Below, in pieces: positions 1-64,000 of a stretch of 64,000 nt of DNA (its first letter is position 1; each line of letters opens with the position of its first letter). Origin of the DNA: Candidatus Binatus sp. (GTDB taxonomy: Bacteria; Desulfobacterota; Binatia; Binatales; Binataceae); contig NZ_JAUSKL010000029.1 of assembly GCF_030646925.1 (NCBI RefSeq), positions 1 through 64,000 of the forward strand, read 5' to 3'. Position numbers and translations under genes: made by a program. A model generated the notes under the pieces. It saw nothing but the letters and a program-made list of their open reading frames with translations, was not told the DNA's origin and made no database searches.

Positions 1-771
1 ATCGATCATTTCGGCGCGTCAGGCGAACTTCGCCGCCGCAGCCACGCCATCACGCACATTCATCGCCTCGAAGCAGAACGCGCCGGCCGCATGATCGAGT
101 TCGGCAAGATGAGCCCGGGCGAACGGCCCGAATCGCGCGCGTTCTTCCAGACCCACGGCTTTCCGATCGACCTGTTCTCGCCGGCCGGGATGCGGCCGAT
201 GTGGATGGGCACCGGGATGTACGGGCCGGTGACGAATCCCGACCGCTACATCAACGATGGCGACCTGATCAAGGTGGGCGATCGCGAGTTCGAAGTGATC
301 TGGACGCCGGGGCATTCGCCGGGCCACAACGTGATCTATCTGCGCAAGGAAAAAGTGATGATCGTCGGCGATCATCTGCTGCCTAAAATTACGCCACACG
401 TGGGCATCTATCCCGACAATGTGGGCGGCAATCCGCTCGGCGATTTTATCAACTCGCAGATGAAGGTGCAGAAGTTCGACGTCGAGCTGGTATTGCCGGC
501 GCACGGCGGCATCTTTCACGATCACCGCCATCGCGCGAATCAATTGATCGAGCATCATCGCTATCGCGAAGCCGAGATGCTTGATTTAACTCGCAAACAT
601 CCGCAGACCGCATTCGAGGTTGCGCAGCAAGTGTTTGGCGGCGAGGAACGGCCGATCTTCCACGTGATGGCGGCGACGTTCGAAACCCTTGCCCATCTGG
701 AACTTGCCTGTTTCGAAGGCCGCGCCCGAAAATCGGAAAGAGGCGAACAAATCGTGTTCCAGGCGTTATGA
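1..771 (+). CDS. Metallo-beta-lactamase-fold hydrolase, 5' partial
   Basis: The reading frame is open from base 1, so the gene starts before the window. The first visible residues, IDHFGASGEL, look like the end of the metal-binding HxHxDH motif followed by G, with the first two histidines lost. Later metal ligands of the fold are visible: TPGHSPGHN near residues 104-112, GDHLL near 124, and a final PAHGG near 166. A helical C-terminal extension of about 85 residues follows, as in LACTB2-like or glyoxalase II-like hydrolases. The substrate cannot be told from sequence; a thioester or similar hydrolysis is typical for the family. The stop is TGA at 769-771. No partner gene is close by on the same strand. 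Confidence 0.85.
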   Translation: MDHFGASGELRRRSHAITHIHRLEAERAGRMIEFGKMSPGERPESRAFFQTHGFPIDLFSPAGMRPMWMGTGMYGPVTNPDRYINDGDLIKVGDREFEVIWTPGHSPGHNVIYLRKEKVMIVGDHLLPKITPHVGIYPDNVGGNPLGDFINSQMKVQKFDVELVLPAHGGIFHDHRHRANQLIEHHRYREAEMLDLTRKHPQTAFEVAQQVFGGEERPIFHVMAATFETLAHLELACFEGRARKSERGEQIVFQAL

Positions 772-892
772 GCAGATTACGGGGGGTTTGCTAATTTTTT
801 CATTAGGTGTATTTTGACGCTGCCTTTAGCAATGGCGGCGGTTAACCTTGTTAGCGGTTAGGGGAGGGGTCCCTAGATTGAAGGAGAAAGCC

Positions 893-1282
893 ATGAAACG
901 GATGATCGGATTGACGCTGGCTACCGGGCTGGCATTGTTGGTCGCCGGTTGCGCAAGTCAGGGGGGCGGCGAGCCGTTCCCGTCTGGCCCAGGCCAAACG
1001 TCGTCGGCTGCGGTGCGCAGCGGCGGCGCGCCGGCGGCAACCAGAAATTTCAATTTGGCCGTAAAGTGCCCGGGAGTGCACTGGGAGAAGACTCACGGCT
1101 GGTCAGAGCAGCAGATTATGCAACAGCAGTCGATCGACTCGTCCGAGATCGCTGCTTGCGAACAGTGGGTTGCAGCTCAGCCTAAGGGGTACGTGCCTCC
1201 ACCGCCTCAGGGAGTAGCGCCGGCTGGTGGCAAGGCTCCCGCAGCGGCGCCTAGCCCTGGTGCGGGCGGCTCACAGTCTTAA
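893..1282 (+). CDS. Small secreted lipoprotein of unknown function
   Basis: 129 residues. The ATG at 893 follows a good ribosome site (AAGGAGA, 881-887); an upstream start at 848 has none. Residues 1-20 form a lipoprotein signal peptide: positive MKRM, a hydrophobic stretch, then the lipobox LVAGC with Cys20 as the lipidated residue. The rest is low-complexity, rich in Gly, Ser, Pro and Ala, with a central stretch around PGVHWEKTHGWSEQ and a proline/alanine-rich tail. I do not recognise a functional domain. It is probably anchored in the inner or outer membrane facing the periplasm. It is followed by a clear terminator, so it is a single-gene transcript. Confidence 0.75.
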   Translation: MKRMIGLTLATGLALLVAGCASQGGGEPFPSGPGQTSSAAVRSGGAPAATRNFNLAVKCPGVHWEKTHGWSEQQIMQQQSIDSSEIAACEQWVAAQPKGYVPPPPQGVAPAGGKAPAAAPSPGAGGSQS

Positions 1283-1337
1283 TCGGCAGGTGGCGTTCCG
1301 GCAATTCCGCAGCACCTACGATTGATCTTGAATGAAT

Positions 1338-1377
1338 ACGGCGCGGTGTCCGAAGTGGGCCACCGCGCCGTTTGTTT
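1338..1377 (+). terminator. Rho-independent terminator after the lipoprotein gene
   Basis: An 11-base perfect stem pairs ACGGCGCGGTG (1338-1348) with CACCGCGCCGT (1361-1371), loop of 12 bases, followed at once by a T-rich tract TTTGTTT. It lies about 55 bases after the lipoprotein stop codon and points in its direction. It may also slow transcription of the facing minus-strand gene ending at 1404. Confidence 0.8.
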
Positions 1378-1403
1378 CATCCTAAGTTAGGATTTAGTAC
1401 CGC

Positions 1404-1838
1404 TCAGCTCGCGCGCGCGGCACGCTTGCCGTCGCGACGCGCAGGAGCGCTGATACGTCCGCTGCGCACTACCGGCGAGCGCCGCGCCAAGCGCCGCGAG
1501 GTATTGCCTGCAATCTGCTGGCTGCGCCAATCGCGCAAACCGCGTCGTAAAAACTGCGGCTCGATACCCAGCGTCTCGCACACCGTCTCGAACGAGAACG
1601 GGCCTTCGCCGCCTTCGCCGCAGAGCCACTGCTCGGCTTCGTTGAAGAGCCGCTTGCGCGTGCCGTTCTGCGCGTCGGAATTGTTCTGAAAGCAGCGCAG
1701 CGCATCCTCGAGGATCGCCATCATCAGCTTTTTGACCGGCCGGATTGCGCTATCGTCGCGGCGGCTATCGTAAAACTGCTCGGGTGTCAGAACGTCCGGT
1801 ACGAATAGATTGCCGATTGCCGTGTTTTCCCATTCCAT
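1404..1838 (-). CDS. Conserved-looking hypothetical protein with a helical domain
   Basis: 144 residues from ATG at 1838, which is preceded by GGGAAAAG. A longer frame to 1991 exists but its N-terminal part is Arg/Ser-rich and looks non-coding. Visible segments are an N-terminal WENTAIGNLFVPDVLTPEQF, a middle AILEDALRCFQN, then FNEAEQWLCGE and FSFETVCETLGIEPQFLRRGL, ending in a very basic tail (SRRLARRSPVVRSGR). The FSFETVCETLGI segment resembles a motif I associate with short hypothetical proteins of Deltaproteobacteria, but I cannot assign a function. No operon partner is evident. Cytoplasmic, no signal peptide or membrane segment. Confidence 0.65.
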   Translation of the reverse strand: MEWENTAIGNLFVPDVLTPEQFYDSRRDDSAIRPVKKLMMAILEDALRCFQNNSDAQNGTRKRLFNEAEQWLCGEGGEGPFSFETVCETLGIEPQFLRRGLRDWRSQQIAGNTSRRLARRSPVVRSGRISAPARRDGKRAARAS

Positions 1839-2244
1839 TGTCTTTTCCCTTAGCCTGCTCCGCCTCCGCGTCCGCGGATTGGCAGCGCTCGAGTGTCGGA
1901 GTCGCGTGTTCTTTGCTCTGGCCGAAAAGGCAGCAAGTGCTATGCCATCAGCGCGCTTCTTCGAGAATTGTCGATTAAGTAGGTATATCAATGCGGCGAT
2001 TGCATAAATGACAATCGATTGCAGGCAAATGAAGGTTTCGTGTTCCTCTCATTTCGCGAATTTGACGCATTATGCGAATGATTTCTGCACCCGCCCACTG
2101 CCTCAATTGCCACAGCGGTGACCATTCTGACACATCGAATGACAATTTTTCGTCACTTGTTCGTCGCACGTGCAGCATGACGAACCAGCATCATCACGAC
2201 GATTCAATCGTAGGTGGATTCACCGAGAAGCGCCACGCCAGTGC
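1839..2244. other. Intergenic stretch, no gene seen
   Basis: About 400 bases between two minus-strand genes. The open frames here on either strand have no ribosome site or recognisable protein. It contains small palindromes (CAATCGATTG at 2012-2021, and CGCATTATGCG around 2068-2078) but no convincing promoter. It is noticeably more AT-rich than the flanking coding DNA. Confidence 0.5.
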
Positions 2245-2898
2245 CTACTGCATGGTGTCGGGGCCCTCGTTCGGACCCGCCGGTCCTCTCTTCCGCTCCT
2301 CAAGCTTGAACGTCAGCACGTCGAGCAGGCAATCGACCCGATCGGCCATCGCCTCGAGCAAAGTCTGTTTCTCGAGCGGCGAGACGTCGAGATGGAAGCA
2401 AAGGAAATTGATTAATTCGGCGCCGCGAAGTCCGCGCTGCTCAACCAGCGTGCGCCACGCCTCCAGCGCAGGCTCGCCGAGATAGCTAAACAGCATCTCG
2501 CGCAGACCGTCCATCGTTTCGGCGTCGCAATCGAGCGCGCCGCGGCGCACCGGACGCCATTCAACCTCGGCCTGCCGATACGGACGGTCGCGAATCTCGC
2601 GCACGATCCGAAATTCGCTCCCGCCTTCGAGCACCATGTTATAGCGGCCGTCGGGCAGCTTCACCAATCCGCCGATTCGTCCAGCGCATCCGATTTCGAA
2701 CAGATCGGGGAACGCGTGATAATCCTGCTGCCATTCGCCTTTCAGCAGCATCATGCCGATCAAGCGATGCGACTGCGAAACGTCGGCGACCATCTCGCGA
2801 TAGCGCGGTTCGAAGATGTGCAGCGGCACGCTGACGCCGGGAAACAGCACCAGGTTGGGCAACGGGAAAATCGGAATGATGGTGGGTAAGTCAGCCAT
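2245..2898 (-). CDS. LON substrate-binding-domain protein (peptidase S16 N-terminal domain)
   Basis: 217 residues. The hallmark of the LON N domain is plain: IPIFPLPNLVLFPGVSVPLH, then IFEPRYREMV, a glycine-rich strand segment (IGCAGRIGGLVKLPDGRYN) and a helical C-terminal half. There is no AAA+ or protease domain, so this is the stand-alone form whose job is unknown, though the fold binds protein substrates in Lon protease. The ATG at 2898 is chosen over a TTG at 2949 because that TTG lies within the -35 element of a good promoter just upstream. It ends with a long helix around DCLLDVLTFKLEERKRG. It is cytoplasmic and apparently monocistronic. Confidence 0.85.
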   Translation of the reverse strand: MADLPTIIPIFPLPNLVLFPGVSVPLHIFEPRYREMVADVSQSHRLIGMMLLKGEWQQDYHAFPDLFEIGCAGRIGGLVKLPDGRYNMVLEGGSEFRIVREIRDRPYRQAEVEWRPVRRGALDCDAETMDGLREMLFSYLGEPALEAWRTLVEQRGLRGAELINFLCFHLDVSPLEKQTLLEAMADRVDCLLDVLTFKLEERKRGPAGPNEGPDTMQ

Positions 2899-2920
2899 GC
2901 GAGGAAATGCCGCTGCGATC

Positions 2921-2949
2921 AGGTTAGGGCCGTTCGGGATTGCGGTCAA
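2921..2949 (-). promoter_or_regulatory. Sigma70-type promoter for the LON-domain gene
   Basis: On the minus strand TTGACC (2944-2949), exactly 17 bases, then TAACCT (2921-2926). Transcription would start about 15 bases before the ATG at 2898, which fits a short leader. Read by eye from consensus; not tested. Confidence 0.55.
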
Positions 2950-3028
2950 GGAAACTGAAAGTAGCGGCGGGGATTAACTGAATTTCAGGACAGATTGCCG
3001 CGATCGCCAAGACTGCGGGCGCGTCGAT

Positions 3029-3057
3029 TTGCTATGGTCGCATTGTCTTTGGATAAG
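3029..3057 (+). promoter_or_regulatory. Candidate promoter for the dioxygenase/hydroxylase operon
   Basis: TTGCTA (3029-3034), 17 bases, then GATAAG (3052-3057), about 70 bases before the ATG at 3128. The -10 box deviates from consensus, so this is tentative. It is divergent to the LON promoter. Confidence 0.35.
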
Positions 3058-3127
3058 TGTCCGGCGTGGATCGAATTCTGGACCGAACCGAAACTCGTTT
3101 GCATCGCATACGGCGAGGAGGACCGCG

Positions 3128-4033
3128 ATGGGTAAAGTCGTCGCCGCGATTTTCACGACGCACGTGCCGCGACTGATGATCCTCGATCCGGCCGCGCGCA
3201 AGGCGTACATGGGCCGCCACGTGACGACCTTCTACGACGCGATGCCGTCTCTCGAGCGCGAGCGCCTGCGCGATCTCGACTTCGACACCTTCGTGCTGAT
3301 CGATACGCACTGGTTCACGACGATCGAGTACGTGCTGAACGCCCACGAGCGTCTCTCGGGCGTGTACACGTCCGACGAATTGCCCGCGATGCTGCATGAT
3401 CATCACTACGACTTTCCCGGCGATTCCGATCTCGCACGCGGCATCGAGGACGAGGCGCGGGAGCGCGGAATTCGCGCGCTGGCCGCGGCGCATCGCAATT
3501 TGCCGCTGCATTATCCGACGCTCAACGTGATGCACTATCTCAATCCGGGCGCGCGCCGCCGCGTGCTTTCGATCGGCGTATGCCAGACTGCATCAGTCAA
3601 AAACGATCTCTTGTTTGGCGCGGCGATCGGGCAGGCAATCTGGAAATCGACACGGCGCGTGGTGCTGGTCGCGTCGGGCGGACTGTCGCATCGATTCTGG
3701 GATTACGATCATATCCTTGAACACGCGTCAGCCTCGCCCGACGACATCACCTCGACCGCGAATCGCCTGTACGACGAACGAATCATGGATTGGTTTCGCG
3801 CCGGCCACCACGCCGAAGTGATCGCGGCGGCCGACGATTATCGCGCGCACTGCTCGCCCGAGGGGCGCTTCTCGCACTATCTGATCGTGGCGGGCGCGAT
3901 GGGCGCGGATCGATGGAACTGGCGCGGCGAACAATTCGGCCAGTACGAAGCCGCGCTGGGCACCGGGCAGGCGATTTTCTTTTTTCAGCCGCGCGTCGGC
4001 GACGTCGTGGAAACGATCAGGAAGGTGGCCTGA
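3128..4033 (+). CDS. Class III extradiol ring-cleavage dioxygenase (LigB/HpaD type)
   Basis: 301 residues; the ATG at 3128 follows AGGAGGA, and the N-terminus MGKVVAAIFTTHVPRL aligns with homoprotocatechuate 2,3-dioxygenase (HpcB/HpaD) of enteric bacteria, whose length is similar (about 280-300). Putative iron ligands are His12 (THVP) and His61 (DTHW); the segment SGGLSHRF (183-190) holds the conserved His188, and GTGQ near the end is also a family feature. The enzyme would open a catechol ring next to the hydroxyls using Fe(II) and O2. The next gene starts one base after its stop and encodes an HpaB-type phenol hydroxylase, so the pair likely makes and then cleaves a catechol. The exact substrate (homoprotocatechuate or another) is not shown. 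Confidence 0.88.
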   Translation: MGKVVAAIFTTHVPRLMILDPAARKAYMGRHVTTFYDAMPSLERERLRDLDFDTFVLIDTHWFTTIEYVLNAHERLSGVYTSDELPAMLHDHHYDFPGDSDLARGIEDEARERGIRALAAAHRNLPLHYPTLNVMHYLNPGARRRVLSIGVCQTASVKNDLLFGAAIGQAIWKSTRRVVLVASGGLSHRFWDYDHILEHASASPDDITSTANRLYDERIMDWFRAGHHAEVIAAADDYRAHCSPEGRFSHYLIVAGAMGADRWNWRGEQFGQYEAALGTGQAIFFFQPRVGDVVETIRKVA

Positions 4034-4034
4034 G

Positions 4035-5480
4035 ATGGGCGCACGGTCGGGCAACAACTATCTTTCGGCGCTTAAAAAACTTGGGTCCGAAATCTGGCTC
4101 TGCGGGGTTCGCGCCGGCGACGTGACGTCGCATCCCGCGTTCGCGAATTGCGCGCGCTCGGTCGCTTCGCTCTACGACATGCAGATGGAGCATCCCGAGG
4201 CGATGACGTTTCGTACCGACGACGGCGGCCGCGCCGGCATGTCGTTCATCATCCCGAAGAGCATCGACGACGTTCGCAAGCGCACGCGCATGATGAAGGC
4301 GTGGGCGGACTTCGGTTGCGGGATGCTCGGACGGACGCCGGACTATCTGAACGTGAGCATCGCGGCGATGGCGGCGGCGCGCGATTTTTTTGCCGACAGC
4401 GACAAACGTTTCGGCGACAACATCTGGAATTATTACCTCGAGGCGCGCCATCACGATTGGTGCGCCACGCATACGCTGGTCAATCCGCGCGCCAGCCGCG
4501 CCGCCGGATGGAGCGGGCAGACCGACGCGGACCTCGCGCTCAAGCTGGTCGATAAGACCGACGCGGGCATCGTCGTGAATGGATGCCGCATGCTCGCGAC
4601 GCTCGCGCCGCTCTCGGAGGAACTGCTGGTGTTTCCTTCGACGGTGCTGAAGGCCGAGCCCGCGGCGGAGCCGTTCGCGCTGTCATTCGCGATTCCCTGC
4701 AACGCGAAAGGCCTCAAGTTTCTGTGCCGCGATACCTACGATCTCGGCCGCTCGCGATTCGACCATCCTCTCTCATCGCGCTTCGACGAAATGGACGCGG
4801 TCGTCATCTTCGACAACGTAATCGTGCCGTGGGAGCGCGTGTTCCTGTGCGGCGACGTCGCGCGCTGCAACTCGCTCTACGCAGCGACCAGCGCGGTCGT
4901 GCACATGATGCATCAGGTGGTCGTGAAAAATATCGCGAAGAGCGAATTTCTGCTGGGGCTCGCCGCGCGTATCGCGGAGGCGAGCGACGCGATGCCCTTG
5001 CAGCACGTGCGCGAGCGCCTCGCCGAGATGATCACCACGACCGAAACGATGAAGGCGTGCCTGCGCGCTGCAGAGGCCGACGCGGCAGCCGATAAATGGG
5101 GCGTCTTCGTGCCGGCGCGGCCGCCGCTCGACACCGCGCGCAATCTTTTTCCGCGGCTCTATCCGCGGATGGTCGAAATCATCCAACTGAATAGTTCGAG
5201 CTCGCTGATGGCGACGCCGTCCGCCGCCGATTTCGCCAACGCCGGCGAGTTGCCCGATCTCGAGCGCTACTTCGCCGCCACGGATACTCCAGCGCACGAA
5301 CGCGTCGCGCTTTACCGCCTCGCGTGGGACGTCGCGTGCTCGAGTTTCGGCGGACGCCAGGTGCTCTACGAGCGATTCTTCTTTGGCGATCCGGTGCGGA
5401 TGGCGAGTGCGCTGGTGGATAACACCGACTTGAAGCCGCTGGTCGATCGCGTGAAAGCTTTTCTGAAACGCCCCGACTAG
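4035..5480 (+). CDS. HpaB-family flavin-dependent phenol hydroxylase, oxygenase component (copy 1)
   Basis: 481 residues, as in 4-hydroxyphenylacetate 3-monooxygenase. Family signatures include GRTPDYLN (99-106), the FAD/substrate region around LKFLCRDTYD and the RFDHPLSSRFDEMDA stretch, then VIFDNVIVPWERVF. The fold is acyl-CoA dehydrogenase-like. Such enzymes use FADH2 from a separate reductase (HpaC) to hydroxylate a phenol next to the existing hydroxyl. No HpaC-like gene is in the window. It starts one base after the dioxygenase stop (TGAGATG), so the two are translationally coupled. Copy 2 at 8848 shares the start MGAR-[ST]-G and overall design but is clearly divergent. Confidence 0.9.
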   Translation: MGARSGNNYLSALKKLGSEIWLCGVRAGDVTSHPAFANCARSVASLYDMQMEHPEAMTFRTDDGGRAGMSFIIPKSIDDVRKRTRMMKAWADFGCGMLGRTPDYLNVSIAAMAAARDFFADSDKRFGDNIWNYYLEARHHDWCATHTLVNPRASRAAGWSGQTDADLALKLVDKTDAGIVVNGCRMLATLAPLSEELLVFPSTVLKAEPAAEPFALSFAIPCNAKGLKFLCRDTYDLGRSRFDHPLSSRFDEMDAVVIFDNVIVPWERVFLCGDVARCNSLYAATSAVVHMMHQVVVKNIAKSEFLLGLAARIAEASDAMPLQHVRERLAEMITTTETMKACLRAAEADAAADKWGVFVPARPPLDTARNLFPRLYPRMVEIIQLNSSSSLMATPSAADFANAGELPDLERYFAATDTPAHERVALYRLAWDVACSSFGGRQVLYERFFFGDPVRMASALVDNTDLKPLVDRVKAFLKRPD

Positions 5481-5515
5481 TTCGCCCGCATCGCGAGCAT
5501 TCGCGCCGCTTCGGC

Positions 5516-6865
5516 GTGAGCGATACGATCGGCGTCGGGTCCACACCGATGAGTCCCGACGCATCGCCGCAAAATCTCCCGCACGTCGTCATCATCGGCG
5601 GCGGATTCGGCGGTATCGCCGCCGCCCGCGCGTTCCGCAACCAGCCAGTCCGCCTGACGCTGATCGATCGCCGCAATCATCATCTATTCCAGCCGCTGCT
5701 CTACCAGGTCGCGACCGCGGCGCTGAACCCGAGCGATATCGCGTCGCCGATTCGTCGCATTCTCCGCCGCCAGAAGAATGCGAGCGTGATCCTTGGCGAG
5801 GCCGTCTCGATCGATCGCGACCGTAAGATCGTGCATCTCGCCGACGCGGAAGTCGCGTACGACTACCTGATCGTCGCGACCGGCGCGACTCATTCGTACT
5901 TCGGGCACGACGAGTGGAGTGAAGCGGCGCCGGCCCTCAAGACGCTCGAGGATGCGGTCGAAATTCGCCGCCGCGTGCTCGTTGCATACGAAGCCGCCGA
6001 GCGGGAGGTCGATGACGGCGAAGTGCGCGGCTGGCTGACGTTCGTGATTGTCGGCGCCGGTCCGACTGGCGTCGAGATGGCGGGCGCGCTCGCCGAAATT
6101 TCGCGGCGCGTGCTCGAGCGCGACTTCCGCAAGATCGATCCCGGCCGCGCACGGATCATCCTGATCGAAGCGGGACCGCGCGTGCTGCCTGCGATGTCGC
6201 CGCATTCGTCCGAGCGCGCGCTCGCGCAACTGCAACATCTCGGCGTCGAGGTAATCCTGAACTCTGCGGTGAGTCACATCGACGATCGCGCCGTCGTCCA
6301 CGCGCTCGGACGAATCGAGACGCGCACCGCGATCTGGGCCGCGGGCGTAGCCGCCTCTCCGCTCGGCAAAACACTCGGCGTGGAAACTGATCGCGCAGGC
6401 CGCGTGCTCGTCAATCAGGATTTGTCCGTGCCTCAAGCCGACGGTGTATTCGTGATCGGCGATCTCGCCTCGATCAAATCGGACGGCAAGCCGGTGCCGG
6501 GACTCTCGCCGGCTGCGATACAGGAAGGCCGGCACGCCGCGAGAAACATTGTGCATCTCATTCGCGGAGAAGCAACCGAGCCGTTTCGCTACTGGGATAA
6601 GGGCACGCTCGCGACGATCGGGCGCGCGGCCGCAGTCGCCGACATCGGCAGGATGCGCATCAGCGGACTTATCGCGTGGCTGATGTGGCTCTTCGTGCAC
6701 ATCTTTTTTCTGATTGGATTTCGCAACCGCTTCCTGGTCATCAGCGAATGGGCCTGGATGTATCTGCGCAACGATCGCGGCGCGCGGCTGATCACCGGCG
6801 ACGTCGAGCCGCTGCTCGAACGCGGCAAGCGCCTCGAAGATCGCAACCGGATGCTCTCGCCGTAA
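5516..6865 (+). CDS. ndh: Type II NADH dehydrogenase (NDH-2), membrane-anchored flavoprotein
   Basis: 449 residues from GTG at 5516; an ATG at 5549 is an alternative and neither has a good ribosome site. The FAD-binding motif GGGFGG is at about residues 28-33 and the NAD(P)H-binding motif VGAGPTGVEMAGAL near 180. The C-terminal part has a hydrophobic segment (GLIAWLMWLFVHIFFLIGF) and ends with ISEWAWMYLRNDRGARLI, typical of NDH-2 enzymes that sit on the inner face of the cytoplasmic membrane. It passes electrons from NADH to quinone without proton pumping. It lies 35 bases after the hydroxylase gene and may be co-transcribed, plausibly to reoxidise NADH made by catabolism, but it is not an HpaC reductase. 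Confidence 0.88.
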   Translation: MSDTIGVGSTPMSPDASPQNLPHVVIIGGGFGGIAAARAFRNQPVRLTLIDRRNHHLFQPLLYQVATAALNPSDIASPIRRILRRQKNASVILGEAVSIDRDRKIVHLADAEVAYDYLIVATGATHSYFGHDEWSEAAPALKTLEDAVEIRRRVLVAYEAAEREVDDGEVRGWLTFVIVGAGPTGVEMAGALAEISRRVLERDFRKIDPGRARIILIEAGPRVLPAMSPHSSERALAQLQHLGVEVILNSAVSHIDDRAVVHALGRIETRTAIWAAGVAASPLGKTLGVETDRAGRVLVNQDLSVPQADGVFVIGDLASIKSDGKPVPGLSPAAIQEGRHAARNIVHLIRGEATEPFRYWDKGTLATIGRAAAVADIGRMRISGLIAWLMWLFVHIFFLIGFRNRFLVISEWAWMYLRNDRGARLITGDVEPLLERGKRLEDRNRMLSP

Positions 6866-6978
6866 CGGCGCTCTTCCCTTCTCGCGTTTCCAAATCCCCT
6901 TCCCAACCGGCGGGCGCGCGTGGATTATCGATCTGCGGCCGCCGGTCGCTAACTCGCCGATTCCGAGGAGCCTTCGCG

Positions 6979-7944
6979 ATGCCGAACAGCAATCGATGGA
7001 CCGCAGACGACCTGCCCGATCTCTCGGGCAAGGTGATCATCGTTACCGGTGGCAATAGCGGAATCGGCTATGAAGCCGCACTCCAGTTTGCGCGCAAGCG
7101 AGCGCGCGTCGTGCTCGGATGCCGCGATCTCGGCAAGGCGCGCGCCGCCGTCGAGCAGATCAAGGCCGCGTCGCCCGACGCCAGCATCGACTCGATGCAA
7201 CTCGATCTCGCCAATCTCGCGTCCGTCCGCGGCTTCGCCGACGCCTTCCATCTCCAGCATCGCGCGCTCGACGTGCTATGCAACAACGCCGGCGTGATGG
7301 CGCTGCCCTATCGCCAGACCGCCGACGGATTCGAGATGCAGTTCGGCACCAATCATCTCGGCCATTTCGCGCTCACCGGTCTGCTGCTCGATCTGATCCT
7401 CGCGACCGAAAATTCGCGCGTCGTCAATGTGAGCAGTGGTATGCATCGTCTCGGCCGTATCCGCTTCGACGACCTGCAATGGAAAACCGGCTATCGCAAA
7501 TGGTTCGCCTACGGGCAGAGCAAGCTCGCCAATCTGCTGTTCACCTTCGAACTCCAGCGCCGCCTCGAGGCCGCCGGCTCAAAGACGATCAGCGTCGCGT
7601 GTCATCCCGGCTACGCGGCGACCAACCTGCAGGCGGCGGGACCGAAGATGCAGGGTTCGTCGTTGATGGAATCTTTGGTAGGAGTCGGCAACCGGCTGTT
7701 TTCGCAGAGCGCTGCGATGGGCGCGTTGCCGACTCTCTACGCGGCCGCGTCGTCCGACGCTCGCGGCGGCGATTATATCGGTCCCGATGGATTCAGCGAG
7801 ATGTGGGGCGCGCCGACGAAGGTCGAATGCACCGCCGCGGCGCGCGATACGGCGACTGCCGCGCGTCTATGGCAAGTCTCGGAGGATCTCGCCAAAGTTC
7901 GTTTCGATTTTTCCGCCCGATCGCAGCCCGGCGCGACCGCCTGA
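6979..7944 (+). CDS. Short-chain dehydrogenase/reductase, retinol-dehydrogenase-like
   Basis: 321 residues from ATG at 6979 (GAGGAG ten bases upstream). Classical SDR features are all present: cofactor motif TGGNSGIG (near 24-31), NNAG (near 103), catalytic Ser in NVSSG, and YGQSK with catalytic Tyr and Lys near 178-182. The sequence GCRDLGKA after the second strand suggests NADP(H) preference. Length and the C-terminal region fit the RDH/WW-oxidoreductase-like subgroup. Substrate unknown; an aromatic or alicyclic alcohol/ketone is possible given the neighbours. A gap of over 100 bases separates it from the NDH-2 gene, and a promoter for the next gene follows it. Confidence 0.85.
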   Translation: MPNSNRWTADDLPDLSGKVIIVTGGNSGIGYEAALQFARKRARVVLGCRDLGKARAAVEQIKAASPDASIDSMQLDLANLASVRGFADAFHLQHRALDVLCNNAGVMALPYRQTADGFEMQFGTNHLGHFALTGLLLDLILATENSRVVNVSSGMHRLGRIRFDDLQWKTGYRKWFAYGQSKLANLLFTFELQRRLEAAGSKTISVACHPGYAATNLQAAGPKMQGSSLMESLVGVGNRLFSQSAAMGALPTLYAAASSDARGGDYIGPDGFSEMWGAPTKVECTAAARDTATAARLWQVSEDLAKVRFDFSARSQPGATA

Positions 7945-8027
7945 CTGAATCGCCCGCTCCGCGCTGACATGATTCGCCGGCGGCGGGCTGGTTCGGTCCG
8001 CCCCTCTCAAGCTGACAAGCGCGGGGC

Positions 8028-8056
8028 TTGACTTCAGCCGGCGACTTTCGTAAAAA
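8028..8056 (+). promoter_or_regulatory. Promoter for the tetR-hydroxylase operon
   Basis: TTGACT (8028-8033), exactly 17 bases, TAAAAA (8051-8056). The predicted start is about 20 bases before an inverted repeat and 40 before the ATG of the TetR gene. Strong match by eye to sigma70 consensus. Confidence 0.6.
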
Positions 8057-8074
8057 CCTGACCAGAGTCAAAAA

Positions 8075-8097
8075 CGAGCACAATCAGTTCGTGCTCG
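8075..8097 (+). promoter_or_regulatory. Inverted repeat, candidate TetR operator
   Basis: CGAGCAC (8075-8081), 9 bases, GTGCTCG (8091-8097): a perfect 7-base dyad in the 5' leader just downstream of the predicted promoter and eight bases before the tetR start. Position and symmetry fit autoregulation by the TetR protein encoded next. Confidence 0.5.
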
Positions 8098-8104
8098 CAC
8101 CCGG

Positions 8105-8848
8105 ATGGAAATCAATCGCTTGCTTTCAACTGACGATCAGAATTCACGCGTCGCCGCGAATTGCACCCCCAGCCGCAGCGAGCGCAGCAAGCGCGACAAG
8201 CTCGCCCGCATCAAACGCGCCGCCCGCAAGCTGTTTGCCCGGCGCGGCTTCGTGGCCACCACCACCCGCGAGATCGCAGAGGCCGCCGATATCGGCGCAG
8301 GCACCCTCTTTCTCTACGTCGGCAGCAAGCAGGACCTGCTGGTCCTGATTTTCCGCGAAGACATGGAGCGCGTGGTGCGCGAAGCTTTCGCCACCATGCC
8401 GAAGCGCGCGCTCCGCGATCAAATTCTGCATGTCTTCGATGCGATGATTGCGTATCACGAGCTCGACCTGGGTCTCGCCCGCGTTTTCGTCAAGGAACTG
8501 CCGTTCGTCGAAGATCGCCGCCATGGCGTCGCCGAGTTCATGTCGATGCTGTTCGCAGGCCTGGCTGATCTGATCGAGCAGGCCAAGTCTCGCCGCGAAC
8601 TTAAAATCGAGGTGCCCGCGCGAGGCTTGGCGCGCAACCTGTTTGCTCTCTACTTCGCCGAATTGCAGCGATGGCTCGGCAGCGGTCCGGTTTCGCCGGC
8701 AAGACGCGACGAATCGATTCGCGCCGCCGTCGAGCTTCAACTGAGCGGCCTTAGCGAAGTCGCTTCCACAAGGGCGCCTTTGCGCCGCCGTCCGATTCTT
8801 CACCGCCGATCATTTCGGCAAGCGAGCCCGAAAAAAGGAGAAGACTAA
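8105..8848 (+). CDS. TetR-family transcriptional regulator
   Basis: 247 residues. After a variable start, the helix-turn-helix region runs from about residue 34 to 80: RIKRAARKLFARRGF, then TTREIAEAADIGAGTLFLYV and GSKQDLL, the standard TetR signature. The ligand-binding C-terminal part is divergent, as usual, and ends in a basic tail. The stop TAA overlaps the ATG of the next gene by one base, so regulator and hydroxylase are coupled. By position it likely controls the hydroxylase, hydrolase and dioxygenase genes in response to a phenolic or acyl-CoA ligand; the ligand itself is unknown. An inverted repeat and a good promoter lie just upstream. Confidence 0.9.
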   Translation: MEINRLLSTDDQNSRVAANCTPSRSERSKRDKLARIKRAARKLFARRGFVATTTREIAEAADIGAGTLFLYVGSKQDLLVLIFREDMERVVREAFATMPKRALRDQILHVFDAMIAYHELDLGLARVFVKELPFVEDRRHGVAEFMSMLFAGLADLIEQAKSRRELKIEVPARGLARNLFALYFAELQRWLGSGPVSPARRDESIRAAVELQLSGLSEVASTRAPLRRRPILHRRSFRQASPKKGED

Positions 8849-10353
8849 TGGGCGCACGAACCGGAAAAGAATTCCTCGCCGGCCTCGCCAAGCCGCGCGA
8901 CATCTGGGTCGGGAACGACAAGGTCGAGCACGTCGCGTCGCATCCGGCATTCGCCGGCGCCGCCGCCACCCTCGCCCAAATCTTCGATCTCCAGCACGCG
9001 GCGCGCGAAGTGTGCCTGATGCCCGATCCCGAGACCGGCGAACCGATCAACATGAGCCATATGATTCCCCGCTCGAAAGCGGACCTCGATCGGCGTCATC
9101 GATGCCTGCAGACGATCGCGGAATTCACGGTGGGCCTGATGGGCCGCACGCCGGATTACATGAATGTCACTTACGCGGGCTTCGCGGGACGCGCCGACGA
9201 ATGGGCAATGAATGGCAACGAAAATGGCGCGGCCAACCTCGTCGCCTATCAGAAGTTCCTCGCCCGCCACGATATCTCGCTCACGCACACCATCGTCCAG
9301 CCGACGATCGATAAGGCGCTCGGCGACGCGCCCGCCGCGGGCAACGACGTCGCCCTGCACAAAATCGCCGACACCGCGCATGGTATCGTCGTGCGCGGGG
9401 CGCGAATCCTCGCGACGCTCGCGCCGTTCGCCGATGAGATCGCGGTGTATCCCGCGATGCCGCTGCCGGAGGGCGCCGACGCCTACGCGCTTTCCTTTTG
9501 TATTCCGATGGGCACGCCGGGGCTCAAGTTTCTCTGCCGCGACAGTTGTTCGCTCAAATCGAGCCATTTCGATCATCCGCTCTCGAGCCGCTTCGACGAG
9601 CAGGACGCTTTCGTGATCTTCGACGACGTCGAAGTGCCGCGCGATCGAGTTTTCATCAACGCCAATCGCGACGCGTACAACACCGTGATGACCACCGGCT
9701 GGTACCCGAACGTCATGCAGCAGACGATGATTCGCGCGCAGACCAAGCTCGAATTCGCCTGGGGCCTCGCGAGCCGCATGACCGAGGTGATCAACGACGC
9801 GTCGCCCGCGGCGAAGCAGATGCTCGGCGAAATCTGGACCTATGCGGAACTCACGCGCGGAGCGATTCGGGCGGCCGAAGCCGACGCTTTCGAATATGGC
9901 AGCGGCGTGTGGTTTCCAAATGGCGGCCCGCTCGCCGCTCTGCGTGCGATTCTGCCGACGTGGTTTCCGCGCGTCGGCGAAATCATCACGCTGCTCGGCT
10001 CGCACAATCTGCTGGCGGCGCCGACCGAGGCGCAACTGCGCGACCCGTCGCTCCGTCCGCTTATCGACCGATATCTCCGCGGCGCGAAGGACATCCGGTC
10101 TGACGAGCGCGCCCGAATCTTCCGCCTGGCCTGGGATTTCGTCGGCAGCGCGCTCGCCAGCCGCAACGAGTTGTACGAGCGATTCTATCTCGCGTCCGGC
10201 GCTCGCAATTACCTGTTGGCGAACGCGATCGCGTCAAAGGATCGCGCGCGGCAACTGGTCGATGGCATCCTGAACGAGCATCGCGGCGCGCCCGCCGAAC
10301 AATCCGATGAACGCCATCAAAAGCTCAACCTCGTTATCGAGAGCTTGAGGTAA
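8848..10353 (+). CDS. HpaB-family flavin-dependent phenol hydroxylase (copy 2)
   Basis: 501 residues. The start MGARTGKEFLAGL parallels copy 1; GRTPDYMNVTYAGFAG, LKFLCRDSC, HFDHPLSSRFDEQDAF and VIFDDVEVPRDRVF carry the family core. AAGGAGAAG ends six bases before the ATG and the start codon shares one base with the tetR stop. It would ortho-hydroxylate a phenol to a catechol with reduced FAD supplied in trans. It lies upstream of a fumarylacetoacetase-family gene and a VOC-type extradiol dioxygenase, suggesting a full hydroxylation, ring opening and hydrolysis sequence. It resembles HpaB/PvcC-type enzymes; the precise phenolic substrate is not determined. Confidence 0.9.
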   Translation: MGARTGKEFLAGLAKPRDIWVGNDKVEHVASHPAFAGAAATLAQIFDLQHAAREVCLMPDPETGEPINMSHMIPRSKADLDRRHRCLQTIAEFTVGLMGRTPDYMNVTYAGFAGRADEWAMNGNENGAANLVAYQKFLARHDISLTHTIVQPTIDKALGDAPAAGNDVALHKIADTAHGIVVRGARILATLAPFADEIAVYPAMPLPEGADAYALSFCIPMGTPGLKFLCRDSCSLKSSHFDHPLSSRFDEQDAFVIFDDVEVPRDRVFINANRDAYNTVMTTGWYPNVMQQTMIRAQTKLEFAWGLASRMTEVINDASPAAKQMLGEIWTYAELTRGAIRAAEADAFEYGSGVWFPNGGPLAALRAILPTWFPRVGEIITLLGSHNLLAAPTEAQLRDPSLRPLIDRYLRGAKDIRSDERARIFRLAWDFVGSALASRNELYERFYLASGARNYLLANAIASKDRARQLVDGILNEHRGAPAEQSDERHQKLNLVIESLR

Positions 10354-10396
10354 GGAACATCCGAGTGCTAGCAACTGACTAATCGGGAGATAGCCA

Positions 10397-11245
10397 ATGA
10401 ATGTACTTAGCGGAAAGAGAGAAGAGTGGCGGCGAGTCCTGCACGAGGGTCAGCCCAAGTGGGTGCGGTCCCTCGGCGACCGGCTGGTCTTCGGCGATGG
10501 CAGGCATATCGCGGAAGCCGAGGCGACCTATCTGCCGCCATGCGATCCGACCAAGATTTTGTGCATCCACCTCAACTACGAATCGCGCCGGGTCGAATTC
10601 AGGGCGCCGAAGCTCGAAACGCCAACCTATTTCCAGAAGCCGGTCACGGCGCTGAATTCGCATCGCGGCACCGTTTGCCGTCCGGCCGGCCACAAATACC
10701 TCAACTATGAAGGCGAGGTCGGCGTGATCATCGGCAAACCGATGCGCAACGTCGGCCGCGAAGAAACCTGGGACTATATCGCCGGCTTTGCGCCCGCCAA
10801 CGACGTCGGATGCCAGGACTATCGCGAGACTGACGCCGGCTCGATGCTGCGCGTGAAGGGCATGGACGGCTTTTGCCCGATCGGGCCGGGAATAGTCAGC
10901 GGCGTGGACATCCGCGAATCAACGCTGCGCACCTATATCAACGGCAAGGTGGTGCAGGAAGGCGCGATCGCCGAAATGATCTTCCCTATCGACTATATCC
11001 TCGCCGATCTCTGCCGATTCATTACCTTGCTGCCCGGCGACATTATACTTTCGGGCACGCCGAAAAATTCGCGGCCGATGAATATCGGCGATACGGTCGA
11101 GGTCGAGGTCAGTGGCATCGGACGGTTATCCAATCGCGTCGCCGAGGCGCCCCCGGCCGCGCACAAGATTGGCCATCAACCCACCGATACCGAGGCGGTT
11201 CGCCGCGTGGCGCTTGGCTCCGATTCGCGGCTCGAGGCGAGATAG
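10397..11245 (+). CDS. Fumarylacetoacetate hydrolase-family protein (HpcE/HpaG-like)
   Basis: 282 residues, ATG preceded by GGGAGA. The family core is intact: NYEGEVGVIIGKP with Glu105 and Glu107 as metal ligands, PANDVGCQD with the third acidic ligand, a KGMDGFCPIGP loop, and DLCRFITLLPGDIILSGTP. Members hydrolyse acylpyruvates or isomerise/decarboxylate products of meta-cleavage, such as in homoprotocatechuate degradation. Between an HpaB-type hydroxylase and an extradiol dioxygenase, a role in processing the ring-opened product is very likely. The 10-base motif ACTGACTAAT occurs just upstream (10374-10383) and again before the next gene. Confidence 0.88.
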   Translation: MNVLSGKREEWRRVLHEGQPKWVRSLGDRLVFGDGRHIAEAEATYLPPCDPTKILCIHLNYESRRVEFRAPKLETPTYFQKPVTALNSHRGTVCRPAGHKYLNYEGEVGVIIGKPMRNVGREETWDYIAGFAPANDVGCQDYRETDAGSMLRVKGMDGFCPIGPGIVSGVDIRESTLRTYINGKVVQEGAIAEMIFPIDYILADLCRFITLLPGDIILSGTPKNSRPMNIGDTVEVEVSGIGRLSNRVAEAPPAAHKIGHQPTDTEAVRRVALGSDSRLEAR

Positions 11246-11363
11246 CCATTGCGCAATCTCGAATACACACTGACTATTTGACTGACTAATACGATTGCTC
11301 GCGATGTAGGTATCAACTGGCTAATCCATTCTTGAAAAAAGAGCGCCATCTCTGGAGGAAAAT

Positions 11364-12260
11364 ATGATTCAGGTTACAGAGTTAGGCTACATGGGAATCG
11401 CGGTGAAAAACCCCGACGACTGGAAGCAGTTCGCTACCGAGATCGTCGGCATGGAACTGGTCAACGAAGGAGAGCGCGATCGATGCTACCTCAGAATGGA
11501 TTACTGGCATCATCGGCTGGTGCTTCAGGCGGGAAACAGCGACGATCTCGAGTATCTCGGCTTCCGCGTCGCCGGCGCCGACGAGTTCGAGCAGATGCAG
11601 CGCCAACTCTCCGAGGCCGGACTCAAGGTTCGCCTCGGATCAGAGGAAGAGGCGGAAGAGCGCCGCGTTCTGCAGGTGATGAAGCTGCAGGACCCGGATG
11701 GCACGCCGATCGAGATTTTTCACGGCCCCGAGGTTCAATTCAAGAAACCGTTCCACGCGGGACGCGCGATGCACGGGCGATTCAAGACCGGCGCCGGCGG
11801 CCTCGGTCATTGCATCGTGCGGCAGAAGGACGTCGAGGCTGCGTTTCGCTTCTACTCGCTGCTCGGGATGCGCGGCGGTGTCGAATATAAAATCCGCTTC
11901 GGCAAGCACGTCGTGGAGCCGGTCTTCATGCATTGCAACGAGCGCGATCACACGGTTGCTTTCGGCCTCGGGGCGTCCGAACGGCGCATCAATCACCTCA
12001 TGATCGAGGTCGATAATCTCGACGACGTCGGATTGACCTACGATCTGGTTCGCAAAAATAAAATCCCGGTGACTATTCTGCCCGGCAAGCATTCGAACGA
12101 TCATATGTACTCATTCTACTTTCGAAATCCGTCGGGATGGATGATTGAGTACGGCTGGGGCGCCAGATCGGCAACGTACCAATCCGAATACTACGTCGAG
12201 GACGTGTACGGCCATCAGCCGGAGTCCGGCGGCTTCGGTATGCCAGATCTCAACAAGTAG
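11364..12260 (+). CDS. VOC-fold (type I) extradiol dioxygenase, BphC-like
   Basis: 298 residues, typical for two-domain 2,3-dihydroxybiphenyl 1,2-dioxygenases. The start follows TGGAGGAAAAT. The N-terminal half is the non-catalytic VOC module (MIQVTELGYMGIAV); the C-terminal half carries the Fe(II) ligands His149 (GLGHCIV), His211 (INHLMIEV) and Glu262 (WMIEYGWG). Further active-site residues fit, for example HSNDHMYSFYF near 243-253. It would cleave a bicyclic or substituted catechol at the meta position. It is the last gene of the tetR operon and faces boxB, with a strong hairpin between them. Substrate range is not deducible. Confidence 0.9.
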   Translation: MIQVTELGYMGIAVKNPDDWKQFATEIVGMELVNEGERDRCYLRMDYWHHRLVLQAGNSDDLEYLGFRVAGADEFEQMQRQLSEAGLKVRLGSEEEAEERRVLQVMKLQDPDGTPIEIFHGPEVQFKKPFHAGRAMHGRFKTGAGGLGHCIVRQKDVEAAFRFYSLLGMRGGVEYKIRFGKHVVEPVFMHCNERDHTVAFGLGASERRINHLMIEVDNLDDVGLTYDLVRKNKIPVTILPGKHSNDHMYSFYFRNPSGWMIEYGWGARSATYQSEYYVEDVYGHQPESGGFGMPDLNK

Positions 12261-12274
12261 TACAGCTTCTTGGA

Positions 12275-12313
12275 GAGTTGGCGCGCGATTCCACGAGAGT
12301 CGCGCGTCAACTC
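12275..12313. terminator. Strong hairpin between convergent operons, possible bidirectional terminator
   Basis: GAGTTGGCGCGCGA (12275-12288) pairs with TCGCGCGTCAACTC (12300-12313), one G:T pair in 14, loop of 11. It separates the dioxygenase (plus) from boxB (minus) and its right arm overlaps the boxB stop codon. No T-tract follows on either side, so termination, if any, may be Rho-assisted or the hairpin may protect mRNA ends. Confidence 0.55.
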
Positions 12314-13761
12314 GGCGCACTGCTGGCAGACTGCGCTTCCTGTTCTGGCAAATTCCTGACGTATTCGAAATCGAGCGGCTGGTGATTGATGCCGCGCTGC
12401 GGCGCTGAAATCCATCCGGCAAACTCGCCCGGCTTCGTAACAGGTTTCATCAACGAAGCGACGTGCTCGAGATCTTGCTGCGTCGGCAACCACTCGGGTT
12501 TCTTCCGCTCCCACTCGCCTTCCGTGACTACTTCGCCTGCGGGAGTTACGTGCAAGCCGCGAAATTCGCCGATTGCGCGATGAAACGCGCGATGCGGCAG
12601 CTTCAGCGTCGCGTCGATTTCGCTCTCTCGAATGATCTTGTTCCACCGGTCCATCGCGCGCTCGCAATCGGCGATGTACGCGTCGCGCAGGCTTTCATTC
12701 AGCGCGACCAGTGCTGGCTGATCCGATTCGACAATCGCGCCCCGCTCGCTTTTCAGAATTCGGTAAGTGCTGTTCGTGAGCAAATGATCGTCGTCGCGAG
12801 CCGTTTCCTTGAAGCGGCCTTTCAGGCCGGAGGCATAGTAAGTCGCCGCATTCGATGAAAGCTCGGAGCCGAACAAGTCGAGCGAGACTGAGTAATGAAA
12901 GTTTATATACTTTTGAATGATTTCCAGGTCGATTCCGCCGTACTGGCTAATGCGATCGGTATCGTGTTCCTTCATCAACTGGCAGGTTCGCGCGATCACC
13001 CGGCCGATCCCCGTCTCGCCGACGAACAAGTGATGAGCCTCCTCAGTGAGCATGAAGCGGCAGGTGCGGGACAACGGATCGAAGCCGGATTCCGCGAGGC
13101 TCGCGAGCTGATATTTGCCGTCGCGATCGGTGAAGTGAGCAAACATGAAGAACGACAGCCAGTCGGGCGTGCGCTCATTGAAGGCGCCAAGGATTCGCGG
13201 GTTGTCGGCATTGCCGGAGCGGCGCTGCAGCAACGCGTCGGCTTCCTCGCGGCCGTCGCGGCCGAAGTACGCGTGCAGCAGATACACCATCGCCCACAGA
13301 TGCCGCGCTTCTTCGACGTTGACCTGAAACAGATTGCGCAAATCGTACATCGAGGGACAGGTCCGGCCGAGATGGCGCTGCTGCTCGACCGATGCCGGCT
13401 CGGTGTCGCCCTGCGTGACGATCAGGCGGCGCAATACGCCGCGATGCTCGCCGGGAACTTCCAGCCACACCGGCTCGCCCTTGTGTTCACCGAAGGCAAT
13501 CCGCCGATCGGGCTCCGGCTCGGCGAGAAAAATGCCCCACCGATAGTCGGGCATCTTCAAATGCCCGAAAGTGGCCCACCCTTTCGCATCGACCGAGGTC
13601 GCAGTGCGCAGGTAAACTTCGGCCGCCTGAAAACTCTCGGGCCCCATCTCGTTCCACCAATTCAGGAAACCCGGTTGCCAGTTCTCGAGCGCGCGCTGCA
13701 GACGGCGATCGTCGGACAGGTTCACGTTGTTGGGGATGCGTTCGGAATAGTTAATCGACAT
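12307..13761 (-). CDS. boxB: Benzoyl-CoA 2,3-epoxidase, oxygenase component BoxB
   Basis: 484 residues, near the usual length of about 475. BoxB forms the 2,3-epoxide of benzoyl-CoA with O2 at a di-iron centre, with electrons from the reductase BoxA. Ligand-pattern residues are visible: Glu121, the EARH motif (Glu151, His154), Asp212 and the EAHH motif (Glu241, His244), which match the published ligand spacing with a one-residue shift. The ATG at 13761 has AGGAGAG upstream and shares one base with the boxC stop (TGATG), so expression is coupled. boxA, the reductase gene, is not found in the window and must lie elsewhere or be replaced. Confidence 0.95.
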   Translation of the reverse strand: MSINYSERIPNNVNLSDDRRLQRALENWQPGFLNWWNEMGPESFQAAEVYLRTATSVDAKGWATFGHLKMPDYRWGIFLAEPEPDRRIAFGEHKGEPVWLEVPGEHRGVLRRLIVTQGDTEPASVEQQRHLGRTCPSMYDLRNLFQVNVEEARHLWAMVYLLHAYFGRDGREEADALLQRRSGNADNPRILGAFNERTPDWLSFFMFAHFTDRDGKYQLASLAESGFDPLSRTCRFMLTEEAHHLFVGETGIGRVIARTCQLMKEHDTDRISQYGGIDLEIIQKYINFHYSVSLDLFGSELSSNAATYYASGLKGRFKETARDDDHLLTNSTYRILKSERGAIVESDQPALVALNESLRDAYIADCERAMDRWNKIIRESEIDATLKLPHRAFHRAIGEFRGLHVTPAGEVVTEGEWERKKPEWLPTQQDLEHVASLMKPVTKPGEFAGWISAPQRGINHQPLDFEYVRNLPEQEAQSASSAPS

Positions 13762-15410
13762 CACACTCTCCTGGGATCGAACTCCGGCCGCCGTCCGGTG
13801 CCATACACTTTCAGCGCGCCCTTTTCTCCGACCGCATTGGGTCGCTGGAAAATCCAGTTCTGCCATGCCGACAGCCGCGCGAAGATTTTCGATTCGATCG
13901 TTTCGGGACCGCCGAAACGCAGCGACGCCTCCATCCCGGTCAGCGCGTCCGACGAGAATGCCGCCCTCTGCTCGATTGCGATGCGGACTTCGTCGTCCCA
14001 ATCGATGTCGTCCGGCGTGAAGCTCACCAAGCCCATCTGCTCGGCGAGTTCGGCGTCGATGTCCTCGCCGATTCGCGCGCGCAATTCTGCCAGTTTGCCC
14101 GGCTCGCCGAGGAATCGGCTCTCGAGCCGCGCGAGGCCGTTGCACATTGGCAGCACGCCGAAGTTCATCGCGCTCAGCGAAATCTTCGCGGGCAGCGCTT
14201 CATCGCGCTCGCGCGTGCCGCGCAACATGTAGATGCGATCGCTCGCCAGCGCCAACTCGAACAGCGTGCCGTGGAAGCAGGAGCCAGGCTCGATCAAACT
14301 GAAAATCGATCGCGAGCTCACGTCGATCCGCTTCAGCGTGCGCTTCAGATAAAGCGTGATCTCGCGAATCAGCCAATTGTCAGATCGATCGAGCAACAGC
14401 CGATCGTACGATTTGACGAACCGACTTTCGCCGCGAGTCCGGAACACCCACGTCCGAATCGTGTCCTCGTTCGTTCGAAGATGCAGGATCGCATCTTCCA
14501 GCTCGCGCGCGATCGCCAGCGGCCAGAAATCGCAGCCGAGCGCGCGCACCGCCGCGATGCTGTCCGGCGCGGACAACTCCGGGCCGTCGATGGTGATCGT
14601 CGCCGCCGAATTCTCGCGATCCAGTTCGACCTTGAGATGCGTATAGCTGATTCGATCATCCTGGATATTTCGCACCAGCGGCCGAAGCGCGATTCCCGCT
14701 TCGTCAGATTGCCGATTTGATCGCGCGGCGAATTCGCGCGCGCGCTTCATCGCCACTTCGAGCAGTTGCGATCGCGGCACGACTTCATCGACCAGCCGCC
14801 AATCGACTGCGCGCTTCCCTCTCACTCCCTCCTCGGTGGTGCAGAAAAAATCCGCGCGGTCCCGCCGCACGTGCCGCTTGTCCACCAGGCGGGTCAGGCC
14901 GCCGGTGCCCGGCAATACCGCGAGCAGCGGGAGTTCGGGAAGAGAGACGCTGGTCGAGCCGTCGTCGGCCATCATTATATAGTCCGTCGCGAGCGCGAGT
15001 TCGTATCCGCCGCCAGCGCAGGCCCCGCCGATAGCCGTCAAATAGAACTGGCCCGAACTGCGCGTGGCGTCCTCCATCGCGTTTCGCGTTTCGTTGGTGA
15101 ACTTGCAGAAATTTACTTTGAACGGATGGCTCGACTGGGCGAGCATCCTGATGTTCGCGCCTGCGCAAAAGACGCGCTCCTTGCCCGACACGATCACGAC
15201 GCACTTTACTTCAGGATGCTCGAAACGCAGGCGCTGGACGGCGTCGTTGAGTTCGATATCGACGCCGAGGTCGTACGAATTGAGCTTGAGTTCGTAGCCG
15301 GACGCGAGCCCGCCGTTTTCATCGACGTCCATCGCCAGCATCGCGATCGGCCCGTCAAAGCTTAGTTTCCAATGCCAGTAGCTGGAAGGATGCGTTCGAA
15401 AATCGATCAT
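13761..15410 (-). CDS. boxC: 2,3-epoxybenzoyl-CoA dihydrolase BoxC
   Basis: 549 residues, a double crotonase-fold protein of the usual BoxC length. BoxC opens the ring of 2,3-epoxybenzoyl-CoA hydrolytically and releases formate. The N-terminal crotonase half shows the oxyanion region FCAGANIRML and the GGACAGGGYELALA segment; the second half contains the GSCFHGTLFELALASDRIYML region and INFGVLP-like strand (SAMNFGVLPMC). It is the first gene of the boxCB transcript, 30 bases after a predicted -10 element set within a BoxR-type operator, and ends in a one-base overlap with boxB. Confidence 0.95.
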   Translation of the reverse strand: MIDFRTHPSSYWHWKLSFDGPIAMLAMDVDENGGLASGYELKLNSYDLGVDIELNDAVQRLRFEHPEVKCVVIVSGKERVFCAGANIRMLAQSSHPFKVNFCKFTNETRNAMEDATRSSGQFYLTAIGGACAGGGYELALATDYIMMADDGSTSVSLPELPLLAVLPGTGGLTRLVDKRHVRRDRADFFCTTEEGVRGKRAVDWRLVDEVVPRSQLLEVAMKRAREFAARSNRQSDEAGIALRPLVRNIQDDRISYTHLKVELDRENSAATITIDGPELSAPDSIAAVRALGCDFWPLAIARELEDAILHLRTNEDTIRTWVFRTRGESRFVKSYDRLLLDRSDNWLIREITLYLKRTLKRIDVSSRSIFSLIEPGSCFHGTLFELALASDRIYMLRGTRERDEALPAKISLSAMNFGVLPMCNGLARLESRFLGEPGKLAELRARIGEDIDAELAEQMGLVSFTPDDIDWDDEVRIAIEQRAAFSSDALTGMEASLRFGGPETIESKIFARLSAWQNWIFQRPNAVGEKGALKVYGTGRRPEFDPRRV

Positions 15411-15436
15411 GCAGGCTCTTACCCGTCGTGCAATGA

Positions 15437-15481
15437 TGCACTATAATGCATATACGAGCCCAACACAAGCATCATAGTGCA
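15437..15481 (-). promoter_or_regulatory. boxCB promoter with two BoxR-type operators
   Basis: On the minus strand TTGTGT (15463-15468), 17 bases, TATAGT (15440-15445) forms a good promoter. The -10 sits inside TGCA-CTATAA-TGCA (15437-15450), the TGCA-N6-TGCA layout reported for BoxR operators in Azoarcus. A second, near-perfect copy AGCA-TCATAG-TGCA (15468-15481) touches the -35. Another TGCA lies at 15429-15432. BoxR binding here would block RNA polymerase until benzoyl-CoA is present. Confidence 0.75.
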
Positions 15482-15506
15482 TCCCTAGGTTTAGTACCCC
15501 CAGCTC

Positions 15507-16442
15507 TTACGGGCGCCGCTTCTCGATCGCCGCGATCAGCTTCTTCAGCGCCTGCGCTTCGCTCTTGCGGCTGGTATCGATTCGCAAATCCGCCTTGCCA
15601 TACAACGCCTCACGCTGGGCAAGAATCCGGCGCATGTCGGTGAGCGCCTCGCTGTCGCCGCTGTTTTCGACGCGATGATCGCCCTGTCCGATGACCCGGT
15701 CCCAATGCTCTTCGGGCGACGCGACCAGCCAGACCGTGTAGCAGGAATCCAGCAATCGCTCGAAGGTAGCGGTCGCCGACACCAGCCCGCCGCCGCTCGC
15801 CAGCACCAGTTGGTTCCGCGTGCGAAGGATCCGTTCGAGCGCTCGCCGTTCGTATCTTCGGTACGCGGCCTGCCCCCACAGGTCGAAGATTTCATTCACG
15901 CTGATGCCGGCCTCGTGCTCGATTTCGCGGCTCATCTCGATGAACGGCCAGCCCAGATGCCGCGCCAATTTCAGGCCCAGCGTGCTTTTGCCGGCCCCGC
16001 GAAGGCCAATCAAAGCGATCCGATTGAGCCGCCCGGTCCGATCGCCGAAGCGCTCCGCGACGAGCCTGGACACCTCGGCGATCTCCGCCGATTCGAGGCG
16101 CCGCAGCCGCTCGGCCAGCAAGGTGTACTCGATCGGACGGGGCGCTTCGTCGCTGACGAGCTCGGCCACCGGCACATCGATCGCGACCGCCAATCGCCGC
16201 AGCAGCGCGATCGAGAGATTCCCCCGCCCACTTTCCAGCTCGGCCAGGTACCGCTCCGAAATGCCCGAGTCGTGCGCCAGCATCCGGCGGGTCATGCCGT
16301 GACGGGCGCGCGCGTCGCGCACCCGTTCGCCGAGCAGCTTCAGGTAGCTGGCCGGCGCGATCGCGCGCCTGTCGCCTTCCACGGCGATTTTGCGCGCTTT
16401 TGAGCTATGGTTCACCACGCGCCCCGAAGCTGTCGTATGCAT
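15507..16442 (-). CDS. boxR: BoxR benzoyl-CoA-responsive repressor (XRE HTH plus shikimate-kinase-like domain)
   Basis: 311 residues, the expected BoxR length and architecture. Residues about 35-95 form an XRE-type helix-turn-helix (LGERVRDARARHGMTRRMLA, SGISERYLAELESGRGNLS). Residues about 140-305 are shikimate-kinase-like with a P-loop GLRGAGKST (146-154), used in BoxR to bind benzoyl-CoA rather than as a kinase. It controls the boxC promoter located just after its own stop codon. The ATG at 16442 lies inside a TATAAT-containing palindrome; if that is the promoter, one of the GTG codons at 16418 or 16415 would be the true start. Confidence 0.93.
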   Translation of the reverse strand: MHTTASGRVVNHSSKARKIAVEGDRRAIAPASYLKLLGERVRDARARHGMTRRMLAHDSGISERYLAELESGRGNLSIALLRRLAVAIDVPVAELVSDEAPRPIEYTLLAERLRRLESAEIAEVSRLVAERFGDRTGRLNRIALIGLRGAGKSTLGLKLARHLGWPFIEMSREIEHEAGISVNEIFDLWGQAAYRRYERRALERILRTRNQLVLASGGGLVSATATFERLLDSCYTVWLVASPEEHWDRVIGQGDHRVENSGDSEALTDMRRILAQREALYGKADLRIDTSRKSEAQALKKLIAAIEKRRP

Positions 16443-16451
16443 TATAATGCC
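16438..16451 (-). promoter_or_regulatory. Palindromic -10/operator-like site at the boxR start
   Basis: TGCA-TTATAA-TGCC: contains the perfect 12-base palindrome GCATTATAATGC (16439-16450), which includes TATAAT on the minus strand. It matches the BoxR operator layout except for the last base, so boxR is probably autoregulated. No clear -35 is seen at 17 bases. Confidence 0.55.
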
Positions 16452-16502
16452 TTTGATGCGCAGGACGCATCGGCGTCCGACAATTCGATACTTCTCCGGC
16501 GT

Positions 16503-17387
16503 TCAGGACGTGTGCGCAATCACGAATTGCCCGATCTTGTCGATGGCCTGTTGCCCCTCCGGCAGCAGCTTGGCAAACACGTGCCAGACGTGCACCATGT
16601 CGTCCCACACTTCGAGCTCGGTTTTGACGCCGGCCGCCGTCGCGCGCTTCGCCACCCGCGTCGAGTCGTCGAGCAGCACCTCCGCATCTCCGACCTGAAT
16701 CAGCAACGGCGGAAAGCCCCGGTAGTCAGCGTGCAAGGGCGATATGAGGGGATTTTTGGGATCCTGCGTCCCATAGTACATCTGCGCCATCGGCGCGAGA
16801 TCGGTCCCCTGGACCATCGGGTCCTTCGCAGCCCTGGTTTTTATCGATTCTCCGGTACCTTCGAGATCGGTCCACGGCGAAATCGGCACCGCCGCCGCCG
16901 GCATCAGATCGTTCGATTTGCTGAGCGCCGCCAGCGTGGCGAGCGCCAGGCCGCCACCCGCTGAATCGCCGGCAATCACGATTTTCTTCGGCGCGAAGCC
17001 TTGCGCAAGCAGCCAGCGATACGCGGCGGTCGCGTCGTCAACTGCGGCGGGAAACGGATGCTCCGGCGCCAGCCGATAATCGAGCAACAGTGCCCGCGCC
17101 TTCGACGCGCGCGCGATTCGCGCCACCATCGCGCGATGCGTAATGATCGAGCCTGTCACGTATCCGCCGCCGTGCAGATAAAGGATCACGCGCCCCGGTT
17201 CCGCATCAGGCGCCTCGACCCATTCCGCGCTGACGCCCCCTGCGATGACCGGCTCGCACTTGACGTCGGGCGCGACGCGCTCGCTGATTTTTTCCATCGC
17301 AGCGCGCCGGCGCTCGACGCTTGCGTTCGGATTTCGCGGTTGCGAGGTGATTATTTCGATGACTTTCTTGAGTTGTTCGCTGGCCAC
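16503..17387 (-). CDS. Alpha/beta hydrolase of the hormone-sensitive-lipase family (esterase)
   Basis: 294 residues from GTG at 17387, chosen because AGGAGG lies seven bases upstream; an ATG at 17417 has no such site. HSL hallmarks: the oxyanion motif HGGG (72-75), the LLDYRLAPEHPFPAAVDD stretch, and the nucleophile in GDSAGG (Ser142). The acid/His end of the triad is around QVGDAEVLLDD (231-241) and VHVWH (265-269). It hydrolyses short-chain or aromatic esters; next to box genes it might release benzoate-like acids from esters. It is just upstream of boxR on the same strand, but boxR seems to have its own control site. Confidence 0.88.
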   Translation of the reverse strand: MASEQLKKVIEIITSQPRNPNASVERRRAAMEKISERVAPDVKCEPVIAGGVSAEWVEAPDAEPGRVILYLHGGGYVTGSIITHRAMVARIARASKARALLLDYRLAPEHPFPAAVDDATAAYRWLLAQGFAPKKIVIAGDSAGGGLALATLAALSKSNDLMPAAAVPISPWTDLEGTGESIKTRAAKDPMVQGTDLAPMAQMYYGTQDPKNPLISPLHADYRGFPPLLIQVGDAEVLLDDSTRVAKRATAAGVKTELEVWDDMVHVWHVFAKLLPEGQQAIDKIGQFVIAHTS

Positions 17388-17495
17388 GGTGAGTCCTCCT
17401 GCGCCTATCCGTATCACTTATAGGAGAAAATTGAAGAGCCGCGCCGATAGCGCCGTTCGCGCGACTTGGGTACGTTCTCTCTGGGAGTGCCAGCA

Positions 17496-18341
17496 ATGGG
17501 TAACAACAATATGAGCGAGTCGCTCGATCGTATCGGTCACGTTGACGGCGTTCTGAACTATCTCGCCGATCGGAATGAGAAACCCGTGAGTTACACCTAT
17601 CAGCCGCCGCCAGGCGTTCCGCCGCGCACCGGCAATTACGTAAAGCACACGATGCCGATATACGACGGCCGCGCACTTGCGGATCGCATCACGCTCGATC
17701 GGCACGGCTTTGCGATCGTGCATCAGCGGAGCGCGGTCGCGAACTTTTATGACGACAGCGAGATTCGCGCGATTTACTATCCGGAAGTCGAGCGCCTGGT
17801 GAAGGAGTCAACCGGCGCGGCGAGAGTGCTGGTATTCGATCACAACGTGCGGAACCGGGCGAAGATGAAGGAAGGAGCGAAGGGTATCAGCGAGCCGGTG
17901 AAGGTCGCGCACAACGACTACACGCTCAAATCGGGTCCGCAGCGGGTCCGCGATCTGCTGCCAGGCGAGGCTGAAGCGCTGCTCAAGAACCGCTACGCGT
18001 TTATCAATGTGTGGCGGCCGATCAGCGTCGAGCCGGTGCAGGAATCTCCGCTCGCGGTGTGCGACGCGCAATCGGTGGCGCTCGAGGATTTCGTGCCGCA
18101 CGTGCTTAAGTACCGCGATCGCGACGGCGAAGTTTACTCTGTCGCCTACAATCCGAATCATAAGTGGTACTACATTCCGCATCAGCGCAACGACGAAGTG
18201 CTGTTGCTCAAGTGCTACGACTCCGACGGCCGCGCGGCCCGCTTCACCGCGCACAGCGCATTCGCCGATCCGACTTCTCCGCCCGATGCGCCGTCGCGCG
18301 AGAGTATCGAGGCGCGCACGATTGCTTTCTTCGCGCCGTAG
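17496..18341 (+). CDS. CmcJ/NvfI-family oxygenase-like protein
   Basis: 281 residues from ATG at 17496 (GGGAG upstream); a TTG at 17466 is in frame but has no ribosome site. The segments VFDHNVRNR (113-121), VAHNDYT (137-143) with a His-x-Asp pair, the RPI/VW stretch INVWRPI, and the closing HQRNDEVLLLKCYDSD and TAHSAF match the family of cephamycin 7-alpha-methoxylase component CmcJ and gibberellin-desaturase-related proteins, which have an Fe(II)/2-oxoglutarate dioxygenase-like fold. The function in bacteria outside antibiotic clusters is poorly known. It is divergent from the esterase and 17 bases before the next plus-strand gene. Confidence 0.75.
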   Translation: MGNNNMSESLDRIGHVDGVLNYLADRNEKPVSYTYQPPPGVPPRTGNYVKHTMPIYDGRALADRITLDRHGFAIVHQRSAVANFYDDSEIRAIYYPEVERLVKESTGAARVLVFDHNVRNRAKMKEGAKGISEPVKVAHNDYTLKSGPQRVRDLLPGEAEALLKNRYAFINVWRPISVEPVQESPLAVCDAQSVALEDFVPHVLKYRDRDGEVYSVAYNPNHKWYYIPHQRNDEVLLLKCYDSDGRAARFTAHSAFADPTSPPDAPSRESIEARTIAFFAP

Positions 18342-18357
18342 AACGACCGGCTCGTCG

Positions 18358-19341
18358 ATGCGCGAGCCATCGGTCTCCTCGACGATTCCGGGCCATCCTT
18401 ATCGCGCATTTGCGATACGGGTCGGCTTGGGCGTGGCCGTCGTCGGCGCGCTGCTTTGGTACTACAACCCGCGCCCGATCCTCCGCACCTTAAGCCGCGA
18501 AAGTCCCGCTTGGTTTGCCGCCGCCGGAGGCCTCTATCTCGCCGGACAAATCATGTCGGCCTACCGCTGGCAACTGCTCGCCGAAATCCTTGGGCTTAGC
18601 GGACCCTTCAAAGAGTTCCTCGCCTACTACTTCGTCGGCGTCTTTACCAATTTGTTCGTGCCGGGCCTGGTCGGGGGCGACGCTGCGCGCGCGGTCTATC
18701 TCGGCAGGCGACACGGCAGGATGAGCGAGGCATTCGCGTCCGCGATCGCCGATCGAGGACTTGGCCTGATTGCGCTGTTCTGGCTCGCCGCGATCGCTGC
18801 GATCTTCCTGAACTTCGCGCATCTGCCGCGCTCGGTCACGGTGCCGAGTGCAATCGTCGGCTTGCTCGCGCTCGCGGGCTTCGTCGCGGGACCTTACCTT
18901 GCTCTCCTGGTTCCGCTGTTGCCCGCGCGATTGCGCGGCATCGCCGTCGCGGTCCCCTACCTCGAGCATCCCACCCTCCTGCTGCCCGCGATCGGCCTTT
19001 CGCTGGTGCTGCAGATATCGCTCGCCATCTGCCAGTACATGCTGGCGCGCGGACTCGGCCTCTCGGCGCCGTTGACGCTCTTTCTGCTCTGCGTTCCGAT
19101 CGCTAACGTCGTCGCGAGCCTGCCGTTGACGTTGAACGGCCTCGGGCTTCGCGAATCCGCCTATCTCGTGCTACTGGGGATGGGCGGAGTCGCCCGGGAT
19201 GATGCGATCGCGCTCGGGCTGTTGTGGTTTGCGGTAACGATGCTGGTCGGACTCACCGGCGCAATCGCGTTTGTCACCACTCCGACGCCCACTCTGTTCG
19301 CTTCTCCGCAGGAGTCCGTGACCACGATGCGGCGTCAATGA
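18358..19341 (+). CDS. Polytopic membrane protein of the lysylphosphatidylglycerol synthase TM / flippase-like family
   Basis: 327 residues with about eight hydrophobic segments. The motif SAYRWQLL near residue 60, VPGLVGGDAARAVYL near 100, and SLPLTLNGLGLRESAYL near 260 are characteristic of the MprF-N-terminal-like/AglD family (UPF0104). Members move or supply lipid-linked substrates across the cytoplasmic membrane, though biochemical proof exists for few. Its stop overlaps the ATG of the MBOAT gene (ATGA), making it the first gene of an apparent four-gene acylation operon. It carries no synthase domain, so it is not itself an aminoacyl transferase. Confidence 0.8.
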   Translation: MREPSVSSTIPGHPYRAFAIRVGLGVAVVGALLWYYNPRPILRTLSRESPAWFAAAGGLYLAGQIMSAYRWQLLAEILGLSGPFKEFLAYYFVGVFTNLFVPGLVGGDAARAVYLGRRHGRMSEAFASAIADRGLGLIALFWLAAIAAIFLNFAHLPRSVTVPSAIVGLLALAGFVAGPYLALLVPLLPARLRGIAVAVPYLEHPTLLLPAIGLSLVLQISLAICQYMLARGLGLSAPLTLFLLCVPIANVVASLPLTLNGLGLRESAYLVLLGMGGVARDDAIALGLLWFAVTMLVGLTGAIAFVTTPTPTLFASPQESVTTMRRQ

Positions 19342-20510
19342 TTTTTAACACCTTCGACTACTACCTTTTTTTTCTGTTTCCTGCCGCGTTGCTGTTCAAG
19401 TTGTCGCCGCTCGGATTGCGGCCCTGGGTGATCGTCGTTTCAGCCAGCATCTTCTATGTGTACTTCTCGATCCTCGGATTCGGCGGCGTCATAGGCGCAT
19501 TCTGCCTGTCGATCTTTTTATGGGAGAGCATCTTCAGCCGGCTATATCGGCCGCGCGCGGCGATCTGCCTGGTCGGAGTGGTGCAGAGCGTCATATTTCT
19601 CGTGATCTTCAAATACTGGAACTACCTGACCGGTCTCGCCTGGGGCGCCGCATCGGCGAATCCGTGGCATTGGTCGAGTGCGTTCCTGCCGCTGGGGATT
19701 TCCTTCTTCACTTTTGAATTCATCCATTACGCCGTCGATCGATATCGCGGACAAACTACCGCCGGCGCTCTCAAGGAGTATCTGGCCTTCATTCTCTTTT
19801 TCCCGACGCTGGTGGCGGGACCGATCAAGCGCTACGAGGACTTCCTGCCCAAACTGCGCGCCGCCGACGCTTCCCTGCTTGACCTCCAGACCGGTTTCAC
19901 ACGCATCCTGGTCGGCCTCGTGAAGAAATTCGCGGTCGCCGATCTGATGACGGCGTTCACCAATCACCTCAATCGAACCGATATCGCGCTCGCGGATCGG
20001 CGCGTGCTGCCGCTCTGGCTGTTGGCCTACGGAATCAAGATCTACTTCGATTTCGCCGGCTACTCCGATATCGCGATCGGCTCGGCGCGCCTGTTCGGAA
20101 TCGTGGTGCCGGAGAATTTCGATTGGCCTTACATGCGCTCGAACATCGCTGATTTCTGGCGCAACTGGCACATCTCGCTCTCGACCTGGCTGTTCGACTA
20201 TGTCTTCATCCCCCTCGGCGGCTCGCGCGTCGCCCGCCTGCGCAACTACTCAAACTTGATCGTCACGATGTTCATCAGCGGCGTCTGGCACGGCGCCGGC
20301 ACCAACTTTATCGTGTGGGGGCTTTGGCATGGGATGCTGCTTACAGGAAATCGGATCTGGCGGGACGTTCGAGGCGCGCGGCAGGTCTCGACTGCGGGAC
20401 GCGTGATGGGATGGGCGATCACGTTCACGACTGTGAATCTCGGCTGGGCGTTTTTTTGTATGGATCTGGCGACGGCGAGATTTTTCTTCCGGCGACTCCT
20501 TATCGGCTGA
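19338..20510 (+). CDS. MBOAT O-acyltransferase (AlgI-like)
   Basis: 390 residues, multi-spanning. MBOAT markers: FKYWNY (91-96), SFFTFEFIHYAVDRYRG, FFPTLVAGPIKRYEDF, YFDFAGYSDIAIG (236-248), NFDWPY and FWRNWHISLS with His278, and the catalytic SGVWHG with His318. AlgI-type enzymes hand an acetyl group across the inner membrane to a periplasmic or surface glycan. The protein is shorter than AlgI (about 520). It starts inside the stop codon of the preceding gene and is followed four bases later by a small membrane protein and then an SGNH-like protein, the usual partners in polysaccharide O-acetylation. Confidence 0.9.
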   Translation: MIFNTFDYYLFFLFPAALLFKLSPLGLRPWVIVVSASIFYVYFSILGFGGVIGAFCLSIFLWESIFSRLYRPRAAICLVGVVQSVIFLVIFKYWNYLTGLAWGAASANPWHWSSAFLPLGISFFTFEFIHYAVDRYRGQTTAGALKEYLAFILFFPTLVAGPIKRYEDFLPKLRAADASLLDLQTGFTRILVGLVKKFAVADLMTAFTNHLNRTDIALADRRVLPLWLLAYGIKIYFDFAGYSDIAIGSARLFGIVVPENFDWPYMRSNIADFWRNWHISLSTWLFDYVFIPLGGSRVARLRNYSNLIVTMFISGVWHGAGTNFIVWGLWHGMLLTGNRIWRDVRGARQVSTAGRVMGWAITFTTVNLGWAFFCMDLATARFFFRRLLIG

Positions 20511-20513
20511 CGC

Positions 20514-20699
20514 ATGAATACGATTCTCTGGTGGAAACAGGTGCTGGATTTTTTCGGCGGGGCCGCGGATTCGCCGCCTGACGATTCGCCGCGATGGTTT
20601 CTCAATCCGATTGTGCGCGGCATTTGGTGGGGCATTCTGCTCCTGCTCGTAATTCTCTTTTCCGGACAAACCTCGAAGTTCATCTACATTGATTTCTGA
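20514..20699 (+). CDS. 61-residue single-span membrane protein in the acylation operon
   Basis: Very small protein with N-terminal amphipathic part (MNTILWWKQVLDFFGG), an acidic/proline patch (ADSPPDDSPRW), and one membrane helix (IWWGILLLLVILFSG). It begins three bases after the MBOAT stop and overlaps the next gene by 11 bases, a layout that supports translation. I do not recognise a family. A regulatory or assembly subunit linking the MBOAT protein with the SGNH protein is an inference; small proteins of this kind occur in dlt operons (DltX), but sequence similarity is not evident. Confidence 0.6.
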   Translation: MNTILWWKQVLDFFGGAADSPPDDSPRWFLNPIVRGIWWGILLLLVILFSGQTSKFIYIDF

Positions 20700-21726
20700 T
20701 TCATCACCACGAGTCTCTGCGCGAAACATCCTCGTCTCCGCGATGGTCGCCGCGATCGTCGTCGCCGCCGTGAATTTTCTCGTCGCGCGATCAGCGCGAA
20801 ATTCCATCCCGCGGCAATTACTTCGCCGCTTGAACGCGACCGACGGTATCACGCATCTCGCGCTCGGCAACTCGTTGATGGCAGCGGGATTCAGCGCCGC
20901 CGCCTTCGACCGCTACACGAAGCCGCTACGCGCGATCGCGTTCAACGCCGCGCTCGGCGCCTCCGATCCGGTCGAACATTTGATGCTGCTCCGCCGCGCG
21001 CTCAAACGCGACCCGACGGTGATGACCGTCATCTACGGCTTTTTCGATTTTCAGCTCACGGGTCCGCTGGTCGCCGCCAACAGCGACTTCATCGGCAATC
21101 GCGCCGCCAGTTACTACCTCGAGCCCGAACTCGTCCTCGAGTATTCCGATATGAGCCCGCGCGACCGTTTCGATTTCAACCTGATGCGTCACGTTCCGCT
21201 CCTGGTCGAGCGCGGCACAATCTGGGAGAAGGTCGAACTGGTGCGCCGCGCGATGAGCCAGCTTGGGATGCCGCCGGTCGCGACGAATCGAATGGGTCAG
21301 GTCTCGGATTTTGCGATGCTCGAAGCGGATTCACCCGCGGCATTCGCCGCACGCAGCGAGCGCGCGATCGCCGAACACGCGAAACTAAGCGCGCCGATCG
21401 CGCAAATCATCGAGCAATCGAAACAACATGGCGCCCGAGTCGTAATCGTCGAGATGCCGATGCATCCGTACCATCAGCGCACCTTCTATTCGCTCCCGGC
21501 GTGGAGCAAATATCGGGACTACGTGCGCTCGCTGGTCGAACAGGCCGGCGGGAACTATCTGAACGCGAGCGACTGGATCGAGCGCGCCGACGACTTCGCC
21601 GATCATCTGCATCTGTCGGCCGCCGGCGCCGACGACTTCAGCCGGCGCCTCGCGGACTACGTGCGCGCTTCGAATGCCGCGCCGTCTGCGATCTCCGTCG
21701 CGCCTCCCGAATCGCGTGCGAACTAG
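20689..21726 (+). CDS. SGNH/DltD-like membrane-anchored protein
   Basis: 345 residues from TTG at 20689, chosen because it keeps the N-terminal membrane helix (NILVSAMVAAIVVAAVNFLV) intact; an ATG at 20743 would cut it. The block LALGNSLMAAGF (G60 N61 S62) resembles the block I GDS motif, and DHLHLSAAGADDF holds Asp305 and His308 in the expected C-terminal block. Such proteins act in the periplasm with MBOAT partners to acylate or edit glycans. Between the blocks lies a strand-helix pattern (VMTVIYGFFDFQL, RVVIVEMPMHP). It ends the acylation operon and is convergent to the glycosyltransferase operon. Confidence 0.75.
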   Translation: MISDSSPRVSARNILVSAMVAAIVVAAVNFLVARSARNSIPRQLLRRLNATDGITHLALGNSLMAAGFSAAAFDRYTKPLRAIAFNAALGASDPVEHLMLLRRALKRDPTVMTVIYGFFDFQLTGPLVAANSDFIGNRAASYYLEPELVLEYSDMSPRDRFDFNLMRHVPLLVERGTIWEKVELVRRAMSQLGMPPVATNRMGQVSDFAMLEADSPAAFAARSERAIAEHAKLSAPIAQIIEQSKQHGARVVIVEMPMHPYHQRTFYSLPAWSKYRDYVRSLVEQAGGNYLNASDWIERADDFADHLHLSAAGADDFSRRLADYVRASNAAPSAISVAPPESRAN

Positions 21727-21756
21727 CGGCTATGACCTATCGATCGTATTCGTGAT

Positions 21757-22932
21757 TTAGGTGCGCGTCCGCCGCGGCTCGCTGGATAGCAGCTCCTGAT
21801 ACAACTCGACTGTTCGCCGGAGCATCGTCGAGCTGCTGAACTCGTCGTCAACGCGCTTCTTCGCGGCCTCGCCAAATCTGGTTCTAAGCTCGCTATCAGC
21901 GAGTAGTCGATTGACTGCGTGTTCGATCGCTTCGGCGTTGCACGGTTCAACCGTCAGCCCGGTGACTTCGTTGAGCGACGCAAACGGCACGCCCGACGCC
22001 AACTGCGTGTTCACCACCGGCTTGCCGCACGCCATCGCCTCGAGTTGTACGATTCCAAACGCCTCGCTGCGCGCGATCGAAGCCAGTACGAAGATGTCAC
22101 ACGCATGATAGTACGGTGCGATCTCGCGCGGCTGCATCTCGCCGAGGAACACCACCCGCTCCGCGACGCCAACCGCCCTTGCGAGGCGCTCGAGCGATGC
22201 GCGCAGCGGTCCGTCGCCAACGATTATCAGCGTCGCCGCGATTCTCTTCATCGCCTGCACGAGATATTCGAAGCCCTTGTAATACACCAGCCGCCCGACG
22301 CTCAGTAACAGCGGCCCGGCATAGCGCTCGCGAATGGCCTCGACCGCGCTGAAATCCGGCCGGCGGATTTCATCCACCTCGATACCGTACGGAATCACGC
22401 TGCATCGATCCGTGAAATTCCTGAGGTCGAGCGAACTTTCGACGTAGTTGCGGGAAGTGGCGATGATCGCGTCGCAGTTGCGCAGGTGGCGGCGCTGAAG
22501 CGGCCCGAACATCTGCGCGAGCCGGCGCTGGCGAACCGTATCGCTGTGCCAGGTCGTGACCAGCCGACCGCGATACCCGCTCGCCATCACCGCAAGAATC
22601 CCGGCCGGGTTCGGCACGTGAACGTGAACGATATCGGCGTTCGCGCGCCTGATTTTTTTCACCATCGAGGGACACACCGGAGCGCCGGCGAGATTGAACT
22701 GGATCGCGTGGCGCGAAACGGTCACGCCTTCGATGATCGCCTCATGATCGCCGCGTCCGTCATTCGCGACGATCACCCGCGCGTCCATCGATTTGCCGAG
22801 CCCGCGGCAAAGCGTCTCGAGATGCGTCTCGATTCCGCCCACGTGCGGCGCGTAGAATTTGCCGACGTGAACGATCACCGGCCGCTTGGCGCTGACCGGC
22901 TCGAGCGCCGCCGCACTTTGCATACTACTCAT
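21757..22932 (-). CDS. GT4-family glycosyltransferase
   Basis: 391 residues from ATG at 22932 (a TTG at 22944 is also possible). N-terminal acceptor domain starts VIVHVGKFYAPHVGGIETH, the loop typical of GT4. The donor domain shows SVGRLVYYKGFEYLVQA, IIVGDGPL and the E-x7-E region SEAFGIVQLEAMACGKPVV. Retaining transfer from a nucleotide sugar to a lipid-linked glycan at the cytoplasmic face is the family role. It is the last gene of the long minus-strand operon. Donor sugar unknown. Confidence 0.88.
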   Translation of the reverse strand: MSSMQSAAALEPVSAKRPVIVHVGKFYAPHVGGIETHLETLCRGLGKSMDARVIVANDGRGDHEAIIEGVTVSRHAIQFNLAGAPVCPSMVKKIRRANADIVHVHVPNPAGILAVMASGYRGRLVTTWHSDTVRQRRLAQMFGPLQRRHLRNCDAIIATSRNYVESSLDLRNFTDRCSVIPYGIEVDEIRRPDFSAVEAIRERYAGPLLLSVGRLVYYKGFEYLVQAMKRIAATLIIVGDGPLRASLERLARAVGVAERVVFLGEMQPREIAPYYHACDIFVLASIARSEAFGIVQLEAMACGKPVVNTQLASGVPFASLNEVTGLTVEPCNAEAIEHAVNRLLADSELRTRFGEAAKKRVDDEFSSSTMLRRTVELYQELLSSEPRRTRT

Positions 22933-22981
22933 TTCGATTAGCAACTGAGATAGTCAGTCGATTAACAATTGGTGCCGCGTC

Positions 22982-22999
22982 TATAGTCAATCGACTATA
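22982..22999. repeat. Small inverted repeat at the epimerase stop codon
   Basis: TATAGTC (22982-22988), AATC, GACTATA (22993-22999); the right arm overlaps the TAG stop of the minus-strand epimerase. AT-rich and without a T-tract, so it is either a weak terminator/processing hairpin or chance. Confidence 0.3.
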
Positions 23000-24062
23000 C
23001 TGCGCTGGATTCACGATGCTCGGCGGCCTTGCTCTCGAACGCGTTCCGGCACTCGTCGCGATTCGCCGCGACCCACTCCACGAGCCGCTCGACGCCATCG
23101 CGCCAATCGATCCTGGGTTCCCAGCCCAATTCCTGTTTCGCGCGGCGTATGTCGCTGATGTAGATTCGCTGGTCTCCCGGTCGCCGCTCGGCAACTCGAT
23201 GATCGATTCGCCTGCCAAGCTTCCGCGATAACATTTCGAGCAGATCTATCAGCGAGATTGCGTTACGCGGTCCGCCGCCGACATTGAAGATTTTGCCGCG
23301 CGCGGACTCGATCCTGCTCGCTGCGATGTCGTAAACGTCGAGCAAATCTTCGACGAACAAAACGTCGCGCACCTGCTTGCCGTCGCCGTAAATCGTGAGC
23401 GGAAAGCCGAGCGCCGCCGCGATCACGAACCACGCAATCCAGCCCTGATCCTCATGGCCGAATTGCCGCGTTCCATAGATGCACGATTGCCGCAGCACCA
23501 CGGTGTTCAGTCCGTAAATTCGATGGTAGTCGCGGACGTACTGGTCCGCCGCTCCCTTCGAGCATCCGTAGGGAGAATGGAAATCGATTCCGCGCTCCTC
23601 CGGAATCCCGTCGGGCAAGTCCTGCAGCTCCCAGCGCCGCGTCCGTTCGACCGCTTTCAAGTCGTTCAGATCGCCGTACACTTTATTGGTCGAGGCGTAG
23701 ATCAAAGCCGCGTCCATCGAGGCCAGCCGCATCGCCTCGAGCACGTTGATCGTTCCGAGTGCGTTGATCTCGAAATCCGCCCGAGGATTCGCGACCGAAC
23801 TCGTCACCGCGACCTGTCCCGCCAGATGCAACACCAGCGTCGCGTCGCGATTGTTCTGAAACGTCTGCGCGATCGACTCGCCGTCGCGAATATCGACTTG
23901 CGCCAGTTGAACCGGTCCGTGCCGTCGAATCCATTCGAAATTCGAAGCGGTGCCGGGGCGATGAAGATTGTCGATGATCACGACTTCGAGCCCGCGCGCG
24001 AGATAGCGGGCCGCCGCGTTGCTGCCGATGAATCCCGCGCCGCCCGTGATTATGACCTTCAT
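22995..24062 (-). CDS. NAD-dependent sugar epimerase, CDP-paratose/tyvelose 2-epimerase-like
   Basis: 355 residues. Extended SDR with GGAGFIGSN (7-15), the STNKVYGDLN stretch with catalytic Ser/Thr, and SPYGCSKGAADQYV with Tyr-x3-Lys. The combination STNKVYGDLN, the insert with DLPDGIPEERGIDFHSPYG and TRQFGHEDQGWIAWF is what I associate with RfbE-type CDP-paratose 2-epimerases rather than GalE. It would make a dideoxy- or modified sugar for the surface glycan. Its ATG overlaps the preceding glycosyltransferase stop (ATGA). Other genes of a CDP-dideoxysugar pathway are not in the window, so the precise substrate stays open. Confidence 0.82.
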   Translation of the reverse strand: MKVIITGGAGFIGSNAAARYLARGLEVVIIDNLHRPGTASNFEWIRRHGPVQLAQVDIRDGESIAQTFQNNRDATLVLHLAGQVAVTSSVANPRADFEINALGTINVLEAMRLASMDAALIYASTNKVYGDLNDLKAVERTRRWELQDLPDGIPEERGIDFHSPYGCSKGAADQYVRDYHRIYGLNTVVLRQSCIYGTRQFGHEDQGWIAWFVIAAALGFPLTIYGDGKQVRDVLFVEDLLDVYDIAASRIESARGKIFNVGGGPRNAISLIDLLEMLSRKLGRRIDHRVAERRPGDQRIYISDIRRAKQELGWEPRIDWRDGVERLVEWVAANRDECRNAFESKAAEHRESSAV

Positions 24063-25315
24063 CCGTTCCCCCGTTTCTCACACTCTGACAGTCGGTTTTG
24101 CACTCGGCCGGCGACAGTTTGGTACAGGTCTGCCGTCCTCGAAGCTGTTTCCTTCCACGAAAATCGCGCGGCCTGCGCGATCGATTGTTTCTCTACCGCG
24201 CGACTAGGAAGCTGCGCGGGTATCCGATCGCGAGATTCGTCGGCGCCTTGATTGCCTCCGCAATTGCGCTTCAAAATTCCGGTTGCAGCGCGCACCCACG
24301 AAGCGATGTCGCCGACGCTGCAATAGGACGCGGCATCCCCGCCCACTTCGCGCAAAACAGGCAAGTCGCTCGCAATCACAGGACGTCCGCAAGCCATCGC
24401 CTCGAGGATCGGCAGCCCGAATCCCTCCGCCTCGGACGGCAACAGCAACATCGATCCGCGCCGATAAATCGCCGCGAGTACGTTGCGTTCGAGATACGGC
24501 ATCTCGACGATTCGATCGCTGATTCCCAGCGCGCGCGCCGCTTCGCGATGCTCCCGCAAAAGTCGGCCGCCGACGCGAATCAAGCGCGCCTCGCAAAATT
24601 CGCGATTGATCCCGGCGAAGACTCGCAGAAGGAGATCGATTCTCTTGCGCGCCTCGACACTACCGACATGAATGATTTCGACCGCGCCCGATATTCGAGG
24701 CCCGAGCAGACGCTCAGCTTCGGCATCCGCGGCCGAATCCGCGTGGAGCGACATCGTGGAATCGACGCCGTTCGGAATCACCACGGTTCGCTCCGCGATC
24801 GTAAGCCCTGCCGCCAGGACTGCGTCGCGCGTCGAATGACTCACGCAGGAAATCATCGCGGCGCGGCGGAATCCCTTCAGCACATGACCGGCGACCGCGC
24901 GAAACACGCTCGATCGCGCCGGCGCCGACGAAACATCCAGCACGCTTTGAAACGCATCGAGGTCGTGACAGGTGATGATCGTTTTCTCCGGCGGGAGATA
25001 ATTCGCCAGATGGCTGTAACTGTGATCGATGATGTGAAGCAAATCGTACTTGTCGCGCTCGCGCCTAAGCCACAACGGATAGCGAACGTATCGGTTCAGC
25101 GCGCGCTCGCCATCCAGGATCGATTTCATGCGCGATAATTTCGCGAACGAAGCGAGCGGGCTGAGCTTGATGAATCGCGGGCAAATCAGCTCGACGTCGA
25201 CTGAATCGCGATGCCGCTGTTGCAGTTCACTCGCGAGCATCCGGGCCACCAGGTCCATGCTCGGCCATCGCTCTTCGGGATAGTCGGCAAGTATCGCGAC
25301 TTTGAGCCTGCGCAT
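24059..25315 (-). CDS. GT4-family glycosyltransferase
   Basis: 418 residues. N-terminal VAILADYPEERWPSMDLVA, then the link region IITCHDLDAF and SCVSHSTRDAV; donor domain IIHVGSVEARKRIDLLL and EAEGFGLPILEAMACGRPVI with the two acidic residues. It overlaps the epimerase start by four bases. The HVGSVEARKR motif resembles mannosyl-/rhamnosyltransferases of the GT4 family but donor choice cannot be read reliably. Cytoplasmic, likely membrane-associated. Confidence 0.88.
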   Translation of the reverse strand: MRRLKVAILADYPEERWPSMDLVARMLASELQQRHRDSVDVELICPRFIKLSPLASFAKLSRMKSILDGERALNRYVRYPLWLRRERDKYDLLHIIDHSYSHLANYLPPEKTIITCHDLDAFQSVLDVSSAPARSSVFRAVAGHVLKGFRRAAMISCVSHSTRDAVLAAGLTIAERTVVIPNGVDSTMSLHADSAADAEAERLLGPRISGAVEIIHVGSVEARKRIDLLLRVFAGINREFCEARLIRVGGRLLREHREAARALGISDRIVEMPYLERNVLAAIYRRGSMLLLPSEAEGFGLPILEAMACGRPVIASDLPVLREVGGDAASYCSVGDIASWVRAATGILKRNCGGNQGADESRDRIPAQLPSRAVEKQSIAQAARFSWKETASRTADLYQTVAGRVQNRLSECEKRGNG

Positions 25316-25341
25316 CAGCTTTGGTGCAGCAACGAGATTCG

Positions 25342-26568
25342 CTACGGCGCGCCGCGCTCCAGCAATTGATCAAAAAACTCGAGATGCCGCCGCGCCACGA
25401 TCGGCCATGCGTAAGTAGTCCTGACCCGTTCGATTCCGCGCGCCGCAAATTCGGCTCGAAGCGCCGGCTTCTCGATAAACTCCGCGATCGCTTGCGCCAG
25501 TTCGGTCGCCTCGCCCTCGCGCACGATTCGCGCTGCGTCGCCGACGACGAGCGGTATCTCACCGCTGTTCGACGCGATCACAGGAACGCCGCACGCGAAC
25601 GCCTCGACCAGCATGCGGCCGAAAACCTCACGCCATGCAGGCGTCGTTTCGCTCGGCGCGCACATGATGTCCATCGCGTTCAGATACTCCGGCACGCGGC
25701 CATGCGGAACGTCGGTGACGATTCGAACCCGCTCGCCATAGCGCGCGCTCCAGCTGCGCAGATAGTCTTCGAGCGGCCCGCCGCCGACAAACATCGCGCA
25801 CCACGGCGTCTTGACCTGTTCGAGCGCCGTCGTCAGCGTGCGAATTCCTTTTTCCTCGACGAATCGTCCGAGAAAGCCCACTACCGGCGGCCCCGCTGTT
25901 GTCCATCCAAGTTGCGCGCGGACCGCTTCTCGCGCGGCGCGTGCAGGAAAAAACAACCCGAGATCCACGCCGAGCGGCATCACGCGATGCGGCTTGCGAT
26001 CGTAGCCGCGGCGCAACATCGCCGCGACGCCGTTTTCTCCGCGCGCCGTCCATCCGGCGCATCTCGCGATGCAATACTTCTCGATCATCGAAAATGGCGG
26101 CGGATAATTTTTCGAGATGGTCTGTCCGGTCCAGAAGACCAGCGGCGTGTCACGCGGCGTCCACCACGCGACCTGTCCGCCCGCCACGATGTACGGTTCC
26201 TCCCAGCAATGCACGATATCCCATCGCTCCCGCAAAATTTCGCGGAGCCTCAGCCCGTAGAAAAAGACGTGGATGTGCCCGGTCAGAAATGCCGGAACTT
26301 TTTCGAGCCGGCACAATTCTCCCGGAATTTCTTCGGTGTTGATCGGCCGCAAATCGCCGTGAAAAAATTCCGGCGCGACCGCAGTCACCTCCCAATCGCG
26401 GCCGCCTTCGCGCGCCATCTCGTGCGCCAGGCGCCGATTGACCGCCACGCAGTATGAATGTCCGATCGTCAGCAGCCGCCGCGGGCGCTTCGCGGCACGA
26501 CTCTGCACCGGCGCTCGCGAAATCGCGCCGCCGCCTTCGATCTCGATTGTCGATGGTGATTCCGTCAC
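25342..26568 (-). CDS. GT4-family glycosyltransferase
   Basis: 408 residues starting at GTG 26568, whose bases overlap the preceding stop (GTGA). N-terminal RRLLTIGHSYCVAVNRRLAH and IVHCWEEPYIVAGGQV; donor domain VVGFLGRFVEEKGIRTL and REVFGRMLVEAFACGVPVI with Glu residues seven apart. The N-terminal tail of about 25 residues is disordered. Part of the long minus-strand glycan operon, 26 bases upstream of the next glycosyltransferase gene in transcription order. Confidence 0.87.
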   Translation of the reverse strand: MTESPSTIEIEGGGAISRAPVQSRAAKRPRRLLTIGHSYCVAVNRRLAHEMAREGGRDWEVTAVAPEFFHGDLRPINTEEIPGELCRLEKVPAFLTGHIHVFFYGLRLREILRERWDIVHCWEEPYIVAGGQVAWWTPRDTPLVFWTGQTISKNYPPPFSMIEKYCIARCAGWTARGENGVAAMLRRGYDRKPHRVMPLGVDLGLFFPARAAREAVRAQLGWTTAGPPVVGFLGRFVEEKGIRTLTTALEQVKTPWCAMFVGGGPLEDYLRSWSARYGERVRIVTDVPHGRVPEYLNAMDIMCAPSETTPAWREVFGRMLVEAFACGVPVIASNSGEIPLVVGDAARIVREGEATELAQAIAEFIEKPALRAEFAARGIERVRTTYAWPIVARRHLEFFDQLLERGAP

Positions 26569-27434
26569 CCCTGAATCGTCCGCAGCCGATCGAAGATTTC
26601 GTTCGCATCCGCGCGCTCCGGCGCGATCGCGAAGATGTGCGCGTTCCAGTAGGACTCCGCGACCGCGATCGGCTTGCCCAGCACGCCGACCCGATAACCG
26701 ATCGCGACGAGAAAAGTTTCGATCGCCGTGTTGGTGCCGTGCGCCTCGATCAGCATCGTCGGACGGTAGCGCTCGAGCGTGCGGCGCGCCCCTTCCAGCG
26801 CGTCCAGTTCGGCGCCCTCAACATCCATCTTGATCAGATCCGGCGGCGCGAGATTCAGTTCGTCGACCAGCGCATCGAGGCGCTCAATTTTGACTTTGAC
26901 TTCGTTCGCGAACCGGTCCGGCTTTTTTCCAACCGACGCGAGTTTGCCCCAGGTCGGTTTTTCCGAGGTCCAGAACGCCGCCTCGCCCGCCGAACTCCCG
27001 AGCGCGGTGGTGACAATCTTGATATTGGCGAGGGCATTCACGGCGGCATTGTACTGAATCTTTTTTGCGTTCTCCGGCAGCGGCTCGAAGCAGATCACGC
27101 AGCCCTCGACGCCAACTCGTCGCGCGGCGCCGAGCGCGTGAAAGCCGACATTCGCGCCGACGTCATAAACCGTCATCCCCGCACGCAGCAGATAATCGAG
27201 CGCCGCCTGCACCGCCGGCTCGGTCGTGCCGAGCACATAGCCGACATGCGAAAAGCCGATGTTGATCTTGAGCCCGCGCGCGAAGCCCCGAACGATCACC
27301 TGATCGCGGCCATGCATCGATGTTCCGGCGCGCCGCAACCAGCCCGCGACGATCGGATGCTTGACGCCGAGTTCCGAGGCGTACTCGATCCACGACGGCG
27401 GCATCATGCGGATTGCGCGCGCGACAATCGTCAT
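26565..27434 (-). CDS. FkbM-family SAM methyltransferase
   Basis: 289 residues from ATG 27434, which overlaps the stop of the preceding gene (ATGA); an ATG at 27476 is in frame but would lie in the neighbour. SAM site VYDVGANVGFHALGAA, motif II VICFEPLPENAKKI, and the FkbM signature IKMDVEGAELDALEGA are clear. FkbM enzymes O-methylate sugars or polyketides. In this locus it most likely methylates a glycan residue. Start choice rests on the overlap pattern shared by the operon. Confidence 0.88.
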   Translation of the reverse strand: MTIVARAIRMMPPSWIEYASELGVKHPIVAGWLRRAGTSMHGRDQVIVRGFARGLKINIGFSHVGYVLGTTEPAVQAALDYLLRAGMTVYDVGANVGFHALGAARRVGVEGCVICFEPLPENAKKIQYNAAVNALANIKIVTTALGSSAGEAAFWTSEKPTWGKLASVGKKPDRFANEVKVKIERLDALVDELNLAPPDLIKMDVEGAELDALEGARRTLERYRPTMLIEAHGTNTAIETFLVAIGYRVGVLGKPIAVAESYWNAHIFAIAPERADANEIFDRLRTIQG

Positions 27435-28291
27435 GGCTGAGGTGCTGCGGACTCGGAATCTGCTTGGCGCTTGCATAACGCCACGAAGAAAAAACGGTGC
27501 GAAGGCAACATTTGCGAGTTGGTGACTGCGGAAAACTGCCCTGATTTTTCTGGCGCGGCGAACAGATCGTATTGCTCGCGCGAAAACGTGTCGAAGATGC
27601 TCTCGCGCGTGCCGCCGAAACGCTCCAACCCGCAGCCCGCGTGCACTTCGATGAACGCGTCCGGTTCAAGCAGCAACGTTTCGCGCGCACCCTTCAGCAC
27701 TTCGCATTCGAATCCTTCCACGTCGATGAAAATCACGTCGGGCGCGCCGTACAGTCGCGCAAGTTCATCGATTGAATGAGCGCGAACGCGCGTCTTGCCC
27801 CAATCGGCATTCCCGGAATCGACGCTGCCGTTGAGACCGCGGCTAAAGTCGATCGATCCTGGCTCTTTAGCCGCGGCCGCCGCGATCACCTTCAACTGCG
27901 TAATTCCGTTCAACTCGCGATTGCGCTCCCCGATTTCAGCGTTGTGCCGATTGGCTTCGAGCGCGATCACCTGCCCCGACTCGCCGACGATTCGTGCCAT
28001 CATCATCGCGACGACGCATTGATGCGCGCCGAGGTCGAACACTCGCGCACCTGTTTTGAGCCGTCCGCGCCTCAGCAGCGCAATCTCAGCGAGTTCCGGC
28101 CACTCGTGGTCGTACCATCCTTGCGCGAGCGGATCGGCCAGCCAAACCGACAGCGGAAAGCCGCCGTAAGTATGCTTAACGATTCGCTCCGGAAAGAGAT
28201 GCGTGCTCGACCACACGCGCGCCAGCCGCAGTAGCTTCCAGAGCGGGCGCGGCAAGGAATTTTTCGCGAGCGCTTTTACCGTCGATGACAT
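27431..28291 (-). CDS. FkbM-family SAM methyltransferase (second copy)
   Basis: 286 residues, ATG at 28291. SAM motif VFDLGAHQCVVAMMMA deviates from the usual DxGANxG by a His-Gln, then VIALEANRHNAEIG and the FkbM block VIFIDVEGFECEVLKGA. The acidic residue and the DVEG motif are intact, so it is probably active. It is only distantly similar to the adjacent copy at 26565, so they are unlikely to be a recent tandem duplication. Putative role: sugar O-methylation. Confidence 0.85.
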   Translation of the reverse strand: MSSTVKALAKNSLPRPLWKLLRLARVWSSTHLFPERIVKHTYGGFPLSVWLADPLAQGWYDHEWPELAEIALLRRGRLKTGARVFDLGAHQCVVAMMMARIVGESGQVIALEANRHNAEIGERNRELNGITQLKVIAAAAAKEPGSIDFSRGLNGSVDSGNADWGKTRVRAHSIDELARLYGAPDVIFIDVEGFECEVLKGARETLLLEPDAFIEVHAGCGLERFGGTRESIFDTFSREQYDLFAAPEKSGQFSAVTNSQMLPSHRFFFVALCKRQADSESAAPQP

Positions 28292-28308
28292 GTAACAAAT
28301 CGAAATGA

Positions 28309-29535
28309 CTATAGCGGACAGGCCGTTACCTTGCGGAATATCGCGAGCAGCGATTCAACATGTCGTTCGGTGTCGAATCGATTCGACGCCTCGATCGCTC
28401 CGCGCCGTAGCCGCTCGTACGTTTCACGATCGCGGAGGCATCGTACGATCGCGGCGGCCAGTCCTTCTGCTCGCGGCGGATTGCCTGGCGCAAGACAACC
28501 GTTGACATCATCGATCAACCACTCCGAAATTCCGCCGACATCAAACGCGACCGCCGGAATTCCCGCCCTGCCCGCTTCGGGCCCGGCGAGGCCAAAAGTT
28601 TCAGGCTCGAGACTCGGCATCACCAGCAGATCGCTTTCATCGAAGATCGATTCAATGGCGTCGGAGTCCAACCATCCGGTGAACGTAGCTTCGATCCGTC
28701 GATCGATCGACGCCAATTGTTTTGCCCTCTCCTCCCATGCCCCGCAGCTCGGACCGTCGCCGACAAACGTGATTCTCACCGGCGTGCCCAATGCCGCAAC
28801 TACCTGCGGGATCGCATCGAGCAGCACGCTGCCGCCCTTGAGGTACGACATCCGCCCCACGAACAGCAGCCTCGGCGTGGTCGGCGATTCGTTGGGCCTT
28901 GCTGACCCTGCGCGTACGCGGACTGTCGATCCGGCGCCGATTGGCATCGCGATCGTATGAAGGCGGTCGCGCGAGATTCCATGCTTTTCAAGCTCCCCCG
29001 CCAGATATTTCGACGCCGTGACGATCGCCGAGTATTTCGTGAGCATCGAATGCTTGCGCATTTGCGCCGAGTAGTCGCGCCACATCGTCATCGGATTCAG
29101 CCCGCCGCATCGACGCGGATAAAATTGCACCAGGCATTGCCAGCCAAAGCGCCGCGCGCACGGCCGCACCTCCGGGAACTTGAAAGTCTTCGCGCCGCTG
29201 ATGCACATCCCCTGATGCGAATGCGCAAACAAAACGCTCGGCGCGATTTCGATCAGCTTCGCTTCCAGTTCCGTGTCCTTCACGATGTGCACAAAAATCA
29301 CGTCGGGCCGCCACTCGCGCAACGCGTCGAGCGCCTTCGCCGCGCCCATCTCGCTGAGGCACCAGCGCGGCGATCCCGCCGGCATCTCCAATGGCGCCCG
29401 TCCGGATGGCGCGTCGATTTCCGTCAGCAGCGCGCACTCGACGTCGGCGCGTCCGAGTCCCCACAGCGCGGATTTGAGATACGCCTCCGAGCCGCCCACG
29501 ATTCTGCGGTTCCAGTTGGCGATCGCGACACGCAT
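28309..29535 (-). CDS. GT4-family glycosyltransferase
   Basis: 408 residues; the ATG at 29535 shares one base with the stop of the gene before it (TGATG). N-terminal RVAIANWNRRIVGGSEAYL, middle IVTASKYLAGELEKHGI, donor domain LLFVGRMSYLKGGSVLLDAI and LEPETFGLAGPEAGRAGIPAV. The donor E-x7-E is partly preserved (Glu in PETFGLAGPEAG). Typical Cys cluster around RPCARRFGWQCLVQFYPRRC may bind a metal or form structure. Likely adds one sugar of the repeating unit. Confidence 0.87.
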   Translation of the reverse strand: MRVAIANWNRRIVGGSEAYLKSALWGLGRADVECALLTEIDAPSGRAPLEMPAGSPRWCLSEMGAAKALDALREWRPDVIFVHIVKDTELEAKLIEIAPSVLFAHSHQGMCISGAKTFKFPEVRPCARRFGWQCLVQFYPRRCGGLNPMTMWRDYSAQMRKHSMLTKYSAIVTASKYLAGELEKHGISRDRLHTIAMPIGAGSTVRVRAGSARPNESPTTPRLLFVGRMSYLKGGSVLLDAIPQVVAALGTPVRITFVGDGPSCGAWEERAKQLASIDRRIEATFTGWLDSDAIESIFDESDLLVMPSLEPETFGLAGPEAGRAGIPAVAFDVGGISEWLIDDVNGCLAPGNPPRAEGLAAAIVRCLRDRETYERLRRGAIEASNRFDTERHVESLLAIFRKVTACPL

Positions 29536-30668
29536 CAGGCGTTTCGCAGCGCATCGATCGTGTGACGCACATCGAAGACCTCGTGGTACAACTTGATCGC
29601 GGCGCATCCCATCGTGTTCGCGCGCTCGCGATTGTCCATCAACTCAAATGCGCAGTGCGCGAGGGCGTCGGGATCGCCGTCCGGCGCGAGCATCACTGCG
29701 CCGCTGCGTGCCCACAGAGTTTCGGACCAGCGACCGGTAGTCGTTACGACCGGTTTCCGATACGCCAGTCCGGCGAGTGCGCTCGTATTCCGCGACGTGA
29801 TCCCGTCGGGATACGGCTGAATCATGAAGTCGCAGGCGCCGATGCTCGCCGAAACGTCAGCCTCGTCGAGCGGTCCCGTGGCGATCACTCTCGATGCCAA
29901 CAATCGATGTTCGCGGGCGAACGAATCACGAAATGTTTCGCTGTTGCGGCCGATCAAAATTATCCGCACGTCGCTGCGGGTGGAAAGAATCGATATCAAT
30001 GCAGGCTTGAGCCGCGCCGCCACCAGCGGACCGTAGCTGCCGAAATGCCCCAGCAATTTCACCCCGGGCTCGGCGAAGCGCGCGCGCTTATCGAGTATTG
30101 CGGCGCGATCAGAGCTCACCCCGATCGTGCTGGGCACGGGCAACCACCTGATGTCGCATCCTCGCGGTGCCAGTCGGCCGAGCGCTTCCTTCCATGCCTC
30201 CGCGGCCACGAAAATTCTCGACGCGGCCCGCGCGAGTATCGCCGCCATCGCGCGATTCACGATTCCGAGCAGGTTGCGGCGCATCTGCTGGCCGCGTTCG
30301 ATTGGATACGCAACTTCATGAAACATCACGGTGATGTCGCGACGCCGATGACGCAGCAGGAGCATGCAGAGCGGAACGTTCATCGCCTTCATGCCGAATG
30401 CGTGCGGTACATATTCGACCAGCACTCGGGCGGCGCGCTCACGATGCAATTCGCGATTGAGAATCACCAGGCCGGCCCTGCCGAAGTGATCCGGCAAGCG
30501 ATTCACTCGCACAACTTCGCCGTTCACCGCACCCGTATCGAAGCGCGAGGTCCACACCGAGACGCGGTCGCCCGCCTCGGCCAGTCCGTGCGCGATCAGT
30601 CGCGTATAATCGCTCACGCCGCCCGGCTGCGGCGGATAGTGCCCGGTGATGATATTCCACGCAGTCAT
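29535..30668 (-). CDS. GT4-like glycosyltransferase
   Basis: 377 residues from ATG at 30668; a longer frame to 30815 runs into the preceding gene. Starts with WNIITGHYPPQPGGVSDYTR, the GT4 glycine loop. The donor half is less canonical (KLLGHFGSYGPLVAARLKP, FMIQPYPDGITSRNTSALAG), lacking a clear E-x7-E with Glu at the usual site, so activity with a standard donor is not certain. It shares an overlap with the downstream glycosyltransferase. Confidence 0.78.
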   Translation of the reverse strand: MTAWNIITGHYPPQPGGVSDYTRLIAHGLAEAGDRVSVWTSRFDTGAVNGEVVRVNRLPDHFGRAGLVILNRELHRERAARVLVEYVPHAFGMKAMNVPLCMLLLRHRRRDITVMFHEVAYPIERGQQMRRNLLGIVNRAMAAILARAASRIFVAAEAWKEALGRLAPRGCDIRWLPVPSTIGVSSDRAAILDKRARFAEPGVKLLGHFGSYGPLVAARLKPALISILSTRSDVRIILIGRNSETFRDSFAREHRLLASRVIATGPLDEADVSASIGACDFMIQPYPDGITSRNTSALAGLAYRKPVVTTTGRWSETLWARSGAVMLAPDGDPDALAHCAFELMDNRERANTMGCAAIKLYHEVFDVRHTIDALRNA

Positions 30669-30685
30669 CGAAGTTCTCGAACTGC

Positions 30686-31603
30686 CTATGCGCGGCGCGT
30701 CACCGCGAGCCCGATCCCTTTCGCCAGGCGCCGCAAATTTCTCGCGACGAACAGGCGCGCGAGCATCGAAGCGTCGAACAGCATCGCGGGCCGGTACCGC
30801 GCCGCCTTGAGCCACGCCGCCAGCGCGTCGCGAATCTCGCCTTCATCCAGCAGGTTCATCGCGCCGCCGATATACATCGCCGACATGAAATGATGCGTGT
30901 CGCGGATCAGACCGTCGGCGCGCGAACCGTAGCGCGCGCGCACCAGCCGCTTGAAGATCGGAATTCCCGCCCGGTATTTCTCCGCGAGTTGGAGCGCCGA
31001 TCCCGAGCGATGAATCGCCAGGCGCTCCGCGATGTAGATGAACTCGCCCTGCTCGCGCGCCAGCAGCCACATGTACGGATCGTCGCCGCCGGGCTGCTTG
31101 AAATCCTCGCAAAAGCCGCCGCATCGATCGAACACGGCGCGCGGCATGACGGCGCCGGTCGGCAGAATTGGCCATCCGCGCGACAGCATCTCGTCCATCG
31201 TCGGCGCGCGCCCGATCACCGGGACGTCGATTTCATTGCCGTGCGCGTCGAGCGATACCAGGTCCGAAAATGCCAGCGCCGCACCTGGATTCTGCTCGAG
31301 CGCGCGATAGCTCTTGGCCAGTTTGCCCGGCATGAATTCGTCGTCCGCGTCGAGGAACGCGAGGTACTTGCCCGACGCCGCCGCGACGCAAGTGTTTCGC
31401 GCCGCGCACACGCCGCGATTGCTCTGCGTCACCACTTTGATTCGCGCGCCGTAACCCGCGAGCAGCCGCGCGGTTGAATCCGTCGAGCCGTCATCGACGA
31501 CGATGACCTCGCTGCCTTCGAAATCCTGCGCGAGCGCGCTCTCGATCGCCGCGCGGATCGTTCGCTCGCCGTTGAAGACCGGGATGATTACCGAGATTCG
31601 CAC
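30686..31603 (-). CDS. GT2-family glycosyltransferase
   Basis: 305 residues from GTG at 31603. Classic GT-A inverting fold: VSVIIPVFNGE-type start (RISVIIPVFNGERTI), VIVVDDGSTDST with the nucleotide-binding Asp, NRGVCAARN, and the DxD-like FLDADDEF (metal binding). Later PGGDDPYMWLL holds the catalytic-base region. It differs from the retaining GT4 enzymes around it and probably adds a beta-linked sugar. The C-terminus is basic and amphipathic. Confidence 0.9.
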   Translation of the reverse strand: MRISVIIPVFNGERTIRAAIESALAQDFEGSEVIVVDDGSTDSTARLLAGYGARIKVVTQSNRGVCAARNTCVAAASGKYLAFLDADDEFMPGKLAKSYRALEQNPGAALAFSDLVSLDAHGNEIDVPVIGRAPTMDEMLSRGWPILPTGAVMPRAVFDRCGGFCEDFKQPGGDDPYMWLLAREQGEFIYIAERLAIHRSGSALQLAEKYRAGIPIFKRLVRARYGSRADGLIRDTHHFMSAMYIGGAMNLLDEGEIRDALAAWLKAARYRPAMLFDASMLARLFVARNLRRLAKGIGLAVTRRA

Positions 31604-31653
31604 AGCGTCGGAGGTTTGACCTGGTCAAACAGTCGAAACATTAGAGGTTCTTC

Positions 31654-32838
31654 CTAATTTGGCGAGCCTGGTTCGAGCCCGAATCGAGCTCGACAAAATA
31701 CCGGGCCCAAGTGTGCCCATGGCAATTGAGCAGTCCCGAAAACATCGGCCGGAATGACGTCAAATGAAATCGCTTCGAAGATTACGTCGAGGTCCGAGGC
31801 GCGATCGCCGAACCACAGGTCCAAGGAATACGTTCCCGGCATTAACGGCAGGTTGTCGAGTGTGCAACTAATCGTGCCCGACATGCATCGATCAAAATCA
31901 AATCCAGCGATAAATTTGTTATTCACGTTGAATACGGCGGCGCCCTGAAGAGTACGGACCGTAACCCCAAGCACTGGATGCAGCGGTCGCGATTGGTACG
32001 TGAATCCAACATGCACGGTCAGCTCCGAATCCATCCTTACCGCTCCAATCTGTCGTTCAGGTCCTGACTGAAGCTCGACCCAATCCATGATTGGAATCGA
32101 ACCCGCACGCCGTCCGGGATGAATCCTAAGCGACCGATGGCCCGCGTCGGATCTTAGCTCAGTCTTCAGATACTGCCCTATTACGTCTTGTGGCTTGCCT
32201 TTTCCCGTCGAGCGTCCGCCCGCAAGCATCAAGCACGACGTGCAAAGGCCCTCGATCGATGCCATGTTGTGGCTGATGAACACCACCGTGCGTCCCTGGC
32301 GCGCGACGTCGCCCATCTTGCCGAGGCATTTTTTCTGGAACTCGGCATCGCCGACCGCCAGCACTTCATCGACCAGCAGTATTTCTGGCTCGAGATGAGC
32401 CGCGACGGCGAACGCGAGCCGCACGTACATCCCGCTCGAATAATGCTTGACCGTGGTATCGACGAATTTGTCGATCTCCGCGAACGCGACGATCTCGTCG
32501 AACTTGCGCTCGATCTCATTCCGCCGCATGCCGAGAATCGCGCCGCTCAAGTAGATGTTGTCGCGGCCCGTCAGTTCCGGATGAAAGCCGGTCCCCACTT
32601 CAAGCAGGCTCCCAACTCGCCCATACAGTTCGGCGCGCCCGGTGGTCGGCTCGGTGATGCGAGAAAGGATTTTCAGCAGCGTCGATTTGCCGGCGCCATT
32701 GCGTCCGATCACGCCGAGTACTTCGCCCTCGCCAATGTCGAGATCGAGGTCGCGGAGCGCCCAGATCGTCGTGGGCTCGCGCGAATTTCTCCGCTCGGCG
32801 AAGCCGCCCCGCAGCGCCTTCGCGTAGCGCGCCGGCAA
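31654..32838 (-). CDS. wzt: Wzt ABC-transporter ATPase with C-terminal glycan-binding domain; start codon unclear
   Basis: Residues visible from TTG at 32838: Walker A GRNGAGKSTLLK, signature HYSSGMYVRL, Walker B ILLVDEVLAVGD, and switch His in FISHNM. After about residue 240 a beta-rich domain (SLRIHPGRRAGS to VFCRARF) matches Wzt carbohydrate-binding domains that select a finished O-antigen. Coding similarity continues upstream of 32838 in frame (NPIIQIRGLGKEYRLGS, to about 32937), yet no ATG, GTG or TTG lies between the in-frame stop at 32971-32973 and 32838. An ATT/ATC start near 32928 is likely. Partner of the Wzm permease at 33996. Confidence 0.88.
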   Translation of the reverse strand: MPARYAKALRGGFAERRNSREPTTIWALRDLDLDIGEGEVLGVIGRNGAGKSTLLKILSRITEPTTGRAELYGRVGSLLEVGTGFHPELTGRDNIYLSGAILGMRRNEIERKFDEIVAFAEIDKFVDTTVKHYSSGMYVRLAFAVAAHLEPEILLVDEVLAVGDAEFQKKCLGKMGDVARQGRTVVFISHNMASIEGLCTSCLMLAGGRSTGKGKPQDVIGQYLKTELRSDAGHRSLRIHPGRRAGSIPIMDWVELQSGPERQIGAVRMDSELTVHVGFTYQSRPLHPVLGVTVRTLQGAAVFNVNNKFIAGFDFDRCMSGTISCTLDNLPLMPGTYSLDLWFGDRASDLDVIFEAISFDVIPADVFGTAQLPWAHLGPVFCRARFGLEPGSPN

Positions 32839-33027
32839 ATTGATCGCGCCGACGAGTGTCTCGCGCAGCGTGCGATACGAGCGCCGCGAGCCCAGCCGGT
32901 ACTCCTTGCCGAGTCCGCGTATTTGAATGATCGGATTGACGACGCGACTCTTACTTACCGTGCTTGGTGGTCAAATGAACTGAGGTAATTTCAAAAGTTC
33001 CGCTCGACGATGCGCTAGCAGGGATTC

Positions 33028-33855
33028 TTACCTGGAGGCTTGCAGGATTGTCGGGCCGGCATGGCTAGGCAAGTCGAATTCTCGAACGATTCGAAACCCT
33101 GCGCGCCTCAAGTCCCCAACGACTGCATCGTGAGCTCCGGGACGGACGTTGTCATGAATCTCTGCCACTACGCGACGTACGTTCTGCAACCCGGATGCGC
33201 CCGCGCCCCTCACGATTTCAACTTCACTGCCCTCGACGTCGATCTTGAGCAGGTCGACCTGCTTAACGCCAGCGATTTCAAGTGCTGACTTCATATCGAT
33301 TGTCCTAACCTGCTCTCCCGCACTTCTGTTTGGTGAGTCATCCGGCACAAGCGCGCGCACGAGGCTCTGTCCCGGCCCCAGTGTCGCCGTCCCCTCGCGG
33401 TCTGCGATGGCGAAGTTGTAAGCCTGGACGCAATCTCCAAGCCCATTGATTTCGATGTTTTGTTGAAGCTGACGAAAAGTCTCAATCCCTGGCTCGAAGC
33501 AGTGAACCTTCACGCCGCGTGTGATCCATTCAAGGTAGATCGCAAACATCCCGATGTTCGCGCCAACGTCGATATTCGTGTCACCGGCCTTGGGCCGGTA
33601 GAACCCACCGCGATCGTAAACCCGCGAGCCGAAAATTTCCCCCAAGAGGACGATCGGGTCGTCGGCAGGCCCGTATTTGATCGTGAGCCCACCGCGCAGT
33701 TGGAGCGACGGGACTGCTTGCAGTTGATGATACGCTGCCCAGACTGCTTGCCAGTTAACAAGGTATCGCTGGAACAGCACGAGCGTGCGAAACGCGTTCC
33801 ATTTTCCCGCGATGCGCCCGCAAATCTTTGAGCTCCGCTGACTCTTTGATGGCAC
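33028..33855 (-). CDS. FkbM-family SAM methyltransferase (third copy)
   Basis: 275 residues from GTG at 33855. SAM motif NIDVGANIGMFAIYLE, CFEPGIETFRQLQQN, and FkbM block LLKIDVEGSEVEIVRG. It lies between the wzt and wzm genes, so glycan end-methylation coupled to ABC export is a fair hypothesis: in several ABC-exported O antigens a terminal methyl group is the signal recognised by the Wzt C-terminal domain. Base composition around it, including the 140-base gap before it, is visibly more AT-rich than its neighbours, hinting at later acquisition. Confidence 0.87.
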   Translation of the reverse strand: MPSKSQRSSKICGRIAGKWNAFRTLVLFQRYLVNWQAVWAAYHQLQAVPSLQLRGGLTIKYGPADDPIVLLGEIFGSRVYDRGGFYRPKAGDTNIDVGANIGMFAIYLEWITRGVKVHCFEPGIETFRQLQQNIEINGLGDCVQAYNFAIADREGTATLGPGQSLVRALVPDDSPNRSAGEQVRTIDMKSALEIAGVKQVDLLKIDVEGSEVEIVRGAGASGLQNVRRVVAEIHDNVRPGAHDAVVGDLRRAGFRIVREFDLPSHAGPTILQASR

Positions 33856-33995
33856 ATGATGACATCTAGATGCATGGTTAGCTTCGCATCAATCACATTT
33901 GTGCCTGTATGTTGCTGACAATTAGGTTTATCGCGATGCTCTGTTCTTTGAGCGACCAACCGAATGAGTCAACCGCCATCGCGTGCGCCGATGCT

Positions 33996-34886
33996 TCAGA
34001 TGACGTCGGCAAAATCGCGCTCCATCTGCTTGAATGAATACGCCGCGTATATCAGCGCGATGACGCTGAGCGCCGCCGACACCGCCAGATGCCCCCACGC
34101 GAATGGCCGGCCGAACAGCGCCGAGCGGTAGCCTTCGATCATCCCCGTCAGCGGATTGAGCACCAGCAGCCATCGCCATCGCGCGGGCACAAAATCGATC
34201 GGATAAATGATCGGCGTCGCGTACATCCAGATTTGAACGAAGAACGGCAGCGCGTAGCGCACGTCGCGATACTTCACGTTCAGCCCCGACATCCACATCC
34301 CGACGGCCAGCGCAAAGATCGCCGTGATAAACACGAGTGGAACGACCATCAGTAGCGACGGCCCGATCGCGATTCCGTACCAGGCCATCATTGCGATCAG
34401 GATCGTGGCCGCGATCGCCATATCGACCAGGCCCGCGCCGACCGCCGCGCCCGGAATCACCATGCGCGGAAAATAAACTTTGGTGATCAACGCCGCGTTA
34501 CCGACCAGGCTGTTGCCGCTGTTGGTGACCGCGTTGGAGAAAAAACTCCACGGCAGCAGTCCGGCGTACGCGAAGATCGGATACGGGATCCCGTCGGACG
34601 GCACCTTCGCGAGTCGGCCGAAAATCAGCGTGAACAGCACCATCGTGAGAAACGGCTGCAGGATGGCCCATCCCGCGCCCAGCACCGTCTGCTTGTAACG
34701 GACCTTGACGTCGCGCCACGTGAGAAAAAGGAAGAGATCGCGATGCTGCCACAGGTCGGCCAGATCGAAGCCGGCCCATTTCCGCCCGGCCTCGATCGTG
34801 ATCACCGGCTTCTCGCGATTGCCGACGGCCGGCGCCACGATTCCTGCAGCCGGCGGCAAAATCTCCTTGCTTAGCGCGGTCGCCAA
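33996..34886 (-). CDS. wzm: Wzm-type ABC-2 polysaccharide export permease
   Basis: 296 residues from TTG at 34886, which has AGGAG five bases upstream; a GTG at 34892 is in frame but overlaps that site. Features: LWQHRDLFLFLTWRDVKVRYKQTVLGAGWAI-type start region (RDLFLFLTWRDVKVRYKQT), about six membrane spans, and SGLNVKYRDVRYALPF followed by MYATPIIYP, all diagnostic of the Wzm/RfbA/KpsM permease family. Exports a lipid-linked polysaccharide with Wzt. The methyltransferase gene lies between the two transporter genes. Confidence 0.92.
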   Translation of the reverse strand: MATALSKEILPPAAGIVAPAVGNREKPVITIEAGRKWAGFDLADLWQHRDLFLFLTWRDVKVRYKQTVLGAGWAILQPFLTMVLFTLIFGRLAKVPSDGIPYPIFAYAGLLPWSFFSNAVTNSGNSLVGNAALITKVYFPRMVIPGAAVGAGLVDMAIAATILIAMMAWYGIAIGPSLLMVVPLVFITAIFALAVGMWMSGLNVKYRDVRYALPFFVQIWMYATPIIYPIDFVPARWRWLLVLNPLTGMIEGYRSALFGRPFAWGHLAVSAALSVIALIYAAYSFKQMERDFADVI

Positions 34887-34902
34887 TTTCACTCCTCGAT
34901 TC

Positions 34903-36114
34903 TCAGCGAGCAGATGAGCCTTCCGAAAACCGCGGCGTCGATTGCTCCGCGATTTGCACGATCTCGCGCGCCATCTCGTCCCACGTCCGCCGCCGCAGCT
35001 CGCGCGCCAGCGGCTGCACTCGCTCTTTCCACATCGACGGCGAGCGCCGCCACGCGAGCATCCGCGCGCAAAGCCCCTCGACGTCATCTGGATTCGGAAT
35101 CAACAGCTCCGCCATCTCGGCCGGATAATGTTCCGCCACCCCCGCGGACGCGCTGACCATCGCGGGCACACCGCAGCATAGCGCCTCGTGCACGTTGAGG
35201 CCGTACGGTTCGTAGCGCACGGGACTGACCAGCAAATCGGCCGCCGCCAGCACCTCGGCGATACGATCGGTATGCCCCAGCATCTTCACTCGATTCGCGA
35301 TGCTCGACGCCGCGATTCGCGACTGCCACGCGCGATACGCGCGGCCGCCTCCCGCCACGATCAAGTCCGCGTCCCACGCCGGATTCGCGCATAGCCGTTG
35401 CCATGCCGCCCACATCGTGTCGAAGCCTTTTCGCGAATCGGTTCCCAATGCCCCGACGAACGCGACCAGCGTCCGCTCCAGATTTTTTCCGAGCCACTCG
35501 CGCGCGGCGATGCGTGCTTTTGCGCCGGCTGTTTTCCAGTGCGATTCGCCGCCGAGATAAACGGTGTGAATCCGCTCCGCCGGGATTCCGACAAGATCGA
35601 TCAGGTCGCGCCGCGTCCGATTCGAATTTGCGATCACTACCTTTGCGCGCGCCAGCGCCGCCTTTTCGCGCATTCGCGCCACTGATTTGTCGATCCGATT
35701 CTTTACCCGCGCGAGACCCGCGCCGTCGGAGCTATCCCACGCGGCCTGGACAAAGTGGACCCAGTTCACGTCCGGCCACGCGCAGTTCGCGCCATTGACG
35801 ATCACGCGCGCGTCCCCGTCGACGCCGATAATTTTCGCGGCGATCTGCCTGCCGCGCGCATCGATCAGCCACTGACCCAGAAAGTATGACCGCAGCGGAC
35901 GTCGCACTTGATGCACCTCGACGCCCGCATGATTTCGCAAATCGTCATCCGCCTGATGGCAAACGAGATGAACCCGGCGGCCGCGATCTGCAAGATATTG
36001 CGCAAGCGCCGCGTTGGCGCTATCCATCCCGCCGCCGCGATGAAATCCGCCTGCGACCAGCACCCAGTTGCGTGCCAGAACCGTATCAGGCATTTCGATC
36101 GCCGGAGCGGGCAT
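34903..36114 (-). CDS. GT4-family glycosyltransferase
   Basis: 403 residues, ATG at 36114. N-terminal WVLVAGGFHRGGGMDSANAAL, middle VNWVHFVQAAW and VIANSNRTRRDLI; donor domain LVAFVGALGTDSRKGFDTM and RYEPYGLNVHEALCCGVPAM with both acidic positions. It directly abuts the preceding ligase gene (stop 36115), with no spacer. A WAIWPDVNWVHF-like segment (ANCAWPDVNWVHFVQ) is common in GT4 enzymes of EPS loci. Confidence 0.87.
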   Translation of the reverse strand: MPAPAIEMPDTVLARNWVLVAGGFHRGGGMDSANAALAQYLADRGRRVHLVCHQADDDLRNHAGVEVHQVRRPLRSYFLGQWLIDARGRQIAAKIIGVDGDARVIVNGANCAWPDVNWVHFVQAAWDSSDGAGLARVKNRIDKSVARMREKAALARAKVVIANSNRTRRDLIDLVGIPAERIHTVYLGGESHWKTAGAKARIAAREWLGKNLERTLVAFVGALGTDSRKGFDTMWAAWQRLCANPAWDADLIVAGGGRAYRAWQSRIAASSIANRVKMLGHTDRIAEVLAAADLLVSPVRYEPYGLNVHEALCCGVPAMVSASAGVAEHYPAEMAELLIPNPDDVEGLCARMLAWRRSPSMWKERVQPLARELRRRTWDEMAREIVQIAEQSTPRFSEGSSAR

Positions 36115-37461
36115 TCAAGTTCCCATCCGCGTCATCACCAGTCCGCCGCGCAGCACCGCCGGCGCGAACGGATCGGCCATCGGCACTCTTGCCTTGTTCG
36201 GCGCCGCCACCCATCCGATCATGAATAAGAGTAGCGCCGTCCCCGGAATCCACGTGAACAGTCCGAGGCCAGTCAGTCCCGTAGCGAGAAAAACCAGGCT
36301 TGCAACGTACGCCAGCCGCCGGCCGAGAAACCATGGATCGGATCGTCGCGGCGCCGCGCGCGTCACCACCCAGAAGATGAACAGCGCCCACAGCATCAGG
36401 CCGGGAATTCCCTCCTCGACCACGATTCGCGCGTACTCATTTTCGATCAACTCCTGGTTCTCGATGCGCCCTTGCAGAAAATACGGGATGCTGGTGCCGC
36501 CTCCACCGAGCCCGCTGCCCAGCGGATGATCGGCGGCCTTTTCGAGGAAGCTCGAATTGACGCTGCCGCGGATACGACTCTCGACGAAGCTGGTGTCCTG
36601 CAACGTGGTGAAGCGCTGGAGTCGCGGCGAACTCGCGACGATCCAGACAATTCCCGCGATCATCAGCGACCATCCGAGGTACGCGGTCACGCGGACGCGG
36701 AACGACAACGTCACGACGATCGCGAGGACGATCATTGCCGCGGCCTGCGTCCGCGACGCGCACAGAAAAACCCCCATCACCGCCATCGCCAGCGCCGCCG
36801 CAAGGAAGACTCGCGCCCACGTATGGCCGCGGCGCTGCGCCCACGCACCAACCAGCAGCGGCATTCCCAGCACCATCATGCCGCCGTAGCCGGCAGGATT
36901 GACGAAAGTGCCGGGGATCCTGAATGCAGTATAGTTCGCAACGTCCTTCGACACGTAAATGATTTCGGTTGCCGCGTTGCGCGGATAGAACCTCGGCACG
37001 CCAAGAAAGTACTCGCCGCCCGCAAATGCGAACGCAACGATATCGAGCACCGCGATCCAGAATGCGAGCTTGCGCAGCTCGATATCGTCGAACATCGCGC
37101 CCAGAATCAGGAACGGCAGAAAAAACGCCTGGCCGCGAAGGCCGACGAGCTGAATCAACGGATCCTGGATCGGCAGCAAGGCCAGCGTCGCCGGCCACGC
37201 GAACAGCGCGAGCGCCCATGGCGCGACCTTCCTGATTCGGCGGCGCTCGAGCGGCGTCTTCGGTCGCGTGAAGATTGCGAGGTACAGTCCCGCCGACGCG
37301 GCGTCGAAGATAAAGTGCGACGCTGGCTGCGGCGAGTTCGCGCGAATGATCCCATACATGTAGCCGAACGTCAGCGCGAGGCCGGTGCCGGCGGAGAGCG
37401 AGCGCCGCCCGGCGACGAAGACACTGATGAACGCCAGCAGACAAATTATTGCGGATATCAT
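36115..37461 (-). CDS. O-antigen ligase/polymerase-like membrane protein (Wzy/WaaL superfamily)
   Basis: 448 residues, about 11 membrane spans. The large periplasmic loop contains RIRGSVNSSFLEKAADHPLG and GSGLGGGG, then ENEYARIVVEEGIPGLMLW, the usual ligase/polymerase motif of the Wzy_C family (H-N-x-Y-L/E-x6-G variant, here with Asn-Glu-Tyr). It either polymerises repeat units or transfers the glycan to a lipid. A second member of the superfamily is at 44170, so one may be polymerase and the other ligase. Begins just before a methyltransferase-to-GT run of the operon. Confidence 0.82.
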   Translation of the reverse strand: MISAIICLLAFISVFVAGRRSLSAGTGLALTFGYMYGIIRANSPQPASHFIFDAASAGLYLAIFTRPKTPLERRRIRKVAPWALALFAWPATLALLPIQDPLIQLVGLRGQAFFLPFLILGAMFDDIELRKLAFWIAVLDIVAFAFAGGEYFLGVPRFYPRNAATEIIYVSKDVANYTAFRIPGTFVNPAGYGGMMVLGMPLLVGAWAQRRGHTWARVFLAAALAMAVMGVFLCASRTQAAAMIVLAIVVTLSFRVRVTAYLGWSLMIAGIVWIVASSPRLQRFTTLQDTSFVESRIRGSVNSSFLEKAADHPLGSGLGGGGTSIPYFLQGRIENQELIENEYARIVVEEGIPGLMLWALFIFWVVTRAAPRRSDPWFLGRRLAYVASLVFLATGLTGLGLFTWIPGTALLLFMIGWVAAPNKARVPMADPFAPAVLRGGLVMTRMGT

Positions 37462-37514
37462 TCTAACGTTCCGCGCGCACGCTGATATTCAAAGCGATTC
37501 GCACCGGTCTCCAC

Positions 37515-38366
37515 TCAATCCGGCTTGATCCAGTAACGACACGAGTAGTCCACGCGATGCAGTATAATCGGCGCCGCCAGCGTCGCGATGAATTCATCGA
37601 CCGCCGTTCGGCATCCCGCCCAATGCCCGTAATCGTCGATCACGACCACGCCGTGCTTTGTCACTCGCGGATAAAGTTCCTCGAGGCAGATTTTCGTCGA
37701 GTCGTACCAGTCGCCGTCGAGCCGCAAGAGCGAGATCTCGCCGAGTGACGCGCCGCCAGCCGCCAGCGTCTCCTGAAACCAGCCCTTGTGATAGTGCAGC
37801 AGATCGCGCGGATAGCCAATTTTCGATTCGAGCAGATCGGACACTTCCTGCATCGAGCTGACGCATTGGCCGATCGGCTTGAGCGCGCCCGACGCGTGAC
37901 CGGACGCGTAGTCGAGGGCCCGCTGGCCGTCCCGTTCCGCGCGCGGCTCCGGCAGCCCCTCCCAACTATCGAACAGGTGCAAATCGCGATCGGCGCGCGA
38001 TCGATCGTGCAGATGCGCCAGCGCCATCAAGCCCGCGGCGCCACCCTTCCACACGCCGCATTCGACCATCGATCCCGCGAGCGAATATCGATCCAGGTAT
38101 CGCACCTGCGCCCACAACGACGCCAACCGATGAAACGAAACCATCGTGTGATTCATCACCATCGACGCCGCCCGCTTGATTGCCGCCTCCTCGTCGTAAC
38201 CGAAGCAGCTATCGATCTGTAACTCGCTTACCGGCGAAACGCCCGACGGTTGCCAGCCGAGCCGCACCATCCACGGCCGCAGCATCCTTTCCGAGAGCCG
38301 GTTGATGCGAAAATTCGCGGCCTCGATAATTTTCGGCATCAACGCCCGCCCGTTTCGGATTTGCAT
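37515..38366 (-). CDS. TylF/MycF-family O-methyltransferase
   Basis: 283 residues from ATG at 38366 (a GTG at 38378 and an ATG at 38339 are also in frame). Family motifs: GSMVECGVWKGGAAGLMAL (SAM-binding), HLFDSWEGLPEP, LLRLDGDWYDSTKICLEELYPRV, and VIDDYGHWAGCRTAVDEF with metal-ligand Asp residues. Related enzymes methylate deoxysugars in macrolides and, in glycan loci, sugar hydroxyls. It is the fourth methyltransferase in this operon. Metal (Mg2+) dependence is a family trait. Confidence 0.88.
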   Translation of the reverse strand: MQIRNGRALMPKIIEAANFRINRLSERMLRPWMVRLGWQPSGVSPVSELQIDSCFGYDEEAAIKRAASMVMNHTMVSFHRLASLWAQVRYLDRYSLAGSMVECGVWKGGAAGLMALAHLHDRSRADRDLHLFDSWEGLPEPRAERDGQRALDYASGHASGALKPIGQCVSSMQEVSDLLESKIGYPRDLLHYHKGWFQETLAAGGASLGEISLLRLDGDWYDSTKICLEELYPRVTKHGVVVIDDYGHWAGCRTAVDEFIATLAAPIILHRVDYSCRYWIKPD

Positions 38367-38408
38367 TATCGACGACACTTGGAAAATTTTGCGACGATTC
38401 GGCTCGCC

Positions 38409-39554
38409 TCAGATGCCATGCGATGCCGCAACTGCACTTCTGCCTTGCGCGAGTTCATCGAACAGCGCGCCCATCAGTCGAATCTGCGCGACCGGATCGC
38501 TGAATGCCCGCGCCTTTGCAGGCCCGGCATTGCCAAGTCGCCGCCGCATCGATTCGTCGGTGATCAGACTCCGCAGCGCCGCAGCGACCGCACCGGCGTC
38601 GTTTGGTGGCACGCGAATCCCGCAACTCTCATCCACGATTTCCCAAAAGCCCCCAATATCCGTGGTGACGATCGGCAGCCCCGCATCGAGCGCCTCCGTG
38701 AACACGATCGGCAAGCCTTCGAGTCCCGTATTCGGCTGGCAATAGATATCCGCCGCGGCGAGAATCCTCGGCACATCCGCGCGCTGCCCCGCGAAGCGGA
38801 CTCGATCGCCGATTCCTGCGCGCGACGCCTGGCGCTTGAGCGATTCGAGAAACTCATGCTCATGCGCCCGCTGAGCGCCGCCCACCATCCAGCAAACCCA
38901 GCCCGGCAACTCGCGCAATTCCGCGAGCGCATCTAGATGAACACCCTGGCCCTTCCAAGCTTCAGGCCGGCATGCCTGCACGATCACGATCGCGTCGTCC
39001 GGCGTTTTCATTTCCGCGCGCACGATCGATCGTTCGGTCTTGAGCGAATCTGCCGGCGGCGCGACCGCGTAGTGGACGACGCGAGTCTCGACCTGCGGGA
39101 AAATCGCCGCGACACTTTGCGACGTGAAGCGGCTCGGCGCGATCGCGAGGTCCGGCGCCGTCATCCGCGCCCATCGCTCCAGCCAATGCCGTCCGTCGGT
39201 CGCCATGTGCAGCCAAAACACCAGCGACCGGCCCGCCGCCCGCGCCACCGGCGCGAAGATCGCGTGCGCCCACGCCATGTGACAAATCACCACGTCGATT
39301 TCTTGCTCGTCGATCACTCTCCGCAATCGATTTCGCGCGCGCCAGATCGAGAGCGGCTGCCGCACTCGCACCGCGCCCAAATCGCTCACCGTCGCACCGC
39401 TCAAGGCCAACTCGTCTCGAAGCCGCCCGTCGAAGCAGATCGCGAATTGCTGCTCGAGCGACGAATGCGAATCGCGGTAGCGCGCGAGCGTCACCAGCAG
39501 CGTCTCGACCCCGCCGTAAAGTTTGCCGCTGACGATATGCAACGCACGCGTCAT
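38409..39554 (-). CDS. GT4-family glycosyltransferase
   Basis: 381 residues from ATG 39554, four-base overlap (ATGA) with the upstream membrane-protein gene. ALHIVSGKLYGGVETLLVT at the N-terminus, VVICHMAWAHAIFA, then VIVQACRPEAWKGQGVHLDA and NTGLEGLPIVFTEALDAGLPIV with the E-x7-E element. Cytoplasmic. One of about ten glycosyltransferases of the locus. Confidence 0.87.
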   Translation of the reverse strand: MTRALHIVSGKLYGGVETLLVTLARYRDSHSSLEQQFAICFDGRLRDELALSGATVSDLGAVRVRQPLSIWRARNRLRRVIDEQEIDVVICHMAWAHAIFAPVARAAGRSLVFWLHMATDGRHWLERWARMTAPDLAIAPSRFTSQSVAAIFPQVETRVVHYAVAPPADSLKTERSIVRAEMKTPDDAIVIVQACRPEAWKGQGVHLDALAELRELPGWVCWMVGGAQRAHEHEFLESLKRQASRAGIGDRVRFAGQRADVPRILAAADIYCQPNTGLEGLPIVFTEALDAGLPIVTTDIGGFWEIVDESCGIRVPPNDAGAVAAALRSLITDESMRRRLGNAGPAKARAFSDPVAQIRLMGALFDELAQGRSAVAASHGI

Positions 39555-40996
39555 CCCGAGTCGCCGCTTGCGAACGCCGCGGCGCCGAGCGGCCTCGCGA
39601 TCCACAAGTCCCGGTTCCAAATCCACGATCTGAGCTGAAAAGTTTTTGCTTCGCGCTTTTCGATCCATCGCGCCGGCGGACGCTCGCCCGGTGTCCCCAA
39701 CCACGCGACGTATGCGTTTGCCGCGGGCGTCTGCCCGTCCGTCCCGCCGACGACGCGTTCATACACTTTGCAATCCGGGCCCATTTCCTTCAGCAACTCG
39801 TCGGAAACCGTCACCGGCGCATTCGCGGGAACCGTCTGGCAGAGCGCCGCCTGAACCGCCGCATGCGCGCGCAGATAACTCTGATGCGCCGCGCTCAGCA
39901 GCGCGAAGCCCGACACGAATCCCGCGAGCGCGAACGGCCGCGCCCAATTTGCGATCCAGTCGGGCGCCGACACTGAAAATGAATCGAGCAGCCGCGCCGC
40001 CGGGATACACGCGACCATCGAAATCGGAATGATGAATCGCTGGCCCGGAATCGCACCCGCCAGCAACGCCTTCACGCTGCCAACCTGCGCCGACGAAATG
40101 TTCAAGCCGTCGCGATAGTAATAGAGCGCGGCCAGTATCAGCGCAGTCGCGCTTGCAATCGGGAGCGCCCATCCGCCCGCCAATCGCGGCGAGAAGACCG
40201 CCCATCCAGCCAGCGGAAAAATCGCTAACGACGCGACGTAAAACATAAAGTACGAGGTGAAGTGAAGGCCCGTGAACGACCGCTGATGCCCCAGCATCGT
40301 ATATACGTTGCGAAACGGACTGCCGGTCGTCTCGAAATTGTAGATGCCCATCATCAAAATCGGTAGCAGCGCGCCCGCGAGCAGCCTGCGCAGGTTCTGC
40401 GCCATATCGACGCTGCTTCGTTCGAGCAGCCAGACCGCGCTCGCCACCGCGACGAACGGCATCATCCACGGATGCAGCAACACGCTCGCGCCCAGCATGA
40501 ATCCCGCGAGCATCGCGCGCGGCGACTCGCGCATCAGCAGCGATAGTCCGAAGAGTCCGGTCACCGCTGACGGCACCGCCGCCATCACGGTTTGAGTGTA
40601 ATAGAGTGTCCCGGCCAGAAAAAAATAGAGCGCGCTCCAATCGCCGTTTAGTCTCTCTCTTTCCAGCCACGCGCGGATCACGAATGCTCCGAGCACAAAA
40701 AATGCCGCCGCGAGCAGAAAGCTCAGCCGCCAATTCAATTTCCACGCGGGCGCCATCATCGCCGTATGAACTATCGAAAACTTCGACACCCGATGCCCGT
40801 CGATCCACAGTCCGGCGCCCGGACCCGCGTGATCTGGAAAGATCGTTCCCTGGCTCAGGCTGTACGATAGTTGCAGTGTGTTGCACTCATCCAGAATCGA
40901 ATATGTCGCGGGATAGTAAACGATGTAGATCGCGCAAAATGAAATCAGCAGGCAGTGGAACAGCCATCGCCGCTGCATAGCGCCCGCGCGATTCAT
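39551..40996 (-). CDS. GT-C-like polytopic membrane protein
   Basis: 481 residues with about ten membrane spans; ATG 40996 forms TGATG with the preceding stop. Near the N-terminus an acidic pair, YSILDECNTLQLSYSL, sits where the GT-C superfamily (GT39/ArnT-like) has its catalytic DE or DD motif after the first membrane helix. The C-terminal 90 residues look soluble and periplasmic (VTVSDELLKEMGPDCKVYERV). It probably transfers a sugar from a polyprenyl-phosphate donor on the periplasmic side, but similarity is loose and function is inferred. Confidence 0.68.
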   Translation of the reverse strand: MNRAGAMQRRWLFHCLLISFCAIYIVYYPATYSILDECNTLQLSYSLSQGTIFPDHAGPGAGLWIDGHRVSKFSIVHTAMMAPAWKLNWRLSFLLAAAFFVLGAFVIRAWLERERLNGDWSALYFFLAGTLYYTQTVMAAVPSAVTGLFGLSLLMRESPRAMLAGFMLGASVLLHPWMMPFVAVASAVWLLERSSVDMAQNLRRLLAGALLPILMMGIYNFETTGSPFRNVYTMLGHQRSFTGLHFTSYFMFYVASLAIFPLAGWAVFSPRLAGGWALPIASATALILAALYYYRDGLNISSAQVGSVKALLAGAIPGQRFIIPISMVACIPAARLLDSFSVSAPDWIANWARPFALAGFVSGFALLSAAHQSYLRAHAAVQAALCQTVPANAPVTVSDELLKEMGPDCKVYERVVGGTDGQTPAANAYVAWLGTPGERPPARWIEKREAKTFQLRSWIWNRDLWIARPLGAAAFASGDSG

Positions 40997-42219
40997 CACG
41001 CCGCCGCACTCGCGACGCCATCGTAAATCGGCAGGATGCCCGCGACCAGCCGCTCTCGTCCGAACTGCCGCTCCGCGCTCACCCGCGCCGCCGCTCCGAT
41101 CCGTTTGCGCAGTTCACCATCTAACGCCAGCCGCTCGATACACTCGGCCAGTCCGTCAACGTCGCCGGGCCGATGCGTCAGCGCATCGACCTTCGGCTCG
41201 ACGATTTCCGCCGCGCCGCCGGCGCCGCTAGCGATCACCGGCTTCCCGCACGCCATCCCTTCCGCAATTGCGAGCCCGAATGGCTCCGGCTCGGTGCTCG
41301 CGTGCACGACGATATCAAGCGCGCGCATCGCCGCCGCCGTATCGTCGAGAAAGCCGGTGAATCCGACGACGTGCTCCACGCCCAGCTCCGTCGCCATCTT
41401 GCGCAGGTCTTCGATTCGATGCTGGCTCCCCAAAGTCTCGTAGAGCGAGCCGCCGATCACATACGCGCGCAGCGGAAACTTGCCGGCTAGTTTCGAAAGC
41501 GCGCGGAGAAATACTTCGTGGCCCTTCCAGCGCGCCATCGTCGCGATCATTCCCACTCGAATCGTGCCCGACGCCGGCGCATCCATTCCCGCCAACTTGT
41601 CCAGGTCCGCAGCCTCGCCGCGCGGATTGAACTTATCGAGATCGACTGCATTATAAATCATCTCGACGCGCAAATTGCCGCCGCACACCGATCTCAGATC
41701 TTCGGCCACGCTGTTCGAGTTCGCTATCGCCGCGGTGCATCGATGCGCGTTCGCTCGAATGAGCCGCGACATCAGCGGACGCGATCCGACGTAGTCGCGG
41801 ATATGCCAGATCAGCGGAGTGCCCGCGGTACGCGCCCACGCACCCAGAATATGCATTTTAAATCCGTTGCTGTGGATCACTTTCGGCGCGCGCTCCGCAA
41901 TCGCTCCGCGCAATTTATAAAGGTATGCGGCGCCGGGCACGCCGGCGCGTCCAATCCCGCCGGCCAGCGCGAGCCGATCGAGTCGCCGGCCCGCGCCGCT
42001 CGCGCTCGAGTCGCCGAGCCGTGATAGCGCGCGCGGAAATGGAATCGCAGTTGCGCGAACGCCAAGCTCGAGCGCGCGATCTATCAACGGTCCTTCCGCT
42101 CCCGCGATCAACTCCAGTTGCCATTTCGGCCTTGCGGCTTTGATGCTCTCCATCAGCAACAGTAGACTTCGCTCGGCGCCGCCAAGCTGTCCGGTCGGGT
42201 TGAGATAGAGCACCTTCAT
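40996..42219 (-). CDS. GT4-family glycosyltransferase
   Basis: 407 residues from ATG 42219, overlapping the asparagine synthetase stop by four bases. KVLYLNPTGQLGGAERSLL (GT4 loop), VIHSNGFKMHILG, HIRDYV; donor domain RVGMIATMARWKGHEVFLRAL and EPEPFGLAIAEGMACGKPVI with E-x7-E. Long frame extension to 42468 lies in the neighbour and is discarded. Confidence 0.9.
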   Translation of the reverse strand: MKVLYLNPTGQLGGAERSLLLLMESIKAARPKWQLELIAGAEGPLIDRALELGVRATAIPFPRALSRLGDSSASGAGRRLDRLALAGGIGRAGVPGAAYLYKLRGAIAERAPKVIHSNGFKMHILGAWARTAGTPLIWHIRDYVGSRPLMSRLIRANAHRCTAAIANSNSVAEDLRSVCGGNLRVEMIYNAVDLDKFNPRGEAADLDKLAGMDAPASGTIRVGMIATMARWKGHEVFLRALSKLAGKFPLRAYVIGGSLYETLGSQHRIEDLRKMATELGVEHVVGFTGFLDDTAAAMRALDIVVHASTEPEPFGLAIAEGMACGKPVIASGAGGAAEIVEPKVDALTHRPGDVDGLAECIERLALDGELRKRIGAAARVSAERQFGRERLVAGILPIYDGVASAAA

Positions 42220-44120
42220 GCCGCGCAGAGATTGTGCCGCGCCGAAAAATCGCGCAGCACCACGAACGCCAAAACTTGCAGCGCGCTCACGCGCCTGTCG
42301 TCTCGTATGAATCGATTCCACGTACCCGCAACGGCCGCCGGATTCAGCCCAAGCTCGCGCCAGCGCGATGCGTCGTTTGCCGCGTCCCGCGCGACCGAAT
42401 GAAGCGCGCTCCCCGACGCCAGCCATCGCGCCCACGGAAATGTGAAGCCGCGCTTCGCCCGCTGCCATACCGCTGGCGAAACCCGATCGCCCGCGACGTC
42501 GAGCAGTAGCGGCTTCGGCCGCGGGTCAGGCGCCTTCCACTCACCCGGCATCGAGAACACCGCTTCGACCAATCGATGGTCCAAAAACGGCACGCGATAT
42601 TCGATCGGCGCCGCCATGCTGAACGCGTCCGAATCGCGCAGCAGCATATGCCGCAGGTAAAGATTTATTTCGAAGTAGCTGATTCGATTCGTGACGCTGA
42701 GTCCCTGCGATTCGCGCCGCAACTCGTCGAGCAAATCCGAACCCAATCCGGTCGCCGGATCGGCCGCCGCCGGCAACGGCATCAGCGCGCGCCGCTCCGC
42801 CGGCAGAAACAACTCGCGCCGCAGCAGATACATCGCGAGCGCGTCGGGCGCCCGCCGGCAAGTCTCCGCGAGTTTGAGTCCCGCGCGAGTTCGCATCAGC
42901 CCACTCGCGATCCGCGCGCCCCCGCAGAGCAGCGGATTATTCCGCAGCGCGATTGCCCGCGGCACATCCTTGAACGTCGCGTATCCGCCGAACAATTCGT
43001 CGCCGCCGAGTCCCGAAAGCGCGACCGTCAGTCCCGCCACGCGCGCCGCCTTGCTGACGAAATAGGTGTTGAAGCCATCCACCGTCGGCTGATCGATCGC
43101 CGCGAGCGCATTTTCCAGATGTCCCAGCACCTCGGCCGCCGAAAGCCGGATATTCTGATGCTCGACCGCGAAGCGCGCGGCGGTCGCCGCTGAAATTTCG
43201 CTCTCGTCGAATTCCGGAGCATCGAAGCCGATCGTCAGCGTCTTCAAGACGCTGGTCGATTCGCCCGACGCGATCGCCAGCAGCGCCGACGAATCGATTC
43301 CACCGCTCAGAAAAATTCCGAGCGGCGCGTCGCTCGCAAGATGAAGCTTGACGGTCTCGCTGACTACTTCGCGGAGGCGCTCCACCGCGATCTCGCGCGA
43401 CGCCGATTCGGCGTGCGCAATCGGCAAGCTCCAGTAGCGTTTGCGATGCATTATAGTGCCGCTCGCGAGATCCAGCCGAATCATCTCGCCGGGCCGCACC
43501 ATCTCGATCCCCTTCACCAGGCTCGAATAGCCCTGCACGGCGCCTTGCGCAAGAAAACTCTCGACCGCCGCCGGATCGATTTCTCTCGCAACAATTTCCG
43601 GTCCCAGCGCCAGAATCGCCCGCATCTCACTCGCGAACGCGAGACCGCCGCCCACGATTCGATAAAAGTAGAGCGGCTTGATCCCCAGCCGATCGCGCAC
43701 CAGGTAGCCGACGCCGCGCGCCGGATCGATCAGGCCGATCGCGAACATCCCGCGCCAGCGCTCGATTGCGCCCTCGCCGTAAGCGCGGTAGCTATGCAGG
43801 ATCGCTTCCGTGTCGCATCGCGTGCGGAACAAATGGCCTTTGGCGGCGAGTTCCGCTTCGAGTTGCTTGAAGTTGTAAATCTCGCCGTTGAATGTCACCC
43901 ACAGCGCGCCAGGATCGTTCGCCGATCGATCCGTCATCGGCTGATGCCCCGCCGGCGAGAGATCGAAAATCGACAGCCGCGTATGCACGATCGACACGGT
44001 CGGCGCCGGCTGCACGAAGCCCTCGTCGTCGGGGCCGCGATGACGCAACGCGTCGAGCAGCCGGCGCGATAGCACGCCGCCTTCGTCGCGAACGCCGATC
44101 AATCCGCCGATTCCGCACAT
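42216..44120 (-). CDS. asnB: Asparagine synthetase (glutamine-hydrolysing), AsnB-like
   Basis: 634 residues. Cys2 (MCGIGG) is the N-terminal nucleophile of the class II glutamine amidotransferase domain, with RHRGPDDEG and NGEIYNF (78-84). The synthetase domain has the PP-loop SGGIDSS (272-278) and GLGGDELFGGY. Copies within glycan operons often serve amidation of uronic acids or peptide-like decorations instead of bulk asparagine synthesis (as WbpS-type enzymes do), so its substrate here may be a sugar acid. Start overlaps none; 49 bases after the ligase/TPR gene. Confidence 0.88.
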   Translation of the reverse strand: MCGIGGLIGVRDEGGVLSRRLLDALRHRGPDDEGFVQPAPTVSIVHTRLSIFDLSPAGHQPMTDRSANDPGALWVTFNGEIYNFKQLEAELAAKGHLFRTRCDTEAILHSYRAYGEGAIERWRGMFAIGLIDPARGVGYLVRDRLGIKPLYFYRIVGGGLAFASEMRAILALGPEIVAREIDPAAVESFLAQGAVQGYSSLVKGIEMVRPGEMIRLDLASGTIMHRKRYWSLPIAHAESASREIAVERLREVVSETVKLHLASDAPLGIFLSGGIDSSALLAIASGESTSVLKTLTIGFDAPEFDESEISAATAARFAVEHQNIRLSAAEVLGHLENALAAIDQPTVDGFNTYFVSKAARVAGLTVALSGLGGDELFGGYATFKDVPRAIALRNNPLLCGGARIASGLMRTRAGLKLAETCRRAPDALAMYLLRRELFLPAERRALMPLPAAADPATGLGSDLLDELRRESQGLSVTNRISYFEINLYLRHMLLRDSDAFSMAAPIEYRVPFLDHRLVEAVFSMPGEWKAPDPRPKPLLLDVAGDRVSPAVWQRAKRGFTFPWARWLASGSALHSVARDAANDASRWRELGLNPAAVAGTWNRFIRDDRRVSALQVLAFVVLRDFSARHNLCAA

Positions 44121-44169
44121 TTGCTTGCTACCTGATCTCCAAACGCGTCGATTGAAATCTGCCGCGAAC

Positions 44170-46995
44170 TTAGTCGCGTCCCTTGTGCAACTCGGAATCG
44201 GCCGCGTCGGCGAGCTTGCGCTTGAATGCCGCGACCGTCTGCGCGACGACCTGATTCTGCGGCGCCAGCGCCGCCGCCCGTTCGTAGGCCTTCCCCGCCG
44301 CGCTGTAGTCGTAGTTTTTCTCCGCGACCGCCGCGAGCTCCAGGTACGCCTCTGCCGAATCCGGCTTCAGCCGCGTCGCCGTGTCCATCATGATCATCGC
44401 CCGCGCGTATCGCTGGTCGCGATCGTACAGCCGGCCCAGCTCGATGGTGCAGTCGTAGGATTCGGCGTCGATTTCCAGCGCGCGATTTAACGCCTGCTCG
44501 GCGATATCGCGCCGCCCGCGCTGCTGCGCTCCGATCGCGACGCTCAACTCGAGCCGGCACGCGTCCACCTGGTTTGCGATTCCCTGCTCGATAACGCTGC
44601 GCGCGCGTTCATACTCCTCGTGCGGAACCAACACGCCCGCGATCAGTGCGGCGTAATTCTGCGCGTCGTCCGGGTCGGCCTCGATCGCTCGCTCGAAAAG
44701 CTCACCGGCCTTGCGCGGCTCGCCTGTCGCAGCATACGCGTCGCCGGCCTCGCGCAGATATTGCGCGCGCCGCTGCCGGTCCCGCTCGTTCGACGCCGCC
44801 TGAACAAACAGGTTCGCGCGATCCGCCGTCCTGCCGAGCGCCGCGTAATACTCGCCGAGTGTCAGCACCGAGCCGCGAAAGCCGTCCGCCACCGCGCGCC
44901 CAAGGCCCTTTTCGATCGCGCGACGCTGATCGTCCGCCAGCCACGGCAGAAGCCGCGGACTCATATAAGGATGCGCCCGCGAATCGGGCGCAACGTATGT
45001 CGATTGACCGATCTCGTTCATCGCATCGGCGCGCCGACCGCGATCGAGCAAATCCTGCGCGTAGCTGTCGCGCGCCCGCGGACTCGTCGGATCGAGCCAC
45101 GCCCACGTCGCGATTTCACGCGAGCGCGCCGCCGGCGTCATCGTCGATCCGAAGCGAGCCAGGATTGATTCGTGAACCGAGGGATTGCCCGAATAGCTGA
45201 GCAGCAGATTGCGCGCGTCGGCGATCGTTCGCGGCTTGCCGATATCATACGGATACGGTGCGCCATGCTGCCGCATCGCAACGATTCCAAGCACCATCGC
45301 CGTTGCAATCGCCGGCCCGTAAATCCATCGTCGAAGATTCGCGACAGCCGTTTGCATGCCGGACGCAGATTGCGCGGCGCCGATCCGCAAGCCCAACGCC
45401 GCGAGCATCGTGAACAAAATCAGATTGGCCGGGATGTGCAAATCGAAGTCCACCAACTCGATTATCGACATCACGATCAGGCCGGCGATTATCGCGGCCA
45501 TCGCGGGCGCCAGATGCGTCGGCGCCGACCGCAACGCTGTTCGGAGCCGTGCGGCGATTCGGACCATCAGCCATCCAAGCAATGCGACGCCGACCACGCC
45601 GGCATCGACCATCATCTCGAGATAATCGTTGTGCGCCGCGTTGTTGATTAGCCCGGTTCGCGGCGGCGGCTGGAACCGAAAAAATATCTCCGGCCACGCG
45701 CCCATCCCGACGCCGAACAGCGGAAACTCGCGCACGATTTGCGGCGTCCGGGCCCACACCGAATAGCGCCCGCGCAAATCGAGTCCGCCGTGCAGCACCG
45801 TATCGCCGAATCGTCCGATCGTTTGCTCGCGCCCCTGCTGGCCCGCGAATATCAGCGCGAGCACTGCCAGCGCCGCAAGAATTCCAACCGATACCGTCAG
45901 CGGATTCGCTTTCGCTGTTTCTCCTTCGACGCCGACGCGATCGCGCGATCGAAGATGAACCAGCGCGATCATCAGCGACGCGCCCACACCCAGTCCAATC
46001 CATCCGGCGCGCGATTGGCTGAGCGCCACCGCCACGAAAATCACGAATGTCGCGAACCCGTACATCACGCGAGTCGCGAGGCCGCTGCTCGAGCGCGCCG
46101 GAAAACCGCCGAATATCAGTCCCGCGAGCGCGAGCGGAAAGATCATCGCGAGGTAGCCCGCGAAGTGATCCGGATTCACGAACGGCCCGCACGCGCGGCG
46201 CGCCGCCTCGCCCAGATTCGGCGCGCCCCAATCGTACGGAACCATCACCCACAGGATTTTCCCGTTCCACGTCCCCCAATTCGCGAGGCCCGCAAGCGCG
46301 ACGATCACTCCGCTCGCCAGAATCGCGAGCATCAGAACTCGCGTCAGCGCAAAGCCTTCCTTCACTTCGCGCCCGGCGCCGGCCGGATAGAAGATCGTCG
46401 CGAAGAACAGCGCGATCAACGCGAGCGCCCCGATCAATGCAGCAATCGTGAGCGGCCACGCGATCGATAGCGGCCGCCATCGACGCGCGTATATCTCCGG
46501 CGCCGCGCGTATCTGCTCGACTTTTTGCGCCCGCCCGATTTGCGCCGGTTCTGCCGCCGCACTTGATCCGATCTCGCCCCGATTCAGTGCGACCGGCGCG
46601 AACGGTATCGCCGCGCCGCGGCGAACTTCATCTTCCGTCGGCAGGATCACCGGCCCGTCGCTCTTCGATACCGACACCGCTGTCCCCGGGTCATTCAAAC
46701 TTTCGTGTGGCGCCGTGCTCGGCCAGCCGGGATAAACCTGGCGGTAGAATCGATACGTCGAAGGTGAGATCGCTTGCAGCATCGCGGGCGGCAGCGGGAT
46801 CAACTGGAATCCCACGAACAGCACCAGAATTCCGCATGGAACGCGAAGCGCGCGCAGCAGCCCGGCGTCGATTCGCCCCGCGCTACTATCAGCGCCCGCG
46901 ATCGACTTGAGCTTCACCATCCACAGCGCGAACAGCGCGAAGCACATCAACTCCGCGAGCCTGTATGCCCACGGATAGACCGACCCGAACAGCAT
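44170..46995 (-). CDS. O-antigen ligase-type membrane protein with C-terminal TPR repeats; start uncertain
   Basis: 941 residues from ATG 46995. The first half has about 12 membrane spans with a long periplasmic loop; PFGVGMGAWPEIFF-like (FPLFGVGMGAW) and the motif NNAAHNDYLEMMVDAGVVGVALL is the H-N-x-Y-L signature of Wzy_C ligases. The last 300 residues are tetratricopeptide repeats (GDAYAATGEPRKAGELFERA, YERARSVIEQGI, AEQALNRALEID, AYLELAAVAEKNYDY). Coding similarity extends upstream of the ATG (TAGCLIFSGP completes the first membrane helix) with no canonical start before the wzc gene except one 183 bases inside it. Attaches or polymerises glycan in the periplasm. Confidence 0.85.
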   Translation of the reverse strand: MLFGSVYPWAYRLAELMCFALFALWMVKLKSIAGADSSAGRIDAGLLRALRVPCGILVLFVGFQLIPLPPAMLQAISPSTYRFYRQVYPGWPSTAPHESLNDPGTAVSVSKSDGPVILPTEDEVRRGAAIPFAPVALNRGEIGSSAAAEPAQIGRAQKVEQIRAAPEIYARRWRPLSIAWPLTIAALIGALALIALFFATIFYPAGAGREVKEGFALTRVLMLAILASGVIVALAGLANWGTWNGKILWVMVPYDWGAPNLGEAARRACGPFVNPDHFAGYLAMIFPLALAGLIFGGFPARSSSGLATRVMYGFATFVIFVAVALSQSRAGWIGLGVGASLMIALVHLRSRDRVGVEGETAKANPLTVSVGILAALAVLALIFAGQQGREQTIGRFGDTVLHGGLDLRGRYSVWARTPQIVREFPLFGVGMGAWPEIFFRFQPPPRTGLINNAAHNDYLEMMVDAGVVGVALLGWLMVRIAARLRTALRSAPTHLAPAMAAIIAGLIVMSIIELVDFDLHIPANLILFTMLAALGLRIGAAQSASGMQTAVANLRRWIYGPAIATAMVLGIVAMRQHGAPYPYDIGKPRTIADARNLLLSYSGNPSVHESILARFGSTMTPAARSREIATWAWLDPTSPRARDSYAQDLLDRGRRADAMNEIGQSTYVAPDSRAHPYMSPRLLPWLADDQRRAIEKGLGRAVADGFRGSVLTLGEYYAALGRTADRANLFVQAASNERDRQRRAQYLREAGDAYAATGEPRKAGELFERAIEADPDDAQNYAALIAGVLVPHEEYERARSVIEQGIANQVDACRLELSVAIGAQQRGRRDIAEQALNRALEIDAESYDCTIELGRLYDRDQRYARAMIMMDTATRLKPDSAEAYLELAAVAEKNYDYSAAGKAYERAAALAPQNQVVAQTVAAFKRKLADAADSELHKGRD

Positions 46996-47099
46996 CGGGC
47001 CGGAAAAAATGAGGCAACCCGCGGTTACCTCAAATAGCCTGTCAGGATTGAGGCGAATGCGCGAAATGGCGTTGGCCTGCGGGAGTTGGCGGGCGCGAT

Positions 47100-49544
47100 C
47101 TACCGGTTCATGAAGTCCGCGGCATCGGGCATCTCGATATCCGCATTCGCGCTGCCTTCGAGAATCTCGTTGGTATAGTGGTAGTAATAATTCTTGTAGT
47201 ACTTGTATTCCGGGCTCTGCAGATTGACCTTGTTGAGCAGCACGCCGAATATCTTCGCGCGCGCATATTTCAGCCGCGCGCACGCCACCCGAATCTGCTG
47301 CTTCGCCGTGGTCGCGCTGTTCACTACTACGACCACGCCATCGGCCATCGTCGACAGCACGATCGAATCGCTGACCGGCAGGATCGGCGGCGAATCCACG
47401 ATCACGAAATCGAAGTGAGCCGCCGCCTCGCTGATGATCTGCTTCATCTTCTCCGAGCCGAGCAGCTCGGTCGGATTCGGCGGCAGCGATCCCGACGTCA
47501 GTACCGATAGCCCCTCGACCTCCGTCTGCCGGATCATTTCGAACGTATCGCGCCGCCCCGTCAGCACTTCGGTAAGTCCCGGCTCCTTGTCCATCGCGAA
47601 CACGCGATGCACTCTTGGCTTGCGCAAGTCCGCGTCGATCAGCAGCACCTTGGCCCCGGTATGCGCAAACAGCACGGCCGAGTTGGTCGAGGTGACGGTC
47701 TTGCCCTCGCCGCTGGTGGTGCTCGTCATCAGGATCACTTTCGGCGGCGCGCCCGCGCGCGACAGCAGGATTCCCGTGCGCAGCGTCCGGTACGCCTCAC
47801 CGTGCACCGAGTACGGACTGAACGCGCCGATCAGTTCGCGCGGATGCCCATTGACGGACGGCATCTTCGACGACGATATCGCGCCCGCCTTCGACCCATT
47901 GCGCATCGCGGTCGAGATTACGTTCTTTAATTTTCGGCGGCCGTTGCGATTGTCGCCGTCCTGCTGCGAGAACAGCGGCACCACCGCCAGGTTGGGAACT
48001 CTGAGGTACGATTCCACTTCTTCCGGCGTCTTCAGCCGGTTGTTGAGGAACTCCAGCAGAAATGCCAGCGCGATTCCCGCCACCAGCGACAGCACCGCCG
48101 CTTCCATCACGCTCTGCATGATCTTCGGACTCGACGGACCGCCCGGCACTTCCGCGCTATCGATCACCACCACGTTCGAGGATCGCGCCTGCGCCGCCAG
48201 CCCGACGTCCTTCATCCGCTGCAGCACGCTGTTGTACAGCTCGCGATTGGTATCGACCTCGCGCTGCAGAATCGCGTACTCGACCGCCGCGTCATTCAGC
48301 CCGAGCGCGTGCGCGCGATCGCGGTCCATCTCTTCCTGCAGCTTCTGCTGCCTGATCTGCGCCTGCTTGTACGCCGATTCGATACTTGATCGCACCCGCT
48401 GCACTTCTTCGTCGATACTGTGCTGCACTTCATCCCGCTTCGCCTGCAGCCGCGCGAGCGGCGGATAATCCGGCTTGAACTGCTTCGCCATCCCCGCGTA
48501 TTCGGTCGAGAGCTGATCGTATTCCGCGCGCAGTTGCTGCAGCGCCTTGTCCTCGTGCAGTTGCGGCAACACTTCGTACTGCCGGTTGCGCACCATCTGC
48601 ACCTGCGATTCCATCTCGAGCGTCGCCACCTGCGCTTCGGTCAGGTCCTTGCTCAACACCGCGAGCCGATCGAGCACGATCGTTTCCTTGCCGTCGAGCG
48701 ACATCAGCCCCGGCACGATCCCCTGGTCGCGCCGGTACCGATTCAGCGCATACTCGGACTTCTGCAGCTTCTCCTTGAGCTCGACCAGCTTCAGTTGCAG
48801 GAACTTCTGCGCTTCCTCGTTCGCCTGGCTGTGCAGCTCGATCCCTTGCCGGATGTATGCGTGCGCGTGCGCGTTGGACAGCCGCGCCGACAGTTCCGGA
48901 TCGGGCGTGGTGAATTCCACTTTCACCAGGTTGGTGTCCGGCACCGGCCGCACCGCGAGACCGCCCATGTACGCGCCGACCGCCGCCGGGCTCACTCCGT
49001 CCAGTTCCGGAGCCGGGTCCGCGCTCGAAGCGGCGGCCTTCCTCGGTTCTGATTTTCCCGCGACCCCGTGAATCCAGTGTCCGATCGCCGCCTTGGCCGA
49101 GCCGTACCAACCGGGCGCGCTCTTCTGTCGCGAAGTCAGCCGCTTTTCGAGGCCGTTGTACTTGATCGCGCTGACCGCCAGGCTCCGGCTCTTGAGTATC
49201 TCGTATTGAGTCTTGTTGAAGGTCTCGTAGTAGTCGTATTGGTCGGTGCTGGAATTGTCCCCCTGCACCTGGCTGCCGAATATCTGCGGCGTCCCAGGCT
49301 TGATCAGCATCGTCGCGCTGGCCGTGTAAAGCGGCGTCTCGATTAGAACCCGGATCGTTTTGAGCGCGCTGAAGCCGAGACAGATCGCGACGATCAGCGG
49401 CAGATGCTTTCTGATCGTGCGCCAGTATTGATTGAAATCGATCCGCCCTTCGTCCTCGTCGAAAAAATGGATCCGATTGTCATTCGGATCGATTTCGTCG
49501 AGCGCCGCCGTGCGGCGGATGAAGTATGGCGAAGGTTGCGTCAT
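47100..49544 (-). CDS. wzc: Wzc/ExoP-type polysaccharide co-polymerase and tyrosine autokinase
   Basis: 814 residues. N-terminal Wzz domain with first membrane helix near residue 45 (LPLIVAICLGFSALKT), a long periplasmic coiled-coil (about 230-430), second helix near 490 (AAVLSLVAGIALAFLLEFLNN). Cytoplasmic BY-kinase: Walker A TTSGEGKT near 609, Walker A' LLIDADLRKP near 634, Walker B FVIVDSPP near 712, and a tyrosine cluster YKYYKNYYYHY near 780 for autophosphorylation. Controls chain length and export together with Wza, encoded just upstream. Confidence 0.95.
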   Translation of the reverse strand: MTQPSPYFIRRTAALDEIDPNDNRIHFFDEDEGRIDFNQYWRTIRKHLPLIVAICLGFSALKTIRVLIETPLYTASATMLIKPGTPQIFGSQVQGDNSSTDQYDYYETFNKTQYEILKSRSLAVSAIKYNGLEKRLTSRQKSAPGWYGSAKAAIGHWIHGVAGKSEPRKAAASSADPAPELDGVSPAAVGAYMGGLAVRPVPDTNLVKVEFTTPDPELSARLSNAHAHAYIRQGIELHSQANEEAQKFLQLKLVELKEKLQKSEYALNRYRRDQGIVPGLMSLDGKETIVLDRLAVLSKDLTEAQVATLEMESQVQMVRNRQYEVLPQLHEDKALQQLRAEYDQLSTEYAGMAKQFKPDYPPLARLQAKRDEVQHSIDEEVQRVRSSIESAYKQAQIRQQKLQEEMDRDRAHALGLNDAAVEYAILQREVDTNRELYNSVLQRMKDVGLAAQARSSNVVVIDSAEVPGGPSSPKIMQSVMEAAVLSLVAGIALAFLLEFLNNRLKTPEEVESYLRVPNLAVVPLFSQQDGDNRNGRRKLKNVISTAMRNGSKAGAISSSKMPSVNGHPRELIGAFSPYSVHGEAYRTLRTGILLSRAGAPPKVILMTSTTSGEGKTVTSTNSAVLFAHTGAKVLLIDADLRKPRVHRVFAMDKEPGLTEVLTGRRDTFEMIRQTEVEGLSVLTSGSLPPNPTELLGSEKMKQIISEAAAHFDFVIVDSPPILPVSDSIVLSTMADGVVVVVNSATTAKQQIRVACARLKYARAKIFGVLLNKVNLQSPEYKYYKNYYYHYTNEILEGSANADIEMPDAADFMNR

Positions 49545-49557
49545 CGGAATTTCCGCC

Positions 49558-50754
49558 TCAGAACGTGTAGCCCGGCACCGGTACGCGCGTCAGCAGGTTG
49601 TACACCACGTAGGGAGCGATCTTCAGGTCCGAGTACGGCACATCGATTACATCATTGGCGCGCACCGGGATATCCGGATCCTCGCCCTTGGAAATTCTAA
49701 CCAGGTTCATCGGGATCGATACCTTGCTGCCGGTTCCGTCACTGCGAATCAGCGTCGCCCGGGTCGGATCTGCCGCGAACATCGCGCCGCCCGCGGCGCC
49801 CACCGCGCCCAGCACCGATAGCCCCGATCCGACCTGAAAAAATCCCGCCTTATAAACCCAGCCCGTCACCATCACGTTGCCGCCGCCCGGCACCACTATA
49901 ATGTCGCCTGGACTGGCCGGCATGTTCACATACTTGCGACTGCCCGTCATCGCGGTCTTGAGCGGTATCACCACGGCCGGGCCGTTGCCCAGATTCTGCT
50001 CCAGGCTCACGACATCCACCACGCCTCCCTGCGCTTGCTCCCGGTCGGGCGATTGTCCCTTTGCGATCGCCGGACGCACCGTCTTGCCCGCGGTCCGACT
50101 CGGTTCAGCGTACGCCGCCGCCAGCTCCGCCAGTTTGCCGCGACCGCCCTTTACTTCCGGCAAAATAACAATTTCGTCGGCCGCGTCCGGCGTCATTCCA
50201 CCCGCCTGCGTGATGACATCCAGGATGCTATCGCCCGACCCGGTAAGCACCACCAGCCCGGGTCTGCGGACCGCTCCGACCACCGCGACCTGCCGGCTGT
50301 GGTACTCCTTCACGAACACATCGACCTGCGGATCGTACATGTACTTGCCGAGCGCCGCTTTCAACCGATCGCGAAACCCGCTCTCGCTCATCCCCGACGC
50401 CTGCACGATTCCGATCAGCGGCAGCTCGACTTCCCCGTTGCCACTCACGCGAACGGTTCGATCCTTCAGATCGTCCACGCCCGGCGCCGATACTTCGATC
50501 ACGTCGCCCGGTCCGATCGGATAATCAGTCGAATCCTTGGCGGTGGCACGCTTCTCCCACAGCGCATCCAGTCTCTCGATATTGATCTCCGACGACCCGA
50601 TACTTGGCACTCTCGGATCGATAGCCGGCGCTCGACCGATCTCGGCTGGCTCGGGCGGAATTGGCGGAGCACTGGCGCACGCGGCCAGCCCGATCGCCAG
50701 CAACAGAGCATTTGCCGCCAACGCCATGCAACTTGTCAGCTTGTTCGTCTTCAA
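49558..50754 (-). CDS. wza: Wza-family outer-membrane polysaccharide export lipoprotein
   Basis: 398 residues from TTG 50754; an ATG at 50727 is also in frame, but the TTG keeps the positive MKTNK start before the hydrophobic core. Lipobox GLAAC makes Cys26 the lipid site. The Poly_export block YPIGPGDVIEVSAPGVDDL, then SLBB-like strands (QVAVVGAVRRPGLVVLTG, NVMVTGWVYKAGFF) are standard for Wza/KpsD. An insert of about 70 residues (PEVKGGRGKLAELAAAYAEP region) sits between SLBB domains. It forms the outer-membrane export channel. First gene of the long glycan operon, behind a 230-base leader. Confidence 0.92.
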   Translation of the reverse strand: MKTNKLTSCMALAANALLLAIGLAACASAPPIPPEPAEIGRAPAIDPRVPSIGSSEINIERLDALWEKRATAKDSTDYPIGPGDVIEVSAPGVDDLKDRTVRVSGNGEVELPLIGIVQASGMSESGFRDRLKAALGKYMYDPQVDVFVKEYHSRQVAVVGAVRRPGLVVLTGSGDSILDVITQAGGMTPDAADEIVILPEVKGGRGKLAELAAAYAEPSRTAGKTVRPAIAKGQSPDREQAQGGVVDVVSLEQNLGNGPAVVIPLKTAMTGSRKYVNMPASPGDIIVVPGGGNVMVTGWVYKAGFFQVGSGLSVLGAVGAAGGAMFAADPTRATLIRSDGTGSKVSIPMNLVRISKGEDPDIPVRANDVIDVPYSDLKIAPYVVYNLLTRVPVPGYTF

Positions 50755-51140
50755 TCGCTTTTATTGGCGCTCGACTCTATCACTGATCCAGTTGCTAACG
50801 CTCACGCAGATACCACAAAAGATCGCGCGTATGCGTCCGCCCTCCCTTGGATTCGCTAATCGCAAGGACGCGCGACCCCCTTGGAACAACGCTCGACACG
50901 CCGTCGATCGCGACTCATCGGCGGTTCCGCAAAATTCGGCCACTGGTAAGTTCGTCACATTGATGAAGAGCCTACACCCGCCAAAGGGAATAGTATTGTC
51001 AAATAGCATCTAATACAACAGGTTTGGACGCGTAGATGTGATGTAATTTCGACGTTCGATCGCGAGTTGCAGGAGAGCAATCACCCGCCAAGTCGAAAAG
51101 CGATAGCGTTCGAGTGGATAAAATTCAGGTCGGGAATCTA
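50755..51140 (-). promoter_or_regulatory. Promoter and long untranslated leader of the wza operon
   Basis: Minus strand TTGTAT (51013-51018), 17 bases, TACTAT (50990-50995) gives a likely promoter; TTGACA at 50997-51002 overlaps it but lacks a good -10. The resulting leader of roughly 230 bases can fold strongly: GATCGCGCG and GCGTCC segments near 50820-50850 face GGACGCGCGACC near 50869-50880 on the plus strand, with an inner CCTTGG/AAGG pair. No known riboswitch motif recognised. No open frame here looks real. Confidence 0.45.
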
Positions 51141-52502
51141 CTAAACACTATCGAGCGGCGTAAAAATTGAGAACTTGCCGAAGTAACCGATCCCGCTGAG
51201 CATCGCAAACAGCGGAACCGCCGGGATTCGATACCGCGACATCGCAGCCGGCAATGCCGCCGGCAGGATCATCAACATCGCCGCCACCAGCAGAAACGCG
51301 ATCATCATTTTCTCGCGGCCGGCCTTTCTTCTTATCTTTATAAACGCGATCGCAATTCCCGCCCACGTCACGAGCATCAGCACGGATTGCAACCCGACCA
51401 GCAGCGTCAATACCGGCGAACTTAGCAAATCGCGTAGCCGCGTTGGGACATCTGACGTCGCGACCTCGAGCCGCTTCGCTCCGCCGGACGTTTCAATAAA
51501 GGGCGCCAGATTCGCGCGGTCCGGTATCCAGAGCAGCCACGCCAGGGAGCGCGCCGTCACCGCCGCGGCGCCGATCGGATCGTTGGCATAGATACCGATC
51601 GAATGCGTGATCATCTTATGCTGCTTGCTTGGGGGCGTGTCAGGGTAATTCTCGAACCTCTCGCCGATCTCATTCGCCAGCTCGCGCTGAACCACCGGAA
51701 ATTGCAGGCCAGTCCGATTCCACACAACACCCGCCGCGCCAAAATAGTAAAGCGCCAGCGCCCCGTCGGTGCTGATCGTCCAGACCCCGCTCCGCACGCG
51801 ATTCCTCGCCACCCACCCCGCCGTAACGAGGCCAGGTATCGCCGCGGCTACGATCGCGATCGCTGCCCTGCGGCGCCAGTCACCGCTCGAGGCGATCAGA
51901 GCCGCCGCACCGGCAAAGATCGGCAGCGAAAGGCCAATCGGCCGCACCAGGATCGCCGCGCCCGAAATCACTGCCGCGCCAACGATCAGCATGATACCCT
52001 CGCGGTCGCTCTGGCCGCGCCCGATTGCGATCAGTTCGAGGCAAATCGCCGCCGTCACCAGGCCCTGAAAAAGGCCGTCGGACATCACGCGGTCGCCGTT
52101 TACGATCGAAGGCACGTCCAGCGCCAGCAGGATCGCCGCCGTCGCACCGGCGCGGATTCCCCAGAATTTCGCGGTGGTCAGCCCCGCGACCAAGCACGCG
52201 AGCGCGCCGATTATCGCCTGCACGAACAGCGCAGCCTTGAGACTCGGCATCGCCGCCAGGAACAGCGGATAGCCCGGCGTGCGCAACACTTCCGCCGCCG
52301 CGCATCCCGTCGCTAGATCTTTTGCGAAGCCGCATCCGGCTCTAAGCCCGTCTGCCAGTTCGACGTAGCGCGACGAATCATTGTCCATCGCCCACGCATC
52401 GAGGCTTCGGAACAGGGGCGCGGCTCTTATCGCGAACGCGAAAATCGCGATCGCCGGCACGATCCATCTTTGTCTGTCGCTCGGCAGGAAGAACCGGTTC
52501 AT
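51141..52502 (-). CDS. GT-C/GT39-like polytopic membrane protein
   Basis: 453 residues from ATG 52502 (a GTG at 52523 is possible). About ten membrane spans; after the first helix, MDNDSSRYVELADGLRAGCGF matches the acidic loop of dolichyl-phosphate-mannose-type GT39/ArnT-like enzymes. TPGYPLFLAAM and GDRVMSDGLFQGL (second loop with acidic residue) fit that family. It probably glycosylates a periplasmic lipid or protein using a polyprenyl-phospho-sugar. It is transcribed towards wza but a separate promoter precedes wza. Confidence 0.75.
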   Translation of the reverse strand: MNRFFLPSDRQRWIVPAIAIFAFAIRAAPLFRSLDAWAMDNDSSRYVELADGLRAGCGFAKDLATGCAAAEVLRTPGYPLFLAAMPSLKAALFVQAIIGALACLVAGLTTAKFWGIRAGATAAILLALDVPSIVNGDRVMSDGLFQGLVTAAICLELIAIGRGQSDREGIMLIVGAAVISGAAILVRPIGLSLPIFAGAAALIASSGDWRRRAAIAIVAAAIPGLVTAGWVARNRVRSGVWTISTDGALALYYFGAAGVVWNRTGLQFPVVQRELANEIGERFENYPDTPPSKQHKMITHSIGIYANDPIGAAAVTARSLAWLLWIPDRANLAPFIETSGGAKRLEVATSDVPTRLRDLLSSPVLTLLVGLQSVLMLVTWAGIAIAFIKIRRKAGREKMMIAFLLVAAMLMILPAALPAAMSRYRIPAVPLFAMLSGIGYFGKFSIFTPLDSV

Positions 52503-52608
52503 GGTGAAGCTACTATCGGTCACATGGCGCGATCACATCCAGACGCGGATGCAGCGCATCCACCGCTCGTGTCGCGCCCGAGAATCGGCGTCTATCTTCT
52601 CCGCCAGT

Positions 52609-55600
52609 TTACTTCCCGATGCAATTGACGTTGATCGTATCGCCATGCATGTCGGCGCTCGCCGGCTGAGTCAGCGTGACGTGATTGGCGTCGCTCCACA
52701 CCTGCTTCATCGCAGCGCCGGCCGTGATATCCTCCGCGACGCATACCGGCTGATTCGCAAACGCCGCCGCGCTTCCCATCGCGACTGCACAACTGGTCTG
52801 CGTCCCGCCGCCCACCACGATCGCGAATGCATTGTTAGTTCCGCCCGCCACGACCGATCCGTTCGGCGACGATCCGCATGCCGACACCGTCGGCGTCGTA
52901 TTCGCGACGCCGTTGGTGACCGACGACAGGATCCCGCCGTTGCCCAGCGTGAGACTCTTCAGCGAGCTCTGATCGGCGATTGCCTGCGCCTTCGTCAGAT
53001 CGTCCGCCAGCGCCACCCCCGACGCGCCGAGCGATCTGCCGTTGATCACCGGGTTGATCCACATGACCGGATTGCCCGGCGACGTTGTCCCGATAAACCC
53101 GATCAGCGGCGCCGGAGTGCCGCTCGTCTCGACGTGAGTGCCGATCAGCGTGACGCCGATTCCGTTGTCTTTGGGATTGATTTGAATTGCGTTCTGCATG
53201 CCGTCCTGCAAGTCGCCGCCGATGAACTCATAAGTCCCCGATTGCGACACCTTGACCGGCACCTGTGATCCTCCGGTCTCGAAATCTACCGCGACGTCTT
53301 CGAAAACGTAGTCGTGGAACACCACGCTCGACGCCGCGTTCAGATCATTTAGCGTCTGACTCCCCGGCGAGATGAAGAGCTGCGAATAAACTCCGCCCGC
53401 ATCGGTGAGATTCAGCCCGTAGTATCCCGGCATCACCGTGAGCCAATCCGCTTTCACCAGGCCCGACGCGCCCGATATCTCCAGCGCCGCCTCGCCGAAC
53501 GCCGCCGCATTCAAAAACAGATGATTCAGATGCGCGCCGTAAGAGTTGTTGTAGATCCGAATCGGGCAAACCAGTCCGCCCGCCGCCAGATGCTCCAAAT
53601 TCAGATACAGCGATCCCACCGCCAGCACGCTGTAGCTGCCGCCGCTGAAGCCCAGGTAGCTGATCCGATTGTTCGCAGAGCCGCCCAGCAAATCGAAATT
53701 GTGGATCGGTATCCACTTCGGCACCGCGCCCGAACCCGTCACCGTATCGACCTTGATCAGCGTGTCGCGCACCTCCGCGATGTTCATCAGGAACATCGTG
53801 TTGCCGTCCGATCCGAATTTCGTGCTCGGCGCCGTGAAGTTCGACGTATGCCGCGCCAGGTCCGATATCCGGATCGAGTCGAGTTGTCCCTGGAACTGGC
53901 TGCTCACGTTGATTCCGTTGAATTGCGCCTTGTTGCCCAGCACGAAATTCTCAGCCGGCTTCTGCACGATCGTTCCAGTCGCCGGCTGCGACGCCCCGAT
54001 CTGTACGCCGTCGAGAAACAGCCGCACGAACGATCCGTCGTAATTGAGCTCGATCGCGTGCACCACGTCCGGCGTGAAATTCCCCGCCGTCGATACGCAC
54101 TGTTGTCCGCTGCCGCTGGTCGTGAAGCATCCCGTCAGCGTATTCGGCGATCCCGGCTGCACATGGATATCGACCGCGCTGTCGATCCCGTTGACCCGAT
54201 ACAAGTCGTCGCCGAAGCTCGCCATGATGTACGGCTGCCCGAAACCGGTGCCGGTCATCTTCGCGAACAACTCGACGCTGATCGACGCCATCCCATTGAG
54301 CGGTTGCGCGTTGTGGAATACCGCCGATCCGTTGTTGCCCTGGGTCGCATCCTTCAGGTTCACGTACCAGTACTTGCTGCCGGGAAAATTGAGCGAGTTG
54401 CCCGCTCCCGTCGCCAGTGAAGGCGCGAGGAACGCTCCGAGGTCCGTGATATTCTGGGGACTCTCTACGTAAAAAATCGGGAATTGCCCCGGACCCAGCG
54501 CTGGCACCGAGGCATTGATTATCGACGTATACTCTCCGTCGCCGCGAACGTTGATCGGCGATCCGCAGCTCATGATGATCGAAAACGTCGTCCGATAACG
54601 GCCCGCCGGAAAATACACCGTCGGCGTCTGGATCGGATCGATCGCTGCCGCGGCGCACGCCGCGTCATACGCCGCCTGGATCGCCAACGTATCGTCGGTC
54701 AGATTGTCGCCTCGCGCGCCGCCCGCGTAAGCCGGATTGCGCACGTTGAACAGCCCGTCGTTGTTGAACCCCGCGATCGACGGAGTCCCGCCGTCCGACG
54801 ACCCGGCCAGCGAAACCAGTTCCGCGTAGGCGTCGCCTTGCAGGATCGGCGAAGCGCTCGCCACCGACGCTGCCTTGATCGCGATCTGCGCCGCCGACAG
54901 TGTCGCGCTGCCGCCGCAACAAAATGACGTCGTCGCCACCACGCTCGATCCCGCCGGATGCACCTGCGTGTAGGCGCCCGCCGAATGAGGCAGATTGCCG
55001 CCCGGCGTTTGCTGCCACGCGAGCGTCCCCCGGCTGAACGATACCGCCTGCGCGTAGCCGCTCGATCCCGCCCCGAATACCAGCACCAATTCGCTCGGCG
55101 CCGCGATCGTCAGCGGCGACAGCGTCACCGACGTCCCGCCGACGCTCGCAAACGTCGAACTGTCGATCGGCGCGCTCACGTTCGCGCCCGTGATCGCCAT
55201 GATCCCGCCGACCGCGTATTGCCCGCCGGTCCACGTCCATTGATAACTCGACGGCTCGCTGCTCCCCGCCACGTGAAAGTACTCGACCAGCATCCCGCCC
55301 GCCGAGTCCGAACGCACCGGCGTCCATCCCGACGGCGGCGTGATCGTGAGATTCGCCTGGATAAAAAACGACGCGACCTCGAGCATCCCCGCCGCAAGGC
55401 ACGATGGTTTTGGGAAAGTGATCGATCCGCCGCCCGCCACCTGTCCGACACTCGAGCACGCCACCGCCGGCGGCGGCGAATCCACCAGCGTTGCCTTCGC
55501 CTGGTTCGAGTAAAGCGGCGCCTTGCCATCGAGCACGGTCTGCACGATCGGGTTCGGCAGCGGTCCCGACAGATCGTTGCCGCCCGCCTGCCCGAATACG

Positions 55601-56040
55601 AGCGCGTCGCCCGCCGCGGTTCCATTCGCCAGGCCTGTGAGCTTGTTCCCGTTGGCGTTCAGATTCGCCTCCAGCGCTTCCGTCGCGCATGACCACACCC
55701 CGCGCGTAGCGCGCGCCCACGCCCCCGATCCGCTGCCCGCGCATGGCGCGACGCGCTTGCAGTCCTGGCAGTAGAACAGCATGCCGTCCGCGGGTATCGG
55801 CAAGTTCGCGAACGCCAGGCTGACGATCGTCGGCGATATCGGCTGCACGCCCGAGAATCGATTATTGATCGCTGTGCGAAACTGAAGTCCCGCCCCCACC
55901 CCGGTGAAATTCGGAATCGGCCGATACGCGCCCGGCGGCGGCAATTGCGCATGCGCGCTGGTGCACGTCCAGACCATCGCCGCCAGCGCCGCCGCTGCGC
56001 ACCTGATTGCTGCCCCCATCGAAGTTCGAGTCAACTGCAT
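52609..56040 (-). CDS. Large secreted protein: phage-tail-like collar, pectate-lyase-like helix and LamG-like domain
   Basis: 1143 residues from ATG 56040; residues 1-31 are a signal peptide ending AHA. A phage-tail-type stretch follows: NLNANGNKLTGLANGTAAGD (126-145) and NDLSGPLPNPIVQ (155-167), phrases common in tail fibres. About 450-560 holds the pectate-lyase superfamily entry motif GDNLTDDTLAIQAAYDAA and VYFPAGRYRT. A concanavalin/LamG-like fold spans about 560-770 (FVRLFLDGVQIGAS, LDSIRISDLARHT). A right-handed beta-helix-like part and a compact C-terminal domain (VCVAEDITAG, DTINVNCIGK) finish it. Candidate secreted glycan-binding or glycan-cleaving protein of the locus; enzymatic residues not identified. 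Confidence 0.75.
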   Translation of the reverse strand: MQLTRTSMGAAIRCAAAALAAMVWTCTSAHAQLPPPGAYRPIPNFTGVGAGLQFRTAINNRFSGVQPISPTIVSLAFANLPIPADGMLFYCQDCKRVAPCAGSGSGAWARATRGVWSCATEALEANLNANGNKLTGLANGTAAGDALVFGQAGGNDLSGPLPNPIVQTVLDGKAPLYSNQAKATLVDSPPPAVACSSVGQVAGGGSITFPKPSCLAAGMLEVASFFIQANLTITPPSGWTPVRSDSAGGMLVEYFHVAGSSEPSSYQWTWTGGQYAVGGIMAITGANVSAPIDSSTFASVGGTSVTLSPLTIAAPSELVLVFGAGSSGYAQAVSFSRGTLAWQQTPGGNLPHSAGAYTQVHPAGSSVVATTSFCCGGSATLSAAQIAIKAASVASASPILQGDAYAELVSLAGSSDGGTPSIAGFNNDGLFNVRNPAYAGGARGDNLTDDTLAIQAAYDAACAAAAIDPIQTPTVYFPAGRYRTTFSIIMSCGSPINVRGDGEYTSIINASVPALGPGQFPIFYVESPQNITDLGAFLAPSLATGAGNSLNFPGSKYWYVNLKDATQGNNGSAVFHNAQPLNGMASISVELFAKMTGTGFGQPYIMASFGDDLYRVNGIDSAVDIHVQPGSPNTLTGCFTTSGSGQQCVSTAGNFTPDVVHAIELNYDGSFVRLFLDGVQIGASQPATGTIVQKPAENFVLGNKAQFNGINVSSQFQGQLDSIRISDLARHTSNFTAPSTKFGSDGNTMFLMNIAEVRDTLIKVDTVTGSGAVPKWIPIHNFDLLGGSANNRISYLGFSGGSYSVLAVGSLYLNLEHLAAGGLVCPIRIYNNSYGAHLNHLFLNAAAFGEAALEISGASGLVKADWLTVMPGYYGLNLTDAGGVYSQLFISPGSQTLNDLNAASSVVFHDYVFEDVAVDFETGGSQVPVKVSQSGTYEFIGGDLQDGMQNAIQINPKDNGIGVTLIGTHVETSGTPAPLIGFIGTTSPGNPVMWINPVINGRSLGASGVALADDLTKAQAIADQSSLKSLTLGNGGILSSVTNGVANTTPTVSACGSSPNGSVVAGGTNNAFAIVVGGGTQTSCAVAMGSAAAFANQPVCVAEDITAGAAMKQVWSDANHVTLTQPASADMHGDTINVNCIGK

Positions 56041-56164
56041 TCGATGCACCTGCCGGTCGGTTATTCGGTCGCGGCCTGCATCTCGCAACGATCGTGTCCT
56101 GCGCCAACTACGGCGGAATCGGTTCGAGCCGGAGTCTTACACGCAGCGTCAAACCGGCATAAGG

Positions 56165-56192
56165 CTGAACAGTTCAGGGCCGAACTGTTCAG
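56165..56192. repeat. Perfect 11-base inverted repeat
   Basis: CTGAACAGTTC (56165-56175), AGGGCC, GAACTGTTCAG (56182-56192). It lies about 125 bases before the start of the large secreted protein gene. There is no adjacent T-tract, so a protein-binding operator or an mRNA hairpin is more likely than a terminator. Confidence 0.6.
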
Positions 56193-56507
56193 GACGCCGC
56201 CTCGCTCGTTTTTTGTCCTGAGAGTCTGTGAATGTTTGTCTGGATGAGAACAATCCGACGACTTTTGTCGCTCTGGGAGTCGGTGAATTGTAGGTCGCGC
56301 GCGATCCGACGACTAACGTCATCTCGAACCGAAGCCCGATTGAAAGCTCCCTTACATCATCCTGAGAGTCTCTGAATTTTCTGCGAGCAAGCTGGCCACG
56401 CGGTCATTCACCGAGCGCTGCCTCCATCCGTCATCCTGAGGCTGCCGTAGTCGAAGGATCTCGGAGTAAGGCCAAGCTCGGGATTGCTGTACCCTCCCTC
56501 GATGAGC
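56193..56507. repeat. Intergenic stretch with degenerate direct repeats
   Basis: Three copies of a 17-base unit CCTGAGAGTCTGTGAAT: 56217-56233, TCTGGGAGTCGGTGAAT 56272-56288, CCTGAGAGTCTCTGAAT 56361-56377, with ATCCGACGACT repeated between them (near 56253 and 56303). A GTCATCCTGAGG...GAAGGATCT stretch (about 56431-56461) resembles a short dispersed intergenic repeat common in soil bacteria. No gene seen. Confidence 0.55.
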
Positions 56508-57212
56508 TCAGCGAAAGCGCGGACCGACCACCCTAATCCCGACGCCCTCGACTACCAGCGCCGCCACGTGCGCCGCCGTCGGCCGAATCGAAAACATCGA
56601 CCATCCCGCCCATTCCGCGCCGCGCTTTATTTCAGCCGGCTCACCGGGCCGCAGCGTTACCTCGAAGCTTTTCAGATCGCGCGATAGTCCGTCGCCGCGC
56701 GCCTTGACGCAGGCCTCCTTCCGCGTCCAGCAATTGAAGAAGGCTTCCGCCTGATACTCCGCCGGCAGCGCTCGCAGCGCCGCGACTTCGTTCGCCGCAA
56801 AGAAATTCTCGGCGACTCGTCCCGCCGCCGCCTTTTCATCGATCGCCTCGATATCGACGCCGACCTCCCGCTTGCGCGCGAACGCATACATAGCGAGGTC
56901 ATGCGTATGCGACAGATTGAAGCGCAGATCCGCTCCCGTCTCGGCGCCCAGCGACGGCTTGCCCCACGCGTTGTATTCGATTTGGATCGATTCGGCCGGC
57001 CGCCCCAGATACTCCGCCAGCATCTCGCGCAACCGCGCGCGCGCCACGATGAATCTTCTCCGATGATGCGCGAACTGGTAGCGCTGCGCGCGCTCGATTT
57101 CGTCCGCGCTCAGGATCGCTTCTGATCGCGCCAGGTCCTCATCGATACGCTCGAGCCGCACGCACCAGATGTGAACTTCGTCTTCCGCTATCTGATGCAC
57201 ATTCGGCGACAA
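56508..57212 (-). CDS. Sfp-type 4'-phosphopantetheinyl transferase
   Basis: 234 residues from TTG 57212 (a GTG at 57200 is an alternative). Core motifs: WGKPSLG (83-89), FNLSHTHDLA (98-107), GVDIEAID with Mg2+ ligands Asp120 and Glu122, and FNCWTRKEACVKARGDGL with Glu166 and Lys170. It converts apo carrier proteins to holo form by transferring phosphopantetheine from CoA. The obvious client is the carrier domain of the adenylation-thioesterase protein encoded two genes upstream in the same direction. Confidence 0.93.
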   Translation of the reverse strand: MSPNVHQIAEDEVHIWCVRLERIDEDLARSEAILSADEIERAQRYQFAHHRRRFIVARARLREMLAEYLGRPAESIQIEYNAWGKPSLGAETGADLRFNLSHTHDLAMYAFARKREVGVDIEAIDEKAAAGRVAENFFAANEVAALRALPAEYQAEAFFNCWTRKEACVKARGDGLSRDLKSFEVTLRPGEPAEIKRGAEWAGWSMFSIRPTAAHVAALVVEGVGIRVVGPRFR

Positions 57213-57230
57213 GTTCGGATGCGTCTCCGC

Positions 57231-57803
57231 TCAAAATTGAACCAGCAATCCTTCGGTAACACCGAACTGGCACGGACGAAAATCGACGAAATATTTATGC
57301 TCTCCGCCGCGCCGAATCTTTGGCGCCACCTGCTCGATGCATCCAGCCCGCCAGATTCCGTCCACCAGCGCGAAATCGATCGAGCCGTCAGGATAATCGC
57401 TAACATCCGGATACTCCTCGACCCCTCTCAGCTCATACCTGATGCTGCCGGATTGTTTGAGCCGGCTCGATACCAATCGATACCAACCCGGATCGCTTTC
57501 GATACTATGCAGCCAGCCGCATCGCTCGGCCAACCACAACGTCGACATTCCCGAACCGAATTCTATGACGCGCCAATCGCGTTCGATCGCTCGGTCAAGA
57601 AACTTGACCGCACGATACGAAATCCACGGAGTCGCAGAGCGATACCCGAAGTATCGCGCGCCGATCGCGCTGAACAACGCCTGCGGTGCGAACAGCGCCC
57701 CGGCGAAATCCACCAAGTCGCCTTTCTCGTCATGGAAACGTGTGCGCTTGAAATCGGACCCCGCTATTAAGTGCTCCGTGAGCGCCATGCCCTTGCGACG
57801 CAT
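57231..57803 (-). CDS. SAM-dependent methyltransferase-like protein, possibly truncated
   Basis: 190 residues from ATG 57803 (a GTG at 57812 and an ATG at 57788 are also in frame). VIEFGSGMSTLWLAERCG is a class I SAM motif, followed by LHSIESDPGWYRLVSSRL and SIDFALVDGIWRAGCIEQVAPKIRRGG. Relatives continue after the last GG with a strand and helix of 30 or more residues; here the frame ends soon with an atypical tail (EHKYFVDFRPCQFGVTEGLL). Adjacent frames do not clearly restore it. It lies between the Sfp gene and the adenylation protein, so it may act on their product. Confidence 0.6.
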   Translation of the reverse strand: MRRKGMALTEHLIAGSDFKRTRFHDEKGDLVDFAGALFAPQALFSAIGARYFGYRSATPWISYRAVKFLDRAIERDWRVIEFGSGMSTLWLAERCGWLHSIESDPGWYRLVSSRLKQSGSIRYELRGVEEYPDVSDYPDGSIDFALVDGIWRAGCIEQVAPKIRRGGEHKYFVDFRPCQFGVTEGLLVQF

Positions 57804-57833
57804 TCGTTGCACACCCCGCGTTGCCGAGTCGAT

Positions 57834-60539
57834 TCAGCCTGCCGCGATGACCGGCTCGACCTCGGTGGCGGATTCCTCCGCCGCGATACCCATCGTGTCC
57901 GCGAGCTTGCTCGCTACCTTCGCCACTCCCGGCTCCGCCAGCAGCGCCAGATGACCACCCTCGACCGCGACCACCTCGAAGCCGCCGCGCACCAGCCGTC
58001 CCCATCCGTTGTCCGGCAATCGATGTCGCCCGACCAACGATTCGGTTCGCCGGAACAGCAGCACGCGCCCCGCGTACGGCTTGGGCACGTACTCGCGGCT
58101 CGCGATCACGTTCGCCAGGATCACGTCCATCGGTTCGCGCGGCGTCGGCCGGCTGATCGGCAACCCGAACGGCCGCGCCATCCGCCAGCCGTGAATCCTG
58201 AGCCTGAGGCGCAGACGGCGCCAAATTCCGGATGCCGTTTCGCGTAGCTGGCTGAGTCCTCCGCTCGCGACGTGACTCGCATGAATCCGCGCGTTGCGCG
58301 CCATCCGCGCTACGATCGGATCCGACACGGTGGGACACGCGCTATCGACCATCACCACCAGTTCGGCCGGATAGCCCTTCGCGGCGAGTTGCTGCGCGAC
58401 TTCGTAGGCCAGCACGCCCTCCGCGCTGAATCCCGCGAGATAAAACGGACCCTCGCGATGCGCCTTCAGGATCGATTCGACCTCCGACGCCGCGATCTCC
58501 TCGAGCCGGTACGGAACCCTGAGCTTCAATTCGTCGGGTAACGTGATTCCCAGTATCGGTTGATCGTCACCCAGCCGCCGCGCCAGCGGCACGAATGCGT
58601 TGAAGCTACCCACCACGTAGAGCGGCGGTCGCGTCCCGTGCGGCTGGATCGGCCAATGCGCGTGCGAAGCGCTCCGAATGCTCTCCGGCGGCGCTTTTTC
58701 AGTTGCCGCATCCCCTACGTCTGCTTCAGGTTGCTCGTCCGAAGCGGCATCGAGTAGCGGGCCACCGTCGATCAGCGCCGCCAGTCCGGCAACCGTCGGC
58801 CGCTCGAAAAAAGTAAGAATCGAGATTTGAGGTCCGCCCATCGCGCGCAATCGCGAGACCACCTGCGCCAGCAACAACGAATCGCCGCCCAGCGCCAGAA
58901 AATGATCGTGGATTCCAACCTGCGCCACTCCCAGCACGCTCTGCCACACTTCCGCCAGCCATTTCTCCGTCGCGGTTTGCGGCGGCACGTACGGCGCCTG
59001 CAGGGATTCGGTGTCCTCGCGCTCCAGACCGAAGTGCGCGGCAAGCTCGCTCCGTTGCAGCTTGCCCGTCGGTCCCCGCGGGATCCTATCGACGAAGACG
59101 ATCCGGCTCGGCACTTTGTAGTCCGCCAATCGCTCCGCCGCGAAATTGCGGAGATCGCGCTCGGCGAGCAAGCTCGAGTGCCGCAGCACGGCCGCGACCG
59201 CAACCTGTTCCCCAAGTCGAGGGTCGCGAACCGCAAACGCCACCGCCTCGATCACGTCGGGATGAACGCTGATTGCTTCGTCGATCTCGCGCAGCGAGAT
59301 TTTCTGGCCGCCGCGGTTCACTATCTCCTTGATGCGCCCGGTGATGTACAAATACCCGTCTGCATCCAGCCGGCCCTCATCGCCGGTGCGAAGCCATTCT
59401 CCGGCAAAGGATTCCCTATTCGCTTCAGAATTGTTTGCGTAACCGCGCATCACCGTCGGTCCGCGAACGACGATTTCGCCGGTCTCGCCCGGCGCCAGAA
59501 GTTTCCCCACTTCATCCATTACCGCAACCGGAATTCTGCCCGTCAGGCCTGACGAACCCGGCTTTCGAATCTTCGGCGGCAGCGGATTGACCGAAACCTG
59601 CTGGGAAGCTTCTGTCAGCCCATAACCCTGGAGCACTGGCGCCTTCAACGTCGCTTCCATTTCGGCATGAAGCTCAACTGACATCGGCGCAGCAGCCGAA
59701 CGGATGAATCGCAATTTCAGATTGGACAGCGCGCCCGGGTTCTCGCGCGCGCGCGCCAGCACCGACTGATGCATCGTCGGCACGCCGAAATACCACGTCG
59801 GCGCAAATTCCTCGCACCATTCGAAAAATCGCGGCGCATAGAATCCCGGCGTGCACACCACGCCCCCGCCCGACGCGAGCGACGCCAGCAGCACGCCGAC
59901 GATTCCGCTCACATGAAATAGCGGCATCACGTTGAGACATCGATCGCGCTCCGTCAGCGCTATCGATTCGACGATATTCTCGACCGACGCCTCGATATTC
60001 GCCTGCGTCAGCGGCACCATCTTCGGCCGCGCGGTCGTCCCCGAAGTGAACAGCACCAGCGCCTCGTCGCCGGCCGTCGCATGCACGTCGAGCGGAGCAC
60101 CGAAATTCCCGTCACCGATGTCGAGCGAGAAAATCCCCGCCGGCGAATCCGCCTCGATCCGCATCCGGATCACGCGGATACCGCGCGCCTCCGCCACCGC
60201 GATCGCCGGCGAATCCACGCCCTCCTCGACGATCAACGCAGCCGGCGCCAGTTCCGTGAGAAAGTACTCGAACTCGTTCGCGCGATAGCCCGGATTAAGC
60301 GGCGCGCACGCCGCGATCATCGTAACTGAAAGAAAACACGCCGCCATCTCGGGCCCGTTGCCGAGCACCACCGCGACGCGCTCGCCCCGCCCGACGCCCG
60401 CCCGAGCCAGCGCCGACGCCACCGCCTCGCAATGCCGCATCAACCGTCCATAGCTGATCGGTTTTCGGCCCGGCGCGAGCAGCGCAATCGCGTCGGGATT
60501 GCGCGCCGCCTGCCTCTCTATGATGCGGCTAACAGCCAT
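57834..60539 (-). CDS. Stand-alone adenylation-carrier-thioesterase protein (NRPS-like)
   Basis: 901 residues from ATG 60539. Residues 1-510: ANL-type adenylation domain with LFTSGTTARPKMVPL (A3, 163-177), QGYGLTEASQQ (A5), LRTGDEGRLDADGYLYITGR (A7) and GPTGKLQRSEL with the A10 lysine near 493. About 520-595: carrier domain with phosphopantetheine Ser554 in LGGDSLLL. About 640-900: thioesterase with nucleophile Ser705 in GFSAEG and a late GGHLALL His. No condensation domain. It would activate a carboxylic acid as adenylate, load it on the carrier and release or transfer it. The adenylation part looks nearer acyl-CoA/oxalyl-CoA ligases than amino-acid A domains. Confidence 0.88.
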   Translation of the reverse strand: MAVSRIIERQAARNPDAIALLAPGRKPISYGRLMRHCEAVASALARAGVGRGERVAVVLGNGPEMAACFLSVTMIAACAPLNPGYRANEFEYFLTELAPAALIVEEGVDSPAIAVAEARGIRVIRMRIEADSPAGIFSLDIGDGNFGAPLDVHATAGDEALVLFTSGTTARPKMVPLTQANIEASVENIVESIALTERDRCLNVMPLFHVSGIVGVLLASLASGGGVVCTPGFYAPRFFEWCEEFAPTWYFGVPTMHQSVLARARENPGALSNLKLRFIRSAAAPMSVELHAEMEATLKAPVLQGYGLTEASQQVSVNPLPPKIRKPGSSGLTGRIPVAVMDEVGKLLAPGETGEIVVRGPTVMRGYANNSEANRESFAGEWLRTGDEGRLDADGYLYITGRIKEIVNRGGQKISLREIDEAISVHPDVIEAVAFAVRDPRLGEQVAVAAVLRHSSLLAERDLRNFAAERLADYKVPSRIVFVDRIPRGPTGKLQRSELAAHFGLEREDTESLQAPYVPPQTATEKWLAEVWQSVLGVAQVGIHDHFLALGGDSLLLAQVVSRLRAMGGPQISILTFFERPTVAGLAALIDGGPLLDAASDEQPEADVGDAATEKAPPESIRSASHAHWPIQPHGTRPPLYVVGSFNAFVPLARRLGDDQPILGITLPDELKLRVPYRLEEIAASEVESILKAHREGPFYLAGFSAEGVLAYEVAQQLAAKGYPAELVVMVDSACPTVSDPIVARMARNARIHASHVASGGLSQLRETASGIWRRLRLRLRIHGWRMARPFGLPISRPTPREPMDVILANVIASREYVPKPYAGRVLLFRRTESLVGRHRLPDNGWGRLVRGGFEVVAVEGGHLALLAEPGVAKVASKLADTMGIAAEESATEVEPVIAAG

Positions 60540-60648
60540 TGCGGCGATTCTGGCTCTTGATGTCCCGATAAAACTACAAGTAGCCGACTTTGACAATCAG
60601 ACACGTCCGATTGTCGAGCGCCCCAAGTCACGGCTGTCGGCGAAGACT

Positions 60649-61035
60649 CTATTTCGCAGGGGGTGTTGTGCGGAGCGTCTGATCGCTGTTTGGGGCGATC
60701 CCTCGGTGCGCGATTGCGATCGCAGGTGCACTCGGTGCGATTCCCCAATCCACTGTCAGGCCGTCCGCATCAACGTAGGAAACCGCGGTCTGTCCGCCCG
60801 CCATGAATGTATAGATTCCGGGCGCGAGGTCGTGGATCGCGTAGCGGCCACTCGAGTCCGAAAGTGCTGAACCGATCTGAATCCCCGCTGGATTCTTGAT
60901 CGCTACCGCCACTCCCGCGATCGGCGCACCACCCGCATCGGCTACCCGTCCCACAACTTCGGCGGCGAAGCAGTGCGCCGTAGCGATCCCGCCGACGGCC
61001 GCGACGCCCAGAACCAGGAGCGACAGATTTTTCAT
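60649..61035 (-). CDS. Small secreted protein with a carboxypeptidase-regulatory-like (Ig-like) domain
   Basis: 128 residues. MKNLSLLVLGVAAVGGIATAHCFA is a Sec signal peptide. The body EVVGRVADAGGAPIAGVAVAIKN, SDSSGRYAIHDLAPGIYTFMAGG follows the usual CarboxypepD_reg pattern, a beta-sandwich found in surface and periplasmic proteins. The tail is Pro/Ala-rich. Probably a periplasmic or surface accessory protein; specific role not shown. It is 13 bases after the WecA-like fusion gene and likely co-transcribed. Confidence 0.8.
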   Translation of the reverse strand: MKNLSLLVLGVAAVGGIATAHCFAAEVVGRVADAGGAPIAGVAVAIKNPAGIQIGSALSDSSGRYAIHDLAPGIYTFMAGGQTAVSYVDADGLTVDWGIAPSAPAIAIAHRGIAPNSDQTLRTTPPAK

Positions 61036-61047
61036 TCGAGGCGGCGC

Positions 61048-62922
61048 TTACGACCTGAGCGGCCCCGGAACGTTGCTCATCAACGCCGCCGCCTCCATCT
61101 CCACCAATGCCGCGTCGCTGCCGTTCGCCGACTTCATATCCGTGAGTCCCAGCCAGAATCGCCGCAGCATCATCCGATGATCCATCGCGAAGGATTTGAG
61201 CGCATCGATCTGTTCCGATGACAGCGATTCCTGCGCGATTACGATCTCGTGAAACGGCTTGCGCGCCACGATCTCCGCCAGATCCGTGATTCCTCCCAGC
61301 ACCGGATATCCGTGGAACAGCTTGCCATGCTTGAAGCGATCCTCGTCGATAAGTCCGAGCAGTTCTACATGATTGCCGAGACTCGCCTGCCAGTGCTGGA
61401 TGACCGCCTGCCCGCGTCCGTCCGCGCCCACCACGATCGCCCGGCGCGGCGACGACGCGAGCAGTTGCGCAATTCTGCCGAAGACCGGAAACGACCACCG
61501 CGTCGCCATCAGGAAGTTGAACAGCAACAGCACGAACACCACCGCGGTCGAGTGCGTGATCGAAATCGGCAGCACGGTCGCCGCGATCACCACCATCACG
61601 CCGGCCAGCATCGAGGCGACCGCGAAGCGCACCGCCTCCGCGACTCCGGTATATCGCCAGATACCGCGATAAACTCCCGCGAACAGAAACGCGCCGCATC
61701 CAATCACCACCACATACGGCAGCCCGATCAGCATCTGGCCCACCTGATCGGGCCGCAGGTGAAAGTCGAAACGCAGGCTCATCGCGCCAAAATACGCCGC
61801 CATCACCAGCGCCACGTCGAGCACCAGTTCCACCAGCCGCCGCTTATACCCGAAGCTCAGAATTATCCGCGCGACCGGCGGCAACTCCGCGGCGCGGCTC
61901 TGCGACTCCGTGTCGAATGATTTGTCCATCAGGAACAATGCCACCAGCGCGAAGAACAGCACGACGAACGGCAGCAGCAACACCGCGTCGTAACCCGGCA
62001 CGAGGCTGATCGCGATCGCGCATGCGCCCGCGAGCGCCTGCAGCGCAACCAGCGTGCCCGCCGCCCGCGATTCCGAGAGTCCCAATCGCGCCAATCGATG
62101 ATGCGAATGGTCCAGCCCCCGCTTGGAGATCGGTTTCCCCAGCGCGAGCCGCGTGATCGTCACCGTTACCGTGTCGAGCAACGGCACCATCAGCGCGAGC
62201 AGCGGCATCGCCAGCCGCGCCGGCATCGAGCCTTCGCCCGCGTGGCTCGCCTGGATCGACAAAACGCCGAGAATCAGCCCGACCGTGAGAGCGCCTTCGT
62301 CGCCCATGAATATCGACGCCGGCGGATAATTGAAAACCAGGAATCCCGCCATCGCGCCGCTCAGCGCGAGCGCCGCCGCCATCGTCGCCTGATGGTCATG
62401 CAGCGCCGCGACGATCGCGATACTGGTCGCCGCGATCATTCCAACGCCGGCCGCGAGCCCGTCGAGTCCGTCGATCAGATTGAAAGCGTTGGTCGCCACC
62501 AGCAGCCAGAAAATCGTGAGCGCGATATTCGCCCACTGGTACGGCAGCAAATCGAGTTGCGGTCCCCACACGCCAAGCAGGCCGATCGCGATCAGCTCCA
62601 GCGCCACCTTGTAGCGCGGCCGCAATTCCATCAGGTCGTCCAGCAGTCCCACCGCGAACATCGCAAACGAGAATGCCGTCAGCCACATCAGCTTGTCTTG
62701 CGGCCAATTCGACAGATTGCAAACGAGCCCGATCGCCACCACGAAACCGCCGATGATCGCGATTCCGCCTAACTGCGGCGTCGGTTGCAAATGAACGCGG
62801 TCGGTCGAGGGTCTCGCCAGCGCTCCGATCCGCATCGCGATCTGCTTCGCGATCGGCACCAGCGCTGACGCTGTGACGAAAGCGACCAACAGAATCAGTC
62901 CGATTTCGGAGTATTGGATCAA
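61048..62922 (-). CDS. Fusion of WecA-like glycosyl-phosphotransferase and FlaA1-like membrane/Rossmann module
   Basis: 624 residues from TTG 62922. Residues 1-330: polyprenyl-phosphate N-acetylhexosamine-1-phosphate transferase (WecA/TagO) with LDDLMELRPRYK, NAFNLIDGLDGLAAG, FMGDEGAL and HSHHRLARLGL. Residues about 345-480: four membrane helices (GYKRRLVELVLDVALVMAAY, VYRGIWRYTG) like the N-terminus of FlaA1/CapD polysaccharide proteins, then a Rossmann strand RAIVVGADGRGQAVIQH near 490, but no dehydratase domain. It would start lipid-linked glycan synthesis, with the appended module possibly regulatory. Gene order places it upstream of the Ig-like protein gene. Confidence 0.88.
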   Translation of the reverse strand: MIQYSEIGLILLVAFVTASALVPIAKQIAMRIGALARPSTDRVHLQPTPQLGGIAIIGGFVVAIGLVCNLSNWPQDKLMWLTAFSFAMFAVGLLDDLMELRPRYKVALELIAIGLLGVWGPQLDLLPYQWANIALTIFWLLVATNAFNLIDGLDGLAAGVGMIAATSIAIVAALHDHQATMAAALALSGAMAGFLVFNYPPASIFMGDEGALTVGLILGVLSIQASHAGEGSMPARLAMPLLALMVPLLDTVTVTITRLALGKPISKRGLDHSHHRLARLGLSESRAAGTLVALQALAGACAIAISLVPGYDAVLLLPFVVLFFALVALFLMDKSFDTESQSRAAELPPVARIILSFGYKRRLVELVLDVALVMAAYFGAMSLRFDFHLRPDQVGQMLIGLPYVVVIGCGAFLFAGVYRGIWRYTGVAEAVRFAVASMLAGVMVVIAATVLPISITHSTAVVFVLLLFNFLMATRWSFPVFGRIAQLLASSPRRAIVVGADGRGQAVIQHWQASLGNHVELLGLIDEDRFKHGKLFHGYPVLGGITDLAEIVARKPFHEIVIAQESLSSEQIDALKSFAMDHRMMLRRFWLGLTDMKSANGSDAALVEMEAAALMSNVPGPLRS

Positions 62923-63203
62923 TTCTACGGCTTAAAACGCGGTACTGTGGTCAAATTATGCTGTAAGAGGTCACCGCATATCTCGGCACGATGTCACAAA
63001 AATGCAACAAGAGTCAATGCGCCATAACGACCTTAAACGACTCATAATGCACTTTGACCGCTGATACGTGACCGCGGAGCGTGCGCACCTCCACCCAACC
63101 GCCGCGGTACTTCGCGGTTTCGCACTCCTCGCGCCCGCTTATCCTATGCTTCCCCAACGTCGCTGCTTACTCTAGGTTCTAGTCTCCGGATGAGTGCAGG
63201 TAT
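62923..63203. other. Divergent intergenic region
   Basis: About 280 bases, AT-rich at its left side, between the WecA-like gene and the right-hand methyltransferase. TTGAC-like hexamers occur on the minus strand (near 62957 and 63013) but none has a convincing -10 at proper spacing. No gene or strong hairpin seen. Confidence 0.4.
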
Positions 63204-64000
63204 TTGTCGCGCGGATTGAACTCCATTTCAAATCTATCCCTCGCAGCGGCGCAGAGAATCTACTCCGCGCTCCGCCGCGGCAGCCACGCGCTCGGAATCC
63301 GGCCCTCGCAGTACCCTCGATTTGTCAAATTTTTGAGCAACTCCTACGCGCGATTCCCAGCCCTGCTGGCCCTGGTAGAAGCCGTCGACGATCCATACGG
63401 GCGTGTCGATACTTTCGACCGCGACTACGCCGTCCAAGCCGATCACTGGGGATACTCGACCAATCCAACCACCGCCGAGCGCATTCAACGCGTGCTGAAC
63501 CTGCTTGATTCGGCGCGCGCGGGACGCCGCTTCGGCCGCGTCCTCGAGATCGCCTGCGCCGAAGGAGTATTCACCGAGTTACTCGCCTCCCGATGCGATT
63601 CGATTCTCGCCGTGGACTTCTCCGAGATTGCACTCGAGCGCGCGCGTGCCCGGCGCGATTGGGAAGGCCGCGTCACCTTCAGCCCCTGGAATCTCCGCAC
63701 CGATCCAATTCCCGGCCAATTCGATTTGATCGTCGTGATGGACGTCCTTAGCTGCCTGCGGAGTCCCGCCCGACTGCACGCCGCGATCGATAAAATCGTC
63801 GCTGCGATGCGCCCCGGCGATCTCGTGCTCGCCTGCGACTACCGCGAAGATAAAGATCTCCGCTCGCTCGAAACTTCCCGAATCGGTAAGTGGCTGCTAT
63901 TCGGCGGCAAGTGGGTGATCGAAACGTTCGTCACCGACCCGGCGCTCGAAGTCATCGCAACCGATCAGATGGACACTCACTTCTTCGCGCTGCTGCGCAA
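63204..64000 (+). CDS. NodS-like SAM methyltransferase, 3' partial
   Basis: Open frame from TTG 63204 (or TTG 63216) to the window end with no stop, so at least 265 residues. Residues LEIACAEGVFTELLA and ILAVDFSEIALERARARRD form the SAM site in the style of NodS and related N-methyltransferases; FDLIVVMDVLSCLRSPARL and AMRPGDLVLACDY follow in order. The N-terminal part includes DRDYAVQADHWGYSTNPTTAERI, a region typical of NodS-family starts. It may methylate an amino sugar. It is divergent from the WecA-like gene and continues beyond the window. Confidence 0.78.
   Translation, partial: MSRGLNSISNLSLAAAQRIYSALRRGSHALGIRPSQYPRFVKFLSNSYARFPALLALVEAVDDPYGRVDTFDRDYAVQADHWGYSTNPTTAERIQRVLNLLDSARAGRRFGRVLEIACAEGVFTELLASRCDSILAVDFSEIALERARARRDWEGRVTFSPWNLRTDPIPGQFDLIVVMDVLSCLRSPARLHAAIDKIVAAMRPGDLVLACDYREDKDLRSLETSRIGKWLLFGGKWVIETFVTDPALEVIATDQMDTHFFALLR

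Follow-up and report, generated by a model that had tools for sequence, protein, structure and literature searches.

A predicted Sec-exported tailspike in an exopolysaccharide locus of Binataceae and its probable link to a Mu-like, gene transfer agent-like particle

One gene of the window, the analysed stretch of 64,000 nucleotides from an uncultured soil bacterium of the Binataceae (genome G000, 4.58 Mb), raises the question of why a protein built like a phage tailspike should begin with a Sec signal and lie among genes for exopolysaccharide (EPS). The gene and the parts of its product are the following.

52609..56040, minus strand: predicted Sec-exported tailspike-like protein (1143 amino acids, coordinates including the stop codon)
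55948..56040, minus strand: predicted Sec signal peptide, residues 1-31 (crude rule and by eye, cut between AHA and Q)
55681..55947, minus strand: constant N-terminal module with four conserved Cys, residues 32-120 (alignments A1 and A3, AlphaFold2 pLDDT 76)
55501..55680, minus strand: tail-fibre-like linker, residues 121-180 (by eye, no structure in the AlphaFold2 model)
54871..55473, minus strand: predicted beta-sandwich, residues 190-390 (AlphaFold2 secondary structure, block pLDDT 55-88)
52951..54765, minus strand: right-handed beta-helix, residues 426-1030 (PF12708 and VIA-align)
53851..54339, minus strand: LamG/concanavalin-like domain within the beta-helix, residues 568-730 (PF13385, pentraxin/LamG-like fold matches)
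52612..52950, minus strand: C-terminal domain, residues 1031-1143 (common to L034, L036, L115 and L118, poorly modelled)

The ATG at 56040 (minus strand) is supported as the start of the reading frame by an orthologue with 80% identity (L039), the reading frame of which begins at the matching Met. A dN/dS of 0.158 between the window gene and its orthologue indicates purifying selection. The signal sequence, MQLTRTSMGAAIRCAAAALAAMVWTCTSAHA followed by Q, was read by eye and also passes the crude rule. In Pfam, residues 441-511 match the pectate-lyase-like family PF12708 (E 8.6e-8, 32.7 bits against a curated cut-off of 27) and residues 568-730 the LamG family PF13385 (E 1.1e-9, above the gathering cut-off). 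The original prediction, a phage-tail-like protein with a signal peptide and with pectate-lyase and LamG domains in a glycan locus, is thus borne out by the open reading frame, Pfam, AlphaFold2 and the genes of the locus. Its mention of tail-collar phrases stands in part: the Pfam scan of the protein gave no ‘tail collar’ domain and the wording at residues ~120-180 was recognised by eye, but the gene context of the family is that of a phage tail.

The AlphaFold2 model of the whole protein has a mean pLDDT of 64, with values above 65 in most of the beta-helix and LamG blocks and lower ones in some loops. LamG proteins took up the Foldseek list for the full-length model, and the matches of the beta-helix were obtained with VIA-align. 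They reached Z-scores of about 30 against AlgE6, AlgE4 and ORF18 of Geobacillus virus E2 and of 21-28 against other tailspikes and depolymerases, so that the modelled body is the right-handed, enzyme-like beta-helix of tailspikes and not an unrelated fold. The beta-sandwich region also has a match in one G031 protein. Searches with the whole protein against plasmids and with residues 435-1030 against viral contigs gave no match and no relative, respectively, and the 13 records found in INPHARED comprise LamG pieces (cyanophage, Pseudomonas and Burkholderia phages) and the C-terminal Cys motif of MW202444. Taken together, the models predict a tailspike-like build of Sec signal, four-Cys module, beta-sandwich and LamG-interrupted beta-helix.

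The neighbourhood encodes glycosyltransferases and Wza-, Wzc-, Wzy/ligase- and WecA-like proteins, as expected from the glycan locus that had been proposed, and can be described as an EPS locus. Its landmarks are listed here.

47100..49544, minus strand: Wzc-like chain-length/tyrosine kinase protein
49558..50754, minus strand: Wza-like polysaccharide export protein
61048..62922, minus strand: WecA-like glycosyltransferase (PF00953) with a CoA_binding_3 domain

The simplest explanation would be an ordinary lyase or lectin of the EPS locus that has a phage-derived N-terminus and no link to any particle, which is close to the idea of the original prediction. Glycosyltransferases, Wza and Wzc adjoin the gene, its orthologue in G003 occupies the same EPS-locus position with the 80% identity given above, and its dN/dS resembles that of the EPS neighbours. 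The glycosyltransferase W24059 was tried as a marker of one EPS type. It occurs in 22 of the 41 genomes and shows no clear correspondence with the carriers of the beta-helix/LamG body, of which there are 13 among the 41 (one with the C-terminal part only), so that a pairing of spike and glycan is not demonstrated. The following observations on the family and on its promoter regions nevertheless make this explanation quite improbable.

The signal and the four-Cys module form the N-terminus of a protein family with variable C-termini, which has so far been found only in Binataceae genomes and in unassigned viral contigs. Among 62 distinct modules, 57 carry a signal according to the crude rule (n-region charge, hydrophobic core and AxA-type cut, used instead of SignalP), and the remaining five were judged to be signals by eye. 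These Sec/SPI features are also detected by the rule in 264 of 1254 control genes as well as in 17/41 phrog_5417-like and 9/22 sheath-fragment proteins, which were taken as false positives; the signal is therefore supported chiefly by being conserved ahead of the module. A Foldseek search with the AlphaFold2 model of the module returned no PDB match at E<=0.001. In 17 of 25 genomes, the tail-fibre genes of a Mu-like particle are followed directly by the module gene, which is also linked to particle genes in 42 of 44 IMG/VR loci. Co-occurrence points in the same direction: considering strong matches only (A1 E<=1e-12, Baseplate_J E<1e-40; weak matches left out were that of G033 to the module and those of G015, G023, G034 and the second G002 copy to Baseplate_J), 25 of the 41 genomes contain both the module and Baseplate_J, three Baseplate_J alone, none the module alone and 13 neither. 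Portal_Mu showed three exceptions in each direction. A constant N-module with a variable C-terminus behind the tail fibre looks like a particle-anchored receptor-binding protein, as far as gene order and sequence can indicate this. That no genome has the module without Baseplate_J speaks against a purely EPS-related role. The family is thus encoded together with tail genes, whereas the window gene itself is unlinked and shares a palindromic element with them.

56159..56177, minus strand: regulon element CTGAACTGTTCAGCCTTAT, 118 nt before the window ATG, one of three exact sites genome-wide

In G000, the pattern CTGAACNGTTCAGNCTTAT has exactly three exact sites (0.00015 expected; none for the reversed pattern), which are located before the window spike, before a second unlinked spike (C4) and before the capsid-tail operon (C78); no element was found upstream of the terminase block of this genome. 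That so rare an element is common to spike and capsid-tail operon is not what a mere EPS-locus gene would show, and neither is its presence at the C4 paralog, around which no EPS genes were noticed. In G003 the element is exact before the operon and one spike and has one mismatch before the other spike. G007, a member of another genus, contains a different palindrome, TGGTGAAANNTTTCACCC, with only two exact sites, one at its unlinked spike and one at the capsid operon; allowing one mismatch, this palindrome also precedes capsid or lysozyme blocks in genera g7, g8 and g14. Overall, the element is clear in five of nine unlinked spikes (two each in G000 and G003, one in G007) and weak in G022, where 11 of 200 shuffles were as good, and it was not found before the unlinked spikes of G017 and G027 and the second spike of G062. 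It is also not exclusive to such genes. Allowing two mismatches, G016 and G029 contain 30 and 12 matches, mostly dispersed and with no common theme, further single sites adjoin unrelated genes, and the palindrome of G007 has 28 matches in G011 (both strands counted) with no particle genes there. The shared rare element nevertheless suggests a tie between the exported spike and the particle, possibly for passage through the slime between cells. The proposed domesticated, exported tailspike is hence retained as to its type, its predicted export and its EPS locus, but the protein does not appear to be an isolated gene for the host glycan only.

The gene sets of the particle comprise capsid, portal, terminase, contractile tail and lysis genes, among which lysis, Mor, gp27, TerL, portal and gpT were identified. 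In G000 a Mor-type activator is encoded beside the terminase-portal block, and reading of parts of this genome revealed no lysozyme gene. The structural genes are under purifying selection, as calculated for three genome pairs (for portal within G005/G001/G006 only, for TerL only in G005/G001). With head and packaging genes (gpT, portal and TerL) retained and conserved, a reading as tailocin was rejected.

These gene sets would also fit an ordinary lineage of temperate Mu-like prophages, in which the spike is the receptor-binding protein of the virion and the signal serves superinfection control or lysis. Besides the head, tail and lysis genes, such a lineage could explain the module on 44 IMG/VR contigs, the spike of G035, which lies in a prophage downstream of MuA and MuB, and a phage record from a spring that contains a protein with a Sec-like signal and the same Cys motif at its end. 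G026 and G027 harbour separate MuA-bearing elements with relatives of some cassette genes. We regard this explanation as unlikely: the Mu transposase domain DDE_2, used to search for mobility genes, is present in only 3 of the 41 genomes, and all seven genera with at least two genomes each form one clade in the baseplate (GpJ) tree, which needs ten changes of genus label, the minimum possible. Moreover, three genera (g1, g11 and g12) have the same purE/Mur-ligase flank, host genes interrupt the gene blocks in several genera, and spike genes are found in trans, two of them within EPS loci. Tree and shared flanks indicate vertical inheritance at the family level, and because of the genus clades, the purifying selection and the splitting by host genes, the particle looks like a gene transfer agent (GTA) in terms of its genes.

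On balance, we therefore consider it probable, with moderate confidence, that the window protein is a tailspike exported by Sec and belongs to a Mu-like, contractile-tailed and GTA-like particle that the Binataceae inherit vertically. In the best reading, in which activity, attachment and DNA transfer are inferred, the exported, particle-associated spike would act on the EPS of the cells themselves in the manner of the TspA protein of the Rhodobacter capsulatus GTA (RcGTA). Once the particle programme starts, a regulator acting at CTGAACNGTTCAGCCTTAT, the element that these genes share, would activate the capsid-tail operon on one contig and, elsewhere, the two unlinked spike genes; the Mor-type activator is the first candidate. 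The spike would leave the cytoplasm via Sec, as its predicted signal implies, and the conserved Cys of its N-module may then form two disulfides. The predicted beta-helix with its inserted LamG domain could bind or cut the EPS of the producer and its kin, which fits the placement of the gene in an EPS locus. At or after lysis, the spike may join the particles through its N-module or, alternatively, act as a free slime-clearing enzyme that lets them leave and reach neighbours.

Particles are assembled in the cytoplasm, and a component that has to meet them would hardly be expected to carry a Sec signal, which counts against the best explanation. Such a signal would suit a secreted enzyme that belongs to the particle regulon and is induced with it, reaches the outside before the cell lyses and removes the EPS slime of producer and recipient cells, but is never mounted on the particle. 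We find such an enzyme rather unlikely, even if Sec-like signals precede all 62 distinct modules, unlinked genes bear the particle's element, and G007 encodes a beta-helix/LamG protein (L035) with a signal by eye but no N-module within an EPS glycosyltransferase cluster. A soluble pool was also considered by the authors of TspA, according to passages of PMC13420450. The constant N-module, the variable C-terminus and the slot directly behind the tail fibre argue instead for a place on the particle. Very improbable, in our view, is a surface decoy, an exported spike occupying or trimming the receptor polysaccharide of its producer so that the particles spare it; predicted export and the common element would fit, but neither visual inspection nor the Pfam scan of the protein revealed a surface anchor.

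A more elaborate version of the favoured reading is tentative: an undescribed Mu-like contractile-tailed GTA, whose tailspikes, belonging to one regulon, would be exported via Sec ahead of the particle and acquire their disulfides beyond the cytoplasm. There they would clear or mark the EPS of kin and either be taken up by the particles that lysis sets free or pave the way for these. In some cases the spike gene would have moved into an EPS locus, where spike and glycan might co-evolve. If the favoured reading holds, a GTA-like particle of independent Mu-like origin exists in a phylum that the title of PMC8262859 calls yet-uncultured, and it would be the second case after RcGTA TspA of such a particle recruiting an unlinked, slime-active tailspike. 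The signal raises the question of how an exported spike encounters a particle assembled inside the cell. Through the palindrome that its genes have in common, the regulon can be put to a direct test, and the family provides a collection of interchangeable bodies, probably active on EPS, that share a single constant handle.

The Binataceae particle resembles Mu-like prophage modules (Portal_Mu PF06074, Mu-like_gpT PF10124, gp27 PF11985, Mor PF08765) in its head, packaging, lysis and regulator genes, but differs in its vertical inheritance, in having host genes between its blocks in several genera and in the scarcity of the Mu transposase domain. With R-type tailocins it shares a P2/Mu-type contractile tail cassette, which several genera keep at a single chromosomal position. 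Tailocins are not known to have heads, whereas head, portal and terminase genes are conserved here. RcGTA is alphaproteobacterial and not Mu-like, in contrast to the Binataceae particle, and to our knowledge it is not contractile-tailed. The beta-helix of the window protein is like those of the phage tailspikes E2 ORF18, CBA120 TSP1 and TSP2, phi29 gp12 and LKA1 gp49 and of the AlgE mannuronan epimerases (VIA-align Z 25.8-30.7), but identities are 9-17% and its helix has the LamG insertion. We know of no Sec signal in those tailspikes.

In the literature searched, phages, tailocins or GTAs of Binatota are not reported: the main text of PMC8262859 contains neither ‘phage’ nor ‘tail’, and the passages of PMC9938248 that mention Binatota and prophage do not link the two. 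Open-access literature yielded no precedent for a Sec signal and four-Cys module on a tailspike; excerpts of PMC10975493 describe a phage esterase with a signal peptide, which is not a tailspike. Mu-like prophages of Desulfovibrio piger are reported in parts of PMC12724379, which also cites prophage-like gene transfer agents of D. desulfuricans, and a look-up of five terms in PMC6209664 returned none of them.

The earlier statement that no described system has this architecture was too strong, as RcGTA TspA comes close. According to passages of PMC13420450, TspA is a detachable, EPS-active tailspike depolymerase that is unlinked from the structural cluster yet co-controlled with it (GafA binds the tspA promoter), has been kept along with its particle within one bacterial order, and consists of a beta-sandwich, a right-handed beta-helix with an insertion domain and a C-terminal domain. 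A term search of this text did not return ‘signal peptide’. The likeness is one of published description and architecture rather than of compared sequences. Like TspA, the window spike is unlinked and has an EPS context and, as predicted by the model, a sandwich and an interrupted helix; the promoter-region element that it shares with the capsid-tail operon may indicate co-control of the TspA kind; unlike TspA, its family has a Sec signal, a four-Cys N-module, a LamG insertion, mostly cassette-linked genes and differing C-termini.

The open reading frame of the original prediction is real, and the pectate-lyase and LamG domains claimed for it both exceed the curated Pfam cut-offs (PF12708, residues 441-511, 8.6e-8; PF13385 LamG, residues 568-730, 1.1e-9).

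52609-56040, minus strand, spike open reading frame, ATG at 56040, 1143 amino acids

An AlphaFold2 model (25 rows, mean pLDDT 64) places a beta-sandwich at about residues 190-390 and, from about 426 to 1030, a right-handed beta-helix into which LamG is inserted. Its pLDDT is mostly above 65 in the beta-helix and LamG blocks, and modelling is poor in the signal, the linker and the last 120 residues. The comparison with tailspike depolymerases that had been suggested as a check came out in favour of this fold: VIA-align Z scores reached 30.4 for phage proteins (Geobacillus virus E2 ORF18, rmsd 2.2 over 290 residues), 21-28 for other tailspikes and depolymerases, and 30.7 for AlgE6. Against its orthologue in genome G003, the gene has a dN/dS of 0.158 overall (signal 0.65, N-terminal module 0.197, LamG 0.111, later beta-helix 0.125), and its exopolysaccharide (EPS) neighbours have 0.12-0.23. 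Judged by these ratios, it looks like a working gene.

Beside it lie genes for a 4'-phosphopantetheinyl transferase, an AMP-binding/carrier/thioesterase protein, WecA-, Wza- and Wzc-like proteins, a Wzy_C protein and glycosyltransferases; the last five of these kinds make the predicted glycan locus real. That the protein is an enzyme of this EPS locus without relation to a phage-like particle is quite improbable in our judgement. In G007, an EPS glycosyltransferase cluster homologous to that of the window contains a 736-amino-acid beta-helix/LamG protein (L035:8996-11206, contig C25) that lacks the N-terminal module and has a signal judged by eye.

Relatives of the window protein were found in 23 of 58 genomes (its own and relatives), all of the same GTDB family, and in none of the 22 searched genomes of other families; most align to residues ~15-165 only. 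This constant module (N-module) occurred in 3 of 198 genomes spread over the phylum, all three of the window's family, Binataceae (phylum Candidatus Binatota), and in 20 loci of GTDB contigs whose MAG titles read Ca. Binataceae, Ca. Binatus, Deltaproteobacteria or (uncultured) Proteobacteria. Its conserved cysteines, numbered from the start of the module alignment, are Cys51, Cys54, Cys60 and Cys78; in L031, one of the 22 aligned rows, Cys51 and Cys54 are missing. Genomes were MAGs with many contigs, genes were called by a simple script, and signal peptides were assigned by rule and eye. On this basis, the Sec signal originally proposed holds as a predicted, Sec-like one before all 62 distinct modules (57 by a crude rule, the remaining five by eye). 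Searches of an open-access library turned up no precedent for a Sec signal with such a cysteine module on a tailspike. The rule was positive in 264 of 1254 control genes, among tail proteins in 2/63 GpJ, 2/55 GpI and 2/49 gp53-like fibres, and in 17/41 phrog_5417-like proteins and 9/22 sheath fragments, the latter two taken as false positives. A free exported enzyme, unattached to any particle, is a minor possibility. Many spikes (L042, L054, L052, L112 and others) carry a second copy of the cysteine motif at the extreme C-terminus (YC.DCDPP.NPP.ACT..G...G.....N..W.C), which the window protein lacks. A 1253-amino-acid protein of spring phage MW202444.1 (L172:4452-8213), with a Sec-like signal by eye, ends in a YCSDC...PC...W.C motif that resembles the Binataceae module.

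In relatives, the spike is mostly the last gene of a P2/Mu-type tail operon, behind GpU, GpX, GpD, GpV, gp25, GpJ, GpI, a phrog_5417 protein and a gp53-like short fibre. N-module and Baseplate_J lie on one contig, at most 7 kb apart, in 15 of 25 genomes; in G004 and G012 the contig ends, yet a fibre gene adjoins the spike. Within IMG/VR, a collection itself selected for viral genes, the spike follows tail genes by at most three genes in 42 of 44 loci; the exceptions are L146 and L150, where it is truncated or went uncalled. Among 41 family genomes, 25 have both module and Baseplate_J, three Baseplate_J alone (G030, G033, G061), none the module alone and 13 neither (by genus 10, 1, 0 and 6). 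Fisher's test gives 3e-8 for genomes and 6e-4 for genera, shared descent not corrected for. With Portal_Mu the counts are 22 both, three module alone, three portal alone and 13 neither. Of the eight genomes whose spikes do not follow this pattern, six have spikes away from the cassette of particle genes (two each in G000, the window's own, and G003; one each in G007, G022, G017 and G027), G014 has one adjoining a gp53-like gene on another contig, and in G035 it ends a prophage with MuA and MuB. G062 has a linked spike and a second without cassette genes beside it, and therefore nine spikes are unlinked in all. A TrkA-type channel gene stands right behind the fibre in G000 (Pfam), G003 and G017 (by eye), and after two small genes in G030 (by eye).

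Beyond its tail, the particle encodes, in one or another relative, a Mu-like gpT capsid, head maturation protease, Portal_Mu, TerL (phrog_2) and gp27 small terminase, together with GH108 endolysin, Rz-like spanin, Mor and an S24/CI-type repressor; DUF1320 and DUF1834 were labelled by eye. In G000 itself, a Mor gene and one for a Cro/CI-type protein lie next to the terminase-portal block. The two gene blocks adjoin in genera g7 and g8; in g1, g2, g12 and g14, host genes lie between them or they are on different contigs. A purE and Mur-ligase flank accompanies the cassette in g1, g11 and g12: 9 of 15 genome loci have both, or Mur ligase alone (G000), and neither was found in the stretch examined at the other six (g2, g7, g8, g14). 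In the tree built from baseplate J (28 genomes, 11 genera), genus labels change 10 times, the minimum (shuffled mean 18.6, 0/200 as low), with g7 weakly supported (81/82). Over three genome pairs, dN/dS ranged from 0.04 to 0.38 in structural genes and from 0.35 to 0.57 in the fibre. DDE_2, the domain of Mu transposases, occurs in 3 of 41 genomes (G026, G027, G035), in the first two within separate elements with relatives of some cassette genes. Judged by its genes, we call the particle gene-transfer-agent-like; that the spike is a plain prophage receptor-binding protein appears unlikely. In the Mu-like prophage of G035 with MuA and MuB (L197 and L057, contig C16), which by eye also carries Mor, lysozyme, terminase and tape-measure genes, the terminal gene is an N-module spike with a Sec signal. 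A small RRM RNA-binding protein gene lies in tail or head operons of such particles (L040:17641-17925, PF00076, E 3.2e-22; L065:276-599; L197:16722-17048).

Upstream regions of the two unlinked G000 spikes match at 20/20 positions, and each matches that of the capsid operon at 18/20 (maximum 15 in ten shuffles; 0/200 reach 18). In the 4.58 Mb genome, the shared palindrome CTGAACNGTTCAGNCTTAT occurs without mismatch at exactly three sites, against 0.00015 expected from base composition, and with two mismatches at one further site; the reversed pattern gave 0 in G000 and 5 across the other 40 genomes together.

56159-56177 of the window, exact CTGAACNGTTCAGNCTTAT site before the window spike
Contig C4, exact site before the spike paralog
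Contig C78, exact site before the capsid operon

In G003 it is exact before one spike and the capsid operon and has one mismatch before the other spike (17/20 match to the operon, 2/200 shuffles as good); two more sites are unaccounted for, an exact one at C1:43545 and one with a single mismatch at C140:30610. In G000, G001, G002, G005, G006 and G016, the distance from the first base of the upstream element to the protease-led operon is 52 nt. G007 (g2) has a different palindrome, TGGTGAAANNTTTCACCC, whose exactly two exact sites lie at its unlinked spike and capsid operon; a further palindromic site there differs at one base. If one mismatch is allowed, TGGTGAAANNTTTCACCC also precedes blocks of capsid or lysozyme genes in g7, g8 and g14. 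Other TGGTGAAANNTTTCACCC sites (e.g. exact in G035; single in G015, G018, G022, G024, G028) stand by unrelated or unidentified genes. Against the regulon link, a shared element is weak at the G022 spike (11/200 shuffles as good) and lacks support in G027 and G017 (86/200, 67/200), and the sequence searched around the second spike of G062 contains no core palindrome. Also against it, with palindromic sites counted on both strands, there are 30 matches in G016 and 12 in G029, both g11 genomes, and 28 of the other form in G011, a g6 genome without particle genes. These are mostly dispersed, nearly identical copies, many of them far from gene starts, and may be a repeat family, a regulator sponge or a packaging signal. 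The palindrome also lies, with 1-2 mismatches, ~346 nt before a response-regulator-like gene (L214, L219, L225; G005, G001, G006), and a gene similar by eye is close to the unlinked spike on C4. In G002 (L244:3255, C140), a copy of the element with one mismatch lies 76 nt upstream of a 236-amino-acid gene with peptidoglycan-binding domain PF01471, possibly an unlinked lysis gene.

We lean towards the reading, by analogy, that the window protein would work like TspA, the tailspike depolymerase of the Rhodobacter capsulatus gene transfer agent RcGTA, regulon included; this and the other readings partly overlap, and a role as a decoy is very improbable. The preprint (PMC13420450) describes TspA as a biofilm-degrading tailspike that attaches loosely and is encoded by an unlinked gene under GafA control; it consists of a beta-sandwich, a beta-helix with an insertion and a C-terminal domain. 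Compared by outline, the window protein has the same predicted domain order as in that description, but carries a Sec signal and a cysteine module in addition.
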